This document shows, one piece after another, positions 1-42,529 of a stretch of 42,529 nucleotides of DNA (its first letter is position 1; each line of letters begins with the position of its first letter). A program made the translations under genes and the position numbers. Origin of the DNA: a virus; the IMG/VR virus record IMGVR_UViG_3300033291_000003, positions 1-42,529 of that record; one strand, given 5' to 3'. The notes beneath the pieces were generated by a model, which was not told where the DNA came from, ran no database searches, and worked only from the letters and a program-made list of their open reading frames with translations.

Positions 1-410
1 TTCTAGAAACTGAAAGTCCCAGGGATTTTACCCCCCCCTGCCCATCACATTTCACCAAATATAGTTTTATATCCATAGAAAGATGTTATGCTTTGTTTAT
101 GTTATCTAATATATCTATATACCATTGTTAATGCTATTGCATTTATTCAATTTTGTCTTTCTAATCTTTATTGATTGTTTATTGCTTGAATGTGCTTACA
201 TGGTACGTAGCATACCCGTGCCCCACCACCCGATGTACGCCCATACATTTTAAGTAATTAGTATTGTTATGCTTTCTTATTCTAGTCAGTTCTTACATTA
301 TGTATGATATCTATGTTTGTACCCCGGATTATGCCGCCCCCATTTTTATGACCCCGGATTATTTTATAGTCCCAATAGTTTAATAATAAAAAGAAATATA
401 TTTAATTACT
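1..410 (-). other. Non-coding packaging-region candidate (cos/pac) upstream of terS
   Basis: No supportable gene lies in these 410 bases. If the window is circular, this is the gap between the HNH nuclease block and terminase small subunit, where cos or pac sites usually lie. On the minus strand it holds a run of eight G (from plus positions 31-38) followed by TAAAATCCC, close to the window end and terS. From memory, a G-run followed by an AAATC-like motif is common just before terS in HK97-like phages of Gram-positive bacteria. It also contains a 12-bp direct repeat, listed separately. The exact cut site cannot be read from sequence alone. Confidence 0.5.
321..362. repeat. 12-bp direct repeat pair in the packaging region
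   Basis: ACCCCGGATTAT occurs perfectly at 321-332 and again at 351-362, with starts 30 bp (about three helical turns) apart. It lies in otherwise AT-rich non-coding DNA. A pair of phased GC-rich repeats near terS is what one expects of a small-terminase binding site. That role is inferred from location only. Confidence 0.5.
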
Positions 411-614
411 TTAATCCGTCATTACAACAGGTACATACATTTCTTTTTTCATGCTTACTGTAACAACCTCTTTAGGGTTGATATGAATTGTAATCTCATA
501 TCCTTTTGTAATATCTATATCTCCAATCAACTCTACCGCCCGTCTTTTAATTTCATTTGCGGCTGCCTGTAATGCTTCAGTGTATCCTTCTTTGGTTAAG
601 TTTTTAACTTCCAT
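411..614 (-). CDS. Hypothetical 67-aa protein
   Basis: This small acidic to neutral protein has an N-terminal helix (about residues 8-30, rich in Ala, Glu and Lys) followed by beta-prone sequence. I see no recognised family motif. It is the last gene before the putative packaging site, with a GGGGGTAGG-like ribosome site just before the ATG, and it follows a DUF551 gene by 15 bases. It belongs to the block that would be transcribed from the promoter near 2.95 kb. Its function is unknown. Confidence 0.6.
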   Translation of the reverse strand: MEVKNLTKEGYTEALQAAANEIKRRAVELIGDIDITKGYEITIHINPKEVVTVSMKKEMYVPVVMTD

Positions 615-629
615 TTATCCTACCCCCGA

Positions 630-806
630 TTAAATTTTAGGCGGCTCTGGTAGTGGCATCCAATGAGTAACTCCGTTTACTATTCCGATGCTGTCACTCC
701 ACCACTGTTCATTATCATATTCAGCCAATAAATAATCACGTTGATAAGCACATATTAAAACTCTTTCGTTCTCTGGCAACCTATCATTAACACTTATCCA
801 TTCCAT
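630..806 (-). CDS. DUF551-family protein, 58 aa
   Basis: The protein opens MEWISVNDRLPE and ends THWMPLPEPPKI, the two hallmarks of DUF551: a W-I-S-V-x-x-R-L-P start and a THW-x-P-L-P-x-P-P end. This small domain is common in phages and prophages and its biochemical role is unknown. The start has GGGGAT upstream. It is one of four DUF551-like genes in the window (others at 821-1201, 7450-7791 and 41716-41967), and its first twelve residues nearly match the DUF551 part of its upstream neighbour, suggesting local duplication. Confidence 0.75.
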   Translation of the reverse strand: MEWISVNDRLPENERVLICAYQRDYLLAEYDNEQWWSDSIGIVNGVTHWMPLPEPPKI

Positions 807-820
807 TAATTATATCCCCG

Positions 821-1201
821 CTAAAATTCACATGGTTCCGGTTTCGTCATCCACGCTAATACTTCACCACCAACACCACACATGTCACCAATATACCAAG
901 TACCGCCGCCATAAAATCCTGTGTGTACTTCTTTACGTCCTGTAGTGGAGAATATGCCGCAAATAAGCACTTCGTTAATTTCGCTATATCCATCAATCAT
1001 AATTCGTTCTTCTGGCAGTCTGTCTTTAACGCTTATCCATTCCATGTCTATATCCTCCTTTAGCCCAAGAAGAAATCTTTTTTTATTATTAGCTAAATCA
1101 CCGTGTGTTGTAACATCAAGCCATACTTTGTTGTCAAAGTTCTCAATTTCATTACGTCTATATTCAACGCCATCAATTTCATAAATTTCATCGTAACCCA
1201 T
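821..1201 (-). CDS. DUF551 protein with an N-terminal extension (possible two-gene fusion)
   Basis: This 126-aa reading frame has two parts. Residues 1-52 are an unrecognised acidic segment. From residue 53 it is a DUF551 domain (MEWISVKDRLPEE, ending in a WMTKPEP motif). A perfect AAGGAGG at plus 1053-1060 sits eight bases before the internal ATG (1045), inside the coding sequence. Either two genes have fused in frame, or both a 126-aa and a 73-aa product are made. The upstream neighbour is an 81-aa unknown. Confidence 0.7.
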   Translation of the reverse strand: MGYDEIYEIDGVEYRRNEIENFDNKVWLDVTTHGDLANNKKRFLLGLKEDIDMEWISVKDRLPEERIMIDGYSEINEVLICGIFSTTGRKEVHTGFYGGGTWYIGDMCGVGGEVLAWMTKPEPCEF

Positions 1202-1216
1202 TCTTTATATCCTCCA

Positions 1217-1462
1217 TTATACCAATTCAACTTCATCAACTCTTGTTTCTTCCCATTTATATGCCTTATGCTCAAAATCAGTCACATCGTCATATCTATG
1301 ATGAATATACTTATCATCGCAAAGTACTTTTGCTTCCTTATAACGTTGCTCCATTTCTTCCTTAAATCTTTCTGCATATCCTTTATTGCAAAATGCTTTT
1401 TCTGTCTCTGTATAACCTCTTTCGTATACATCAAACCAAGATACAACCACATATATTTTCAT
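1217..1462 (-). CDS. Hypothetical 81-aa protein
   Basis: The protein begins MKIYVVVSWFDVYERGYTE, a beta-strand-like start followed by a charged helix (KGYAERFKEEMEQRYKEA). It resembles small phage proteins of unknown function that annotate only as hypothetical. Its ATG overlaps the last bases of the HNH gene by four bases, implying coupled translation. No catalytic or metal-binding residues are evident. Confidence 0.6.
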   Translation of the reverse strand: MKIYVVVSWFDVYERGYTETEKAFCNKGYAERFKEEMEQRYKEAKVLCDDKYIHHRYDDVTDFEHKAYKWEETRVDEVELV

Positions 1463-1863
1463 CTTTCCATATCCTCCATCATATCATATGTCCCCACTAT
1501 CTTTTTTTGTCCCTTTACGCTGTTACAATGCCTACATGCAGGCTGATGGTTTGACTTATCCCAAAACTTAGGATCGTTTGGACCATTTGGAGGATCAATG
1601 TGGTCTATCTCTGTTGCTATCAATGTGCATCCCGGTAAATGTAGCTTGCATATCTGATTACCCGGCTGTCTAAAAAACAATACCCTATATTTTTGCCATC
1701 TATAATTGTATCCAAGGCTCGTAGAGCTTTTGCGTTGCTTATTCTCTCTCTGATAATCCCTTGGCTTATATTCGCTTTGGTGAGCATCACAATACCCCGA
1801 TTTGTTTCTTGTCAATTCAGGGCATCCGCTATGCTTACATGGTGTTAATGGTCGCTCTGGCAT
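1459..1863 (-). CDS. HNH endonuclease
   Basis: This 134-aa protein carries an HNH motif: Asp87-His88 in EIDHID, then Asn105-His106 and the Cys110/Cys113 pair with Asn114 in QPACRHCNSVKG. An N-terminal Cys/His cluster (C9, C14, C25, H28) probably binds zinc. In HK97-like phages an HNH protein encoded next to the small terminase assists cos cleavage with the large terminase. That fits here only if the window ends are joined, since terS starts just across the junction. The start overlaps the preceding gene and has only a weak A/G-rich ribosome site. Confidence 0.88.
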   Translation of the reverse strand: MPERPLTPCKHSGCPELTRNKSGYCDAHQSEYKPRDYQRENKQRKSSTSLGYNYRWQKYRVLFFRQPGNQICKLHLPGCTLIATEIDHIDPPNGPNDPKFWDKSNHQPACRHCNSVKGQKKIVGTYDMMEDMER

Positions 1864-2081
1864 GGTTTTTCTTTCAATTCAATATCAACTGTAAGCTTTC
1901 CACATGCTTTATATTCAATATATTCATTATGATCTGTTTCAATAGGTACAGGATTTCTATTATTGTCTATATCAACAGGAATAGGTATTGGATTGCTTTT
2001 ATATTCTATGCCTAATATCCTATCTTCTTTTTTTGCTTTATCCAATAAATCTATTAGTAGATTATAAATTTCATCTTCCAT
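1845..2081 (-). CDS. Hypothetical 78-aa protein
   Basis: I chose the ATG at 2081, which has AAAGGA about eight bases upstream, rather than the in-frame TTG two codons earlier. It has an acidic helical N-terminus (MEDEIYNLLIDLLDKAKKED), a Pro/Ile/Asn-rich middle (PIPIPVDIDNNRNPVPIE) and a charged end. No family was recognised. It overlaps the HNH start and probably couples to it. Confidence 0.55.
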   Translation of the reverse strand: MEDEIYNLLIDLLDKAKKEDRILGIEYKSNPIPIPVDIDNNRNPVPIETDHNEYIEYKACGKLTVDIELKEKPCQSDH

Positions 2082-2088
2082 GGCCAAT

Positions 2089-2232
2089 TCATCCTTTCTT
2101 GCTTATCTTTTTAAGCATTGCCATTATAACGATCCTCAATGCTTGCTTTTCAGTAAATCCTTTATTGCGGTTATCGCTAAACATCTTCCATGCCGAATCT
2201 ATTAGCTTATTTATTTTTTCTTCTTTTGTCAT
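2089..2232 (-). CDS. Small helical protein, 47 aa
   Basis: Translation gives MTKEEKINKLIDSAWKMF, then a Lys-rich amphipathic C-terminal half ending KKISKKG. Its ATGA start overlaps the stop of the 194-aa gene upstream, and its stop lies seven bases before the next ATG. The coding evidence is this tight packing and the helical composition. Function is unknown; a short basic helical protein could bind nucleic acid. Confidence 0.5.
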   Translation of the reverse strand: MTKEEKINKLIDSAWKMFSDNRNKGFTEKQALRIVIMAMLKKISKKG

Positions 2233-2813
2233 AATGACTTTATCCTGTTCTTTTCCCTCAATACCGTGCTTGGATTCACGCCAAGATTATCATCTTCCGA
2301 TATTACGTTCACAAAAACTCTTGCCCGGTATTCCTGGCCTCTGAATATATATTTAATTGATGTTTCAACTCTATATAGAGCTTCAAACCTTATTTTCTGA
2401 TTTTCCTTTTCAAGATCCTTGTTTGTACGCATTGTTATGTCTTTTGCACTGCATATATTAAAAGCAGTAAGTTTCTTCTCTCCAAACCACTCAATAAGGC
2501 GCTCATTTACATAACCATCAAGCAGTCCATTTTTATATTCAAACTTTTTGCAGCTTTGTATCTCGCTTTTTTCTGAATTTAATAATAAGCATTGAGAAAA
2601 TCCGATTTTATCATCATCGTTTTTTTTCTTAATATTTTCATAATCAAAATGCTTACAATGCCGACATATAATCCTTGTTTTCTTGATGAACTCTCTCCAT
2701 GACGATTGACAAGCATCACCCATACTGTCCCAATCTTCATTTTGCCAAGACGTAAAAAATTGAAACAATATATTCTTTGTTTTTAATATAACAGCTTTTT
2801 CAGATAAACTCAT
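2229..2813 (-). CDS. Hypothetical 194-aa protein, first gene after the late promoter
   Basis: A soluble protein with a Trp-rich N-terminus (residues 20-45: SWQNEDWDSMGDACQSSW), a Cys/His cluster around residues 50-90 (ICRHCKHF, QCLLL, SCKKF) that could bind zinc, and a C-terminal beta-rich region. I do not recognise the family. It is the first gene downstream of the strong promoter and inverted repeat at 2911-2954, so it would lead the late transcript, a place often held by regulatory or packaging-accessory genes. Confidence 0.6.
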   Translation of the reverse strand: MSLSEKAVILKTKNILFQFFTSWQNEDWDSMGDACQSSWREFIKKTRIICRHCKHFDYENIKKKNDDDKIGFSQCLLLNSEKSEIQSCKKFEYKNGLLDGYVNERLIEWFGEKKLTAFNICSAKDITMRTNKDLEKENQKIRFEALYRVETSIKYIFRGQEYRARVFVNVISEDDNLGVNPSTVLREKNRIKSL

Positions 2814-2844
2814 TTTTACTTCCCCTAAATTGTGGCAAATAACA

Positions 2845-2909
2845 AAGCCCCATTTTGCCTACATCAGTACTCCACATATAAAACGTGAACCTTCGACAAA
2901 ACAGGGCTT
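2845..2909 (-). promoter_or_regulatory. Structured 5' leader of the late transcript (15-bp inverted repeat)
   Basis: Plus 2845-2859 (AAGCCCCATTTTGCC) can pair with 2895-2909 (GACAAAACAGGGCTT) over about 15 positions with G-U wobbles near the centre, enclosing about 35 bases. It lies between the predicted transcription start (near 2918) and the first gene at 2813, so the mRNA leader would fold into a long stem. There is no T-run after it, so it is not a plain terminator. An antitermination or protein-binding leader is possible. Confidence 0.45.
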
Positions 2910-2910
2910 A

Positions 2911-2936
2911 TATACTTATCGCTTATTATAAGTATA
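2911..2936. promoter_or_regulatory. Operator-like inverted repeat over the late promoter
   Basis: TATACTTA (2911-2918) and TAAGTATA (2929-2936) form a perfect 8-bp inverted repeat with a 10-base spacer. It covers the -10 hexamer and the start site. The spacing suits one dimeric helix-turn-helix protein on one face of the DNA. The sequence differs from the CTACTGTAG-type sites at the immunity switch, so a different regulator is implied. Confidence 0.6.
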
Positions 2937-2954
2937 CACCACGAATTTTGTCAA
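2918..2954 (-). promoter_or_regulatory. Strong sigma-A-type promoter, probable late promoter
   Basis: Minus strand: -35 TTGACA (plus 2949-2954), 18-base spacer, -10 TATAAT (plus 2925-2930). Both hexamers are perfect consensus matches. It sits in a 156-base gap directly after the regulator block at 3235-3717 and reads toward the HNH gene, the packaging site and, across the circle, the structural genes. A consensus promoter would be active in a lysogen unless repressed, so the overlapping inverted repeat is probably an operator. Confidence 0.75.
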
Positions 2955-2969
2955 GTCAAGTGCTGCACT

Positions 2970-3248
2970 CTATTTCAAGAACAAATATTTTTTGTTAGTC
3001 ACCTTCGTCCCATATCGCTCAAAAATTTCCAAAACGCCATCAATTTGCATCAATTCTTCAAACAGTTTTACAATAGTCCCTTCTGGTGAAGCATTTTTGG
3101 GCAGCATGACTGTCATGCGACCGCCAAAGAGCGACATATAAAGATTTTGTTGACAATCAAGAGATAGCTTGTATCCAGAAACATATATTCCGTCTGAAAC
3201 AGATATACCAATTTCGGTATTCGGCTTATCATCTTTATTTTGCTTCAT
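2970..3248 (-). CDS. Hypothetical 92-aa protein next to the late regulator
   Basis: A compact protein beginning MKQNKDDKPNTEIGISVSDG with alternating beta-prone segments and a C-terminal helix near residues 65-80 (FEELMQIDGVLEIFERYG). No family was recognised. Its start overlaps the end of the regulator gene by 14 bases and it is the last gene before the late promoter, so it is co-expressed with the regulator. It could modulate that protein, but nothing in the sequence proves this. Confidence 0.6.
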   Translation of the reverse strand: MKQNKDDKPNTEIGISVSDGIYVSGYKLSLDCQQNLYMSLFGGRMTVMLPKNASPEGTIVKLFEELMQIDGVLEIFERYGTKVTNKKYLFLK

Positions 3249-3717
3249 TTTGTATGCCTCTTAAAAATATATTTGATTTCTCATATACTAGATGAGCAAA
3301 CGCCATATAGTTCAAAAGCTCATCCCGGACGGCAAAAACAGTTCTAATACCAATACCCAATTCATTAGCTATCGTTCTGGGCGTCATTCCTTCATCATAA
3401 CGCATTTTAATATAATCTCTATGGTTTGTATTAATCTGCTCATCAAAATGCTTCCTTGTGGCTTCTGCGGCGCGTAACCAACAGTCAATCCTCATCTGCG
3501 CATTATTTAGAAGCTTCTTTGCTTTATTCGCAGTAGAATCACCATGTGCATATTTCTCTCTAATCGGAATATCTGATATATTAGGGCTACTTTCAATTAT
3601 TGTCTGGCGCTTTTCTTCAAGTTGCTTTTTATAAACAGTATAATGGATAAGATACTCCTCTGCTGTCTTTTTTTCTTCGTCCAAGTCAGGAAATTCAACT
3701 TGTGCATTTGCTTCCAC
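3235..3717 (-). CDS. Late transcriptional regulator, ArpU/RinA/sigma-like HTH
   Basis: A 160-aa protein whose C-terminal third holds a sigma region-4-like helix-turn-helix: YIKMRYDEGMTPRTIANELG followed by a recognition helix (IGIRTVFAVRDELL). The N-terminal half is a long charged helix. In phages of Gram-positive bacteria ArpU- and RinA-type proteins at the end of the early operon switch on late genes. The location fits: the next promoter downstream (2949) reads into the late block. The start is GTG with a well placed GGGGAGG. Confidence 0.72.
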   Translation of the reverse strand: MEANAQVEFPDLDEEKKTAEEYLIHYTVYKKQLEEKRQTIIESSPNISDIPIREKYAHGDSTANKAKKLLNNAQMRIDCWLRAAEATRKHFDEQINTNHRDYIKMRYDEGMTPRTIANELGIGIRTVFAVRDELLNYMAFAHLVYEKSNIFLRGIQNEAK

Positions 3718-3925
3718 GGCCTACCTCCCCTAAATCTTCTATTGCATGTTCAGCAAAGTCTTCTATTTTATTGATAAACGTAAAACCCTTATTTTTGCCT
3801 TTTTGAATGACAGCATATACAGATGTAAATGTTTCTAGTTTTTCATTTCTTTTTATGTCAACAACAAGAGCATCATATGCCCAAACTTTATAAACATGTC
3901 CTACCTTTATATCGCTAACTTTCAT
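3695..3925 (-). CDS. Hypothetical 76-aa protein
   Basis: I chose the ATG at 3925 because GGAGGGG lies seven bases upstream; an in-frame start twelve codons earlier lacks one. The protein (MKVSDIKVGHVYKVWAYDAL) looks like a small SH3/beta-barrel fold, with alternating strands to about residue 55 and then a short acidic helix. It overlaps the regulator start by 23 bases, so the two are probably translationally coupled. Function is unknown. Confidence 0.6.
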   Translation of the reverse strand: MKVSDIKVGHVYKVWAYDALVVDIKRNEKLETFTSVYAVIQKGKNKGFTFINKIEDFAEHAIEDLGEVGRGSKCTS

Positions 3926-3950
3926 ATGTTCCCCTCCAAATAAGTCAAAA

Positions 3951-4307
3951 TCAAATTTCAAATATCCTAACCGCAGTTATTATTGACTGATCATTATAGT
4001 TATGTTCTATTCTTCTTATGTACTTCTTTGTATCGCCTTTTAAAACGCCTCCTAAGACAAGCCCGTCAAGTATGTACTTTATACCAGAGTATATGTTATC
4101 TGGGTCTCTATGGTCCTTATAAGTACCCCACACGACGCATATATCAACTTTCCCCTCTATCAGTTGTATCTTATGCGCCTTACATAGCCATCCAATAGAA
4201 TCTGTATATTGTTTCTTTGTCTTTGCTGCTTGGCTCCAGTGCGCTCTTGCTTCGTTGTGGGCTTCGTTATATCCAGGAAGCCTGTAATCAATGAGCAGTT
4301 CCGTCAT
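3951..4307 (-). CDS. rusA: RusA-family Holliday junction resolvase
   Basis: This 118-aa protein has the RusA signature: RDPDN at residues 67-71 followed by DGL near 81 and a third acidic site in KGDTKKY near 92, giving the Asp cluster that binds Mg. The length matches RusA (about 120 aa). RusA dimers cut Holliday junctions and branched DNA. In phages it resolves concatemers or recombination intermediates made by the annealing protein and nuclease encoded at 12.3-14.0 kb. The ATGA start overlaps the upstream gene. Confidence 0.9.
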   Translation of the reverse strand: MTELLIDYRLPGYNEAHNEARAHWSQAAKTKKQYTDSIGWLCKAHKIQLIEGKVDICVVWGTYKDHRDPDNIYSGIKYILDGLVLGGVLKGDTKKYIRRIEHNYNDQSIITAVRIFEI

Positions 4308-4462
4308 TCTTCTGTATCCTCTAAATCAGCAATCGCCATATATGTTTCTTCTACTGATTTTCTTACATCCTCATCGGTAATGCGGCCATTACAATCCTTT
4401 ATGGGGCAATCTCCGTTATTCCACTTATGGTGGACTTCGCAATAATCGTTTAGACAGTTCAT
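4304..4462 (-). CDS. Small Cys-containing protein, 52 aa
   Basis: Translates as MNCLNDYCEVHHKWNNGDCP and continues to a helical acidic tail ending DLEDTEE. Cys3, Cys8, His11/His12, Cys19 and Cys24 could coordinate one zinc. The stop overlaps the rusA start (ATGA) and the gene follows its neighbour by five bases. No family was recognised. Confidence 0.55.
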   Translation of the reverse strand: MNCLNDYCEVHHKWNNGDCPIKDCNGRITDEDVRKSVEETYMAIADLEDTEE

Positions 4463-4467
4463 ATCCC

Positions 4468-4638
4468 CTATTCCCCTTCCTCAACCACAAACGGTTGGCC
4501 ACAAAACGGACAACTACACTCGCTATATGTAGGTTCTCCGCACGATGGGCAAGTCGGAACGCCATATAGTTTTTCATTCAGCCCCATAACCGTATTCCCC
4601 ATAATTGGCTTAACAGGAGCATTTTTTCTGTTATCCAT
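4468..4638 (-). CDS. Zinc-ribbon mini-protein, 56 aa
   Basis: The start at 4638 (MDNRKNAPVKPIMGN) has AAGGGGAG upstream and lies just after the preceding stop. The C-terminal half carries CPSCGEP and CSCPFCGQP, a typical double CxxC zinc ribbon. The last residues (VVEEGE) are encoded by the purine-rich stretch that supplies the next gene's ribosome site. Such ribbons usually bind nucleic acid or protein; the target is unknown. Confidence 0.65.
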   Translation of the reverse strand: MDNRKNAPVKPIMGNTVMGLNEKLYGVPTCPSCGEPTYSECSCPFCGQPFVVEEGE

Positions 4639-4640
4639 CC

Positions 4641-5006
4641 TTACTTCTCCCCTTCCCACTTTCCGTTACGGTATGTATACTCGGGTCGTAACGCCCTCCA
4701 CCGACATGCATCACACCCACAATTACAATTCATAGTTTTGAGCTCTTTCAACCAAATTTGTCCAGGACATACATCACCGCCAAGAAAACGCTTTTGCTCC
4801 TCTCTTGACATCGCAGCTAGTATCTCTAGCCCGGTAGCCTTGTCATCTTTTTGGATCTTCATTTGTTCCTCTAGACATTCCAACCAATGAAGAATATGTT
4901 GTCCCGTTGTCCAATCGTCCCTAAACATTTTGTTTTTATCCATAGTAAGTATCCTGCATTGCATTTCTGAAATTATCTCTTTTATCTGCTCCTCTGTTCT
5001 ATACAT
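4641..5006 (-). CDS. Hypothetical 121-aa protein with C-terminal Cys cluster
   Basis: I chose the ATG at 5006 for its AAGGAGG nine bases upstream, inside the end of the preceding gene. The N-terminal 60 residues are helical (MYRTEEQIKEIISEMQCRIL). The C-terminal part has a CNCGCDACRW cluster after a Cys in GGDVCPG, suggesting a zinc-binding end. No family was recognised. Similar helical-plus-Cys proteins recur in this early block. Confidence 0.6.
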   Translation of the reverse strand: MYRTEEQIKEIISEMQCRILTMDKNKMFRDDWTTGQHILHWLECLEEQMKIQKDDKATGLEILAAMSREEQKRFLGGDVCPGQIWLKELKTMNCNCGCDACRWRALRPEYTYRNGKWEGEK

Positions 5007-5199
5007 GGTCGGCCTCCTTATTTTCTGGGTCAATAGACGTAAGTTTCGTGCAAACAGTCTTTGCATGGCCGTTCCCTGTTCTTCCAGCCCATATACTATC
5101 CAAAAAAAACTTATGGGCTAATGCATGATCTCTGGCCTCATCATCAGAAGTTACAACGTATTTTACTTTTACCTCGAATGTAGCAATAAACGTTTTCAT
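4999..5199 (-). CDS. Hypothetical 66-aa protein
   Basis: Begins MKTFIATFEVKVKYVVTSDD and continues DEARDHALAHKFFLDS. The beta-beta-helix pattern with a DEAR(D/E)HAL motif resembles small phage proteins that take part of the name from a 'DEAR' helix, but I cannot assign a family. The C-terminal NKEADHV codons contain the AAGGAGG for the next gene. The start lies four bases after the previous stop. Confidence 0.55.
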   Translation of the reverse strand: MKTFIATFEVKVKYVVTSDDEARDHALAHKFFLDSIWAGRTGNGHAKTVCTKLTSIDPENKEADHV

Positions 5200-5203
5200 T
5201 CCC

Positions 5204-5428
5204 CTATACCTCCTTCGGCATATCTTCTTCTAAATAATTAAATAGTCCCTTAAACGTTGGATTCTTTCTGTTTTTTATGCATTCATATAAGTAAAACCTT
5301 ATTCCAATAAAAATGTCATCAACAAAATCTGAGTGCCAGTCTTGCTCTGTTGCTAATGTGTCCCATTTATCGTATTCATCAAGATACTCCATTGCTTTTC
5401 GCTTTTCTTTCTGTGCATCAGTCAGCAT
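5204..5428 (-). CDS. Hypothetical 74-aa protein
   Basis: The ATG at 5428 is preferred over a GTG three codons upstream because AAGGTG is well placed. The protein is highly charged and helical with several aromatic residues (WDTLATEQDWHSDF, IRFYLYECI). It overlaps the preceding gene by 11 bases. No motif was recognised. Confidence 0.5.
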   Translation of the reverse strand: MLTDAQKEKRKAMEYLDEYDKWDTLATEQDWHSDFVDDIFIGIRFYLYECIKNRKNPTFKGLFNYLEEDMPKEV

Positions 5429-5684
5429 TGGGATCACCTTCTATCAAGCAGTGGATTTCATGCATTATATTATCAAGCCCAAACTCTCCATATCCTATAT
5501 AACACATGACAGCTTCATCAAGATTACTCGCATCCTCGGCATCACTTTCAACCCCGGCTGCGTCAGGAATCAATGACAACAATGCGTTCATTGCTTTATT
5601 CATTGCGTCGTCGGCTTCCATTGATTTTGCCCTTGCTCTTTTTATAAGTTTTCTGATTTCTATTTCTTCCGGTGTTTTAGGCAT
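5418..5684 (-). CDS. Hypothetical 88-aa helical protein
   Basis: Start 5684 (MPKTPEEIEIRKLIKRARAK) has AAAGGAGG seven bases upstream within the end of the previous gene. Residues 1-40 form a basic amphipathic helix with an Ala/Met-rich continuation (ADDAMNKAMNALLSLIP); the remainder is acidic. It may oligomerise or bind DNA through the basic helix; this is inference. No family was recognised. Confidence 0.55.
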   Translation of the reverse strand: MPKTPEEIEIRKLIKRARAKSMEADDAMNKAMNALLSLIPDAAGVESDAEDASNLDEAVMCYIGYGEFGLDNIMHEIHCLIEGDPNAD

Positions 5685-5976
5685 TAGTGGCCTCCTTTGG
5701 TTCATACATATCCGTGTTTCGACGTGAGCACAAAGTACACGGGCAAATAAAACTGTATTCTATTTCGTCCTGATACAATCCATCGTGCTTACACCCGATG
5801 CAACATTTTTCCTGTTCCTGCTGGGCGATGAGAGCGGAGAGAACAATGTCGCACATTGGTATTTGCTCCTTTAATTGATCTCCTTTGTCCTCACCGTTTG
5901 CGATCATATCTATTGCTTCTTGCCTAAACTCAGTCCAATATTGTATTGCCTGTTCCCTAGTCATTGGTTCACTCAT
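5677..5976 (-). CDS. Cys-rich 99-aa protein
   Basis: The N-terminal half is a helix with the recurrent phage opening MTREQAI and the C-terminal half a probable zinc site: Cys58, 59 and 62 plus His64, then Cys78, 80 and 83. GAGGAGGG precedes the ATG. The last codons (PKEATNA) contain the next gene's AAAGGAGG. A likely structural zinc protein of unknown role. Confidence 0.6.
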   Translation of the reverse strand: MSEPMTREQAIQYWTEFRQEAIDMIANGEDKGDQLKEQIPMCDIVLSALIAQQEQEKCCIGCKHDGLYQDEIEYSFICPCTLCSRRNTDMYEPKEATNA

Positions 5977-6233
5977 GATCTGCCCTCCTCTAGTTCTGGT
6001 AAATATTTTTTAATCCATTTTTCACGACACCGCTTACATGCGAGTTGCGGATTTCGTAAAATCTCTCCGCTTTCAATGCCTAATTCATAGTAATCCGTAT
6101 CTTGCGCATGTCTTTTGCAAAGTGATTTATGATTCTCAAAACAATGATACTTAGCGGATGCAGGAATAAGAGTATTTCCTGAAACAGTATTTTCATTTGG
6201 TGCTGGTAATTGCCATACTGGGCTATCTTTCAT
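5973..6233 (-). CDS. Hypothetical 86-aa protein with Cys/His pairs
   Basis: Contains Cys31, His35, Cys39 and His42, then Cys66-x-x-Cys69 (LACKRCREKW), enough for one or two zinc sites. Its C-terminus (ELEEGRS) is encoded by the GAGGAGG used as ribosome site by the next gene, which it overlaps by four bases. No family was recognised. Confidence 0.55.
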   Translation of the reverse strand: MKDSPVWQLPAPNENTVSGNTLIPASAKYHCFENHKSLCKRHAQDTDYYELGIESGEILRNPQLACKRCREKWIKKYLPELEEGRS

Positions 6234-6397
6234 TCTGTTTCTCCTTCTCCATAATCAAACTCCAAACCCTCTCCACAAGAGGGACAATTATTGAAATCTA
6301 TATCAATACTGTCATATCCACAGTTTGGACATACATACCAGTCGTTTTCCCATGTGTCATGTATTTTATATTTCATATCTACCTTGAAAATGCTCAT
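6230..6397 (-). CDS. Zinc-ribbon mini-protein, 55 aa
   Basis: MSIFKVDMKYKIHDTWENDW followed by CPNCGY (Cys23, Cys26) and CPSCGEG (Cys38, Cys41), a rubredoxin-like zinc ribbon. It overlaps both neighbours by ATGA. It ends in GEGETE, and the gene just upstream ends in the same six residues, because the codons encode a GGAGAAGG-type ribosome site followed by ATGA. Confidence 0.65.
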   Translation of the reverse strand: MSIFKVDMKYKIHDTWENDWYVCPNCGYDSIDIDFNNCPSCGEGLEFDYGEGETE

Positions 6398-6831
6398 TCT
6401 GTCTCTCCTTCCCCGGCCTCATGTTTTGAGATAAGTTTCCAGGTGTGAATCCACCCGTTTTCGCTCTTTACCTTTTTAAAATCATACGACTGCAAAACTT
6501 CATAAATCTTATCAGTACAAAAATATTTGTCTACTGCACAATCGTCTGAATCACTATCCATGTTTGGACAATCAGGGCAAATAAAAGTCCTGCAAAACTC
6601 AATACATCCCTCTTGAAAGTCTTCCTCTGTCATACCATCAAATGGGTCAATATAGTTCCATAGCGCCGATGCTATATAGGCGCACGTTTCATGTGCCTTC
6701 CAGTCGTACACCCCGTCAAATATTAGGACGTTATAATCGTATATTTCTCCCGGATTGATCGTTTTTCCGCAAAAGCTGCACACATGTGACTTTCTTGCCT
6801 TCCTTTTTTCTGACCTAAGAATATCAGGCAT
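6394..6831 (-). CDS. Zinc-binding 145-aa protein
   Basis: Start 6831 (MPDILRSEKRKARKSHVCSF) has AAGGAG upstream. An N-terminal CSFCGK (C18, C21) with His47 and Cys50 (WKAHETCA) makes a zinc site like those in many phage proteins that begin with a K/R-rich stretch and CxxC. A second cluster lies at Cys76, 80, 85 and 88. The C-terminus has a Trp-rich strand. Role unknown; nucleic-acid binding is plausible. It overlaps its neighbours on both sides. Confidence 0.62.
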   Translation of the reverse strand: MPDILRSEKRKARKSHVCSFCGKTINPGEIYDYNVLIFDGVYDWKAHETCAYIASALWNYIDPFDGMTEEDFQEGCIEFCRTFICPDCPNMDSDSDDCAVDKYFCTDKIYEVLQSYDFKKVKSENGWIHTWKLISKHEAGEGETE

Positions 6832-7126
6832 TGTCTGTCTCTCCTTCCCCAGGACCGCGATATTTAGGTTCGCAGTTTGTTGCAAATGGGCTATCTGGAC
6901 AATTACCTCCACTACAAACACGGCAAGCACACCCACATGTACAAGACCTCATGACCATCTCGATATCCATTACCGCCGCCCGTTCCCTTGCCCTGGATTC
7001 CTTAAGCTGGGCCTGTAGGGATTCGATCATATCAGCGGCTTTGTCAAATAAATTAATATCGTGCGGATAATCCTTCGCTAATCGCAGTTTATACGCCATT
7101 TCGGCAGAATCTAGTTGCTTATCCAT
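6824..7126 (-). CDS. Helical protein with a dense Cys cluster, 100 aa
   Basis: Residues 1-60 are helical (FDKAADMIESLQAQLKESR looks like a short coiled coil); then a burst of cysteines at 62, 64, 66, 68, 71, 76 and 85 suggests one or more metal sites. The AADMIE-LQ helix is frequent in small phage proteins. It ends PGEGETDNA, encoding the next ribosome site. No function can be assigned. Confidence 0.58.
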   Translation of the reverse strand: MDKQLDSAEMAYKLRLAKDYPHDINLFDKAADMIESLQAQLKESRARERAAVMDIEMVMRSCTCGCACRVCSGGNCPDSPFATNCEPKYRGPGEGETDNA

Positions 7127-7129
7127 ATC

Positions 7130-7453
7130 TTACTTATCCCCTTTCAGCGCGGCAGCATCTCTATGAACACCGGCCACACAAAACCCTTCCGGCCCTTCTC
7201 CTGTCCATTGCGCCCCACAATGGCTACATTCAAACCACATAAAGCAATCTGGTGTATTTCTTTTTATACAATCCTTGCAGCGTGTTATTATAGCCACCCG
7301 TTCCGGTCCGGCCTCCACCATAGCGGAAAGTAAACCATCGCCAATTCGTTTTCGTAAACTCTCAAGTATTATTCCAGAATACCTATAAAATTTCTCTGTA
7401 TTATCATCTTCAATTGCTTTATCCATTTCTTTCAGCATTTCTTCTATGTTCAT
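7130..7453 (-). CDS. Hypothetical 107-aa zinc-binding protein
   Basis: An acidic helical N-terminus (MNIEEMLKEMDKAIED) leads into TRCKDCIKR (Cys59, 62), Cys70 and ECSHCGAQW (Cys76, 79), a double zinc-ribbon pattern. Its start overlaps the DUF551 gene upstream by four bases. It resembles the other helix-plus-ribbon proteins in this operon more than any named family. Confidence 0.58.
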   Translation of the reverse strand: MNIEEMLKEMDKAIEDDNTEKFYRYSGIILESLRKRIGDGLLSAMVEAGPERVAIITRCKDCIKRNTPDCFMWFECSHCGAQWTGEGPEGFCVAGVHRDAAALKGDK

Positions 7454-7791
7454 AGTTCCCCCCTATCCGGTGGCGTAGAAAGCGGTTTCCAATGAGTGAT
7501 AGGCGGTAAATCTTTCGTGTTTGCGCCGTTTGCTCTTGACCAAGTTCCCCACTGATTCAGGTACCCCTCAAAAACGAGTTTTCCGACAATTCCACATAAT
7601 ACGTGTGATTCTGGCTTGTCGTATTTTCCGATTTCCGGTAACCTATCCTCTATGCTCACCCATTTCATCTGCTCAATCTCGGCAGGAGTAAAACCAGTGT
7701 TCCGGTATTGTTCAAATTCTTCTTTTTCGGATTCGCTGATAATAAACTCGTCATAATTCTTTGTTGCGCCCGATTCTTTATATCTTTCCAT
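7450..7791 (-). CDS. DUF551-family protein, 113 aa
   Basis: A charged helical N-terminal extension (residues 1-40) ends in a P-A-E-I motif, then DUF551 begins with MKWVSIEDRLPE and finishes with THWKPLSTPP. It is the longest DUF551 here. It is preceded by a 12-base gap with GGGGGATA as ribosome site. The role of DUF551 is not established. Confidence 0.75.
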   Translation of the reverse strand: MERYKESGATKNYDEFIISESEKEEFEQYRNTGFTPAEIEQMKWVSIEDRLPEIGKYDKPESHVLCGIVGKLVFEGYLNQWGTWSRANGANTKDLPPITHWKPLSTPPDRGEL

Positions 7792-7803
7792 GTGTATATC
7801 CCC

Positions 7804-8130
7804 CTAAACTTCTAATCTAGAAAAACTAATTACCCAAACAGGAAATGAACCGCGTTGTCCTTGTTTGCAATATGAATAAATTGGCCCACCATCGTCTGCA
7901 AAACAACTCTCCAAACCTCCTGGATAATAACGGACAGATTTACATTCCACATCATTCACTGTCGGAATTCGTAACGGATCAACAGTATCGCAATATCTTT
8001 TATCAAACCGCCAATCGTTTTCTGCAAAACATAAATCTATTGCTTGATCTTTTGTATATTTTCTTGCATGTGAAACAAATTCAATATCATAGCTTCCATC
8101 ATTAAAATTGCAATAATCAAACTTTGACAT
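7804..8130 (-). CDS. Hypothetical 108-aa protein
   Basis: Begins MSKFDYCNFNDGSYDIEF and contains many aromatic and acidic residues with four scattered Cys, ending WVISFSRLEV. It is probably a small alpha/beta protein. GGGGGATA precedes the start, as for the two genes on either side, so the three share a duplicated ribosome site. No family was recognised. Confidence 0.58.
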   Translation of the reverse strand: MSKFDYCNFNDGSYDIEFVSHARKYTKDQAIDLCFAENDWRFDKRYCDTVDPLRIPTVNDVECKSVRYYPGGLESCFADDGGPIYSYCKQGQRGSFPVWVISFSRLEV

Positions 8131-8146
8131 TTGTATATCCCCCTAT

Positions 8147-8305
8147 CTACTCTGCCGGTTGGCGAAGCCAGTCCTCAATGTTACTTGGAAAACAAAAATT
8201 TCCTCTCCGCATACAATTTCCGCACTTAAATTCATCTAGTAATGCTGCCAATTCCTCGTCACTCATTGCCCGTATCCGATCACCGTTTGTAATTACTTTA
8301 TCCAT
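8147..8305 (-). CDS. Small phage protein with MSDEELA and C-x2-C, 52 aa
   Basis: Translates as MDKVITNGDRIRAMSDEELA, then a Cys site (CGNCMRRGNFC) and a DWLRQPAE end. The pattern R-I-R-x-M-x-D-E-E-L-A, Cys triplet, W-L-x-x-P is recurrent in short hypothetical proteins of clostridial phages. The ribosome site is GGGGGATA. It lies directly downstream of the replisome organizer gene. Confidence 0.65.
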   Translation of the reverse strand: MDKVITNGDRIRAMSDEELAALLDEFKCGNCMRRGNFCFPSNIEDWLRQPAE

Positions 8306-8317
8306 TTTTGTATCCCC

Positions 8318-9106
8318 CTATCTGTTATCAATCAATTCCCACAGTTCTTCTTCTGCATATTCTCTTTGATGAAAATTGTTAAAACTGTCATTCCCAACTC
8401 CACCTTTATAACTTCCCTCCATGATCCTAAGAAACTTATTTGGGTTGATAATAAAATCAAAATCACCTTTCCACTTATTAGAACCATGTCCTTGCAGGAA
8501 TGAAATGTTACAGGCCTTTCTAATTGTTTTTAAAACATCGTCTAATCCATACTCGTCTATCAGCTTTAAAATACGTTTACTGCGTTGATCGTTTGTCCTG
8601 ATTGCCCTCGGCATTTCTCCACGATGGAAATTATAAAAGTCGATCACGGTTTGTATATCTTTCTTCTTATCATTCTTACATTCTTTAGTTCTTATATTCT
8701 TGTTTGTGGTTACTTGCTGGTTACTTGCTGGTTGATTGCTGGTTGATTGAATGTTAGGTTGTTGGTTGTTTAGCTGGTTATTATCATCTTCTTTTTTTTG
8801 ATATTCTTCATAGTTTACAAGCGTTACAATAGAATATTTGTTGGTTGATTCGATAGTTATTTCGCTGGTTGATTTTAAGTGTTTTAATGCAGTCCTTACT
8901 TCCTGGTCCGAAAGTGACAAACTTTTCATTAATGCTTTTCTACCCGTTACAACCTGTCCACGATTCACCATTACGCCACGCCATTTTTTAGGCTCATGGT
9001 TGGCAGTGACTAATAAATGAATAAACACACGAAACGTATTTCCGTCTCTGTACCACTCCCAATCAGTGATCTTTCTGAATAGCTTTATCCATCCAACAGA
9101 TGTCAT
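8318..9106 (-). CDS. Phage replisome organizer / replication initiator (DnaD-like)
   Basis: A 262-aa protein. Residues 1-105 are the winged-helix N-terminal domain of phage replisome organizers (opening WIKLFRKITDWEWYRDGNTF, then NRGQVVTGRKAL). Residues 110-145 are a low-complexity Asn/Gln/Thr linker. The C-terminal domain (VIDFYNFHRGEMPRAI to NPNKFLRIMEG) is the DnaD-like part that recruits host helicase loader. These proteins bind the origin, usually inside their own gene; the linker DNA here is a tandem 11-bp repeat. I see no helicase or loader gene, so host DnaB/DnaC-type proteins are presumably used. Confidence 0.82.
   Translation of the reverse strand: MTSVGWIKLFRKITDWEWYRDGNTFRVFIHLLVTANHEPKKWRGVMVNRGQVVTGRKALMKSLSLSDQEVRTALKHLKSTSEITIESTNKYSIVTLVNYEEYQKKEDDNNQLNNQQPNIQSTSNQPASNQQVTTNKNIRTKECKNDKKKDIQTVIDFYNFHRGEMPRAIRTNDQRSKRILKLIDEYGLDDVLKTIRKACNISFLQGHGSNKWKGDFDFIINPNKFLRIMEGSYKGGVGNDSFNNFHQREYAEEELWELIDNR
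8708..8874. repeat. Iteron-like tandem repeats, candidate replication origin
   Basis: Four 11-bp units stand head to tail at 8708-8718, 8719-8729 (both GGTTACTTGCT), 8730-8740 (GGTTGATTGCT) and 8741-8751 (GGTTGATTGAA). Degenerate GGTT copies follow to about 8780, and GGTTGATT recurs at 8843-8850 and 8867-8874. An AT-rich stretch (about 8775-8830) lies beside them. Eleven is not a multiple of three, so the repetition is better explained by DNA selection than by the Asn/Gln linker it encodes. Lambda has its origin iterons inside gene O in the same way. Confidence 0.62.
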
Positions 9107-9117
9107 ATCCAGTTCCT

Positions 9118-9273
9118 CTATTTCTGTGTTCTCAATTCTTCGAGCAACTTCCGCTTCTTCCGTGATAACTTGTCCTTTTCAAGCGTATAATGATCAATCC
9201 ACATCTCTATCCTATCTAAGCTTCGATCAATATTGTGTATGTGTCGTTCTATCTCTTCTCGTTTGTCTGGCAT
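9118..9273 (-). CDS. Small coiled-coil protein, 51 aa
   Basis: MPDKREEIERHIHNIDRSLD continues as an almost unbroken charged helix to the C-terminus (DKLSRKKRKLLEELRTQK) with heptad-like spacing. A perfect TTAAGGAGGT precedes the ATG. It ends 11 bases before the replisome organizer start, and such small coiled-coil proteins often accompany phage initiators. Role unknown. Confidence 0.65.
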   Translation of the reverse strand: MPDKREEIERHIHNIDRSLDRIEMWIDHYTLEKDKLSRKKRKLLEELRTQK

Positions 9274-9308
9274 CTATATGACCTCCTTAATTTATTACGA
9301 CTTTCGAT

Positions 9309-9578
9309 TCATACCTTTCCATGGTTTTCCCAATAGAGACGATTAACTTCCTTGTCTAAACGTTCCATTATTTCATCAAAACCAATATTTATATCCTTAT
9401 CCATTTCTGCTGCATAAGATGTTTTTAAGAGTGCAATAAATGGATATAATCCGTTAAATTCCTTAAAGTCTTGAAGATTCATCCGTCTCTCAAACCATCT
9501 AATACTGATCTTCTTTTTTGCATTTAATTTATCTGTGTAAATTCTTAATGCTTTATCAACTGTTAATGTATTCTTCAT
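9309..9578 (-). CDS. Hypothetical 89-aa protein
   Basis: MKNTLTVDKALRIYTDKLNA then a basic segment (KKKISIRWFERRM) and an acidic helical end. It could bind nucleic acid through the basic part. It overlaps the upstream winged-helix gene by four bases. No family was recognised. Confidence 0.55.
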   Translation of the reverse strand: MKNTLTVDKALRIYTDKLNAKKKISIRWFERRMNLQDFKEFNGLYPFIALLKTSYAAEMDKDINIGFDEIMERLDKEVNRLYWENHGKV

Positions 9579-9895
9579 CCCATAACCCCCATTTTCATCT
9601 GCTCACCATCCCCGGCGCATTCCTGGGCCATTAAAACCTGCGTTAGTTCATCCCTACGGCTCCGTATTTGGTTAAAATAATGTTCCTTCTCGGATGCCGT
9701 AAGCGGTATAAAGTATCCATAAGGATGCTGTATAGAGGACGCTATCAGTTTCCCCTCTAAGCGCATTTGATGTATTTCCTTGCGTACCATCCGATCATCG
9801 TCAAAACCTATCTTAGCTGCTAATATAGAGGCTTTCACGGCGTTATCAGAACCATAGGGTATAGCGTCTAGTATTCTTTGTTGGGTATTGGTCAT
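9575..9895 (-). CDS. Winged-helix-like DNA-binding protein, 106 aa
   Basis: MTNTQQRILDAIPYGSDNAV with AAKIGFDDDRMVRKEIHQMR reads as a winged helix: a helix, a turn at the Gly, a recognition helix with Arg/Lys/His, then a two-strand wing (GKLIASSIQHPYGYFIP). Small proteins of this kind sit beside initiators and methylases in Gram-positive phages. It overlaps the following gene, and its own ribosome site is AAAGGAG. Confidence 0.6.
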   Translation of the reverse strand: MTNTQQRILDAIPYGSDNAVKASILAAKIGFDDDRMVRKEIHQMRLEGKLIASSIQHPYGYFIPLTASEKEHYFNQIRSRRDELTQVLMAQECAGDGEQMKMGVMG

Positions 9896-9907
9896 GTGAG
9901 GCTCCTT

Positions 9908-10579
9908 TCATAGTATCGAGCATTGTTCAATAGTCTCTGTAGGTAATTCCATCTGCACTTGTGCCTTGTGATCGTTTATCCGCTTCATAGCCGCCTCGTA
10001 GTAATCTTTGTCGATCTCAAATGCCATGTACTCAAAACCCATATCGTGACAGGCTATGATTGATGATCCACTTCCCATGTGAGTATCAAGTATCTTATCA
10101 TCTGGATTTGCATAGTTTTTTAATAGCCATTTATATAAGACTATGGGCTTTTGCGTTTTATGAAATCTATATTTATCACTGTTTATTGTTCCGTAATATG
10201 GATAATCAAAGATTTTTCCCTGCTTATCCATAAAGCTTGTCCAAATAAACTCACCATCTGCATAATTGTCTAATGGTTGATGCTTGTACCAAAATATCCA
10301 AGCATTATTTGCGGGTAATTGGTCAGTATAATAATTCCCACCGCATACAATTTGGTTATTTGATACTCTAAATAATTCTGCCCAATATTCTCTATCAGGC
10401 TTAAAATCCAAACGTTCAACTCTTATTTTGTATTTTTTAGGACTTCGCTCCCCACCCCTTGAGGTTTTGTTATAAATACCATATGGCGGGTCCACAATAG
10501 CCAATTCAAAATATCCGTCCGGTATCTGTGCCATACCTTCCATGCAATCCATGTTATATACTGTGTTGAGTTCAAGCAT
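9908..10579 (-). CDS. DNA (adenine/cytosine-N4) methyltransferase, beta class
   Basis: With the start at 10579 (MLELNTVYNMDCMEGM; GGAGG upstream) the protein is 223 aa. Motif IV DPPYG lies at residues 30-34 and the AdoMet-binding motif (DTHMGSGS) at about 165-172, so the order IV then I marks the beta class of N6-adenine/N4-cytosine methylases. A KTQKP-x3-L helix precedes the AdoMet motif, as in many phage methylases. There is no partner nuclease nearby, so it is an orphan enzyme, probably protecting phage DNA from host restriction. The target site cannot be predicted. Confidence 0.88.
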   Translation of the reverse strand: MLELNTVYNMDCMEGMAQIPDGYFELAIVDPPYGIYNKTSRGGERSPKKYKIRVERLDFKPDREYWAELFRVSNNQIVCGGNYYTDQLPANNAWIFWYKHQPLDNYADGEFIWTSFMDKQGKIFDYPYYGTINSDKYRFHKTQKPIVLYKWLLKNYANPDDKILDTHMGSGSSIIACHDMGFEYMAFEIDKDYYEAAMKRINDHKAQVQMELPTETIEQCSIL

Positions 10580-11013
10580 CATTCCTCCATAGCCCCTGCC
10601 TTCACATGCCCAACAATGCTTATCGGTTTGTTGCCGTATGCAAGCCGACCCTTGCCAAGACAGCGAAAAGGAATTTTCCATCCATGTTTATCGATTACAA
10701 AACCATCATCTTCGTTATTAACAAGATACCACCCGTTCCATCTAGGATTATTGTTATCTATAATCCATACTGCTCCTCCGTCCCGCTCTTTCAACTCCGC
10801 TATCGTCAACGGTTTTTGGCTCTTTGTTTCGGCAAAAGTAGCTAAGCAATCTTCGCAAAGATAATGAACTGATTTATAAAACTGTCCTTTTGGTATTGAA
10901 ACTTCATAAATATTATATAATCGCTTGTGAAACTCATCGACATAACGAAAGTTTGGTGCTCCACAAGAACAAATATGACGCTCGTTAGTAAGTTTTATTT
11001 CTGGCCGCAACAT
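10579..11013 (-). CDS. Hypothetical 144-aa protein with Cys pairs
   Basis: An N-terminal CSCGAP and a CEDC near residue 55 make a four-Cys zinc site. The C-terminal part has alternating Trp/Gly strands (WIIDNNNPRWNGWYLV, KHGWKIPFRCLGKG). The ribosome site is GAGGGGGAG, six bases before ATG. It overlaps the methyltransferase start and is probably co-translated with it. No family was recognised. Confidence 0.6.
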   Translation of the reverse strand: MLRPEIKLTNERHICSCGAPNFRYVDEFHKRLYNIYEVSIPKGQFYKSVHYLCEDCLATFAETKSQKPLTIAELKERDGGAVWIIDNNNPRWNGWYLVNNEDDGFVIDKHGWKIPFRCLGKGRLAYGNKPISIVGHVKAGAMEE

Positions 11014-11033
11014 TATTTACTCCCCCTCTTGTT

Positions 11034-11111
11034 TTAAGTTTTCGTCCGCGCAAATGCTTTGATTGTTTCCGTCCCCGCTATCCCATCCACCACAAAGCCG
11101 TTATCACTGCG
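11034..11111 (-). pseudogene. Remnant of a peptidoglycan-binding repeat
   Basis: Reading on in frame past the TGA of the 75-aa gene gives 25 residues containing GFVVDGIAGTETIKAFARTK before a TAA. This matches the second half of a PG_binding_1 repeat and closely resembles TVDGIVGNQTIKKL at the end of the hydrolase encoded just upstream. No start or ribosome site precedes it. It is probably a leftover from a duplicated or rearranged hydrolase tail; TGA read-through would be the alternative. Confidence 0.45.
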
Positions 11112-11339
11112 TCAGTCTGGTATAACAATAAATCTACATTTGTCGGTGGCGTTTTCAGCTACATATCGCATTGCCATAGACGCCATTTGCATATGTCCTG
11201 TAAATTCTTCTGCATCTTTCTTACCAAGGCCATCACAGTTTGTTATCAATAAAAAGTTTGCTATATGCGGCGCAACACTTTCTAGTGCTTCAGCTGCGTT
11301 TGTCCACGATTCCTTTGACAATGTCTGTGTTTCTTTCAA
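11112..11339 (-). CDS. Hypothetical 75-aa protein
   Basis: The TTG start at 11339 has GGAGG eight bases upstream, overlapping the end of the hydrolase gene. The sequence (KESWTNAAEALESVAPHIAN, TGHMQMASMAMRYVAENA) is helical with no signal peptide and several Met. It sits between a complete peptidoglycan-binding domain and a fragment of another, so it may have been inserted there. Function unknown. Confidence 0.55.
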   Translation of the reverse strand: MKETQTLSKESWTNAAEALESVAPHIANFLLITNCDGLGKKDAEEFTGHMQMASMAMRYVAENATDKCRFIVIPD

Positions 11340-11342
11340 AAT

Positions 11343-12044
11343 TCATTCCTCCATTAATTTTTTTATGGTCTGATTACCAACGATCCCGTCAACGGTTAAC
11401 CTATAATCTTCCTGGAATGCTTTCACTGCTTCATACGTCTCTTGTCCGTATATTCCATCAGCCTCAATGCCTAAAAACTCTTGCAGAGCCTCCACATCTG
11501 CCCCACGATCGCCATATTGCAATACCCTTGATGCTCCCCTGTCTGTTACTTCCTTCTGTCTGCTGTAAAAATCATGCTTTCCTATACGTGCTACGAATTG
11601 TAGGTCTTTTGCCCACTTTGGAACTAGATAGGGTCTTTCCCCTTCCTTCGGTTCCGGTGCGGTGCTGTTCACAACCCAGTAATTCGGTATAATCTCTGGA
11701 TTGTTTGAAAAAAAGTACTGCGCTCCCTTTACAATATCCGAGCCTTGCACGGCTATCATTGTTGCTTGCTCCGCAGATGCATCAGATTTACCCTGTGGGA
11801 GCGCAAATTGATTTTCTTGATAGATTACACCTTCGTATGTATCGGCCCACCATGGGTCATTTACGCGGTTACGAACAACCTCCGCTACTGCAACCTGACC
11901 TATTAAAGATTCTCCCCGGGCTTCTTCATAGACTACCTGAGATATAATGTCCGCCCCGTCTGCCGTAGCTACAAAAAATACAGCTAGGATATATGTAAAT
12001 ATGATTAGTGTTATAGTGAGACGTAGAAAGCCTTTGTAAATCAT
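11343..12044 (-). CDS. Secreted SleB/CwlJ-type cell-wall hydrolase with PG-binding domain
   Basis: A 233-aa protein with a hydrophobic N-terminal segment (residues 9-30, TITLIIFTYILAVFFVATA) serving as signal or anchor. It has a Hydrolase_2 (SleB-like) domain with the VVYEEARGE motif containing the catalytic Glu, then RNRVNDPWW and YFF. A C-terminal PG_binding_1 repeat spans about residues 175-233. SleB-type enzymes are lytic transglycosylases of spore cortex or vegetative wall. An enzyme of this type inside the early recombination block, away from the lysis cassette, is unusual and may act on the host envelope early. Confidence 0.85.
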   Translation of the reverse strand: MIYKGFLRLTITLIIFTYILAVFFVATADGADIISQVVYEEARGESLIGQVAVAEVVRNRVNDPWWADTYEGVIYQENQFALPQGKSDASAEQATMIAVQGSDIVKGAQYFFSNNPEIIPNYWVVNSTAPEPKEGERPYLVPKWAKDLQFVARIGKHDFYSRQKEVTDRGASRVLQYGDRGADVEALQEFLGIEADGIYGQETYEAVKAFQEDYRLTVDGIVGNQTIKKLMEE

Positions 12045-12047
12045 AAT

Positions 12048-12314
12048 CTATCTCCAAAATGGGCATTTATCTTGCGATATATATTGTCCGCGCATTGCCT
12101 CTGTAAAGTCATACCATAAATCCAACTCATCAAGCCTCTTTGCTATACATGTAGGGCATAATATTCCAGATCCTTCGTGATATGTTGGGTTAATACGCTC
12201 CCATAATACATCTGGAATCACAAAGTCTGGAAACGTTCCATATTCAAGACCGCAATCATAGCATTTTAATGGGTCATTGAATTTTATTCTTTCTTCATCT
12301 GTATATATGCGCAT
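12048..12314 (-). CDS. Zinc-ribbon protein, 88 aa
   Basis: CYDCGL (Cys18, 21) and CPTCIAKR (Cys53, 56) frame a zinc ribbon, followed by an acidic Trp-containing helix and a C-terminal CPFWR. It lies three bases from the hydrolase start and 13 from the nuclease stop, so it is part of the same operon. The pattern occurs in clostridial phage proteins of unknown role. Confidence 0.62.
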   Translation of the reverse strand: MRIYTDEERIKFNDPLKCYDCGLEYGTFPDFVIPDVLWERINPTYHEGSGILCPTCIAKRLDELDLWYDFTEAMRGQYISQDKCPFWR

Positions 12315-12327
12315 TATTCACCCCTCC

Positions 12328-13254
12328 TTATAGCCTTGATATATTAATTCTGCGCTCTTGATGCTCCTGGACGGTGTATGCAGATTTATTAATAATTACG
12401 GATTTTGCCAGATACTTTCCGGCAATAACTTTTTCCCGATCACCTACGCATTGTTTAATCTGTTCGCGCGTCTCGTTGTATTCACGATAGGCCGGGGTAA
12501 GCTGCATTTTCTTGTCAATAAGTTCCTCAAGTTCTCCATCGTCAATTTCGGTTGCAATTCTGGTATGTTGCGCTGTGCAAACATGAACAAGAGAGCATTT
12601 CTCGCATACGCTTATATCATCGCAAGCATCCGGTATCGTCTTTCCAGTTGTGTCTGCCAGAGCTTTGTATACTCTCTCGCCCTTTTTTAAAAGAGCATCG
12701 GCCCTGTCCCAATCAAAAGGAACTTCTATGATCTTGATTTCACCAGTCAGCTTATTTGTAAGAGCAAAGAAGCCTTTCTCTTTCTCAAAACGCCATTCAT
12801 AAACAAGAAGCTGCGCTGGATAAGCCCGGACATAATACTTTTTGCTATTGTAGAAGTCATTAACGCCGTTCAATTTGTCCCACTCATAGGGAGAGAGCCC
12901 CTTTATCTCAACCGGATATAGTTCCCCATTTTCTGGGTCTTTGATGCGTACATCTTCACGGCCTGTTATTAAGGGGTTCTCAACCTTCCATGAGCGGGTT
13001 ACCGGGGTAATGACTTCATATCCAGCCGCCTTTATCTTTTCAATGGTGTATGCTTCGATGCTGTTTCCCAGGTCAAAGATATTTTGCAGACCGTAGTTGT
13101 GCGGCTCCTGTTCATCCCAATGCTTAATAAGCAAGTATAAGTAACGTTCACATGGATGCCCAATATTGGAGGCGCGAAGATTGTGGCATGGATAAATAGT
13201 AATCCTGCTTTCAACCTCGCGTCTTATATTATCGTTGATCTGTGCGGCGTTCAT
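12328..13254 (-). CDS. PD-(D/E)XK nuclease with Fe-S site (Cas4/RecB-like)
   Basis: A 308-aa protein with a RecB-family nuclease core: GREDVRI (Asp101), then PVEIKG (Glu116-x-Lys118) and a Gln148 helix (YPAQLLVYEW). Cys35 (HPCERYL) with Cys217, 220 and 226 near the C-terminus (CEKCSLVHVC) is the split four-Cys arrangement that binds a 4Fe-4S cluster in Cas4 and AddB-type nucleases. It lies three bases downstream of the probable annealing protein, so the pair should work as an exonuclease plus annealase in recombination-dependent replication. Confidence 0.85.
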   Translation of the reverse strand: MNAAQINDNIRREVESRITIYPCHNLRASNIGHPCERYLYLLIKHWDEQEPHNYGLQNIFDLGNSIEAYTIEKIKAAGYEVITPVTRSWKVENPLITGREDVRIKDPENGELYPVEIKGLSPYEWDKLNGVNDFYNSKKYYVRAYPAQLLVYEWRFEKEKGFFALTNKLTGEIKIIEVPFDWDRADALLKKGERVYKALADTTGKTIPDACDDISVCEKCSLVHVCTAQHTRIATEIDDGELEELIDKKMQLTPAYREYNETREQIKQCVGDREKVIAGKYLAKSVIINKSAYTVQEHQERRINISRL

Positions 13255-13257
13255 GGC

Positions 13258-13962
13258 TTACTTCTCTTTCTTCTGACAGTCCATACAAAGAGCACGTCCA
13301 AAATGTCCTTCAGCATAAGACGCTACTTTTTGTGTAATCGAAGCGCCGCATTCAGCGCATACTGAACCACTATCCTCTGCCTTTCCACTACTTCCACCCT
13401 TTGATCCTTTGTTAAAGGTATAGCCCTTTATCTTATTTGTATCGATGCCGCCCGTTTCAAGCTTGGCAATATCAATATTGCGGAGGCCGGGAAGAAGCCG
13501 CTTTATGCCATTATTCAGCGCGTTTGTATAAGCGCTCTTTTTAACATCGTTTGAATTTATTGAATCAGGTGACTTTGTATGTCCTCTTCCAGAAAAAAAC
13601 TCGTCCTTTCCGCTCCTGGACCCTTCACATTCTATGCTTACATTTCCCATAAAGAATTTCATACGATAGTTAAAAGACGGGTAGCCCTCGTCGATGCTCT
13701 GTGTGCAATCTATAATTTCCCATCCTATGCCGAAAAGCCTTGCTACCTTTGTTGCGCCCGACTCCTGCAAATATGGATTTCCACCAATTAAAACCCAATC
13801 AAGATGTGATGTTATTTTAATAGCTGCGGTCATAATCTTATTCAGCGCCGTTACGAGCTTGTCGGCTCTCTCCGACATGGTTACAATGCTGTCATAATCA
13901 AACTCTGCAATATCATTAGGTAATGTAGTAACAAGTGCCGCGCTTTCATTAATATCTGACAT
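13258..13962 (-). CDS. Probable single-strand annealing protein with C-terminal zinc ribbon
   Basis: A 234-aa protein. Residues 40-165 (beta-rich core with SNDVKKSAYTNALNNGIKRL) resemble the conserved helix of Rad52/Erf-like annealases, where D-V-K-K-A-x-T-N-A-x-x-R is typical. A Gly/Ser/Lys linker near 185-198 leads to a zinc ribbon (CAECGA and CMDC). Its immediate partner is a Cas4-like nuclease, the usual neighbour of phage annealing proteins. The family call rests on one motif and context; another ssDNA-binding recombinase type is possible. Confidence 0.55.
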   Translation of the reverse strand: MSDINESAALVTTLPNDIAEFDYDSIVTMSERADKLVTALNKIMTAAIKITSHLDWVLIGGNPYLQESGATKVARLFGIGWEIIDCTQSIDEGYPSFNYRMKFFMGNVSIECEGSRSGKDEFFSGRGHTKSPDSINSNDVKKSAYTNALNNGIKRLLPGLRNIDIAKLETGGIDTNKIKGYTFNKGSKGGSSGKAEDSGSVCAECGASITQKVASYAEGHFGRALCMDCQKKEK

Positions 13963-13978
13963 AGTTCATATCCTTTCT

Positions 13979-14008
13979 AAAAAGCGCCCCGCCCGTAATG
14001 AACGGGGC
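13979..14008 (-). terminator. Intrinsic terminator within the early operon
   Basis: Minus strand: GCCCCG (plus 14003-14008) pairs with CGGGGC (plus 13986-13991), with extra CCCG/CGGG pairing possible inside the loop, followed by GC and five T. It lies between a 52-aa gene and the annealing-protein gene. It may reduce transcription into the recombination genes unless antiterminated. Confidence 0.6.
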
Positions 14009-14043
14009 CAGTGTAGGGGGTAAAGGGTAGTCCTGCTGCTCAT

Positions 14044-14202
14044 TTAGTTAATTGCTTTTTTTATTTTTTCATATTTATGCAAGTCAAAATAAAATCCATT
14101 ATCAATCCTCTTCACTGACTCCAATAACTTGCGCTTTGCGGCATTTGTTTCTTCCCTGGATACATACGTTAAAATAGGTTTCATATTGGCCTTGTTTTTC
14201 AT
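14044..14202 (-). CDS. Small basic protein, 52 aa
   Basis: Translation MKNKANMKPILTYVSREETN then a Lys/Arg-rich helix and YEKIKKAIN. The ATGA start overlaps the stop of its neighbour, which supports coupled translation. A terminator follows. No motif was recognised; the basic charge suggests nucleic-acid contact. Confidence 0.55.
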   Translation of the reverse strand: MKNKANMKPILTYVSREETNAAKRKLLESVKRIDNGFYFDLHKYEKIKKAIN

Positions 14203-14429
14203 ACTGCAAACCCCTCATTCATAGCCGTATGTTTTCCGTATAGTTTTACGGCGCTTCGATCTATATCGTTTAGTGATTCTTTTTCTTTTTCTAATTGATC
14301 CTGTAGTTCTCTCTCTATCGCAATCCATTCACCTTTACGTTCCTGGCATATTATGAGTTCTTTTTCATAGCGTTCTATCCGCCTGACAGTTAATTCCCGA
14401 TCTTCATACAATGTCTGTGGAGGTATCAT
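14199..14429 (-). CDS. Coiled-coil protein, 76 aa
   Basis: Start 14429 (MIPPQTLYEDRELTVRRIER) overlaps the previous stop by four bases and has GGAACCGG upstream. Residues 10-60 form a long charged helix with heptad spacing (YEKELIICQERKGEW, ELQDQLEKEKESL). Function unknown. Confidence 0.58.
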   Translation of the reverse strand: MIPPQTLYEDRELTVRRIERYEKELIICQERKGEWIAIERELQDQLEKEKESLNDIDRSAVKLYGKHTAMNEGFAV

Positions 14430-14725
14430 TTTTCCGGTTCCTCTCTCATATTGGAACCACACTTCGGGCAAAAATTCATATTATTTTCTGTAGGGGTTCC
14501 AGCAGTTAATTGCCAAGGTTCATCACAGATAGAGCATTCATATACATTATTGTCATCATCAAAATTCCCAGTTTGTATCCATTCTCCGTGCTTTACCATA
14601 TCAATGGTTGGCGCATTTCCGATTAAATTAATGACTTGATATACTTTTAGCTCACTGTCGCTTATTGCTCCGTGATATTCGTCACGTAAAAAAGCTTCTA
14701 TCGCGTCACCGTCTATTGGTCTCAT
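14426..14725 (-). CDS. Zinc-ribbon protein of the MRPIDxDxxxxxL type, 99 aa
   Basis: Starts MRPIDGDAIEAFLRDEYHGA and includes NAPTIDMVKHGEW, then CSICDEPW and CPKCGSNM. This order (RPID-D, APTID, HGxW, two CxxC) is a well-known architecture of hypothetical proteins in clostridial prophages. The zinc ribbon is clear; the role is not known. It overlaps both neighbours. Confidence 0.72.
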   Translation of the reverse strand: MRPIDGDAIEAFLRDEYHGAISDSELKVYQVINLIGNAPTIDMVKHGEWIQTGNFDDDNNVYECSICDEPWQLTAGTPTENNMNFCPKCGSNMREEPEK

Positions 14726-14847
14726 TTCGCCACTTCCTCAACTTCCGGCACCGGGATCACCGCGCCACATGTACAACACTTCCATGCGTTCAGATCGTCG
14801 GATGAGTGATTTTCTTCCCCGCATTTAGGGCATGTACGTACTACCAT
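14722..14847 (-). CDS. Mini zinc-ribbon protein, 41 aa
   Basis: MVVRTCPKCGEENHSSDDLN and then WKCCTCGAVIPVPEVEEVAK gives two CxxC knuckles 17 residues apart, a minimal zinc ribbon. CAGGAGGC lies eight bases before ATG and the stop overlaps the next start (ATGA). The strong signals make it a real gene. Confidence 0.68.
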   Translation of the reverse strand: MVVRTCPKCGEENHSSDDLNAWKCCTCGAVIPVPEVEEVAK

Positions 14848-14850
14848 TGT

Positions 14851-15015
14851 TTACGCCTCCTGATCGTCATATTTCTTGCCCCATGCAAAATTTTTGCATC
14901 GTTGATAGTACCATTTATACACGCCAGATAATTCGCAATTATGTGCGCTATTCCAATATTTGCAGTGTTCACATTTAATATTTGATTTTTTGCTTTTATC
15001 TAGCTTTCTCGCCAT
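14851..15015 (-). CDS. Cys-rich 54-aa protein
   Basis: The ATG at 15015 (MARKLDKSKKSNIKCEHCKY) has GGGAGG nine bases upstream; an in-frame start 23 codons earlier would overlap the neighbouring membrane peptide. CEHC, then Cys33 (NCELSG) and CKNF make a four-Cys zinc site of the kind C-x2-C-x-Y-W in small phage proteins. The role is unknown. Confidence 0.62.
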   Translation of the reverse strand: MARKLDKSKKSNIKCEHCKYWNSAHNCELSGVYKWYYQRCKNFAWGKKYDDQEA

Positions 15016-15020
15016 TTCTC

Positions 15021-15119
15021 TTACCTCCCAACTATTTGCCATACCAAGACACCTACAGAAACAACTATGATTAAGTTGCACCAAAACCGGGTACGATCAG
15101 AGCGTAGTATGCGGATCAT
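15021..15119 (-). CDS. Single-pass membrane peptide, 32 aa
   Basis: MIRILRSDRTRFWCNLIIVV continues SVGVLVWQIVGR. There is a basic N-terminus and one hydrophobic span of about 17 residues (residues 14-30). The ATGA start overlaps the previous stop. Its last codons and stop (GGG AGG TAA) supply the next ribosome site. Although tiny, its position between two coupled genes supports translation. Membrane location is inferred from composition. Confidence 0.5.
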   Translation of the reverse strand: MIRILRSDRTRFWCNLIIVVSVGVLVWQIVGR

Positions 15120-15289
15120 GAGTGCACCTTTGGATCGTAAGAACAGTATGAAGTTCCTTCTTCTTCCAAGTTACAAAACAAGCAAACGTCATTACAATTT
15201 TGACGCTCTTTACAATCCATACAACAACGCATGTCCTGGTGTTTAGGGCAACAGTCTATTCCATCTTTTTCATATGGACACATTTCCAT
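15116..15289 (-). CDS. Very Cys-rich protein, 57 aa
   Basis: MEMCPYEKDGIDCCPKHQDM and onward has twelve cysteines in 57 residues (CC, CCMDCKERQNC, CLFCN and more), with a GGGGAGGG ribosome site eight bases before ATG. The spacing suggests two metal sites, zinc or iron-sulfur. It overlaps the membrane peptide by four bases. No family was recognised. Confidence 0.62.
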   Translation of the reverse strand: MEMCPYEKDGIDCCPKHQDMRCCMDCKERQNCNDVCLFCNLEEEGTSYCSYDPKVHS

Positions 15290-15324
15290 TGCTTGTCCCT
15301 CCCCTATATATCCTAAATATAAAT

Positions 15325-15621
15325 TTATGATTGATCCTTTATGGTAAAAGTTCCACCTAAATAAATAGTGTTTTCCGTGGCATATAATCCACCATCTTTT
15401 TTAATCTTTCTTGCCACCCAAAAAAGTCCATTAAACTTAATGAGCTTGTATTCTACATTGTATTTAATAATATGCATTCCAGGCTTCAGCCCATACAATA
15501 CAAACTCAAGGCTCTCTTGTAATTTACGTTTTTCTTCCTCCTTGTATTGAAGGGTGTAATCTAAATCTTCAATCTCTTGTTCTTTCAGTTTAATGGCATC
15601 TCTTATTTCTTGTTCGTTCAT
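15325..15621 (-). CDS. Coiled-coil protein with C-terminal beta domain, 98 aa
   Basis: Residues 1-42 are a charged heptad helix (MNEQEIRDAIKLKEQEIEDL, YKEEEKRKLQESL). The remainder is beta-prone with Tyr/Trp. It lies 12 bases downstream of the HTH gene 15634-16065. It is a probable oligomer of unknown function. Confidence 0.58.
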   Translation of the reverse strand: MNEQEIRDAIKLKEQEIEDLDYTLQYKEEEKRKLQESLEFVLYGLKPGMHIIKYNVEYKLIKFNGLFWVARKIKKDGGLYATENTIYLGGTFTIKDQS

Positions 15622-15633
15622 TTTCTTATCCCC

Positions 15634-16065
15634 TTATCCCGCTATTTCTGTTCTTTCCTGTCTCTCATATTCAAGCATTGTTTTTAAAACCATATTGTTG
15701 AACCAATCCTGTATGCTCATATAGCCCAATTCATGTACGGCTGTTTTAAGTGACTTATAAGCTGTTTCTGACAAACGACATCCAGGCCTGCAAGTGTTCC
15801 TATGCCTGTCCACCTTCTTCGTATGTGTAGCGTTCTCGCGGCTCATGCAGTTTGCAAGGTTCATTTCTTCTTTAGTGTATATGTCACTCGGACTCACGTT
15901 GAGAAAGTAGCATAATGCTTTTAGCGTCTCTTTGTTGGTAAGTACTACTCCATGCTCAATGATTGACAATAGTGGTATGCTCATGCATGGCTCTATCTGT
16001 TTAAGATAATCCACGATATCAGTCTGTCTATATTTATTCTTTTCTCGTATCTGTTTGAGGTTCAT
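15634..16065 (-). CDS. XRE-type HTH regulator, 143 aa
   Basis: Residues 2-65 form a Cro/C1-type HTH (KNKYRQTDIVDYLKQIEP, SIIEHGVVLTNKETLKALCY, FLNVSPSDIY). The C-terminal 60 residues include RLSETAYKSLKTAVHELGYM and a helical end that may form a second DNA-binding or dimer unit. It is the first protein gene after the structured RNA region at 16.1-16.97 kb and uses an AAAGGAAAC ribosome site. It could bind the late-promoter operator, but this is speculation. Confidence 0.75.
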   Translation of the reverse strand: MNLKQIREKNKYRQTDIVDYLKQIEPCMSIPLLSIIEHGVVLTNKETLKALCYFLNVSPSDIYTKEEMNLANCMSRENATHTKKVDRHRNTCRPGCRLSETAYKSLKTAVHELGYMSIQDWFNNMVLKTMLEYERQERTEIAG

Positions 16066-16266
16066 AATGTTTCCTTTATATATCCTCCGTAGAGGTTGAT
16101 TGCGCGGGTGGGCTTTCCAACAACGTTGCCCAAGCGTCCTCGGGACGCCGGTACTCGCCCACCTTATTGCCCCTGCAATAGATTCCTCTATCGCTTTAAC
16201 GGACTGGCCGTCCGAACCATTTGTCTCCCACGAGATAGATCAAGATTATTGTCTTGGTCACATTCA

Positions 16267-16283
16267 CACGGAGTTGAACCGTG
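16267..16283 (-). other. T-loop hairpin 4 (CACGG-TTCAACT-CCGTG)
   Basis: A 5-bp stem with a 7-base TTCAACT loop, matching the tRNA T-arm consensus. It has no recognisable acceptor or anticodon arm around it. T-loops also occur as tertiary-contact modules in large RNAs. Confidence 0.6.
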
Positions 16284-16313
16284 CTCCCTTCGCTCCATGC
16301 CCTCGGTTAGCGA

Positions 16314-16330
16314 TCCCGAATCGAACGGGA
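16314..16330 (-). other. T-loop hairpin 3 (TCCCG-TTCGATT-CGGGA)
   Basis: A perfect 5-bp stem closing a TTCGATT loop, starting four bases after the CCA end of the mini tRNA-like unit at 16335-16376. No tRNA body surrounds it, so it is read as part of the structured RNA. Confidence 0.6.
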
Positions 16331-16334
16331 CTTG

Positions 16335-16376
16335 TGGTAGGCAGTACCGGAATCGAACCGGTTAAACCTTCTGCCC
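16335..16376 (-). other. Miniature tRNA-like unit with encoded CCA (unit 1)
   Basis: Minus strand: GGGCAGA, seven bases, then a perfect T-arm (ACCGG-TTCGATT-CCGGT), ACTGCCT, A and CCA. The 7-base ends pair with six of seven positions, so acceptor stem, T-arm, discriminator and CCA are correct, but the D-arm and anticodon arm are absent. At 42 nt it resembles a tRNA minihelix. It may be a tRNA-derived module in the large RNA or a relic of a deleted tRNA gene. Confidence 0.55.
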
Positions 16377-16594
16377 CCATATTTAATCCTCCGTAGAAGT
16401 TAATCGCATATGCCCCGGCAAGCGCCAGCACACTTAACCGGGGGAATCCTTACCCTGCTGGGGGCTTGCGGGTGAATCCCGAACATCCCGCCCTCGTGTC
16501 TTTCAACGAGAGATCGTCTCAAACCAGACTAACTAGTATCGTCCAGCCACCTTTTGTCCTCTCGGGAAGGACATACGGTGTATCTCAATGGATT

Positions 16595-16646
16595 TGGTGG
16601 GAGTAACCAGAATCGAACTGGTAAAACGCCTCTTAACGTTTCTCCC
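16595..16646 (-). other. Miniature tRNA-like unit with encoded CCA (unit 2)
   Basis: Minus strand: GGGAGAA pairs with TACTCCC (six of seven), with a single 5-bp hairpin (AAACG/CGTTT, 8-base loop) in place of both D- and anticodon arms, then the T-arm ACCAG-TTCGATT-CTGGT, discriminator A and CCA. The total is 52 nt. It shares the same internal A-A mismatch near the base of the acceptor as unit 1, suggesting a common design rather than random decay. Confidence 0.55.
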
Positions 16647-16767
16647 CCATGGGCCGGGGATATCCGCAATACCCCGGCATACTTCGCTTCATCCCTCGTC
16701 AGGGTCCGTCAAACCTGCGGATGAATGACGGATACATAGCCGCGCTCTCGTTGTTGGCGGCGCTTGT

Positions 16768-16874
16768 GACAGGGGCAGGATTTGAACCTGCATGGGTTGC
16801 CATTATGACATTAACCCTCACCGAAGGTTGCGACCCTTCCAAGCTGCGTCTTTCCAGACTTCCGCCACCCTGCC
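16768..16874 (-). tRNA. Divergent long-variable-arm tRNA-like gene (anticodon-like CGC)
   Basis: The 107-nt minus-strand unit has acceptor GGCAGGG/CCCTGTC (one G-U), a Leu-like D-arm (GCG...CGC with GG in the loop), a 5-bp stem GAAGG/CCTTC with loop GTCGCAA, a long variable arm closed by GGGTT/AACCC, and a perfect T-arm (GCAGG-TTCAAAT-CCTGC). Six unpaired bases between D- and anticodon arms, and an Ala-type CGC anticodon on a type II body, are abnormal. It may be a non-standard phage tRNA or a tRNA-mimic. CCA is not encoded. Confidence 0.45.
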
Positions 16875-16895
16875 ATATAAAGTTTTCAAAAATGC

Positions 16896-16967
16896 AGGCG
16901 GGGAAAGGATTTGAACCTCTCGTGCCGGATTAACAATCCGGTGGTCGATCGCACCATTTTACCCGCC
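16896..16967 (-). tRNA. tRNA-Asn(GUU), divergent D-arm
   Basis: The 72-nt minus-strand gene has an acceptor GGCGGGT/CCCCGCC (one mismatch at the inner end) and an anticodon arm CCGGA-TTGTTAA-TCCGG with anticodon GUU at plus 16932-16934. The T-arm is AGAGG-TTCAAAT-CCTTT with one wobble. The D-stem is best drawn as TGGT/ACCA with a 7-base loop lacking the usual GG, after a four-base linker. The 3' end is TGCA, not CCA. The leader TTTGAAAAGTTAATATGGC resembles the spacer before the next tRNA-like gene. Confidence 0.65.
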
Positions 16968-17003
16968 ATATTAACTTTTCAAAGTCCGTACCTGTGCAGC
17001 ATC

Positions 17004-17240
17004 TTATTTATTCTTAATCTGTTTACTATGCATTTCCGATGCAATAATTAATCCGCCCTGAGCTGGGATATAACTCACCCAAAAAGCTAAAAATATCTTC
17101 GTAATTGGCCATATCCATGCTGATGTTTCAACGTTTGTTTCCTTTATGCAATTAATAAACTGTGTCAGTCCTGATGTAAAAAGCCAAATAAATAAAACTA
17201 TACTTACAAGAAATCCAATAATGATTACAAAAACTTTCAT
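17004..17240 (-). CDS. Two-span membrane protein, 78 aa
   Basis: Hydrophobic segments at about residues 2-27 (MKVFVIIIGFLVSIVLFIWL) and 40-65 (AWIWPITKIFLAFWVSYIPA) flank a short polar loop, and the tail is basic (KQIKNK). GAAGGAGAA precedes the ATG. It is located early in the leftward operon, next to the tRNA and RNA block. It might be an exclusion or holin-like protein; no family was recognised. Confidence 0.6.
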   Translation of the reverse strand: MKVFVIIIGFLVSIVLFIWLFTSGLTQFINCIKETNVETSAWIWPITKIFLAFWVSYIPAQGGLIIASEMHSKQIKNK

Positions 17241-17309
17241 CTACAATTCTCCTTCAATATATTTGTCCAGGCCCCCACCTGCCTGTCCATCCGGCACCCG
17301 ATCAATCAT
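17241..17309 (-). CDS. Possible 22-aa peptide
   Basis: MIDRVPDGQAGGGLDKYIEG ends GEL, whose codons carry the AAGGAG ribosome site of the next gene, the same habit seen in other small genes here. GCGGGG lies too close to the ATG to be a good site. It is weakly supported. Confidence 0.3.
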   Translation of the reverse strand: MIDRVPDGQAGGGLDKYIEGEL

Positions 17310-17400
17310 CCCCGCAGGGATTATCAAAGCCTGTCAATGCAGGGGTCACACCATACATAGTGCGCTGTGCCGTTTCCCACTTAAAATTAATCCCATTCAC
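17302..17400 (-). CDS. Possible 32-aa peptide
   Basis: A GTG-started frame overlapping the end of the upstream gene gives 32 residues including KWETAQRTMYGVTPALTGFD and ends by overlapping the next small frame. There is no clear ribosome site. It is listed because it fills an otherwise empty gap in an operon with almost no spacing. Confidence 0.28.
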   Translation of the reverse strand: MNGINFKWETAQRTMYGVTPALTGFDNPCGDD

Positions 17401-17590
17401 CCATGAACCGCAAAAACGGTATCCTCGGTATCTTCACCCAACTCCTGATTACAATAACGGGAAAGCCTAAAGCCTCTGGGTTTTCATGCGCCTGTATCCT
17501 AATGTAATGTGGGTCAGAGTTAATAATAGGCGCAATATCTGCGGCAGTAAGTATATCTTTATCAAGTGACTTTATCTCTTGTATTGTCAT
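17387..17590 (-). CDS. Excisionase-like / DNA-binding protein, 67 aa
   Basis: MTIQEIKSLDKDILTAADIA then PIINSDPHYIRIQAHENPEA matches the small winged-helix pattern of phage DNA-binding proteins that start with 'L(T/S)AADIAP' and end with a basic R-x-P-x-x-x-F-L segment. It is the second gene of the leftward operon, directly after the Cro-like gene, where excisionase or antirepressor genes are common. Role as Xis is inferred. Confidence 0.55.
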   Translation of the reverse strand: MTIQEIKSLDKDILTAADIAPIINSDPHYIRIQAHENPEALGFPVIVIRSWVKIPRIPFLRFMGEWD

Positions 17591-17618
17591 GATTCACACC
17601 CCGAATAAGAATTCGCAT

Positions 17619-17837
17619 TTATGCGACTGTCTTGCTAAAAAAAATATCAATTGCTTCTTGCGGAGAAATATTAAGGCATTCGCAAAGCCTATGAATGTCC
17701 TCGATCAAAAGCTTGTTCCTCTTTATCCGCCTATAAAAAGTTGTTCTATCAATGCCTATTTCCTTCGCGATGGCTTCTTTCGTTGTCCTCTGTTCGGCAA
17801 TTTTCCCGTTAAGTTTATCAATGTCAACGCGATACAT
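17619..17837 (-). CDS. Cro-like HTH repressor, 72 aa
   Basis: This is the first gene of the leftward early operon. MYRVDIDKLNGKIAEQRTTK is followed by the HTH AIAKEIGIDRTTFYRRIKR, then helices ending DIHRLCECLNISPQEAIDIF. Its size and position opposite the XRE repressor suggest a Cro counterpart. Transcription should start from TTGACA-17-TATTCT at 17892-17920. GGGGAGAGGGGA precedes the start. Confidence 0.75.
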   Translation of the reverse strand: MYRVDIDKLNGKIAEQRTTKEAIAKEIGIDRTTFYRRIKRNKLLIEDIHRLCECLNISPQEAIDIFFSKTVA

Positions 17838-17891
17838 TATACTTCCCCTCTCCCCCCTAGTAATGTCGCATAATTGCTACTCCTTGGTTCA

Positions 17892-17931
17892 AGAATACTA
17901 CTGTAGATTCCTTATGTCAATACTAAAGTAG
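17892..17931 (-). promoter_or_regulatory. Early leftward promoter with two operator-like sites
   Basis: Minus strand: -35 TTGACA (plus 17915-17920), 17-base spacer, -10 TATTCT (plus 17892-17897). CTACTGTAG, a perfect palindrome at 17898-17906, lies in the spacer next to the -10. A near copy, CTAAAGTAG, stands at 17923-17931 just outside the -35. They are 25 bp apart, as expected for side-by-side dimers of a C1/Cro pair. This is the immunity control point for the whole leftward operon. Confidence 0.72.
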
Positions 17932-17952
17932 CAAATGTGCAATATTTTTTTG

Positions 17953-17981
17953 TTGCATCTTTGCAACTTATGTGATATATT
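17953..17981 (+). promoter_or_regulatory. Repressor-maintenance promoter
   Basis: Plus strand: -35 TTGCAT (17953-17958), 17-base spacer, -10 TATATT (17976-17981), followed by a 60-base leader to the XRE repressor ATG. It diverges from the early leftward promoter, with the second operator-like site about 20 bp upstream of its -35, so the repressor could regulate both. Confidence 0.62.
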
Positions 17982-18046
17982 AACGCTGGATAAATTTTGG
18001 CTGTCGAAATATGTAAATTTTATTTGACATAACGGAGGGGATATAA

Positions 18047-18385
18047 ATGACTACAGGTGAGAGGATTCGCAACAGAAGAAAAGAGCTTAATATACCTGCC
18101 GGTAAACTTGCAGATGAAATAGGCTTATCTCGTTCAACAATATTTAGATATGAAAGCGGATTTATAGAAAAAATGCCAATTGATTCACTTGTTCCAATTG
18201 CTCGTGCGTTAAATACAACAGTCCAGTATCTTATGGGATGGGATAATGAAAAAGAACCCGTCTCTAATATAAAAGACGGGATTGAGAAAGAAGCTATGAT
18301 CCGCTTTGAATCTCTTTCGGAGTCTCAAAAATTAGAGGCATTGAACTATCTTCGTTATCTTTCAACGAATCCAAAAAAGAAATGA
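18047..18385 (+). CDS. XRE/C1-type prophage repressor, 112 aa
   Basis: Residues 3-62 form a Cro/C1 HTH (GERIRNRRKELNIPAGKLAD, EIGLSRSTIFRYE, LVPIARALNTTVQYLMGWD). The C-terminal 45 residues are a helical, acidic dimer segment. No LexA-like peptidase domain is present, so RecA-driven self-cleavage is unlikely; induction probably relies on an antirepressor or another signal. GGAGGGG lies about eight bases before ATG. Expressed rightward, divergent from the Cro-like gene. Confidence 0.82.
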   Translation: MTTGERIRNRRKELNIPAGKLADEIGLSRSTIFRYESGFIEKMPIDSLVPIARALNTTVQYLMGWDNEKEPVSNIKDGIEKEAMIRFESLSESQKLEALNYLRYLSTNPKKK

Positions 18386-18600
18386 ACGCTAGTTTTTCGC
18401 TTAAAGGAAAACAACAAAATAGGCAATGAATGTCTGTCCATTTTAATGTTGGCATAAAATAAAGACCCCTTTCTGCGAGATGCATTGTGTAATAAGTGTA
18501 TAACCATATAGTCAATATGTAAACTTTAAATGACGATATTTCCCGGGATCAATAAAGATAACTAATTCTAAACAAATTATTATAGGAATTAAAAAATATA
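18386..18600 (+). other. Spacer between repressor and integrase
   Basis: This 215-base AT-rich spacer holds only very short frames. A GGAATT before the integrase ATG is a weak ribosome site 13 bases away. I see no convincing promoter or terminator; integrase may be read from the repressor transcript at low level. Confidence 0.5.
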
Positions 18601-19668
18601 ATGAGCAAGCACAAGCGTCAAAGAGGAAATGGAACTGGAACTGCATATAAACGCGGTAGAACATGGACAGCAAGAATTGTTATTGCATGGGAGAACACTA
18701 TAAGTAAAAACGGAAAAAAATATGCCAAGCCTATTTATCGCACCAAGGGCGGATTCAGAACAAAGACGGAGGCGCTTGAATATATTCCGACGTTAAAGGG
18801 GACGCAAGGTCAATCTATAAAGCCTATAAATTTGAAAAACATAAAATTGAAAGCAATGTGGGATGGTTACCAAACAACAAGTATGTATAAAAAGTTAGGC
18901 AAAAATACAAAATCAGCATTAATGACAGCATGGAATAAGCTTGCACAGATTCATAATCACGATATAAGAACACTTTCTATCAAAGAAATGCAAGACGTAA
19001 TTGATACGAAAGCTGCAACCTTTGATCCGGCAAAAGATATGCAGGCAGTTTTATCACATTGCTATAAATGGGCCATGATGCAAAACCCACCATTGGCAAC
19101 CATTAATTATGCCAGGATGCTAACCATGCCAGAAAACGAACCAAAGGAAACCGTGCCATTTAATCAAAATGAAACGGATAAATTGTGGGGCGGCTATGGA
19201 AATGGTGATATGGTTGCTGCTCTTGCTTTGCTTATGATTTATTCCGGCATGATGCCGGGAGAGCTTATGATTGCAGAGAAAGCTATGATTAATTGGGATA
19301 AACAAATTATCACAGGGGCAGGATTAAAAACTGCATATCGAAAAAAGACACCGATTATCATTGCTGATTTTATAGTTCCGGTGCTTCGTGATATATGCAA
19401 TCACTCAAAAGAAAATCGTATTTGCTGGCTTAAGCGAGATGATTTTTATGTCGCATTTTATGAAATGACAAATCGATATGACTGCCGGCCTGAACTTACA
19501 CCATATAGTTGTCGGCATAGTACGGCTACGGCTCTTGCATTGCTTGGTGTTTCAGAAAGTATTATGATGAAAATTATGCGGCAGAAGAAAATTACCACAA
19601 CAAGACGGTATATTCACATCGATGTTGATAAATCCATTGAAGCCGTGAATAAAATGAAAGCAAATTGA
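18601..19668 (+). CDS. int: Tyrosine recombinase (phage integrase) with altered active-site residues
   Basis: The 355-aa protein has a Gly/Lys-rich AP2-like arm-binding N-terminus (GTGTAYKRGRTWTARIVI), a SAM-like core-binding domain (about 80-175) and a catalytic domain (about 185-350). The nucleophile is Tyr337 (TTTRRYIHID); Lys243 and Arg305 are recognisable. Box I reads YSGMMPGEL, with Met218 (ATG at 19252) where the catalytic Arg normally stands. The HxxR His is Tyr302 and the second His/Trp is Gln328. It lies next to attP. Either this subfamily uses other residues or the enzyme is impaired. Confidence 0.85.
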   Translation: MSKHKRQRGNGTGTAYKRGRTWTARIVIAWENTISKNGKKYAKPIYRTKGGFRTKTEALEYIPTLKGTQGQSIKPINLKNIKLKAMWDGYQTTSMYKKLGKNTKSALMTAWNKLAQIHNHDIRTLSIKEMQDVIDTKAATFDPAKDMQAVLSHCYKWAMMQNPPLATINYARMLTMPENEPKETVPFNQNETDKLWGGYGNGDMVAALALLMIYSGMMPGELMIAEKAMINWDKQIITGAGLKTAYRKKTPIIIADFIVPVLRDICNHSKENRICWLKRDDFYVAFYEMTNRYDCRPELTPYSCRHSTATALALLGVSESIMMKIMRQKKITTTRRYIHIDVDKSIEAVNKMKAN

Positions 19669-19670
19669 TA

Positions 19671-19915
19671 TTTGTTATTAGTAGCGTTATTAGTAGACAT
19701 ATATTTTGATTTATTCTGACATCCTTTAAACGAAGAAAATATATTAAAAGAAAAAGAAAAAAGCCTTGCAAATAAAGGCTTTTCCTTGTTTTTGGCGGAG
19801 AAGGAGGGATTTGAACCCTCGCGCCGCTCAATGCGACCTACTCCCTTAGCAGGGGAGTATTGGCCCTTATAAATAGGCTGTTTACGGGCATTTGTTATTA
19901 GTACGTTATTAGTAG
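19671..19915. other. attP region: tRNA-Ser core flanked by arm-type repeats
   Basis: The core is the 3' half of tRNA-Ser(GCU) on the minus strand (19793-19857): encoded CCA, acceptor strand, T-arm GAGGG-TTCAAAT-CCCTC, variable arm and anticodon stem CTCCC-CTGCTAA-GGGAG. The 5' half is missing, as in a phage attP that rebuilds the host tRNA on integration. GTTATTAGTA occurs at 19674-19683 and 19686-19695 on one side, and at 19894-19903 and 19905-19914 on the other, like integrase arm sites. The integrase gene ends three bases before the first arm. Confidence 0.8.
19759..19783 (+). terminator. Intrinsic terminator after integrase
   Basis: AAAAGCCTT (19759-19767) pairs with AAGGCTTTT (19775-19783) over nine positions around a 7-base loop. 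U-rich sequence follows on the plus strand (TTTTCC, then TTGTTTTT). The A-run on the other side makes it potentially bidirectional. It ends integrase transcription before the tRNA core. Confidence 0.7.
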
Positions 19916-19938
19916 GATTTTAAAAATATTTTTCAAAA

Positions 19939-19972
19939 ATCACTTGACAATATCGCCTATAAGTGATATTTT
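19939..19972 (+). promoter_or_regulatory. Cargo-operon promoter with embedded operator
   Basis: -35 TTGACA (19944-19949), 17-base spacer, -10 TATTTT (19967-19972). ATCACTT (19939-19945) and AAGTGAT (19961-19967) form a perfect 7-bp inverted repeat touching both hexamers, so a dimeric repressor would block polymerase. The site resembles neither the immunity operators nor the late operator, suggesting independent control of the genes at 20003-22005. Confidence 0.68.
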
Positions 19973-20002
19973 ACAATTAGAAAAAGCAAGGAGGAAATAA
20001 TA

Positions 20003-20227
20003 ATGAAAAAAATTATAGCACTTACTATGATGGGTGACTGTGTGTACTTTATGGATGATAATTTTACTGACGAACAGAAAAACAAAATACAAAATGTTGC
20101 CGACGGTTTTAAAAAATCTAAATTATGGTCTCGTGCGCTTTTTGCTGACTTTCGGGCCGAAGTAAAGAACAAGCTTAAACTTGAACTTGAGCGTGTGGAG
20201 ATTTCTGTTGTCATAAGAGTACAATGA
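20003..20227 (+). CDS. Hypothetical 74-aa protein, first gene of the cargo operon
   Basis: MKKIIALTMMGDCVYFMDDN and onward: a beta-hairpin start and a basic helical C-terminal half (KKSKLWSRALFADFRAEVKN). AAGGAGGA lies eight bases before ATG and a regulated promoter just upstream, so it is well expressed. It has no HTH; it could be a small effector. No family was recognised. Confidence 0.6.
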   Translation: MKKIIALTMMGDCVYFMDDNFTDEQKNKIQNVADGFKKSKLWSRALFADFRAEVKNKLKLELERVEISVVIRVQ

Positions 20228-20242
20228 GAATGGAGAAAATCA

Positions 20243-20452
20243 ATGCCTAATCTAAATAACATATATACCGCAGCAGAAGCCGCCATATTATGGGGGCTAG
20301 AAGAAAGTACAGTACGCCGGGCATGTTGGGAAAAGCGTTTCAAGCCAGGCATAGAGGCCAGAAAGTCACCACCCAAGGATCGCGGAATATGGTTGGTTAC
20401 CAGGAAAGGTATGGAGCGGCTATATGGAAAGCGAAAGGATGATATAAAGTGA
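20243..20452 (+). CDS. HTH protein (excisionase/MerR-like), 69 aa
   Basis: A winged-HTH pattern: YTAAEAAILWGLEESTVRRA, then CWEKRF, a GIEARKSPPKDRG wing and IWLVTRKGMERLYG. This matches helix-turn-helix 'DNA-binding domain' proteins such as Xis or small regulators. GGAGAAAA precedes the ATG. It lies between the cargo promoter and the glycosyltransferase and near attP, so it may be an excisionase or the regulator of the cargo operator. Confidence 0.65.
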   Translation: MPNLNNIYTAAEAAILWGLEESTVRRACWEKRFKPGIEARKSPPKDRGIWLVTRKGMERLYGKRKDDIK

Positions 20453-22005
20453 AAAAACATATTCATCTAATATTGGTAATAGTGATCATGCTGGTGGGGA
20501 TTTTTGTCCGGGTTTATGACTTTGGCAATACCCCATATGGATTAAATCAGGATGAAGCAAGCCTTGGATACGATGCTTGGGCCGATATGAATTATGGAAT
20601 GGATCGAAATGGGGACCATAACTCTATATATTCCGTTGCGTGGGGATCGGGACAAAACGTCCTTTACAACTATATGGTCCGTCCGTTTATTGCCGTCCTG
20701 GGACTCAACATATTGGCCGTAAGGTTGCCTATGCTTATCTTTGGTATATTGACTCTAATAGTATTTTATTTGCTCTGCAAGCAATTATACGGGCCTACTG
20801 TTGCCTTATTGTCTCTATTTATTCTAGCAGTCTGTCCGTGGCATATCATACTGTCTCGCTGGGGGCTAGAATCAAATTTTGCGGCACCTGTAATTGTGTT
20901 TGCTATGTATTGTTTTGCACGGATTAAAGATAATGATATATGGTTTATCCCTGGAATGGTTTTTACTGCCCTGCTTATGTATGCCTATTCTGCCCACCTA
21001 TTTTTTCTTATCATATTTGTTCCGGCGATATGTATATATATTTTAATGAAAAAGTTGGTTTCTCCGAAATGGTACTGGATAGGCGTTGGCGTTTTTCTTC
21101 TTGTGTCCGCACCGATGGGAGTATTCTTTATTGTCAATAAATTAGGCCTTGACCCTATAAAATTTCTTGGCTTTGCCATACCGCGTCATTCCATGCTGCG
21201 GTCAGATTTTGCCGTGAGCTTATTCTGTAAATACGATAGCGAGACATTCTTTCAAGCGCTTGCAGGCAATATACGACTTATGGGCGATATGTTGTTTAAA
21301 TTTAAGGGCCAGTTTGATAATTACAATGCACCCAACCAATTCGGGGCGCTCTATATATTTATGATGCCTTTTATGTTAATAGGTATTAGCGCAGCTATAA
21401 ACAAAGCGCGGAAGGATCGCGGCGCGTTACTTCTTCTCACTTGGTTTCTCTGCATCGTGATTGAAAATCTTATTGTTGGAACAAATATAGTCAGGATGAA
21501 TATAGCATTTTCCCCGATGATTATATTCGTAGTTTTCGGGATTATGTGGATCGCGGAAAGATTAAAAGCCGCGCTGCCGATATTTATAATTATAACATGC
21601 TTTGCCACTATACCGTTTTTAAATTATTATTTTACGGATTTTAATAACGAAATGTCCGGACATTATTACGGTGGTTTTGATAATGCCATAGCTTATGCCA
21701 CAGATAATGCAACAGGAAATATATATATGACAGAGGAAGATAGAGAACCATATATTATATCTTTATTTACCGAAAAAATACCGCCGCAGGAATTTTTAAA
21801 CACAGTACAATATGATAGTTATGATTATCAGTTTAGACATGTAATTCAATATAAAAATTATATAAGCGGGATACCGGAAGAAATTATACAAAAACAAGGT
21901 GATGCATATATATTTAAGATCAATGAGGAAATATATGTAGGATTAATTAGTGATAAAAATATTATTTATAATTTTGGAGATTATATAGTTATTATTGTAA
22001 AATAA
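20449..22005 (+). CDS. GT-C membrane glycosyltransferase (PMT/ArnT-like), 518 aa
   Basis: The protein starts with a membrane span and the first-loop motif NQDEASLGYDAW, an Asp-Glu pair typical of GT-C enzymes that use polyprenyl-linked sugars. About ten hydrophobic spans follow to residue ~400, then an extracellular domain of about 120 residues. The GTG start overlaps the HTH gene by four bases. In prophages such enzymes change cell-surface glycans of the lysogen (lysogenic conversion, exclusion of related phages). Its AT-rich 3' end differs from the rest and may mark acquired DNA. Confidence 0.78.
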   Translation: MKKHIHLILVIVIMLVGIFVRVYDFGNTPYGLNQDEASLGYDAWADMNYGMDRNGDHNSIYSVAWGSGQNVLYNYMVRPFIAVLGLNILAVRLPMLIFGILTLIVFYLLCKQLYGPTVALLSLFILAVCPWHIILSRWGLESNFAAPVIVFAMYCFARIKDNDIWFIPGMVFTALLMYAYSAHLFFLIIFVPAICIYILMKKLVSPKWYWIGVGVFLLVSAPMGVFFIVNKLGLDPIKFLGFAIPRHSMLRSDFAVSLFCKYDSETFFQALAGNIRLMGDMLFKFKGQFDNYNAPNQFGALYIFMMPFMLIGISAAINKARKDRGALLLLTWFLCIVIENLIVGTNIVRMNIAFSPMIIFVVFGIMWIAERLKAALPIFIIITCFATIPFLNYYFTDFNNEMSGHYYGGFDNAIAYATDNATGNIYMTEEDREPYIISLFTEKIPPQEFLNTVQYDSYDYQFRHVIQYKNYISGIPEEIIQKQGDAYIFKINEEIYVGLISDKNIIYNFGDYIVIIVK

Positions 22006-22025
22006 AAAAATAAAACTTCATAGAT

Positions 22026-22054
22026 TTGATGTTGTTGTTTTTTTATGGTATAAA
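22026..22054 (+). promoter_or_regulatory. Candidate promoter for the 45-aa membrane protein
   Basis: -35 TTGATG (22026-22031), 17-base spacer, -10 TATAAA (22049-22054). It lies in a very AT-rich stretch where chance matches are common. The start of the small gene is 50 bases downstream. Confidence 0.4.
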
Positions 22055-22103
22055 TAATTTGAATCAACATATATATAAATCAAAAGAAATTTGGGTAAAA
22101 AAA

Positions 22104-22241
22104 ATGAAGTATACTAAAAAATTTTTTAATGCTTTTTTAGGAACATTGCTTATGTTGTCATTGCCGTTTATATATATTGTTATTATTTTTTGGTGTTTAT
22201 ATGATTTAATTGTTATTAAAATTAAAAAAAAGGCCGAGTAA
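22104..22241 (+). CDS. Small membrane protein, 45 aa
   Basis: MKYTKKFFNAFLGTLLMLSL continues PFIYIVIIFWCLYDLIVIKI and a Lys-rich tail. It has one or two hydrophobic spans with positive ends. The ATG at 22104 has only GGGTAA upstream; an earlier in-frame ATG (22026) would overlap the promoter. It is extremely AT-rich. Its stop lies inside the convergent terminator. Function unknown; possibly part of the cargo. Confidence 0.5.
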   Translation: MKYTKKFFNAFLGTLLMLSLPFIYIVIIFWCLYDLIVIKIKKKAE

Positions 22242-22249
22242 TTCGGCCT
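22224..22249 (-). terminator. Convergent terminator ending the late operon
   Basis: AGGCCGA (22231-22237) pairs with TCGGCCT (22243-22249) around a 5-base loop. On the minus strand a run of eight T follows (plus A-run 22224-22231), giving a strong stop for the endolysin transcript. On the plus strand it also closes the cargo operon, with a weaker T-stretch beyond. Confidence 0.78.
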
Positions 22250-22263
22250 CATAAAATTTGTTT

Positions 22264-23034
22264 TTACGCTACTACATCCCTTACTTTTTGGATTATACCA
22301 CCAAGTCGTTCGTTTTCTCGTTGTTCATACTCTAGCGATTCTTTTAGCTCTCGTATTTCTGCTTTTAGCTTTCCGTTTTTTACTTCTAATGGATCCTTTT
22401 CTCCATATACATTTAGCCCTGCATTTTTGATAATTGCTGGATAGTCTTTGTAAGCAATATCCATATCAAGCCGAGCGCTGTAAACACCGTCTGCACTGCC
22501 TTTGTTTGTATATTGCAATATGCCATAAGAATATTTTTTTGATGGATTTTTACGCCAATCAGCAAGCCAAAGATCATATTTTGCGAGAACGTTCATATCC
22601 ATTCTTGCCAACCAATCATTTCCTGCGTATATTGCGGCATAATATCCAGCTTGTTCAATAGTCGTGCAAAAAGCATCTACTATAGCCGTCAATTCTGGTT
22701 TATTGAAACGTTTTAAACTTTTGTCCTCAATGTCGCAAGAAATAGGGTACATGATCTTTCCAGCGTAGGGAGCAATTTGCTCAAGTACAAATTGCGCTTC
22801 TGTAATAGCTGCCTCTGGAGACTTCGCATAGTTATAAATATATACTCCCACATCTATGCCGACGGCTAATGCTCCCTCTATATTTGCCTTAAACCATGGA
22901 TCAACAACACAAGGGTTATTATATGAATGTCCGTATCCAACACGGATCATTGCAAATTTAATACCCTGCTCATCTTTTTTTACTTTTGTCCAGTCTATCG
23001 CTCCCTGATGTTTAGATACATCAATACCTTGCAT
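22264..23034 (-). CDS. Endolysin: GH25 lysozyme with C-terminal coiled coil
   Basis: The 256-aa protein opens MQGIDVSKHQGAIDW, the GH25 signature with catalytic-site Asp5, and has ISCDIED (Asp101, Glu103) in the fold's active site. GH25 enzymes cut beta-1,4 bonds between MurNAc and GlcNAc. Instead of a wall-binding repeat, the last 40 residues form a coiled coil (KAEIRELKESLEYEQRENER), which may give oligomers. It is the final gene of the late operon, after the holin. Confidence 0.93.
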   Translation of the reverse strand: MQGIDVSKHQGAIDWTKVKKDEQGIKFAMIRVGYGHSYNNPCVVDPWFKANIEGALAVGIDVGVYIYNYAKSPEAAITEAQFVLEQIAPYAGKIMYPISCDIEDKSLKRFNKPELTAIVDAFCTTIEQAGYYAAIYAGNDWLARMDMNVLAKYDLWLADWRKNPSKKYSYGILQYTNKGSADGVYSARLDMDIAYKDYPAIIKNAGLNVYGEKDPLEVKNGKLKAEIRELKESLEYEQRENERLGGIIQKVRDVVA

Positions 23035-23049
23035 TTAATTCACCTAACC

Positions 23050-23232
23050 CTATAATCCTGTTTTGTTGGTAGGATTATTGATAATACCAAAACCAGCCAA
23101 CACAACAAGCAAAAGATTAACAAACTCATCCCATCCTGGTATTTCATATCCAAACCATGCTTTCAATACAAACGCAACCAAAGCGGCAACGCTAACCCAT
23201 AGAGCCCAACTTTTAAAACGATTTTGTTCCAT
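23050..23232 (-). CDS. Holin (phiLC3-type), 60 aa
   Basis: MEQNRFKSWALWVSVAALVA with a second hydrophobic stretch (VNLLLVVLAGFGIINNPTN) gives two spans with the conserved G-I-I-N-x-P-T end of phiLC3-family (phage_holin_1) holins. It forms membrane pores that let the endolysin reach the wall. Located immediately upstream of the endolysin. Confidence 0.85.
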   Translation of the reverse strand: MEQNRFKSWALWVSVAALVAFVLKAWFGYEIPGWDEFVNLLLVVLAGFGIINNPTNKTGL

Positions 23233-23269
23233 AATATACCTCCATTAAATTTGCCGGATTATCCCCCGG

Positions 23270-23572
23270 CTAGGAATTTACTGATTCCAATTTAGCCAAT
23301 CTTCTATCGTGATATTTAAGTTGTTCTCGTATTTCTGCAATTTCTTTTGTTGTCTTTTTTATTTCTGTGTTATAAATACTCATATCATATTGAATTTCTT
23401 CAATTCTATCTGATATATATTCAATTTTTTGTAACAATGTTGCTTCTGTAACAGCGTCTTTTACGGCAACCCTTGTAGTCTCTTCTCTTTTTTTGCTTGC
23501 TCTTCCAGTCCAGGCATGTATAATATTACTTATTGTCGCTAATAATGCTATTGCCCATGCTATCCACTCCAT
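23270..23572 (-). CDS. Membrane-anchored coiled-coil lysis accessory protein, 100 aa
   Basis: One N-terminal span (MEWIAWAIALLATISNIIHA), a short basic loop, then a long coiled coil to the end (DRIEEIQYDM, EIREQLKYHDRRLAKLES). XhlA-type haemolysin proteins next to holins have a coiled coil and one span, but with the span at the C-terminus. This is a related arrangement in reverse order, so the assignment is by context. Confidence 0.6.
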   Translation of the reverse strand: MEWIAWAIALLATISNIIHAWTGRASKKREETTRVAVKDAVTEATLLQKIEYISDRIEEIQYDMSIYNTEIKKTTKEIAEIREQLKYHDRRLAKLESVNS

Positions 23573-23585
23573 AACTACATCCTCT

Positions 23586-24290
23586 CTATGCTTCTATCCA
23601 CGTAGCTCCTGTAATTGTTCCGTCATATCCGTTTCCGCTTATATCGTAAATAATAGAACCTGTTCCCTCGTGAAAAAAATATTTTGCTACATAGCCAGAT
23701 TTGTCAGACATTAATATTTTGTATATTGTAGCAGTGAGATAATCGTCTGGAGTCCCAGATTGTCCAATTAGCATATTATGTGTACCTTGTAGCGTTTCTA
23801 CGGAATCCGCCGTAGCAGTTGCATCAAGCATATCGTCCACAAATATTTGTACTGTATCCGCGTCTGTTGTTCCGTCCCAAAATAATCTTATTTTGTGCTT
23901 TTCTCCATCGCAAATATTTGTATTTCCTTGAACCGAAAATCGTAGATCGCCGACAACACCTTTTCGATTAATCCACAATATCTTGCCGCTAGTATCAATA
24001 CGAACTCCGTCACCTATATTTGTCGGAGTATCCCATTCGGTTGTAAAAATATAATTTTGCACACCGGGTATGCTTGCTTTTGATATTTCAAAATATATAT
24101 TCTTATATCCTGCTGGAATAATTTTATTAGAAAACGATATATAATCATTTGATCCATCAAAATATAAAGCATATTTTTTAACGGATAATAATATTGGTCT
24201 AGCAAACACATCTTTAAAAGATCGCTGGATTGGTTTTTTTTTGTTTTTCGTTATAATTGGCCTATAGAAACCATAATGGAAAGATCGCAT
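23586..24290 (-). CDS. Tail fibre/receptor-binding protein with LamG-like domain, 234 aa
   Basis: Start 24290 (MRSFHYGFYRPIITKNKKKP) has GGGGGAG upstream and slightly overlaps the preceding gene. From residue 50 the sequence has the concanavalin/LamG pattern ALYFDGSNDYISF, then FDGxTD-type strands and ISGNGYDGTI near the end. Such modules bind carbohydrates on the host wall. As the last structural gene before lysis, it is the likely host-range determinant. Confidence 0.75.
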   Translation of the reverse strand: MRSFHYGFYRPIITKNKKKPIQRSFKDVFARPILLSVKKYALYFDGSNDYISFSNKIIPAGYKNIYFEISKASIPGVQNYIFTTEWDTPTNIGDGVRIDTSGKILWINRKGVVGDLRFSVQGNTNICDGEKHKIRLFWDGTTDADTVQIFVDDMLDATATADSVETLQGTHNMLIGQSGTPDDYLTATIYKILMSDKSGYVAKYFFHEGTGSIIYDISGNGYDGTITGATWIEA

Positions 24291-24712
24291 TAATAATCTC
24301 CCCCAAAAACAGTTACCATCCATCCAGAAGCTACAGTGGTTCCAACGGTAGCTATAATAGTCCAGCCACCTTCAAGATATGGAATAGGCGGCATTGCTTC
24401 ATACCCGGTATCACGGAGGATATCATAGTCTGTACCTGTCACAGCATCAGCTGCCGCAGAAGATGAAGCAAGCGTAGTTTCATGCACAAGATGATATGCA
24501 GACCCAGTATAGATAAACAATCGCAAGACTGTGGCTATGTTATCTCCCAGCGCCCTAACTTTTATTTCATCAATTCTTGATCCTTCTGTACCAGCCGTAA
24601 AAACTGTTACGCCATTAGTAGTAGGTGTTTCATAACTAGTATCTGCCGTAATAACTTTTCCACCACCAATATTTTGAGAAATTGGAAAAATCGGCTGTGT
24701 GTTTGCTGCCAT
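24290..24712 (-). CDS. Tail-tip/fibre-associated beta-sandwich protein, 140 aa
   Basis: A beta-rich protein: MAANTQPIFPISQNIGGGKV and then strands with TNGVTVFTAGTEGSRIDEIK and ending GWMVTVFGGDY. It resembles small baseplate or fibre-chaperone proteins found between BppU-like and receptor-binding genes. Its start overlaps the stop of the BppU-like gene by one base. The assignment is from context and composition. Confidence 0.6.
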   Translation of the reverse strand: MAANTQPIFPISQNIGGGKVITADTSYETPTTNGVTVFTAGTEGSRIDEIKVRALGDNIATVLRLFIYTGSAYHLVHETTLASSSAAADAVTGTDYDILRDTGYEAMPPIPYLEGGWTIIATVGTTVASGWMVTVFGGDY

Positions 24713-25566
24713 TATAAGGCACCTCCTATGTTTCTATAAGATAATAAAAAGCTTGCTGATATAACCGTTCTTAATGTGTTTTCTAAAATAGGATTACTAG
24801 CTGCATCCGTTGCTTCTTTTAATGCATTTCCAGATGTTCCATCAAATATTGTTATTGAAGTATCAGTAGAAGACCCTGGCCCCGTTACCTCGCAAACAAT
24901 AGCTGCATAATCAACTATTGCTTTTTCAGTTGGGACATTATCATCACTTCCTGGGCTGCTCATTGATGTAACAATTGCTTTTCCGCCTTTAATTGTTTTC
25001 CCATCGGTACCGTCAAACTGGGCTATATGCCCATCTGTAACTGTTCCTGCCCCATCGACCTTATCAGCAATATCGGATGTATTTGTTGCTATGTTTGCCG
25101 CGTTATCAGATATATCCGATTCGTTCTGAGTAATCCGGGCATCAAAACCAGTTGTAAGCGCTAAAGCGTATGTAAGCTCCGTAAACTCAGAAGTGCTTTC
25201 AACTGCGCCAGAAACATCGTCACTTTCTGTTACTGTAATTTCAAAGGTTTGTGTGCGTAGTACAGTTGGGTCCGCCGTTGTAATTTCAATAAAACAATTA
25301 AGCGTTCCGGATTCTAGGCATGTTTGTGTCGTTATGGTATATGACGCTTTACCAGCGGCTGCATCTGTTATTGAACAATTGTTATATACAATTGCACCAG
25401 ATGGCTTTTCAGCGTAAAATACAACCGTAGAAGCTGTTAAATTTACGGCTTGTCCGTTTGAGGTTAAGACAAAATTAATGACACGCCCATCACCTTCATA
25501 TTGCACAATTTCAACAGGCGTTTTATAAGCTTTCCATACATCTACCTGTGCGGATTTATTTACCAT
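24712..25566 (-). CDS. BppU-like baseplate upper protein, 284 aa
   Basis: Residues 1-115 match the N-terminal domain of BppU-family proteins: VEIVQYEGDGRVINFVL, VVFYAEKPSGAIVY, then TLNCFIEITTADPTVLRTQT. In lactococcal phages BppU joins receptor-binding proteins to the baseplate. A heptad-like trimer stalk follows (DARITQNESDISDNAANIAT), then a beta-rich phage-fibre repeat region (QFDGTDGKTIKGG). It begins ten bases after the Tal-like gene. Confidence 0.8.
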   Translation of the reverse strand: MVNKSAQVDVWKAYKTPVEIVQYEGDGRVINFVLTSNGQAVNLTASTVVFYAEKPSGAIVYNNCSITDAAAGKASYTITTQTCLESGTLNCFIEITTADPTVLRTQTFEITVTESDDVSGAVESTSEFTELTYALALTTGFDARITQNESDISDNAANIATNTSDIADKVDGAGTVTDGHIAQFDGTDGKTIKGGKAIVTSMSSPGSDDNVPTEKAIVDYAAIVCEVTGPGSSTDTSITIFDGTSGNALKEATDAASNPILENTLRTVISASFLLSYRNIGGAL

Positions 25567-25576
25567 AATTTATCTC

Positions 25577-27361
25577 CTAAAAGTAAGTTTTTGAATTGTT
25601 TTTTACGTAATACGGGCCAGATAAATCTGCTCCAATTGCATGATTTGTTGATCCAGGAGCGCGTATGTATGCATCGCCAGAGGTTAAATTCATTCGCGTT
25701 CTTTCTGTATCTTTTATTAACATGCTTCCCGTATTTGATATTGTAAAACGTTCGTATTCGTTTCCATCACGAATTGTAAAATCACCGTTTGATGATATTG
25801 CTAAACGTTCTTTTCCATTTGCATCCCTATAATTCAATAAGCCATCAGTACCTATTGTGATATAACCATTTTCATCCGAGCTAATTGCTATTGTTCCATC
25901 TGAATATGCTACTAATTTTATTATTGGATTGCTTGTTGAATAATCTTCGCGATATATAAATAAGCCTTGGTATTCGTTTCCTGCCAATGTTACATTTCCA
26001 ATTGTTGCATAGCAATTGCCATCAATATCATTTGTTAATGTATTTGCAACCAGCGTAAGCAAGCTATTGACTAATGCAATTCCACCAATAAAATTATTGC
26101 TTGCATCGTACCATGCTAATTGTGATGCATTAAATTTTGATGTAACTGTTTCTCCGCCTATCGTTGCTTGCGTAACAAAGCCATCTTCATGATTTATATA
26201 TACGCCATAATATGTTTCGCTTTCCAATAAGGCTTTTTCAGAGTTCGTTTTAAGAGCAGATATATCAATATCATTTGCAACAACCGTATCGGCTATATTA
26301 GGTTCAAAATCGCCTATTACTGCACTATATGGTTGATCTAAGATCGCATCCCATTTTATGATAACAACGCGCAATTTGAGATTAATGTCTATGGGAGGAT
26401 AATACACAGTTACATAATCGCCAATATTTACGGAAAACAAACTGGCATATTCCGAATATTCGTCAATGTTTTCCAGCTGAATATAATTAACATTAAGCGT
26501 AGTCTGCGGTTGATCCGCTCCGTCTGTAAAATAATCCGCTGCCATTGTGGCCATGGCCGCTAATGCCGTCGCATCGTCTGGATAAGGTATGCTCCCGTTT
26601 ACTTCTGCGCCAACTCGTATACCAGTATTAAGCACACCATATCTTGGATGTGGATAATTGCTTATATATGCGCTGTCATAGTATTTAGTCACAGTGGTAA
26701 ACAATTCTCCGTTTTCATCAAGAGCTGTAGGCATTACCCGTGTAACCACCGCAGAATCATCAACCGTAATTTCTAGTCCGGTTAAGTTTTTACGGTATGC
26801 AATTTTTACTCCGTTATCTTCGCCTATGCTTGAGTTTATTGTTATGTTGTAGTTGTTTCTTGCTATCTCACCGCCCCAGCGATTAATAAAAGAATTTTCA
26901 TCTGTTCCTATAAATGCCTTGACTGGATTTTGGCGGATATACCATGAAGTAGACACAGCAGATATATTAGAGGAAAAAGTAAAATCGGTAGAAGTTTGGC
27001 ATCCGTCAATGATAGCGTCTCCAGCATCTTGCCCGTCTTTTACTGTCGGCCGCACATCTTCGAGAAAATTTTCGCGAAGATCATAGAAAATATGCCGTGC
27101 CAGAACAATCAACGTCTTTTGCATGATAGGCTCTTTGAAAACGTTATATATTCTAAAAAGCTGGTTTCCTCGGTGTGTTGGTGCTTTTATTATTTGCTGT
27201 TGTTCTATACGCTCCCATTTCCCATCATTGTCAATTGGATGTACCATTCTAAGACTAAACTCTTTATTGATTTCTTCGGTTATAATACAAGAGCTTGGAG
27301 ATAATGCTCCAAGCCCCATATGAGTAAAAGTTGTTTCATCAGAATCGTATATGTAAATCAT
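25577..27361 (-). CDS. Tail endopeptidase / Tal-like tip protein, 594 aa
   Basis: The ATG at 27361 (MIYIYDSDETTFTHMG) overlaps the Dit stop (TAATG) with AGGTGG upstream. Residues 1-370 form the gp27-like Prophage_tail (PF06605) region: EEINKEFSLRMVHPIDNDGK and DGADQPQTTLNVNYIQLEN. Residues 380-594 are fibre-like repeats with NGDFTIRD and GTDGLLNYRD strands ending in a G-rich tip. Tal proteins close the tail tip and open on infection; a peptidase function is not proven here. Confidence 0.82.
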   Translation of the reverse strand: MIYIYDSDETTFTHMGLGALSPSSCIITEEINKEFSLRMVHPIDNDGKWERIEQQQIIKAPTHRGNQLFRIYNVFKEPIMQKTLIVLARHIFYDLRENFLEDVRPTVKDGQDAGDAIIDGCQTSTDFTFSSNISAVSTSWYIRQNPVKAFIGTDENSFINRWGGEIARNNYNITINSSIGEDNGVKIAYRKNLTGLEITVDDSAVVTRVMPTALDENGELFTTVTKYYDSAYISNYPHPRYGVLNTGIRVGAEVNGSIPYPDDATALAAMATMAADYFTDGADQPQTTLNVNYIQLENIDEYSEYASLFSVNIGDYVTVYYPPIDINLKLRVVIIKWDAILDQPYSAVIGDFEPNIADTVVANDIDISALKTNSEKALLESETYYGVYINHEDGFVTQATIGGETVTSKFNASQLAWYDASNNFIGGIALVNSLLTLVANTLTNDIDGNCYATIGNVTLAGNEYQGLFIYREDYSTSNPIIKLVAYSDGTIAISSDENGYITIGTDGLLNYRDANGKERLAISSNGDFTIRDGNEYERFTISNTGSMLIKDTERTRMNLTSGDAYIRAPGSTNHAIGADLSGPYYVKNNSKTYF

Positions 27362-28038
27362 TAAAACCACCTCCAGTTTCCTTGTATGTCAACTTGTGTT
27401 ATTCCGGCACCGATTGTTACCGCGCATTCCCCGGGATCAATTTCTGGAAAATCACCTGTTACTTTATTGTTGCGACTTGTTGATGTGTCATAGTAGCACT
27501 CTTGTATTTCGCTGTTGATGATTACATATGATTCTCCGCCTGTGGCTGCAATTGTTAGCGAGTAACTACCAATCGTAAGATCGCCGGCACCATATACAGT
27601 AATGATAGGATAAGACTTCCGTGTACCTATGTTGTATACCGTTCCAGATGCGGTTAGCTCAATTGTTTCTGGTTCGGCTTCATACATAAATGGCTGCACG
27701 ATAAAATTAAACGTCACTCTAAAACACGAGAAAAAATCCTCGTTTAAAGATCGCGAGTCAAACCGTGCTTTGTATTTTTTGCTTGGATCGTCTGATACAA
27801 TAAGATCCCCACTACCATTAAGCCATGACTGAATAAGCTCAAACGGGCAATCATCTGTAGCCCTAACCTGTATAGGATAGTTCATATCGGCATATGTATC
27901 ATCAGATTGTGTAAGGCTACCATCCTTTCCAGGTATTTCAATAGATGTTACATTGCGAATAGGAACAGAAACAAGCGGAAAATATTCTGCCACAATATCA
28001 TAATCGTCGCTTCTGATTCCATTAAATTCAAACCACAT
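27361..28038 (-). CDS. Distal tail protein (Dit), 225 aa
   Basis: Start 28038 (MWFEFNGIRSDDYDIVAEYF) has AGGGGGC upstream, one base past the tape-measure stop. It shows the Dit pattern: FNGIRSDDY, PGKDGSLTQSD near residue 50, and strands to a C-terminal WRWF. Dit hexamers form the hub between tail tube and tip. Position between tape measure and Tal-like protein is standard. Confidence 0.87.
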   Translation of the reverse strand: MWFEFNGIRSDDYDIVAEYFPLVSVPIRNVTSIEIPGKDGSLTQSDDTYADMNYPIQVRATDDCPFELIQSWLNGSGDLIVSDDPSKKYKARFDSRSLNEDFFSCFRVTFNFIVQPFMYEAEPETIELTASGTVYNIGTRKSYPIITVYGAGDLTIGSYSLTIAATGGESYVIINSEIQECYYDTSTSRNNKVTGDFPEIDPGECAVTIGAGITQVDIQGNWRWF

Positions 28039-28039
28039 T

Positions 28040-31000
28040 TTAAGCCCCCTGCGCAGCTGATCTATCTTGCAAATAATATGCAAGCATTGTAGAAACTTTT
28101 TCTACATCCATTTCATTCCCAAGCATTACGGGACCAGTAAATTTTACGGTTACATTATTTTCTCTGCTTGATGTATTGGTTGTGTTTTGCATAACTGTTG
28201 ACATAGGAGACAAACCAGACATTTGAGGGGAATTAATAGTATCAAAGTCTGACATAGATGGAGTTTGAATAGTATCAAATGCCAAAGCGTTTACTATGTT
28301 TGAAGAAAGTGCTTTTACCGTTATGACAGCGTTTTGCGACATTTCATCTATGCCATTTATTAAGCCACCAACAAAAAATCTTCCTATTTCCATTGTTTTC
28401 TTTGATGGTGAATGCTCGTCAAGTTCTTCTTTCATAGAACGATATGCGCTTTTCGCAAGAGAACGAGCAGTGGACCGAAGACGGCCGCCAAGACTATTCA
28501 TTCCATTTATCATGCCTTGAACCATTGATGAACCAACGGTTGAAAAATTAGAGTTATTGACTTGCATTACCATTGTTTTTTTTACATCTTTAACTTGACT
28601 CTTTGCAGCATTTGTAAGGTCTGTATTATCCTCTACTTTATCGGCTATATCTGAGATAGTTTCAGAACCGACATTAACAGTTGTAGGCAGTCCAAGTTCT
28701 TTACGCATTGAGTCTATGGCTACAGTTGATCCATTCATGAATACATCGTTTAACCGCTGTATTTCTTCGTCGCTTGCATCAACAAGGCCAGCGACTGTGG
28801 CAGCGGCATCAACGCCTGTATCTTCTAATACTTGGATAAACCCTTCATTTAAACCTTTATCAGTCAATATAGCAAGATTGTCAGTCCAATCACTTACCAG
28901 TTTTTGATTGCTTTCAAGATTCTCTATCATTTTATCCAGCGATACATCTATAGTTGATTCTATTTTCTCAAAAGCATTTTGAGTAACTGCAATACGTTCG
29001 TCGAGCAAGTCCTTCATTTCTTCTTGCTGCTCACGAGTTGTATCTATATATCCTTGTAAATCTTCTTCGGACATTGCCGTATATTCTTCTTGCGTCGTTC
29101 CCATTTCTTCTAAGGCGGCTTTTTGCGTGTCTGATAAATCACTCCAGGCTATACTTGTTTCTCCTGTTGCATCTTTTATAACATCAGAGGTTGTAATAAC
29201 TTTTTCTGCCTGAGCATCATATGCTTCTGTTGCATTGATAACAGCTTCTGCATTTTGATCCGCTGCCATAGATGCCAAAACAAATGCTTGAACTGTGTCA
29301 TCAACAAAAAATCCTGTCATTGCCTTGTTAATAACATTAAATTCATCTGTTGTTATAATGCCATCTTTCATGGCTTCATTATAAGATTTTTGATAAAATT
29401 CTCCGTTTTTAAAATTTTCCGCAGCGGCTAATTGCTCGCTAGACATTTTCTTCGTTATGTTTTCTAGGTTTTCTACAACCTTAACTTGTTCCTCATATAA
29501 TTCTGTTCGCCTTTTTGAATATGCATCCAACATAAGCATATCTTTATTGGCACTTATTACACCATATACAGCATCTTCATTAAGGTTAAGTTGCCCAGTG
29601 TTTTCATCTAAAGTAAGATTAAGACCATCATACATATCGTTAAGTTGCTTAACAATATCTCGCATTCTTATTTTTTCAACTGTTGATTTGTTTTCTTCAT
29701 TTGATAAATTATATAGCTCATCTGCAAGAGCACGAGCAGTTCCAGCGCTTTCTTTATTTTTTTCAATAAAATCATCAAATGTTTCTTTTGATTTATTTAC
29801 TTCATCGTTAAAATTTTGTACTTCTTTTTTTAATGCTTTTGTTTCTGAATTAGCATTATTAAAAGCAATAACCAAAGTACCAACTACTGCCGCTATTGCC
29901 GCTATTGCAATCACGACCGTACCAGCAGGGCCAAGGAATGTCGTTATCGCAGTCATTAACCCTTTTCCGCCTGCTAATGCTGCGCTTGCAAGATTAAATG
30001 ATTTTGTGAGAGACCCAATAGTTATAAGCAATTTTCCTACAACAGTTGTTAATGGCCCAATTGCTACTGTTATAGCCAAAGACAAAGTTACCATATCTTG
30101 CATAAAAGGAGATAGATTATTGAAATCGTCAATTAGCTTTCCGATCCATTCACCAAAACTTTTGATTGCTGGTATAATTCCGTTGCTTACAATTGGCATT
30201 AATTTTTGGCCTAATTCTATTCCAACATTCTTAATAGAATTTAACGCTATTTTAAATTGATTGCTCATCGTGCCGGCCATGGTTTCATATGCATTATCAA
30301 GGGCCGTAGTGTTGGTTTGCATTTCTTGCAATGTATCGTTCATTGTTGCCATGCCAGAATCGCTTGTCAGATTCAGCATGGCGTTTAACCCTTCAACGCT
30401 TCCAAACAACATTGACATTGTTTCTATGTTGCCACCAGTCTTTTCCTGGACATCAGCCAAGAACCCCGCCAAACCTTTAGATTGTAATGCGGTTGCAGAA
30501 AAATCTATACCAAGCTGTTCGGCAACAGTAGCGGCATCTTTAGATGGTTTAATAATATTTGATAAGGCGGCTTTTATTCCGGTTATGGCTTCTGACGTGC
30601 TAATGCCAGATGCGGTAAGTGTAGCTATTGATGCTAGTAAATCATTAATTGACACACCGGCAGACGATGCAGTTGGCGCTACCTTACCGATAGAAGACGC
30701 TAATTCTCCAAAGGTTGTTTTACCTTTGTTCTGCGTAACAAGATAAAGATTAGCCAATTTATCAGCTTCTTCTGTTTCCATGTTGTACGCATTAAGTACA
30801 GATGTTAGCCCATCTACTGCCGTCGTTGTATTTGTAAATCCGCCAATTGCTGCTTTAGACGCAATTTCAACCAAGTCCATAGCATTTGCAGTATCAGCAC
30901 CAGCAGATATGGCTTGATATAATGATTCGCTTAATTCGTCTGCGGCATCTCCCGTATTATCTGAAACAGCCATGACTTCGTCGCTAAGTTCGCTTATGCT

Positions 31001-31246
31001 TTTAACTGCCGTATCTGCAATTGTATTGACCTTTGCCATTCCATCCTGAAACTCAGATGCAAATTTAATAGACGCTGCTCCTACAGCTAATAATGGAACA
31101 GATATATTTTTAGTCAGGGATTGCCCCGTTTTCGTAATATCCCGGCCGGCTCTTTTTAAATCTGTTGACAATTTTTTAAGTCCTACCGTCATACCAGACA
31201 TATCAACACCAGTTCTGACGATAAAGCTTCTTATTACATTACTCAT
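28040..31246 (-). CDS. Tail tape measure protein, 1068 aa
   Basis: The longest gene. A TP901-type core lies at about residues 70-300 (DGMAKVNTIADTAVKSISEL, GITSTAE-like repeats), with hydrophobic stretches around 385-470 (SLAITVAIGPLTTVVGKLLI; VVIAIAAIAAVVGTLVIAF) that may enter the host membrane. A long charged coiled coil (about 470-720) and an SPSKKTMEIGRFFVGGLING segment near the C-terminus follow. The protein sets tail length; by the usual 0.15 nm per residue the tail would be near 160 nm. Confidence 0.93.
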   Translation of the reverse strand: MSNVIRSFIVRTGVDMSGMTVGLKKLSTDLKRAGRDITKTGQSLTKNISVPLLAVGAASIKFASEFQDGMAKVNTIADTAVKSISELSDEVMAVSDNTGDAADELSESLYQAISAGADTANAMDLVEIASKAAIGGFTNTTTAVDGLTSVLNAYNMETEEADKLANLYLVTQNKGKTTFGELASSIGKVAPTASSAGVSINDLLASIATLTASGISTSEAITGIKAALSNIIKPSKDAATVAEQLGIDFSATALQSKGLAGFLADVQEKTGGNIETMSMLFGSVEGLNAMLNLTSDSGMATMNDTLQEMQTNTTALDNAYETMAGTMSNQFKIALNSIKNVGIELGQKLMPIVSNGIIPAIKSFGEWIGKLIDDFNNLSPFMQDMVTLSLAITVAIGPLTTVVGKLLITIGSLTKSFNLASAALAGGKGLMTAITTFLGPAGTVVIAIAAIAAVVGTLVIAFNNANSETKALKKEVQNFNDEVNKSKETFDDFIEKNKESAGTARALADELYNLSNEENKSTVEKIRMRDIVKQLNDMYDGLNLTLDENTGQLNLNEDAVYGVISANKDMLMLDAYSKRRTELYEEQVKVVENLENITKKMSSEQLAAAENFKNGEFYQKSYNEAMKDGIITTDEFNVINKAMTGFFVDDTVQAFVLASMAADQNAEAVINATEAYDAQAEKVITTSDVIKDATGETSIAWSDLSDTQKAALEEMGTTQEEYTAMSEEDLQGYIDTTREQQEEMKDLLDERIAVTQNAFEKIESTIDVSLDKMIENLESNQKLVSDWTDNLAILTDKGLNEGFIQVLEDTGVDAAATVAGLVDASDEEIQRLNDVFMNGSTVAIDSMRKELGLPTTVNVGSETISDIADKVEDNTDLTNAAKSQVKDVKKTMVMQVNNSNFSTVGSSMVQGMINGMNSLGGRLRSTARSLAKSAYRSMKEELDEHSPSKKTMEIGRFFVGGLINGIDEMSQNAVITVKALSSNIVNALAFDTIQTPSMSDFDTINSPQMSGLSPMSTVMQNTTNTSSRENNVTVKFTGPVMLGNEMDVEKVSTMLAYYLQDRSAAQGA

Positions 31247-31247
31247 T

Positions 31248-31667
31248 CTATTTCCTCAAAGTATCAAGTGCTTTATTGATTCCATTGGTAATTGTTTGAT
31301 AAACTTTTTCCTTGCTTTCGTCTGCGGCAGGGCGGAGAAATGGTTTTGCTTTCACAAACTTGTTCGTTGGATGTCCCATATAAACAAGCTCATGGCCAAG
31401 TTCAAGCGGTGCAGCATATGCCCTAACATCATTACCCCAAGTTAATATGTTTCGGATAAATCCTTTTTTTGACATTGATCTTTTTAGAAATAAACTGGAT
31501 TTTAATGCACCAGTATTAACAGGCACTTTTTCACGCGTTTTATTAAGAAGGATATCTCCAGCTTTGTCTACATATGGCTTGACTTCTTTTTGTCCGGCTA
31601 AACCAAACGAATTTAAGTCATTTATGATTTCATCAAGTCCAACTATCTCAAAATTATTTTTTGCCAT
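31248..31667 (-). CDS. HK97 gp10-like head-tail/tail completion protein, 139 aa
   Basis: Shows the gp10 (PF04883) pattern: KARKE-like basic N-terminus, DKAGDILLNKTREKVPVNTG, ALKSSLFLKRS and PLELGHELVYMGHPTNK with C-terminal AKPFLRPAADESKE. In HK97-type phages this protein forms part of the neck or tail terminus. Unusually it lies after the chaperone frame and before the tape measure instead of among the connectors. Confidence 0.85.
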   Translation of the reverse strand: MAKNNFEIVGLDEIINDLNSFGLAGQKEVKPYVDKAGDILLNKTREKVPVNTGALKSSLFLKRSMSKKGFIRNILTWGNDVRAYAAPLELGHELVYMGHPTNKFVKAKPFLRPAADESKEKVYQTITNGINKALDTLRK

Positions 31668-32310
31668 TATTTTTTTACCTCAATTCCTCCATGGGCGGCA
31701 TTGAGCAGTCTAGCAACCGATATCATTTCTTCAACCGTTTGTTTGCGTTTCTCTTTGTGTTCGTCTTGCAAAATAGTTTTTAATGCAGGAAGTTCCTTTT
31801 GCCGCTCAAACAAAGCAATATGCCAAGCCAATGACATTAACTCATTTGCACGATGCTTGTTGATCCGCTTTTTAGCCCTACACATCGCATCAAATTCTGC
31901 ATAAGTAAGTTTCCAAAATTCATCAGGTTTTAAATTTAGTTCTCCGACAGCAATATCAAACGCTTTTTCTAAAATTTCTTTAAGCGTTAGCTTTTTTTCT
32001 TTGCCGTCGGCCTCTTGGGGTTTTTGTTTTCGCCAAATGCCATTTGAACAGCTTCGATTGCTTCTTCAATTATCGACTTAACATCGTCTGAATATTCATC
32101 AATAAGGTTTTGTACTTGTTCTTGTGTTAAACCAGGTTCTTCTTGCTTTAGCATTACCCATAGCAATTTTATAAGAATTGTAATGCTAACACTTGTATCA
32201 AGTTCAGTTAATTTTGTTTTTGTTAAATCTTCAAATTCAACCATTGCTCCAGTCGTAAAACGTAATTTTCGCGGTTTGTCTAGTTCAATAATTTTAAAAG
32301 GTATAGGCAT
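31667..32310 (-). CDS. Tail assembly chaperone, G plus GT by -1 frameshift
   Basis: The upstream frame (31987-32310, 107 aa: MPIPFKIIELDKPRKLRFTT) is a typical tail-chaperone G protein. Its last codons cross a run of seven A on the minus strand (plus T-run 31992-31998). A -1 shift there enters a frame that stays open to 31667 and reads KEILEKAFDIAVGELNLKPD, then EFDAMCRAKKRINKHRANEL. No ribosome site precedes an internal start at 31885. This matches the lambda G/GT scheme, where the long form recruits tape measure and tube protein. Confidence 0.75.
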
Positions 32311-32378
32311 AATTTCCTCCGTTTGTTTTAAGGCACTTATAAGCCATCTATTTTAATTTTTTTATTAATTAGATATAA

Positions 32379-32402
32379 GGGCCGCCCCAAACGAAACGAC
32401 CC
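32379..32402 (-). terminator. Possible attenuator hairpin after the tail tube gene
   Basis: Minus strand: GGGTCG (plus 32397-32402) pairs with CGGCCC (plus 32379-32384), one G-U, with a 12-base loop, then TTATAT. The missing T-run makes it weak. It may lower expression of the chaperone and tape measure relative to the abundant tube protein. Confidence 0.35.
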
Positions 32403-32411
32403 TCATATTGT

Positions 32412-33128
32412 CTAAGAAGCTGCTCTTGTGAGATATATAGTGTATGTAACGGGTGCCTTGTTAGTTTCGGTAACTATAATCGTAATTTCTGTCACGCTGC
32501 CTGCCGCACCTAAAGTAATTGCGCTAGATGCTTCGCCAGTTGCCACAGTATTACCGTTTACAGTAATCGTCCCAGCAGTAGCGGTAGGCGTTACAGTTAC
32601 GCTAGTAATAGCCGTAAGCACGGTTGCAACATAAGTATATGTGTCGTTTGCCGGATCTGGAGCTATCACGGCCGATTCACTAATTGCAAAGAACGGCGTT
32701 GTTAGTCCATCAGAAGTTGCGACTGCAAAGACCGGCTTTCCTGTCGGTTTAACTGTTGCCGTAAACGGTATAGCGCCATCAACAGGAGCATCACCGATTT
32801 TAATTGCTGTAATATTACCAGTAAAAGTCCATGTAGTCCCAGTAGAAGCGGGAAAAGTAATAACTGCCGTTCGACTTGTACGAGAGTTAAAGTCCGTTAT
32901 CATAGCCTGCTGTCCTGTGGTGTCGGTATAATCGAAGTTCCCTTCCAGTGATACATCACCAGCCGTCAATAGTCCGGTCAAAAATTCCGTATATGTATCG
33001 CTTGATTGATGTGTAGTTACATCTACAGTTGATGCAGTGAGCTCAATGCCATTAATTACTGATAGCTCTGCAATCGTTTGGCTGTTCCAGGTAAACGTAG
33101 TTCCAAAAGTATGTACCGCATTGCCCAT
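32412..33128 (-). CDS. Major tail (tube) protein with C-terminal Ig/cadherin-like domain, 238 aa
   Basis: Residues 1-150 form the tube domain: GTTFTWNSQTIAELSVINGI, STVDVTTHQSSDTYTEFLTG, then GQQAMITDF and PFTATVKPTGKPVF. Residues 160-238 form a cadherin-like beta-sandwich (PF12733 type) with VTPTATAGTITVNGNTV and APVTYTIYLTRAAS. The extra domain would project from the tail tube, as in several siphophages, and may aid adsorption. Confidence 0.88.
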   Translation of the reverse strand: MGNAVHTFGTTFTWNSQTIAELSVINGIELTASTVDVTTHQSSDTYTEFLTGLLTAGDVSLEGNFDYTDTTGQQAMITDFNSRTSRTAVITFPASTGTTWTFTGNITAIKIGDAPVDGAIPFTATVKPTGKPVFAVATSDGLTTPFFAISESAVIAPDPANDTYTYVATVLTAITSVTVTPTATAGTITVNGNTVATGEASSAITLGAAGSVTEITIIVTETNKAPVTYTIYLTRAAS

Positions 33129-33132
33129 ATTT

Positions 33133-33537
33133 CTACTCCTTTACAAAATTGATTTCGTATTCTTGATCTACAGTTCGCACCAAAACCGTCCCATCCGCGT
33201 TTCGTTCTGTTGACGGCAATTCATTTACAAGCTTCATATATTGAACCTCAAGACCACTTAATGTTCCATTGTAATCAGCTAAAGCGGCTTTGACTTGATT
33301 TGATACTGCCCTAGCCCCGGCCCTTGATGATGCATAAGACGTAAATTGAATCATTGGGCTTTCGAGCTTTTGTTGCGCCGTCAACGTATGATCCTTTACA
33401 TCGCTGATATAAATATAAGAAACCGCAGGAAGATTACTACTCTGCGGTCTCTCGTCTGGATATAGTCGCCTGTCAATCAACGCCGTCAGTCCAGATTGCG
33501 ATATAAGATAAGCATATAAGGCTTCATCAATTTCCAT
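33133..33537 (-). CDS. DUF3168 tail terminator/completion protein, 134 aa
   Basis: Matches the DUF3168 (gp17-like) layout: MEIDEALYAYLISQSGLTAL, IDRRLYPDERPQ, LPAVSYIYISD, QFTSYASSRAGARAVSNQVK and a C-terminal VRTVDQEYEINF. These proteins cap the tail tube at the neck. Position between head-tail adaptor and tube gene is usual. Confidence 0.87.
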   Translation of the reverse strand: MEIDEALYAYLISQSGLTALIDRRLYPDERPQSSNLPAVSYIYISDVKDHTLTAQQKLESPMIQFTSYASSRAGARAVSNQVKAALADYNGTLSGLEVQYMKLVNELPSTERNADGTVLVRTVDQEYEINFVKE

Positions 33538-33540
33538 TCA

Positions 33541-33864
33541 TCAAACCACCTCTTTACCGCTTATTAAAAGCGTTGTATGCTTTGCGTTCACGTCATTGAT
33601 AGGCGGCAGTATTTCAAACTCTCGCCCGCACCATTTGACACGCATTAACACGTTGACTTTTTTCATATAGCGGATTTTAAAAAGGCATTCGGTTTCGGCG
33701 TTCTTTTTCTGCGCGGCGTAAAATTCCTTGCCGCCTGTAGTGTTCACTCCCGCCGGAACCGTAAAAGCATCTGCCCATGTTGGGATTTGTTCGCCATACG
33801 AATCATAGGCAATCGTTTTTCTTCTGAATGTAACTCGCTGATCAAGTTCTCCCGCTCTAATCAT
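33541..33864 (-). CDS. Head-tail adaptor (phage head-tail joining protein), 107 aa
   Basis: The ATG at 33864 overlaps the previous stop (TAATG). The protein (MIRAGELDQRVTFRRKTIAY) has the PF05521 pattern: R-x-L-x-x-R-V-x-x, then WADAFTVPAGVNTTGGKEFY and a C-terminal ILPPINDVNAKHTTLLISGK. It joins connector and tail. Its ribosome site lies in the last codons of the connector gene. Confidence 0.87.
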   Translation of the reverse strand: MIRAGELDQRVTFRRKTIAYDSYGEQIPTWADAFTVPAGVNTTGGKEFYAAQKKNAETECLFKIRYMKKVNVLMRVKWCGREFEILPPINDVNAKHTTLLISGKEVV

Positions 33865-34790
33865 TAAAACCACCTCATCCTATCAATTGACAGCAACGAC
33901 TTAACTGCAAACTCAATCTCTTTTGACATAGTTCCTTGACCCACCAATACAGCCTCACGGTTTGCATACCAATGTCCAATTAACAAAAGCATTGATTGTT
34001 TAATGCTTATTGGGATCGTTGTATATCCGGCCACATATCGTATCTTAATAGGGTTCACCGTATAAAGTGTTGCCGTAGGCCATACTTTGGCATATGGTAG
34101 AACAATTTTACCAACCGTGCTATCCGTATCTACGATATAATCCGTGTCTACCGTCATAGTTGTTTCGTCGCCATCGCTATCCGTGTATTTAACGGAAGTA
34201 ACGCTTTGCAGTGGCGGATGTGGTATTTCGATTTCATTTTTGCATGGAAACCGTTTTGGATAGGCCTCAAGGGTTTGTGTCGCAAGCGCACGGCCCGTAA
34301 ATCCTTCGCAATATTCACGCGCCGATGTAATCAACGCAGATATTAAATCGTCTTCTGTTACATCGCCAGTTTTGACAATCACACTTGCGCCAAATGAGCA
34401 CCCCGCATCCGTTATTGTTGCTACAACCCGGATATATTGTTTTCCGCCTGTGTAATCAATTTCTTGCACTGAATTATCATTTGCCGAAGTAACAGTCGTA
34501 AATGATGCAAATGTTTGCCAGTCGATGGATTCTCCGGTATCGCTTTCTTCGATTATTGCGGCTACGCTTCCGGTACATGTACCAGAATCAAGATTAACGA
34601 GCGTCGTATAACCCAATACATCAAGGGCCGTCCCCGTAAGGACGGCCACGTCATGATCTCCAGGCACAATGCTTTGGTATGTGGTTGTATCACCCGCAAA
34701 TGTTCCGGAAGTCAGCCGCAAATGCGTTTTTGCTTCAGCTAATGTTACCGGTTCAGTTGATATGGGTGTTATGACCTTGTAATCTATCAC
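33864..34790 (-). CDS. Head-tail connector (gp6-like) with an inserted beta domain, 308 aa
   Basis: Residues 1-28 (PVTLAEAKTHLRLT) and 140-308 (VTEDDLISALITSAREYCEG, FTGRALATQTLEAYPKRFPC, YTTIPISIKQSMLLLIGHWY) are the usual gp6-like connector (PF05135). Between them lies about 110 residues of beta-rich sequence (GTALDVLGYTTLVNLDSGTC, GGKQYIRVVATITDAGCSFG) that normal connectors lack. It resembles the decoration-type protein encoded at 35961-36404. Connectors of this family are usually near 100-200 aa. Confidence 0.82.
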   Translation of the reverse strand: MIDYKVITPISTEPVTLAEAKTHLRLTSGTFAGDTTTYQSIVPGDHDVAVLTGTALDVLGYTTLVNLDSGTCTGSVAAIIEESDTGESIDWQTFASFTTVTSANDNSVQEIDYTGGKQYIRVVATITDAGCSFGASVIVKTGDVTEDDLISALITSAREYCEGFTGRALATQTLEAYPKRFPCKNEIEIPHPPLQSVTSVKYTDSDGDETTMTVDTDYIVDTDSTVGKIVLPYAKVWPTATLYTVNPIKIRYVAGYTTIPISIKQSMLLLIGHWYANREAVLVGQGTMSKEIEFAVKSLLSIDRMRWF

Positions 34791-34797
34791 AACTACC

Positions 34798-35025
34798 TCA
34801 TTTCTTTACCGTCACCTTTTTTGCCGGTTGCCTTGTTGCCTTTTTAGCCGGTTGTTTTGCTTCTTTTTGTTTATTTTCATTGGTTTCAACTTGTTTATCG
34901 GAAATTTCAACGGCATGGTTTCCGGCAATAAGACCCTTTGCGATTTTATTTGGAAGCTCTGCCTCTGCGCCTTTCCCAAAGTTTCCATAGGGGCAATATA
35001 TTGATGTCAGTAATTTAACTTTCAT
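34798..35025 (-). CDS. Small protein with Lys/Ala/Pro-rich tail, 75 aa
   Basis: Residues 1-42 form a small beta domain (MKVKLLTSIYCPYGNFGKGA) often seen in short proteins of head modules. The remainder is a highly basic repeat (KKATRQPAKKVTVKK) that could contact DNA or capsid. It lies between the beta-helix protein and the connector, overlapping the former by one base. Confidence 0.65.
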   Translation of the reverse strand: MKVKLLTSIYCPYGNFGKGAEAELPNKIAKGLIAGNHAVEISDKQVETNENKQKEAKQPAKKATRQPAKKVTVKK

Positions 35026-35948
35026 CAGATTTCCCCTTCTGCTGGATAAACAACATTATTGGCATCGCTTGTTGAAAATCGGTTATCTTGTGCAAGCCCA
35101 GCGGTACACACAACAGCCCCAGCAAGCCCAGTCCCTTTTGCCGCCGCCGTAATACCGCGATTTCCAATCACATAGCTTTTGCCCTCTGCATCATTGATGC
35201 AAGCAAGCGTAGTGGAAAATACGTTGTCTTTAATAAGACCGTACTTTCCAGCCGCAAACGTTGCTGATCCAGAGATATCAACGCCCATGTTTGCGCCCTG
35301 GATCACATTGCTTGTAATCCACATATCATCTGCCTGTCCTGCGCCAATCTCGATCACTGCGTCGCTATATGCGCCCTTAAATACACATCCGGTTACCTTT
35401 AGGCCGACACATGCAGTTGCAATAATCGCGCCGGTTGCGGGAGTAGTGGAATCGCCCATAAACTCACAGCCGATAAACTCAATTCCATGTTGGCTAGTCA
35501 TAGTAAAAATGTCACCGCCAACAAGCACAGGGCCTTTAAACATCATGTTGATAAATCGGCATCCCATATAGCTCGTAGTGCTGCCAATAACATGATTACC
35601 AATCAGCTGCGGCTTTGCTTTCCAATCAGTTGACCCAACGCCAATAACATCAGTTTTTTGAGCAAGCGCCGTCAAGTCTTCACCTTCTGCCGTTGCCGTT
35701 TGATCTCCCTTGAAGAAAATACGGTTTCTGCTTGCCCATCCCGTAGAGTCTGCGGCGATTTTGGCATGAGATAAAGCAAGCGCTATAGAAAGTGTTTTGA
35801 CAGCTGTTTCCCAGCTCAAACCGTCAAGATCATCGTCACCAGCATTTGAATCAACATAATATGTAGTTCCAATTGACCCAATGCCTGCTGAAATATCCTC
35901 AAAATACATTCCGTTTGGAGCTGTATTCCACCCATTAGGTATACTCAT
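35025..35948 (-). CDS. Right-handed beta-helix protein in the head module, 307 aa
   Basis: An opening YYVDSNAGDDDLDGLSWETA is the start of many parallel beta-helix proteins. Then repeated short rungs follow (GCRFINMMFKGPVLVGGDIF, IEFIGCEFMG, LKVTGCVFKGAYSDAVIEIG, WITSNVIQGANMGVDISG). Pectate-lyase-like folds are usual in tail spikes; here the gene lies directly after the decoration protein, suggesting a capsid-surface component. No catalytic residues can be named. Confidence 0.75.
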   Translation of the reverse strand: MSIPNGWNTAPNGMYFEDISAGIGSIGTTYYVDSNAGDDDLDGLSWETAVKTLSIALALSHAKIAADSTGWASRNRIFFKGDQTATAEGEDLTALAQKTDVIGVGSTDWKAKPQLIGNHVIGSTTSYMGCRFINMMFKGPVLVGGDIFTMTSQHGIEFIGCEFMGDSTTPATGAIIATACVGLKVTGCVFKGAYSDAVIEIGAGQADDMWITSNVIQGANMGVDISGSATFAAGKYGLIKDNVFSTTLACINDAEGKSYVIGNRGITAAAKGTGLAGAVVCTAGLAQDNRFSTSDANNVVYPAEGEI

Positions 35949-35960
35949 AGTAAACCTCCT

Positions 35961-36404
35961 TTACGCTTCTGCCGGACTAACAACAAGCGTCCCAACATCA
36001 ACGGTTGACGGTTGCGTAATCGGTTTGACTGCCGCATTGTACAAAATACAAAACGCTGAATCAATCTCAACATTCTGCGTTGCCGTTACAATGGTAGGAC
36101 GCAAATACCGTTCACGCGGCTTAATAACATCAATCATTAAAACTTGATCACTGTCACTAGATGCTGTTGCAATCGCCGCCGTCGCACCGGAAAGAGCCGC
36201 AGCGTCAGAAACGGTTGCATCAGTTCCTTGATAGATCGTCAGCGTTACCGCCGCGCCATCGGTTACAGCACCTAGCTTGTAAATAAAACAAGCCGAATCA
36301 TAACCCTGCATATCAACAATTTCGCCTACAGTCGTAGCCTGACCAGCGGCCACACTATTTTCAACGGTTATAAACTCACATTCTTTTAAAAATGAAGGTA
36401 ACAT
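35961..36404 (-). CDS. Capsid decoration-like protein, 147 aa
   Basis: A compact beta protein with GQATTVGEIVDMQGYDSACF, VTDGAAVTLTIYQGTDATVS, then a C-terminal ILYNAAVKPITQPS. It follows the major capsid gene by 16 bases, the usual location of decoration proteins, and resembles the inserted domain in the connector. The assignment is from position and fold pattern. Confidence 0.65.
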   Translation of the reverse strand: MLPSFLKECEFITVENSVAAGQATTVGEIVDMQGYDSACFIYKLGAVTDGAAVTLTIYQGTDATVSDAAALSGATAAIATASSDSDQVLMIDVIKPRERYLRPTIVTATQNVEIDSAFCILYNAAVKPITQPSTVDVGTLVVSPAEA

Positions 36405-36420
36405 ACTTTTTCTCCTTTCA

Positions 36421-37608
36421 TTACGCTAATGTAATACGTACAAACGCAGCAGACAGCACAGGCGCACCATCGGTTTCAATGCGCGTAATATAGTCAATCT
36501 GGTTCGTCCTAGCATAAAGCTCCATCAAAGCCTGAATTTCCATTGTTAAGGCATCGCAAATCCAGTAATAAGACAAATCGCCATACAATCCAACATATAA
36601 ACCAGTTGTAAAAGTATTCGGAGCATATTCAGACCTATTTACGGGTTTGCTTAACAACATTTCAGGCTGTCCCATAGTAACGGACGGCTGCCATATATAT
36701 TGACCATCAGACGTTTTTAGCTTACGTAGTTGCTTGACTGCATCCCGATGAAAAATCCACTCGCAACGTGACTGGTATTGATCTTTTACGGTTTCTTGTG
36801 CTTCAATCAAGCCATCAAACTTGATTTCAGTTGCCGTATTACCAGTAGACACGTCCCGCGAAGTAGGAATACCGTCATCAGATGCGGTAAATACGCCAAG
36901 AGGTTGCAAAGCACCAGAACCAGTCATATAGGCAGTTTCATAATTCTTTGCAATTTCTTCTGAAATTTCACTACGTATCAAACTATCAGCATTGGCAACA
37001 TTTCTTACAAGCGTCTTGGATATAAGAATTTCGGAAGTTCCAGGGTTTGGCTTGAATTCACGTTTTCCATATGCCAGCGAACTATCAGCAGTCGGAGCCT
37101 GAATTTCAGTACCCCAAGCAAACGAGCTCATGCCGGATGTGCGCGTTGGATAGCCAAGAGACTGTGCCATCTGTAGCGGAGGCAAAACCTTACATTTTTG
37201 CCGCATAAAAGTTGAGTCTGCAATTTCTCTTATAATATCCATCTGAAACTCTTCAGGAGCAACCAAATAACCAGCCTGTGTTGGATTCGACTGTTGCAAA
37301 GCGTTGTATTCTTCATATGACTGTTTGCTGCCAGTGGTCAAGTACTCAGAAAAAAGATTTACGATATCATCTTTTATTCCATCCTGACTCTCATCCTGCT
37401 TTTCGCCAATCTTTCGTTCACGGTCAAGCTGCTTTTCCTCACGTAGAATAAGCGTATCCACTTCGTCAAACTGTTTTTCGAGCTTGTCCAGTTCTTCCTT
37501 CTTTTCTCCGGGCATCTCTTTGTTTTCATATTCGTCAAGAATAGAACGAATAGAATTTGTAAAGGTAGCCCGATCCTGCTTTTTTTCAATAAGCATTTTT
37601 GCATCCAT
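36421..37608 (-). CDS. Major capsid protein, HK97 fold, 395 aa
   Basis: Start 37608 (MDAKMLIEKKQDRATF) has AAAGGAAA upstream. Residues 1-100 are the helical delta/scaffold domain (LDKLEKQFDEVDTLILREEK). The mature shell begins near residue 110 with the N-arm (QSNPTQAGYLVAPEEFQMDI). Typical HK97 strings follow: TRTSGMSSFAWGTEI, LISKTLVRNVANADSLIRSE, YMTGSGALQPLGVFTA and CEWIFHRDAVKQLRKLK. The delta domain would be removed by the ClpP-like protease encoded upstream. Confidence 0.93.
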   Translation of the reverse strand: MDAKMLIEKKQDRATFTNSIRSILDEYENKEMPGEKKEELDKLEKQFDEVDTLILREEKQLDRERKIGEKQDESQDGIKDDIVNLFSEYLTTGSKQSYEEYNALQQSNPTQAGYLVAPEEFQMDIIREIADSTFMRQKCKVLPPLQMAQSLGYPTRTSGMSSFAWGTEIQAPTADSSLAYGKREFKPNPGTSEILISKTLVRNVANADSLIRSEISEEIAKNYETAYMTGSGALQPLGVFTASDDGIPTSRDVSTGNTATEIKFDGLIEAQETVKDQYQSRCEWIFHRDAVKQLRKLKTSDGQYIWQPSVTMGQPEMLLSKPVNRSEYAPNTFTTGLYVGLYGDLSYYWICDALTMEIQALMELYARTNQIDYITRIETDGAPVLSAAFVRITLA

Positions 37609-37633
37609 AAAAATTTTCCTTTCTTTGAGCATG

Positions 37634-37653
37634 AAAAAACCGCCTTGCGGCGG
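37634..37653 (-). terminator. Intrinsic terminator between protease and capsid genes
   Basis: Minus strand: CCGCC (plus 37649-37653), GCAA tetraloop, GGCGG (plus 37640-37644), then six T. This is a textbook terminator, immediately before the capsid gene. Either it attenuates, it ends an upstream transcript and capsid has a separate promoter, or late transcription is antiterminated. Confidence 0.8.
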
Positions 37654-37663
37654 CTGCTCTGTT

Positions 37664-38419
37664 TCAGTTGTAAAGTTTTTTTCTGATCCTATTAAGGTCT
37701 CGACGTTGGGTAGTCAATATATCTGATATGGCCGGAGTCTCCTCCCCACTTTCAGCGTCTGGTTTGTCTGGTTCATTTTTTATTTTTTCCAGCAATCCTT
37801 CATGATTGTCTTTATATTTCAAGGCAAGGTCATGCATTTTTTGAATATTTATGCCACCAATAGATGCAGCGATTAACGGTTCAAGTTCTTCTCCATCCTT
37901 TAACGCAATTTCATCAACAAACCCAAAGTCCAAAGCTTCTTGTGCAGTATGAAAAGTTTCCTTATCAAGCATTTCTTGAATTTCTTCTCGGCTTTTTCCT
38001 GTCTTTATCTGATAAGCGTTTATAAATGAATTATTTGCGTTTTTAAGTCTATATGCAGCATGCTCCATATCTCTATAGTCACCACTTGCAGAAGTACTTG
38101 CGTTATGATATACAAATCGTGCCGTTGGAGAAGCAATTACTTTTTTTGCCCCAAGCATTGCCCATGACGCAGAAGACGCAGCCAACCCAGTCACAAAAGC
38201 CGTTGATTCTCCTTCGTACTCTCGCAAAGCTGAATAGATATCTGATCCTGCCGTTATTAGACCTCCAGGACTATCAATATAAATTTTTACTTCTTCGCCA
38301 TTTGCATCATCAAGAAAAGCAATGATTTCTTCCATTGATACAGAAGCAATGCCTAAAAAATCATATATCCATTTATCTTCTTGTTTTATAATAGAACCAT
38401 TCATATAAAACTTTTTCAT
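37664..38419 (-). CDS. ClpP-like prohead protease, 251 aa
   Basis: Shows the ClpP/S14 fold: IYIDSPGG at residues 47-54, nucleophile Ser82 in GLAASSASWA, catalytic His105 in FVYHNAS, then DKETFHTAQEALDFGFVD. The C-terminal 60 residues are an acidic Pro-rich tail (EPDKPDAESGEETPAISD). It matures the prohead by removing the capsid delta domain. Located between portal and capsid as usual. Confidence 0.93.
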   Translation of the reverse strand: MKKFYMNGSIIKQEDKWIYDFLGIASVSMEEIIAFLDDANGEEVKIYIDSPGGLITAGSDIYSALREYEGESTAFVTGLAASSASWAMLGAKKVIASPTARFVYHNASTSASGDYRDMEHAAYRLKNANNSFINAYQIKTGKSREEIQEMLDKETFHTAQEALDFGFVDEIALKDGEELEPLIAASIGGINIQKMHDLALKYKDNHEGLLEKIKNEPDKPDAESGEETPAISDILTTQRRDLNRIRKKLYN

Positions 38420-38422
38420 AAA

Positions 38423-39655
38423 CTAACTCCTTTGTGCGCCTTTAGGCAAATTTTGAGGAACAGATGAAACGGGGATCATATTACCGTTTATAGCATAAAT
38501 TTCTCCCTGTTTATCTGGCATTTTATTCATATCTTCCAGTTCTCTTATTTCATCACCATTTATCCATCCATCGTTACGTGCATTATGATAATAAGCTGTT
38601 CTTGCTGCCAAATCTCCTCTGAGTAAAGCGTTTACATTAAACTTTGCATAATAAGTTTTTTGTTCCTTAGTTGTTAGCAAATCCTTATACATGGTTTGTT
38701 CAAGGCGTACATCCATTGGCGCGACGGCTTCTTGAACATATTCAATATTTATCTGTTCAATGTTATCAAATGTTGCTTTATCAAGTTCAAAAACCTTATG
38801 AGGCGGAACACCAAATATTCTACATATTTCAATAACGCTATGTTTTCTGCTTTCAAGTGCTTGCGATTTATCAAGGTCTTTTGTAAGCTGTGTAAACTTA
38901 AACCCATCTTCTAAAAATCCTATCCTATGCTGGTTTTGTACTCCCGCATATGTTTCACGCCATGATTCTTTAAATCGTTCATATGCCGTATCGGATACAG
39001 CGTTTGAGTATTCTACAAAACCACCTAAATTTGTACCGTTGTCAAAAAAATCTTTAGCAAATCCTTCAAGCGTTATGCTTAATCCAAGAACATTTGCCGC
39101 TATTTTTAATGGATTTTCCGGGTAAATATCATTGCCCAATCGCAATCCGGGCGAATACATAAAATCGCCTTCACGTAATGTTTCTGATTGTCCATTTAAT
39201 AAATGAACAATTATATATCGTTCTCCGTTATATTGGTTAATATGAGCATTAACATTTGCGGTAGGTATATTCCATAATTGTCGAATAAATCCGTTCCTAT
39301 CACGAACAATTTTAGCATAAGCCCCACGTGTCAACATTAGATTAAAAATATACATATGCCAAAACTCAAACGCCGTTGTCGTTGGGTTTGGAAGCCTATA
39401 GAGCAATTTATATACATTGTGTTCTTCCGCTTTTTCCCGTCCTGCCGCTGTCTTGCGATATAAATTGAGTGGCAAACTTGCTATTGTTTTTGCTACAAGA
39501 TCAACACACCTAAAAACAGTGGCCACTTTTATAGCCGTATTAACCGTTATAGCTGAATACCCACGCCCTTGAAGATAAGCAATCCATGCGGCTTCATCGC
39601 TCATTGGCGGTAATCCTATAACGCTGCTATTTTTTGTTTTATCTCTAAATATCAT
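38423..39655 (-). CDS. Portal protein, HK97 family, 410 aa
   Basis: PF04860 pattern: AIKVATVFRCVDLVAKTIAS, LPLNLYRK, YKLLYRLPNPTTTAFEFWHM, GAYAKIVRDRNGFIRQLW, ICRIFGVPPHKVFELDKATF and EQTMYKDLLTTKE. The dodecameric portal forms the DNA gate and binds large terminase. The start overlaps the preceding membrane protein by three bases. Confidence 0.93.
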   Translation of the reverse strand: MIFRDKTKNSSVIGLPPMSDEAAWIAYLQGRGYSAITVNTAIKVATVFRCVDLVAKTIASLPLNLYRKTAAGREKAEEHNVYKLLYRLPNPTTTAFEFWHMYIFNLMLTRGAYAKIVRDRNGFIRQLWNIPTANVNAHINQYNGERYIIVHLLNGQSETLREGDFMYSPGLRLGNDIYPENPLKIAANVLGLSITLEGFAKDFFDNGTNLGGFVEYSNAVSDTAYERFKESWRETYAGVQNQHRIGFLEDGFKFTQLTKDLDKSQALESRKHSVIEICRIFGVPPHKVFELDKATFDNIEQINIEYVQEAVAPMDVRLEQTMYKDLLTTKEQKTYYAKFNVNALLRGDLAARTAYYHNARNDGWINGDEIRELEDMNKMPDKQGEIYAINGNMIPVSSVPQNLPKGAQRS

Positions 39656-39656
39656 A

Positions 39657-39824
39657 TTACTTTACCTTTGGAGGATTTTTTGCAAGCCATATTCCAATAA
39701 ACAATAACATTGCCCCAACCGTATATAGTCCAGCAAGAACAGAAACCGTAAATGTTGCATAGGCTATAATAGCGCAACCGCCTAGTATAAAAAAATCTTC
39801 GCAATATTTTTTGAAAAACTTCAT
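39657..39824 (-). CDS. Small two-span membrane protein, 55 aa
   Basis: MKFFKKYCEDFFILGGCAII, then hydrophobic ATFTVSVLAGLYTVGAMLLF and a basic end (KNPPKVK), with AGGAGA seven bases before ATG. A short membrane protein between terL and portal is a frequent but unexplained feature of Gram-positive siphophages. It may be an early lysis or exclusion factor; that is conjecture. Confidence 0.68.
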   Translation of the reverse strand: MKFFKKYCEDFFILGGCAIIAYATFTVSVLAGLYTVGAMLLFIGIWLAKNPPKVK

Positions 39825-39832
39825 ATCTTCTC

Positions 39833-41545
39833 CTAAAGAATCCTTATTCCATGATGTTCATATGCAGTTCTTATTTCCGGTTTAACCGCAAACCTAACAT
39901 GTGCATTCATTAACGCCGCAGCAGGGTCAATTTTTTCTTTTGACTTTTGCTTATTCAGCATTACATTTTTGTTTTTATCCTCGTCACATATAGCGTTACC
40001 CATAGCCCATGTCAGCATAGGATCATCGTGAATGACTTTTTTGTCATAAACATTGTCCCTAAAGTCCTTTGTCGGAGCCCCTAGAGTCAACATGCCTTGG
40101 ATAATATCAGCAGGAATAAACCCACGCTTTTCTGCTTGCTGCATCAGCCATGTTGCCAATGCTCTGTCAAAAGCCAATTCTCCTTTATGCCATCCGTTTT
40201 TTTCGTAAACCTCGTCTAAATAATCAAGCATATAATCATAATCAACTATTGCACCAGGAGTAATAATTAAACTTTCCGATGCTTCCCAATCTTTCCAATG
40301 CGCCTTTGGCTGATTTTTTACGGCTTCATATGTTTCCTCTGGCATAAAAGACTTTTGCATCACAGCAATACGCCCATCAAGCAATCTAATTTCATGCGCT
40401 ATGCTTGATAAATCACTTCTATATGACAAGTCAAGCCCAGTAATTACCTCAAGCCCATATACATCCGGCATTGGATTGTCCGGCGTTGCTTTACACGCGG
40501 CCCATTTATCCATCGGCATATAGCCGTGATCGCGCTCATTGATCCAAACATTGAATGTCTTTGTGATAACGTCCCTGCGCTTGTCTGGTTTTGCCTTTGC
40601 AAGCTCCAGTTCTGCCTTTATATTTTCGACCGCCACCGGGTCATTATAAATAATCGGGTTGGCTTTTCTCCAGCATGACTGATCATACATGTTGTCAATT
40701 AAGTTACCGTTTTCATCCTTGTCCAGTTCATATATGCAGACAAAATACCGATCATTTTCTATTGGGTTATTCGGGTCAAGTATTTTTGTGCAATAGTCGT
40801 ATTCTTCATAACATGGACTGCTCGGGTCTACGCCGGCAGTCGTTATAATAATCAATATCGGCTGCTGGCGCGTTTTCATGCCCGATGTCATCAAATCATA
40901 ATATTCAGCCGTTTCATGCTCATGATATTCATCTAATATTCCGCACTGAGGATTACCACCGGAGCCGCTTTTCCTGTCATCCTTTGATAGCCGCGCAAAT
41001 CTTGAACCGCTTTTAGGGTGTTCTATAACTCCATACCGCGTAATAAACTTTTTTTGTAATGGTTCGCATCTGTTATATATCAAGTCAGCTTCATCAAATA
41101 CAAATCGGCATTGATCTTTTTTCGATGCGGCAACATAGACCTCTGAGCACGATTCACCAAATGCCGCTTCTTCGTAAAGCCCAGCAATAGCAAGGTCTTG
41201 TGATTTTGCGTTTTTTCTGGCCTTTTGTATATAAGCATATCTAAACCGTCGCAATCCATTATCTTGCCGGTTCCATCCATATATATTTCCAAACTCAAAC
41301 ATTTCAGATATGTGCGGTTCTTTATAAGTGCCTGCTAGTCTGCCTTTTGTGTGTTTAAAAAGACGCATCCAGTCAAAATACCGGAGCGCCTTATTTTCTA
41401 CAAATACATATGGAAAATCTTTTGTTTCTTGTCGCTCAACATCCCTTATAAATCGCATGCAAGCCCATTTTAGTTTCTGGCATGCTATAATTTCATTATT
41501 AATACATGCATTTGAATATTGAGTCAGTTCATCTAATAATGTCAC
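39833..41545 (-). CDS. terL: Terminase large subunit, 570 aa
   Basis: Terminase_1 (PF03354) protein. The ATPase part has a non-classical Walker A near residues 108-116 (KARKNAKSQ) and Walker B at 203-206 (ILDE). The nuclease domain begins near GLDLSYRSDLSSIA with its first metal-binding Asp. It pumps DNA into proheads and cuts concatemers. The start is GTG without a clear ribosome site, so translation may depend on coupling or be low. Confidence 0.93.
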   Translation of the reverse strand: MTLLDELTQYSNACINNEIIACQKLKWACMRFIRDVERQETKDFPYVFVENKALRYFDWMRLFKHTKGRLAGTYKEPHISEMFEFGNIYGWNRQDNGLRRFRYAYIQKARKNAKSQDLAIAGLYEEAAFGESCSEVYVAASKKDQCRFVFDEADLIYNRCEPLQKKFITRYGVIEHPKSGSRFARLSKDDRKSGSGGNPQCGILDEYHEHETAEYYDLMTSGMKTRQQPILIIITTAGVDPSSPCYEEYDYCTKILDPNNPIENDRYFVCIYELDKDENGNLIDNMYDQSCWRKANPIIYNDPVAVENIKAELELAKAKPDKRRDVITKTFNVWINERDHGYMPMDKWAACKATPDNPMPDVYGLEVITGLDLSYRSDLSSIAHEIRLLDGRIAVMQKSFMPEETYEAVKNQPKAHWKDWEASESLIITPGAIVDYDYMLDYLDEVYEKNGWHKGELAFDRALATWLMQQAEKRGFIPADIIQGMLTLGAPTKDFRDNVYDKKVIHDDPMLTWAMGNAICDEDKNKNVMLNKQKSKEKIDPAAALMNAHVRFAVKPEIRTAYEHHGIRIL

Positions 41546-41560
41546 GTAAATAAAATTTTT

Positions 41561-41719
41561 CTACAAAATTTCACGAAAAATGATTAAGCCTATAGCCGCA
41601 ACAAATAAACAAACAATCAGAACACACCACAATATTCCGTCATTACTTTCTTGCATATATTCCATTTCCGGATATTCCATCTCCGAATTGGGTGGCATTT
41701 CAATATTTTCTTTTTTCAT
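41561..41719 (-). CDS. C-tail-anchored membrane protein, 52 aa
   Basis: Start 41719 overlaps the DUF551-like stop (ATGA) with GGAGTG upstream. MKKENIEMPPNSEMEYPEME is an acidic cytosolic part with repeated E-M-E-Y; then one span (ILWCVLIVCLFVAAIGLIIF). Role unknown; positioned between the small and large terminase genes. Confidence 0.6.
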   Translation of the reverse strand: MKKENIEMPPNSEMEYPEMEYMQESNDGILWCVLIVCLFVAAIGLIIFREIL

Positions 41720-41967
41720 TTTAAACACTCCAAATTTATCGACCAAGAATTTTCATCTTGTATATCAATCTTCCCCGTTATAGGCGGATCAATAAACAAT
41801 TCCATCCAGTGCGTTACTTCTACATAAGGAACAAGATAACCCCGTACTTCCCATCCATCAAATGCTTTCCATGTAGCAATTTCCATTTCCCCGGCTACTG
41901 TATATATCAAACATTGTTGGCCATCTTCCGGCAAATCATATTTTACATCTTCCCATTCCAATTCCAT
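41716..41967 (-). CDS. DUF551-like protein in the late operon, 83 aa
   Basis: Start 41967 (MELEWEDVKYDLPEDGQQCL) lies two bases beyond the terS stop, and TTGGGGATG provides the ribosome site. The domain follows DUF551: W-x-x-V-x-x-x-L-P at the start, EIATWKAFDGWE in the middle and VTHWMELFIDPP at the end, then a 20-residue extension. It is the fourth copy in the phage and the only one among terminase genes. Confidence 0.65.
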   Translation of the reverse strand: MELEWEDVKYDLPEDGQQCLIYTVAGEMEIATWKAFDGWEVRGYLVPYVEVTHWMELFIDPPITGKIDIQDENSWSINLECLK

Positions 41968-41968
41968 T

Positions 41969-42481
41969 TTAAACATCCCCAAATTTCGTTTCAAATTCTG
42001 ACTTTTGCTTTGGCTTCTCCTTCTTTGGCACGTTGCGAACGCGAGATGTCGGGTTCATAAAAAGCCTGTCTTCCATCTGCAATAGCCGGTCACGGATTCT
42101 GCCTACCGTTATTTCAGCGCTAGATATAGATTTATATAATTTAATTCTTTCCTTGTAGTCAACACATTCATCAAGGTCATTTTCCATTTTTATTAAAAGC
42201 TCTTGTACTCTATCTGCCTCTGCCGTCATTAAGCAATACCGGTTTATGATCGCTTCGTCCAGCCCTTCCACATAATCTATATCTTGATACAATACCAATA
42301 GTTTTATAAATGTTTTTTTTGCTATTGGATTAGCAAGCACTTGGTCCGTCGGATGAATCTTTGATATGCCAGAGCTTAATTCATCTTCAGCTTGTCTGCG
42401 CCTCTCGATTTCTTCTTTTGTAAGGTGTTTTGCTCCTTTTAGGATAAGTAAATCAACTGGTTGTCCCTTTCTGCCCGCCAT
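41969..42481 (-). CDS. terS: Terminase small subunit, 170 aa
   Basis: ATG at 42481 (MAGRKGQPVDLLILKGAKHL) is chosen over a TTG 15 codons earlier because the MAGRKGQP-L-x-x-x-KGxKHLT opening is the start of P27-family small terminases in Gram-positive phages. The central helices (CLMTAEADRVQELLIKMEND) and basic C-terminus fit this family. It binds the packaging site and loads terL. The window ends 48 bases upstream, so its promoter and leader lie across the junction. Confidence 0.85.
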   Translation of the reverse strand: MAGRKGQPVDLLILKGAKHLTKEEIERRRQAEDELSSGISKIHPTDQVLANPIAKKTFIKLLVLYQDIDYVEGLDEAIINRYCLMTAEADRVQELLIKMENDLDECVDYKERIKLYKSISSAEITVGRIRDRLLQMEDRLFMNPTSRVRNVPKKEKPKQKSEFETKFGDV

Positions 42482-42529
42482 ATTATCACATCCAAATTCG
42501 TCATTTAGGGAAATCTTTATGCGCAAAAA

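Follow-up and report, generated by a model that had tools for sequence, protein, structure and literature searches.

The question raised by this locus was what is encoded between positions 16084 and 16767 of the window, the 42.5-kb virus record IMGVR_UViG_3300033291_000003 of IMG/VR (42,529 nucleotides, analyzed at full length), where a sequence-only reading had proposed a giant structured RNA of the GOLLD/ROOL kind. The record carries genes for integrase, terminase, portal, major head, tape measure and endolysin, and represents a temperate tailed phage for which a search via a neighboring protein found no close relatives. The GC content of the region is 0.49 to 0.55, versus about 0.33 to 0.47 over most of the remaining record, and its open reading frames at 16096-16365 (+), 16100-16396 (+) and 16649-16933 (+) gave no Pfam match; together with the covariance-model match described below, this bore out its description as GC rich, free of credible genes and structured. 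Read on the minus strand, it is flanked by a leftward early gene set that includes an HTH regulator (17619-17837) and, downstream, by an HTH protein gene (15634-16065, minus strand) showing weak matches to HTH_19 and to the phrog_3 repressor. The folding z-score of the 684-nt minus strand was −2.9 (20 dinucleotide shuffles) and that of the plus strand −2.87, so folding energy alone is just modestly unusual and does not single out the strand. Windowed z-scores of the region were unexceptional for this phage, and minimum-free-energy z-scores were rejected as nondiscriminating evidence. Elsewhere in the window, the sole Rfam match at gathering level was a DUF3800-VIII RNA at 2844-2910 (minus strand, 59.5 bits), and a protein of 518 aa matching PMT_2 mannosyltransferase, possibly the product of a lysogenic-conversion gene, is encoded near the integrase at 20449-22005 (+), close to an AT-rich stretch (0.21 GC around 21800-22200).

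The first homologue came from a blastn search of phage records, as a 119-nt match of 76% in Pseudomonas phage D6, where it lies in a gap that follows tRNA-Leu and bears no annotation. D6 used as query led to Salmonella phage SA002 (where an annotated "hypothetical protein" overlaps the RNA), the Pseudomonas putida phages Holyagarpour and Ebordelon, Klebsiella phages FBKp24 and Centimanus, Shewanella phage SXP01 and Pseudomonas phage OBP. Further members came from pattern scans of IMG/VR, from which the chance matches L007, L009-L011, L029, L032 and L038 were rejected by sequence or by R1, the covariance model built from 21 members. In all, 42 distinct members were collected from jumbo phages (D6, OBP, SA002, FBKp24 and SXP01), 75-kb Pseudomonas phages and IMG/VR contigs. 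The window copy, a conserved core of about 165 nt at 16167-16332 (minus strand) in the 3′ part of the region, has helices P1 to P6 and scored 162.2 bits (E = 2e-44) against R1, far above noise, being itself one of the 21 training sequences; the 41 other distinct members scored 60 to 179 bits. R1 finds no other copy in the window, where the next best match with filters off reaches 6.6 bits.

Extensive compensatory change was already apparent when the 21 members were aligned with MAFFT and folded with RNAalifold. In the 42-member alignment, which was fitted to R1, 96.2% of cells at paired positions held standard pairs, versus 64.4% after shuffling and 35 to 43% in slid controls, and the covariation among homologues that had been named as a check was found in 509 double-change cells versus 139 shuffled. 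The unrefined 21-member MAFFT alignment, not fitted to the model, agreed (91.4 versus 64.6% paired; 238 versus 72 double changes). Rfam 15 gave no match over the core at gathering or relaxed thresholds. Among the collections searched, the family was found only in phages: all 22 pattern matches in bacterial genomes were rejected by sequence or R1, and R1 found no match in sets of 299 and 300 bacterial genomes, which is weak evidence of absence from bacteria since nine candidates were scored per genome. We found no description of the family in the literature; a prior entry in a large survey of phage structured-RNA candidates is possible. By sequence comparison, then, 16167-16332 (minus strand) belongs to an RNA family that is widespread among phages and lies outside Rfam 15.

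The core secondary structure, as shown by covariation, comprises two T-arms, a long-range helix, two hairpins with GG loops, a variable hairpin and two further hairpins, in the 5′ to 3′ order P1, P2 5′ strand, P2a, P3, P4, Pd, P2 3′ strand, P5, UUAAA, P6 and AGGGGCAA, all on the minus strand. P1, the first T-arm hairpin (16314-16330, loop UUCGAUU), is paired in 91.7% of cells with double changes in 5 of 5 pairs, and P3, the second (16267-16283, loop UUCAACU), in 98.1%, again with all five pairs covarying. The central junction is closed by P2, a long-range helix of four pairs between AACC at 16305-16308 and GGUU at 16215-16218 (97.6% paired, 4/4 pairs covarying), which appears across members as AACC/GGUU, GGUC/GACC or GGCC/GGCC. 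P2a (16292-16300) is a 2-bp hairpin with an AUGGA loop (95.2% paired), and Pd (16225-16234), with a near-invariant stem, reads CUC-GUGG-GAG in the window and CUC-UGGU-GAG in the family structure; each thus presents a GG. The optional P4 (16238-16259), with a conserved CAAUAA loop, is absent from seven members and 94.6% paired where present. P5 (16200-16214, CGGAC-GGCCA-GUCCG) abuts P2 and covaries at 99.0% pairing; in the family structure UUAAA separates it from P6 (16175-16194, conserved (A/C)GGAAU loop; 96.7% paired, 7/7 pairs covarying), after which AGGGGCAA forms the 3′ end.

In the tRNA elbow, the GG of the D-loop locks the T-loop. Members with a canonical P1 T-loop carried the GG of P2a in 28 of 29 cases, versus 7 of 13 otherwise ([[28,1],[7,6]], p = 0.0019), and a canonical P3 T-loop was accompanied by the GG of Pd in 24 of 25, versus 8 of 17 otherwise ([[24,1],[8,9]], p = 0.0004), whereas the crossed combinations showed no association among the 42 members (p = 0.70 and 0.41). 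These p values take no account of phylogeny; after clustering at 80% they were 0.026 for P1/P2a and 0.0009 for P3/Pd, and at 70%, where too few classes are left, 1 and 0.11. This paired co-occurrence, which is not proof, predicts two intramolecular elbow contacts and supports a model in which the P1 T-loop would dock in P2a and the P3 T-loop in Pd. Interdigitated T-loop motifs, in which T-loops dock two per unit in non-tRNA RNAs, occur in RNase P, the T-box and the ribosomal L1 stalk (PMC4919913). The R1 RNA resembles them as a non-tRNA RNA with two T-loops as docking elements, but its T-loops sit on full 5-bp T-arms, and the predicted partner of each is, as in tRNA, a GG loop within the same molecule rather than the other T-loop.

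The remainder of the region is made up of other units, all on the minus strand. Identified from the sequence with a script, the minihelices M2 (16335-16376; acceptor and T-arm) and M1 (16595-16646; acceptor, small hairpin and T-arm) have 7-nt acceptor strands and an encoded ACCA, and both lack D and anticodon arms; an ARAGORN tRNA-Arg call at 16335-16427 overlaps M2 and is probably spurious. Between them lie about 218 nt of GC-rich noncoding sequence (16377-16594) with no Rfam match and no second R1 copy. Directly upstream are two divergent tRNAs, one a tRNA-like gene with a long variable region (16767-16874, Rfam tRNA 28.5 bits against a gathering score of 29) and the other with a short D arm and, by eye, an anticodon loop GUU for Asn (16896-16955, 23.9 bits against 29). 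The minus-strand T-loops that had been noticed are thus present in P1 and P3 of the core, in both minihelices and in both divergent tRNAs. These aberrant tRNAs and minihelices would probably be extra processing sites or tRNA mimics. A 3′ extension at 16107-16163 forms a helix, GGUGGGC/GCCCACC, around CCCGAGGAC, and a motif scan of the 42 members found a similar extension in L008 only. Also in L008, a sequence 3′ of the core (minus strand, about 3650-3900) looked tRNA-like by eye: acceptor, D and T arms are present, and the anticodon/variable region holds a long insertion. The coordinates 16084-16767 were roughly correct as the extent of the structured DNA and not as that of one molecule: the region probably consists of several units, and a single giant RNA is unlikely.

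The borders of the core were informative in this respect. In L196 only 2 nt separate the end of a tRNA (Rfam 74.8 bits) from the RNA, and on the 3′ side of the RNA a tRNA-like gene begins after about 5 nt; the next tRNA follows after 3 nt in L040 and L130, 6 nt in L006, 7 nt in L018 and 13 nt in L138; in the window, the ACCA-ending M2 stops 2 nt 5′ of the core. Sequence comparison thus showed that the conserved borders of the RNA fall at tRNA borders in several phages, and with a conserved unit of about 165 nt and tRNA or tRNA-like borders 2 to 5 nt away in L196, L040 and L130, the proposal of a giant RNA was not supported. Spacings of 2 to 13 nt between members and tRNAs in several phages suggest that maturation of the RNA probably resembles that of a tRNA, and the borders at tRNAs and the minihelix would fit excision by tRNA-processing enzymes. 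Such neighbors are not general: a same-strand ARAGORN tRNA lies within 60 nt in only 8 of the 42 members, 25 have none within 2 kb of available flanking sequence, and many are located between two protein genes. In L146 and L211, consensus promoters stand directly upstream. L146 further encodes, between the new RNA and tRNA-Arg, an 84-nt RNA (1137-1220, minus strand) that matches a tmRNA family above the gathering score, has no tag ORF and corresponds to a bare tmRNA tRNA-like domain. In FBKp24 and Centimanus, the RNA has a large tRNA-like unit upstream and, on its 3′ side, about 390 to 400 nt of further noncoding sequence (L015 1626-2028 and L017 1604-1993).

A wider search, with a pattern of P1 and the following TCGNTNRCCGAG, matched at least 120 loci. 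Among the pattern matches listed, R1 support at E < 1 was obtained for 88 of 116 new loci tested, and 117 distinct anchors had the P1 stem in 101 cases and the P3 T-arm in 79, neither of which the pattern required. At least 54 further distinct, weaker members were 93% paired (66% when shuffled), with 303 versus 91 double changes. What this superfamily has in common with the R1 family is the 5′ core, and Ruegeria phage RpAliso and Rhizobium phage N38 are among the phages that carry it; Salmonella Rosemountvirus BP63 has the start in common and a marginal R1 score of 10 bits. A P5-like hairpin of one subgroup also occurs in crAss-like phage cr55_1 and cyanophage Pan5, both with no R1 match. This hairpin, TGACAGCCTGGAAAGACAGGCAC, lies in cr55_1 within about 1.15 kb lacking annotated genes (L188 1206-2358) and recurs in Pan5 and in IMG/VR superfamily members. 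Two permuted tmRNAs were also found. One, unannotated, lies about 80 nt after the RNA copy of RpAliso (L191 1715-1936, plus strand, 129.5 bits), both sitting in a 1.8-kb noncoding stretch that also holds several odd tRNA-like genes; the other (L134 7301-7455, 81 bits) is at a contig end, which is perhaps an integration site.

GOLLD is carried by mycobacteriophage Bxz1. Its Rfam model is RF02032, the accession RF01998 previously given for it being that of group-II-D1D4-1. In the window and in nine sister-phage records carrying the same or a related RNA, RF02032 (cut-off, 150 bits) gave one 14-bit noise match and no control genome exceeded the cut-off; ROOL (RF03087; cut-off, 99.1 bits) likewise gave no match in these records, with the controls negative too, ROOL not being found in the intended positive control, Staphylococcus phage K, and the weight thus on cmscan alone. 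With these searches negative at gathering and relaxed thresholds, the GOLLD/ROOL identity was not upheld, while the structured RNA itself proved real: it lies on the minus strand in a phage tRNA-rich island and covaries strongly. The two groups resemble the R1 RNA as phage or prophage RNAs of elaborate structure and unassigned function, often beside tRNA islands (PMC12286853), but the conserved R1 unit measures about 165 nt, against 574 model positions for ROOL and more than 800 nt for many GOLLD RNAs, and it has two T-arm/GG-loop modules. Other known RNAs were compared as well. The stable RNAs C and D of phage T4 (species 1 and 2; 139 and 119 nt) are annotated at the end of the phage tRNA cluster, and rnaC contains a T-arm sequence, but the two-T-arm architecture was not evident by eye and R1 found no match in T4, giving no homology to rnaC or rnaD. 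tmRNA (RF00023) and permuted tmRNA (RF04321) also bear T-arms and adjoin the R1 RNA in L146 and RpAliso, but an acceptor stem, CCA and tag ORF are all missing from the core, and Rfam found no match in it to RF00023 or its relatives. VIPR vrRNAs are phage-encoded ncRNAs of about 100 nt in long intergenic regions, with 9 to 16 YNNGG repeats and a tail (PMC13142463); the location is similar, and inspection of the region revealed no tandem YNNGG repeats.

We consider it reasonably probable that the core is a widespread phage RNA that is processed like a tRNA, is stable and serves in trans as an elbow mimic in translation. tRNA-processing enzymes would cut it from tRNA-operon or early-operon transcripts, its ends being set by the 3′ ends of upstream tRNAs and the RNase P sites of downstream tRNAs, and the excised RNA would accumulate as a stable species. 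Given the resemblance of its fold, it may then work in trans, mimicking the tRNA elbow or serving as a docking RNA in translation, the least certain part of the proposal; candidate elbow readers would be the ribosome, RNase P, tRNA-modifying enzymes and tRNA-attacking defense proteins, and through such mimicry the phage might steer or shield translation. A further reading is a decoy or anti-defense RNA that would mimic tRNA and so absorb anticodon nucleases or other tRNA-targeting host defenses. The T-arms, the clustering with phage tRNAs and the phage-only distribution in the collections searched would suit it, but R1 includes no anticodon arm, no defense partner was identified and a family found across many hosts would more readily have a general target, so that we regard a decoy as rather unlikely.

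About a dozen members have a start codon 15 to 110 nt downstream, often together with a ribosome-binding site, and the nearest start codon in the window is about 101 nt 3′ of the core, as would be expected of a cis-acting leader, riboswitch-like or translational, that senses a tRNA or metabolite; the yjdF riboswitch is also tRNA-like in fold (PMC9142559). Yet the genes that follow are unrelated across members (an HTH protein, a virion protein, a tellurite-resistance protein, a dNMP kinase, an exonuclease and unknowns), which argues against a riboswitch; several members have a tRNA directly 3′ and no conserved expression platform was seen, making a leader unlikely. A relative of GOLLD/ROOL, with the 165-nt unit as the conserved 3′ domain of a multimer-forming RNA of about 650 nt, appears somewhat less probable again. 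GOLLD consists of a conserved 3′ and a variable 5′ region, and both RNAs lie near tRNA islands (PMC12286853); the core is found within 500 to 850 nt lacking annotated genes in OBP, SXP01, FBKp24, Centimanus, Holyagarpour and the window, and phages with such long noncoding flanks may make a longer molecule whose 5′ part varies, as in GOLLD. However, neither Rfam model matched, compact members total 140 nt, and L196, with tRNA or tRNA-like genes on both sides, and L211, with a promoter just upstream, leave no space for a 5′ domain and show the 165-nt unit standing alone. Functionless decayed tRNA genes would account for the divergent tRNAs and minihelices nearby, and M1, M2 and the divergent tRNAs could be such remnants. 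For the core, decay is contradicted by hundreds of compensatory double changes in a non-tRNA fold shared by unrelated phages, and as an explanation of this RNA it is extremely improbable. Nor is the core a tRNA by the Rfam model: RF00005 (gathering, 29) gave no match in 16167-16332 even at E ≤ 10.

The locus thus holds a real structured RNA that has no Rfam match, turned up in phages alone among the collections searched and may function as outlined above for an elbow mimic. Long "empty" stretches are frequent in phage tRNA islands, and a specific folded RNA common to jumbo phages, medium-sized phages and one temperate phage occupies such stretches recurrently; with the R1 model, this RNA class becomes searchable and can be annotated. 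More tentatively, it may represent a previously undescribed and very widespread class of phage RNAs with two intramolecular tRNA-elbow modules and tRNA-like processing that acts on translation, and, if so, would form the core of a superfamily reaching Rhizobium, Rosemountvirus and Ruegeria phages and possibly crAss-like and cyanobacterial phages. The predicted double elbow poses a concrete question, namely, which elbow-reading machine of the host this phage RNA addresses.
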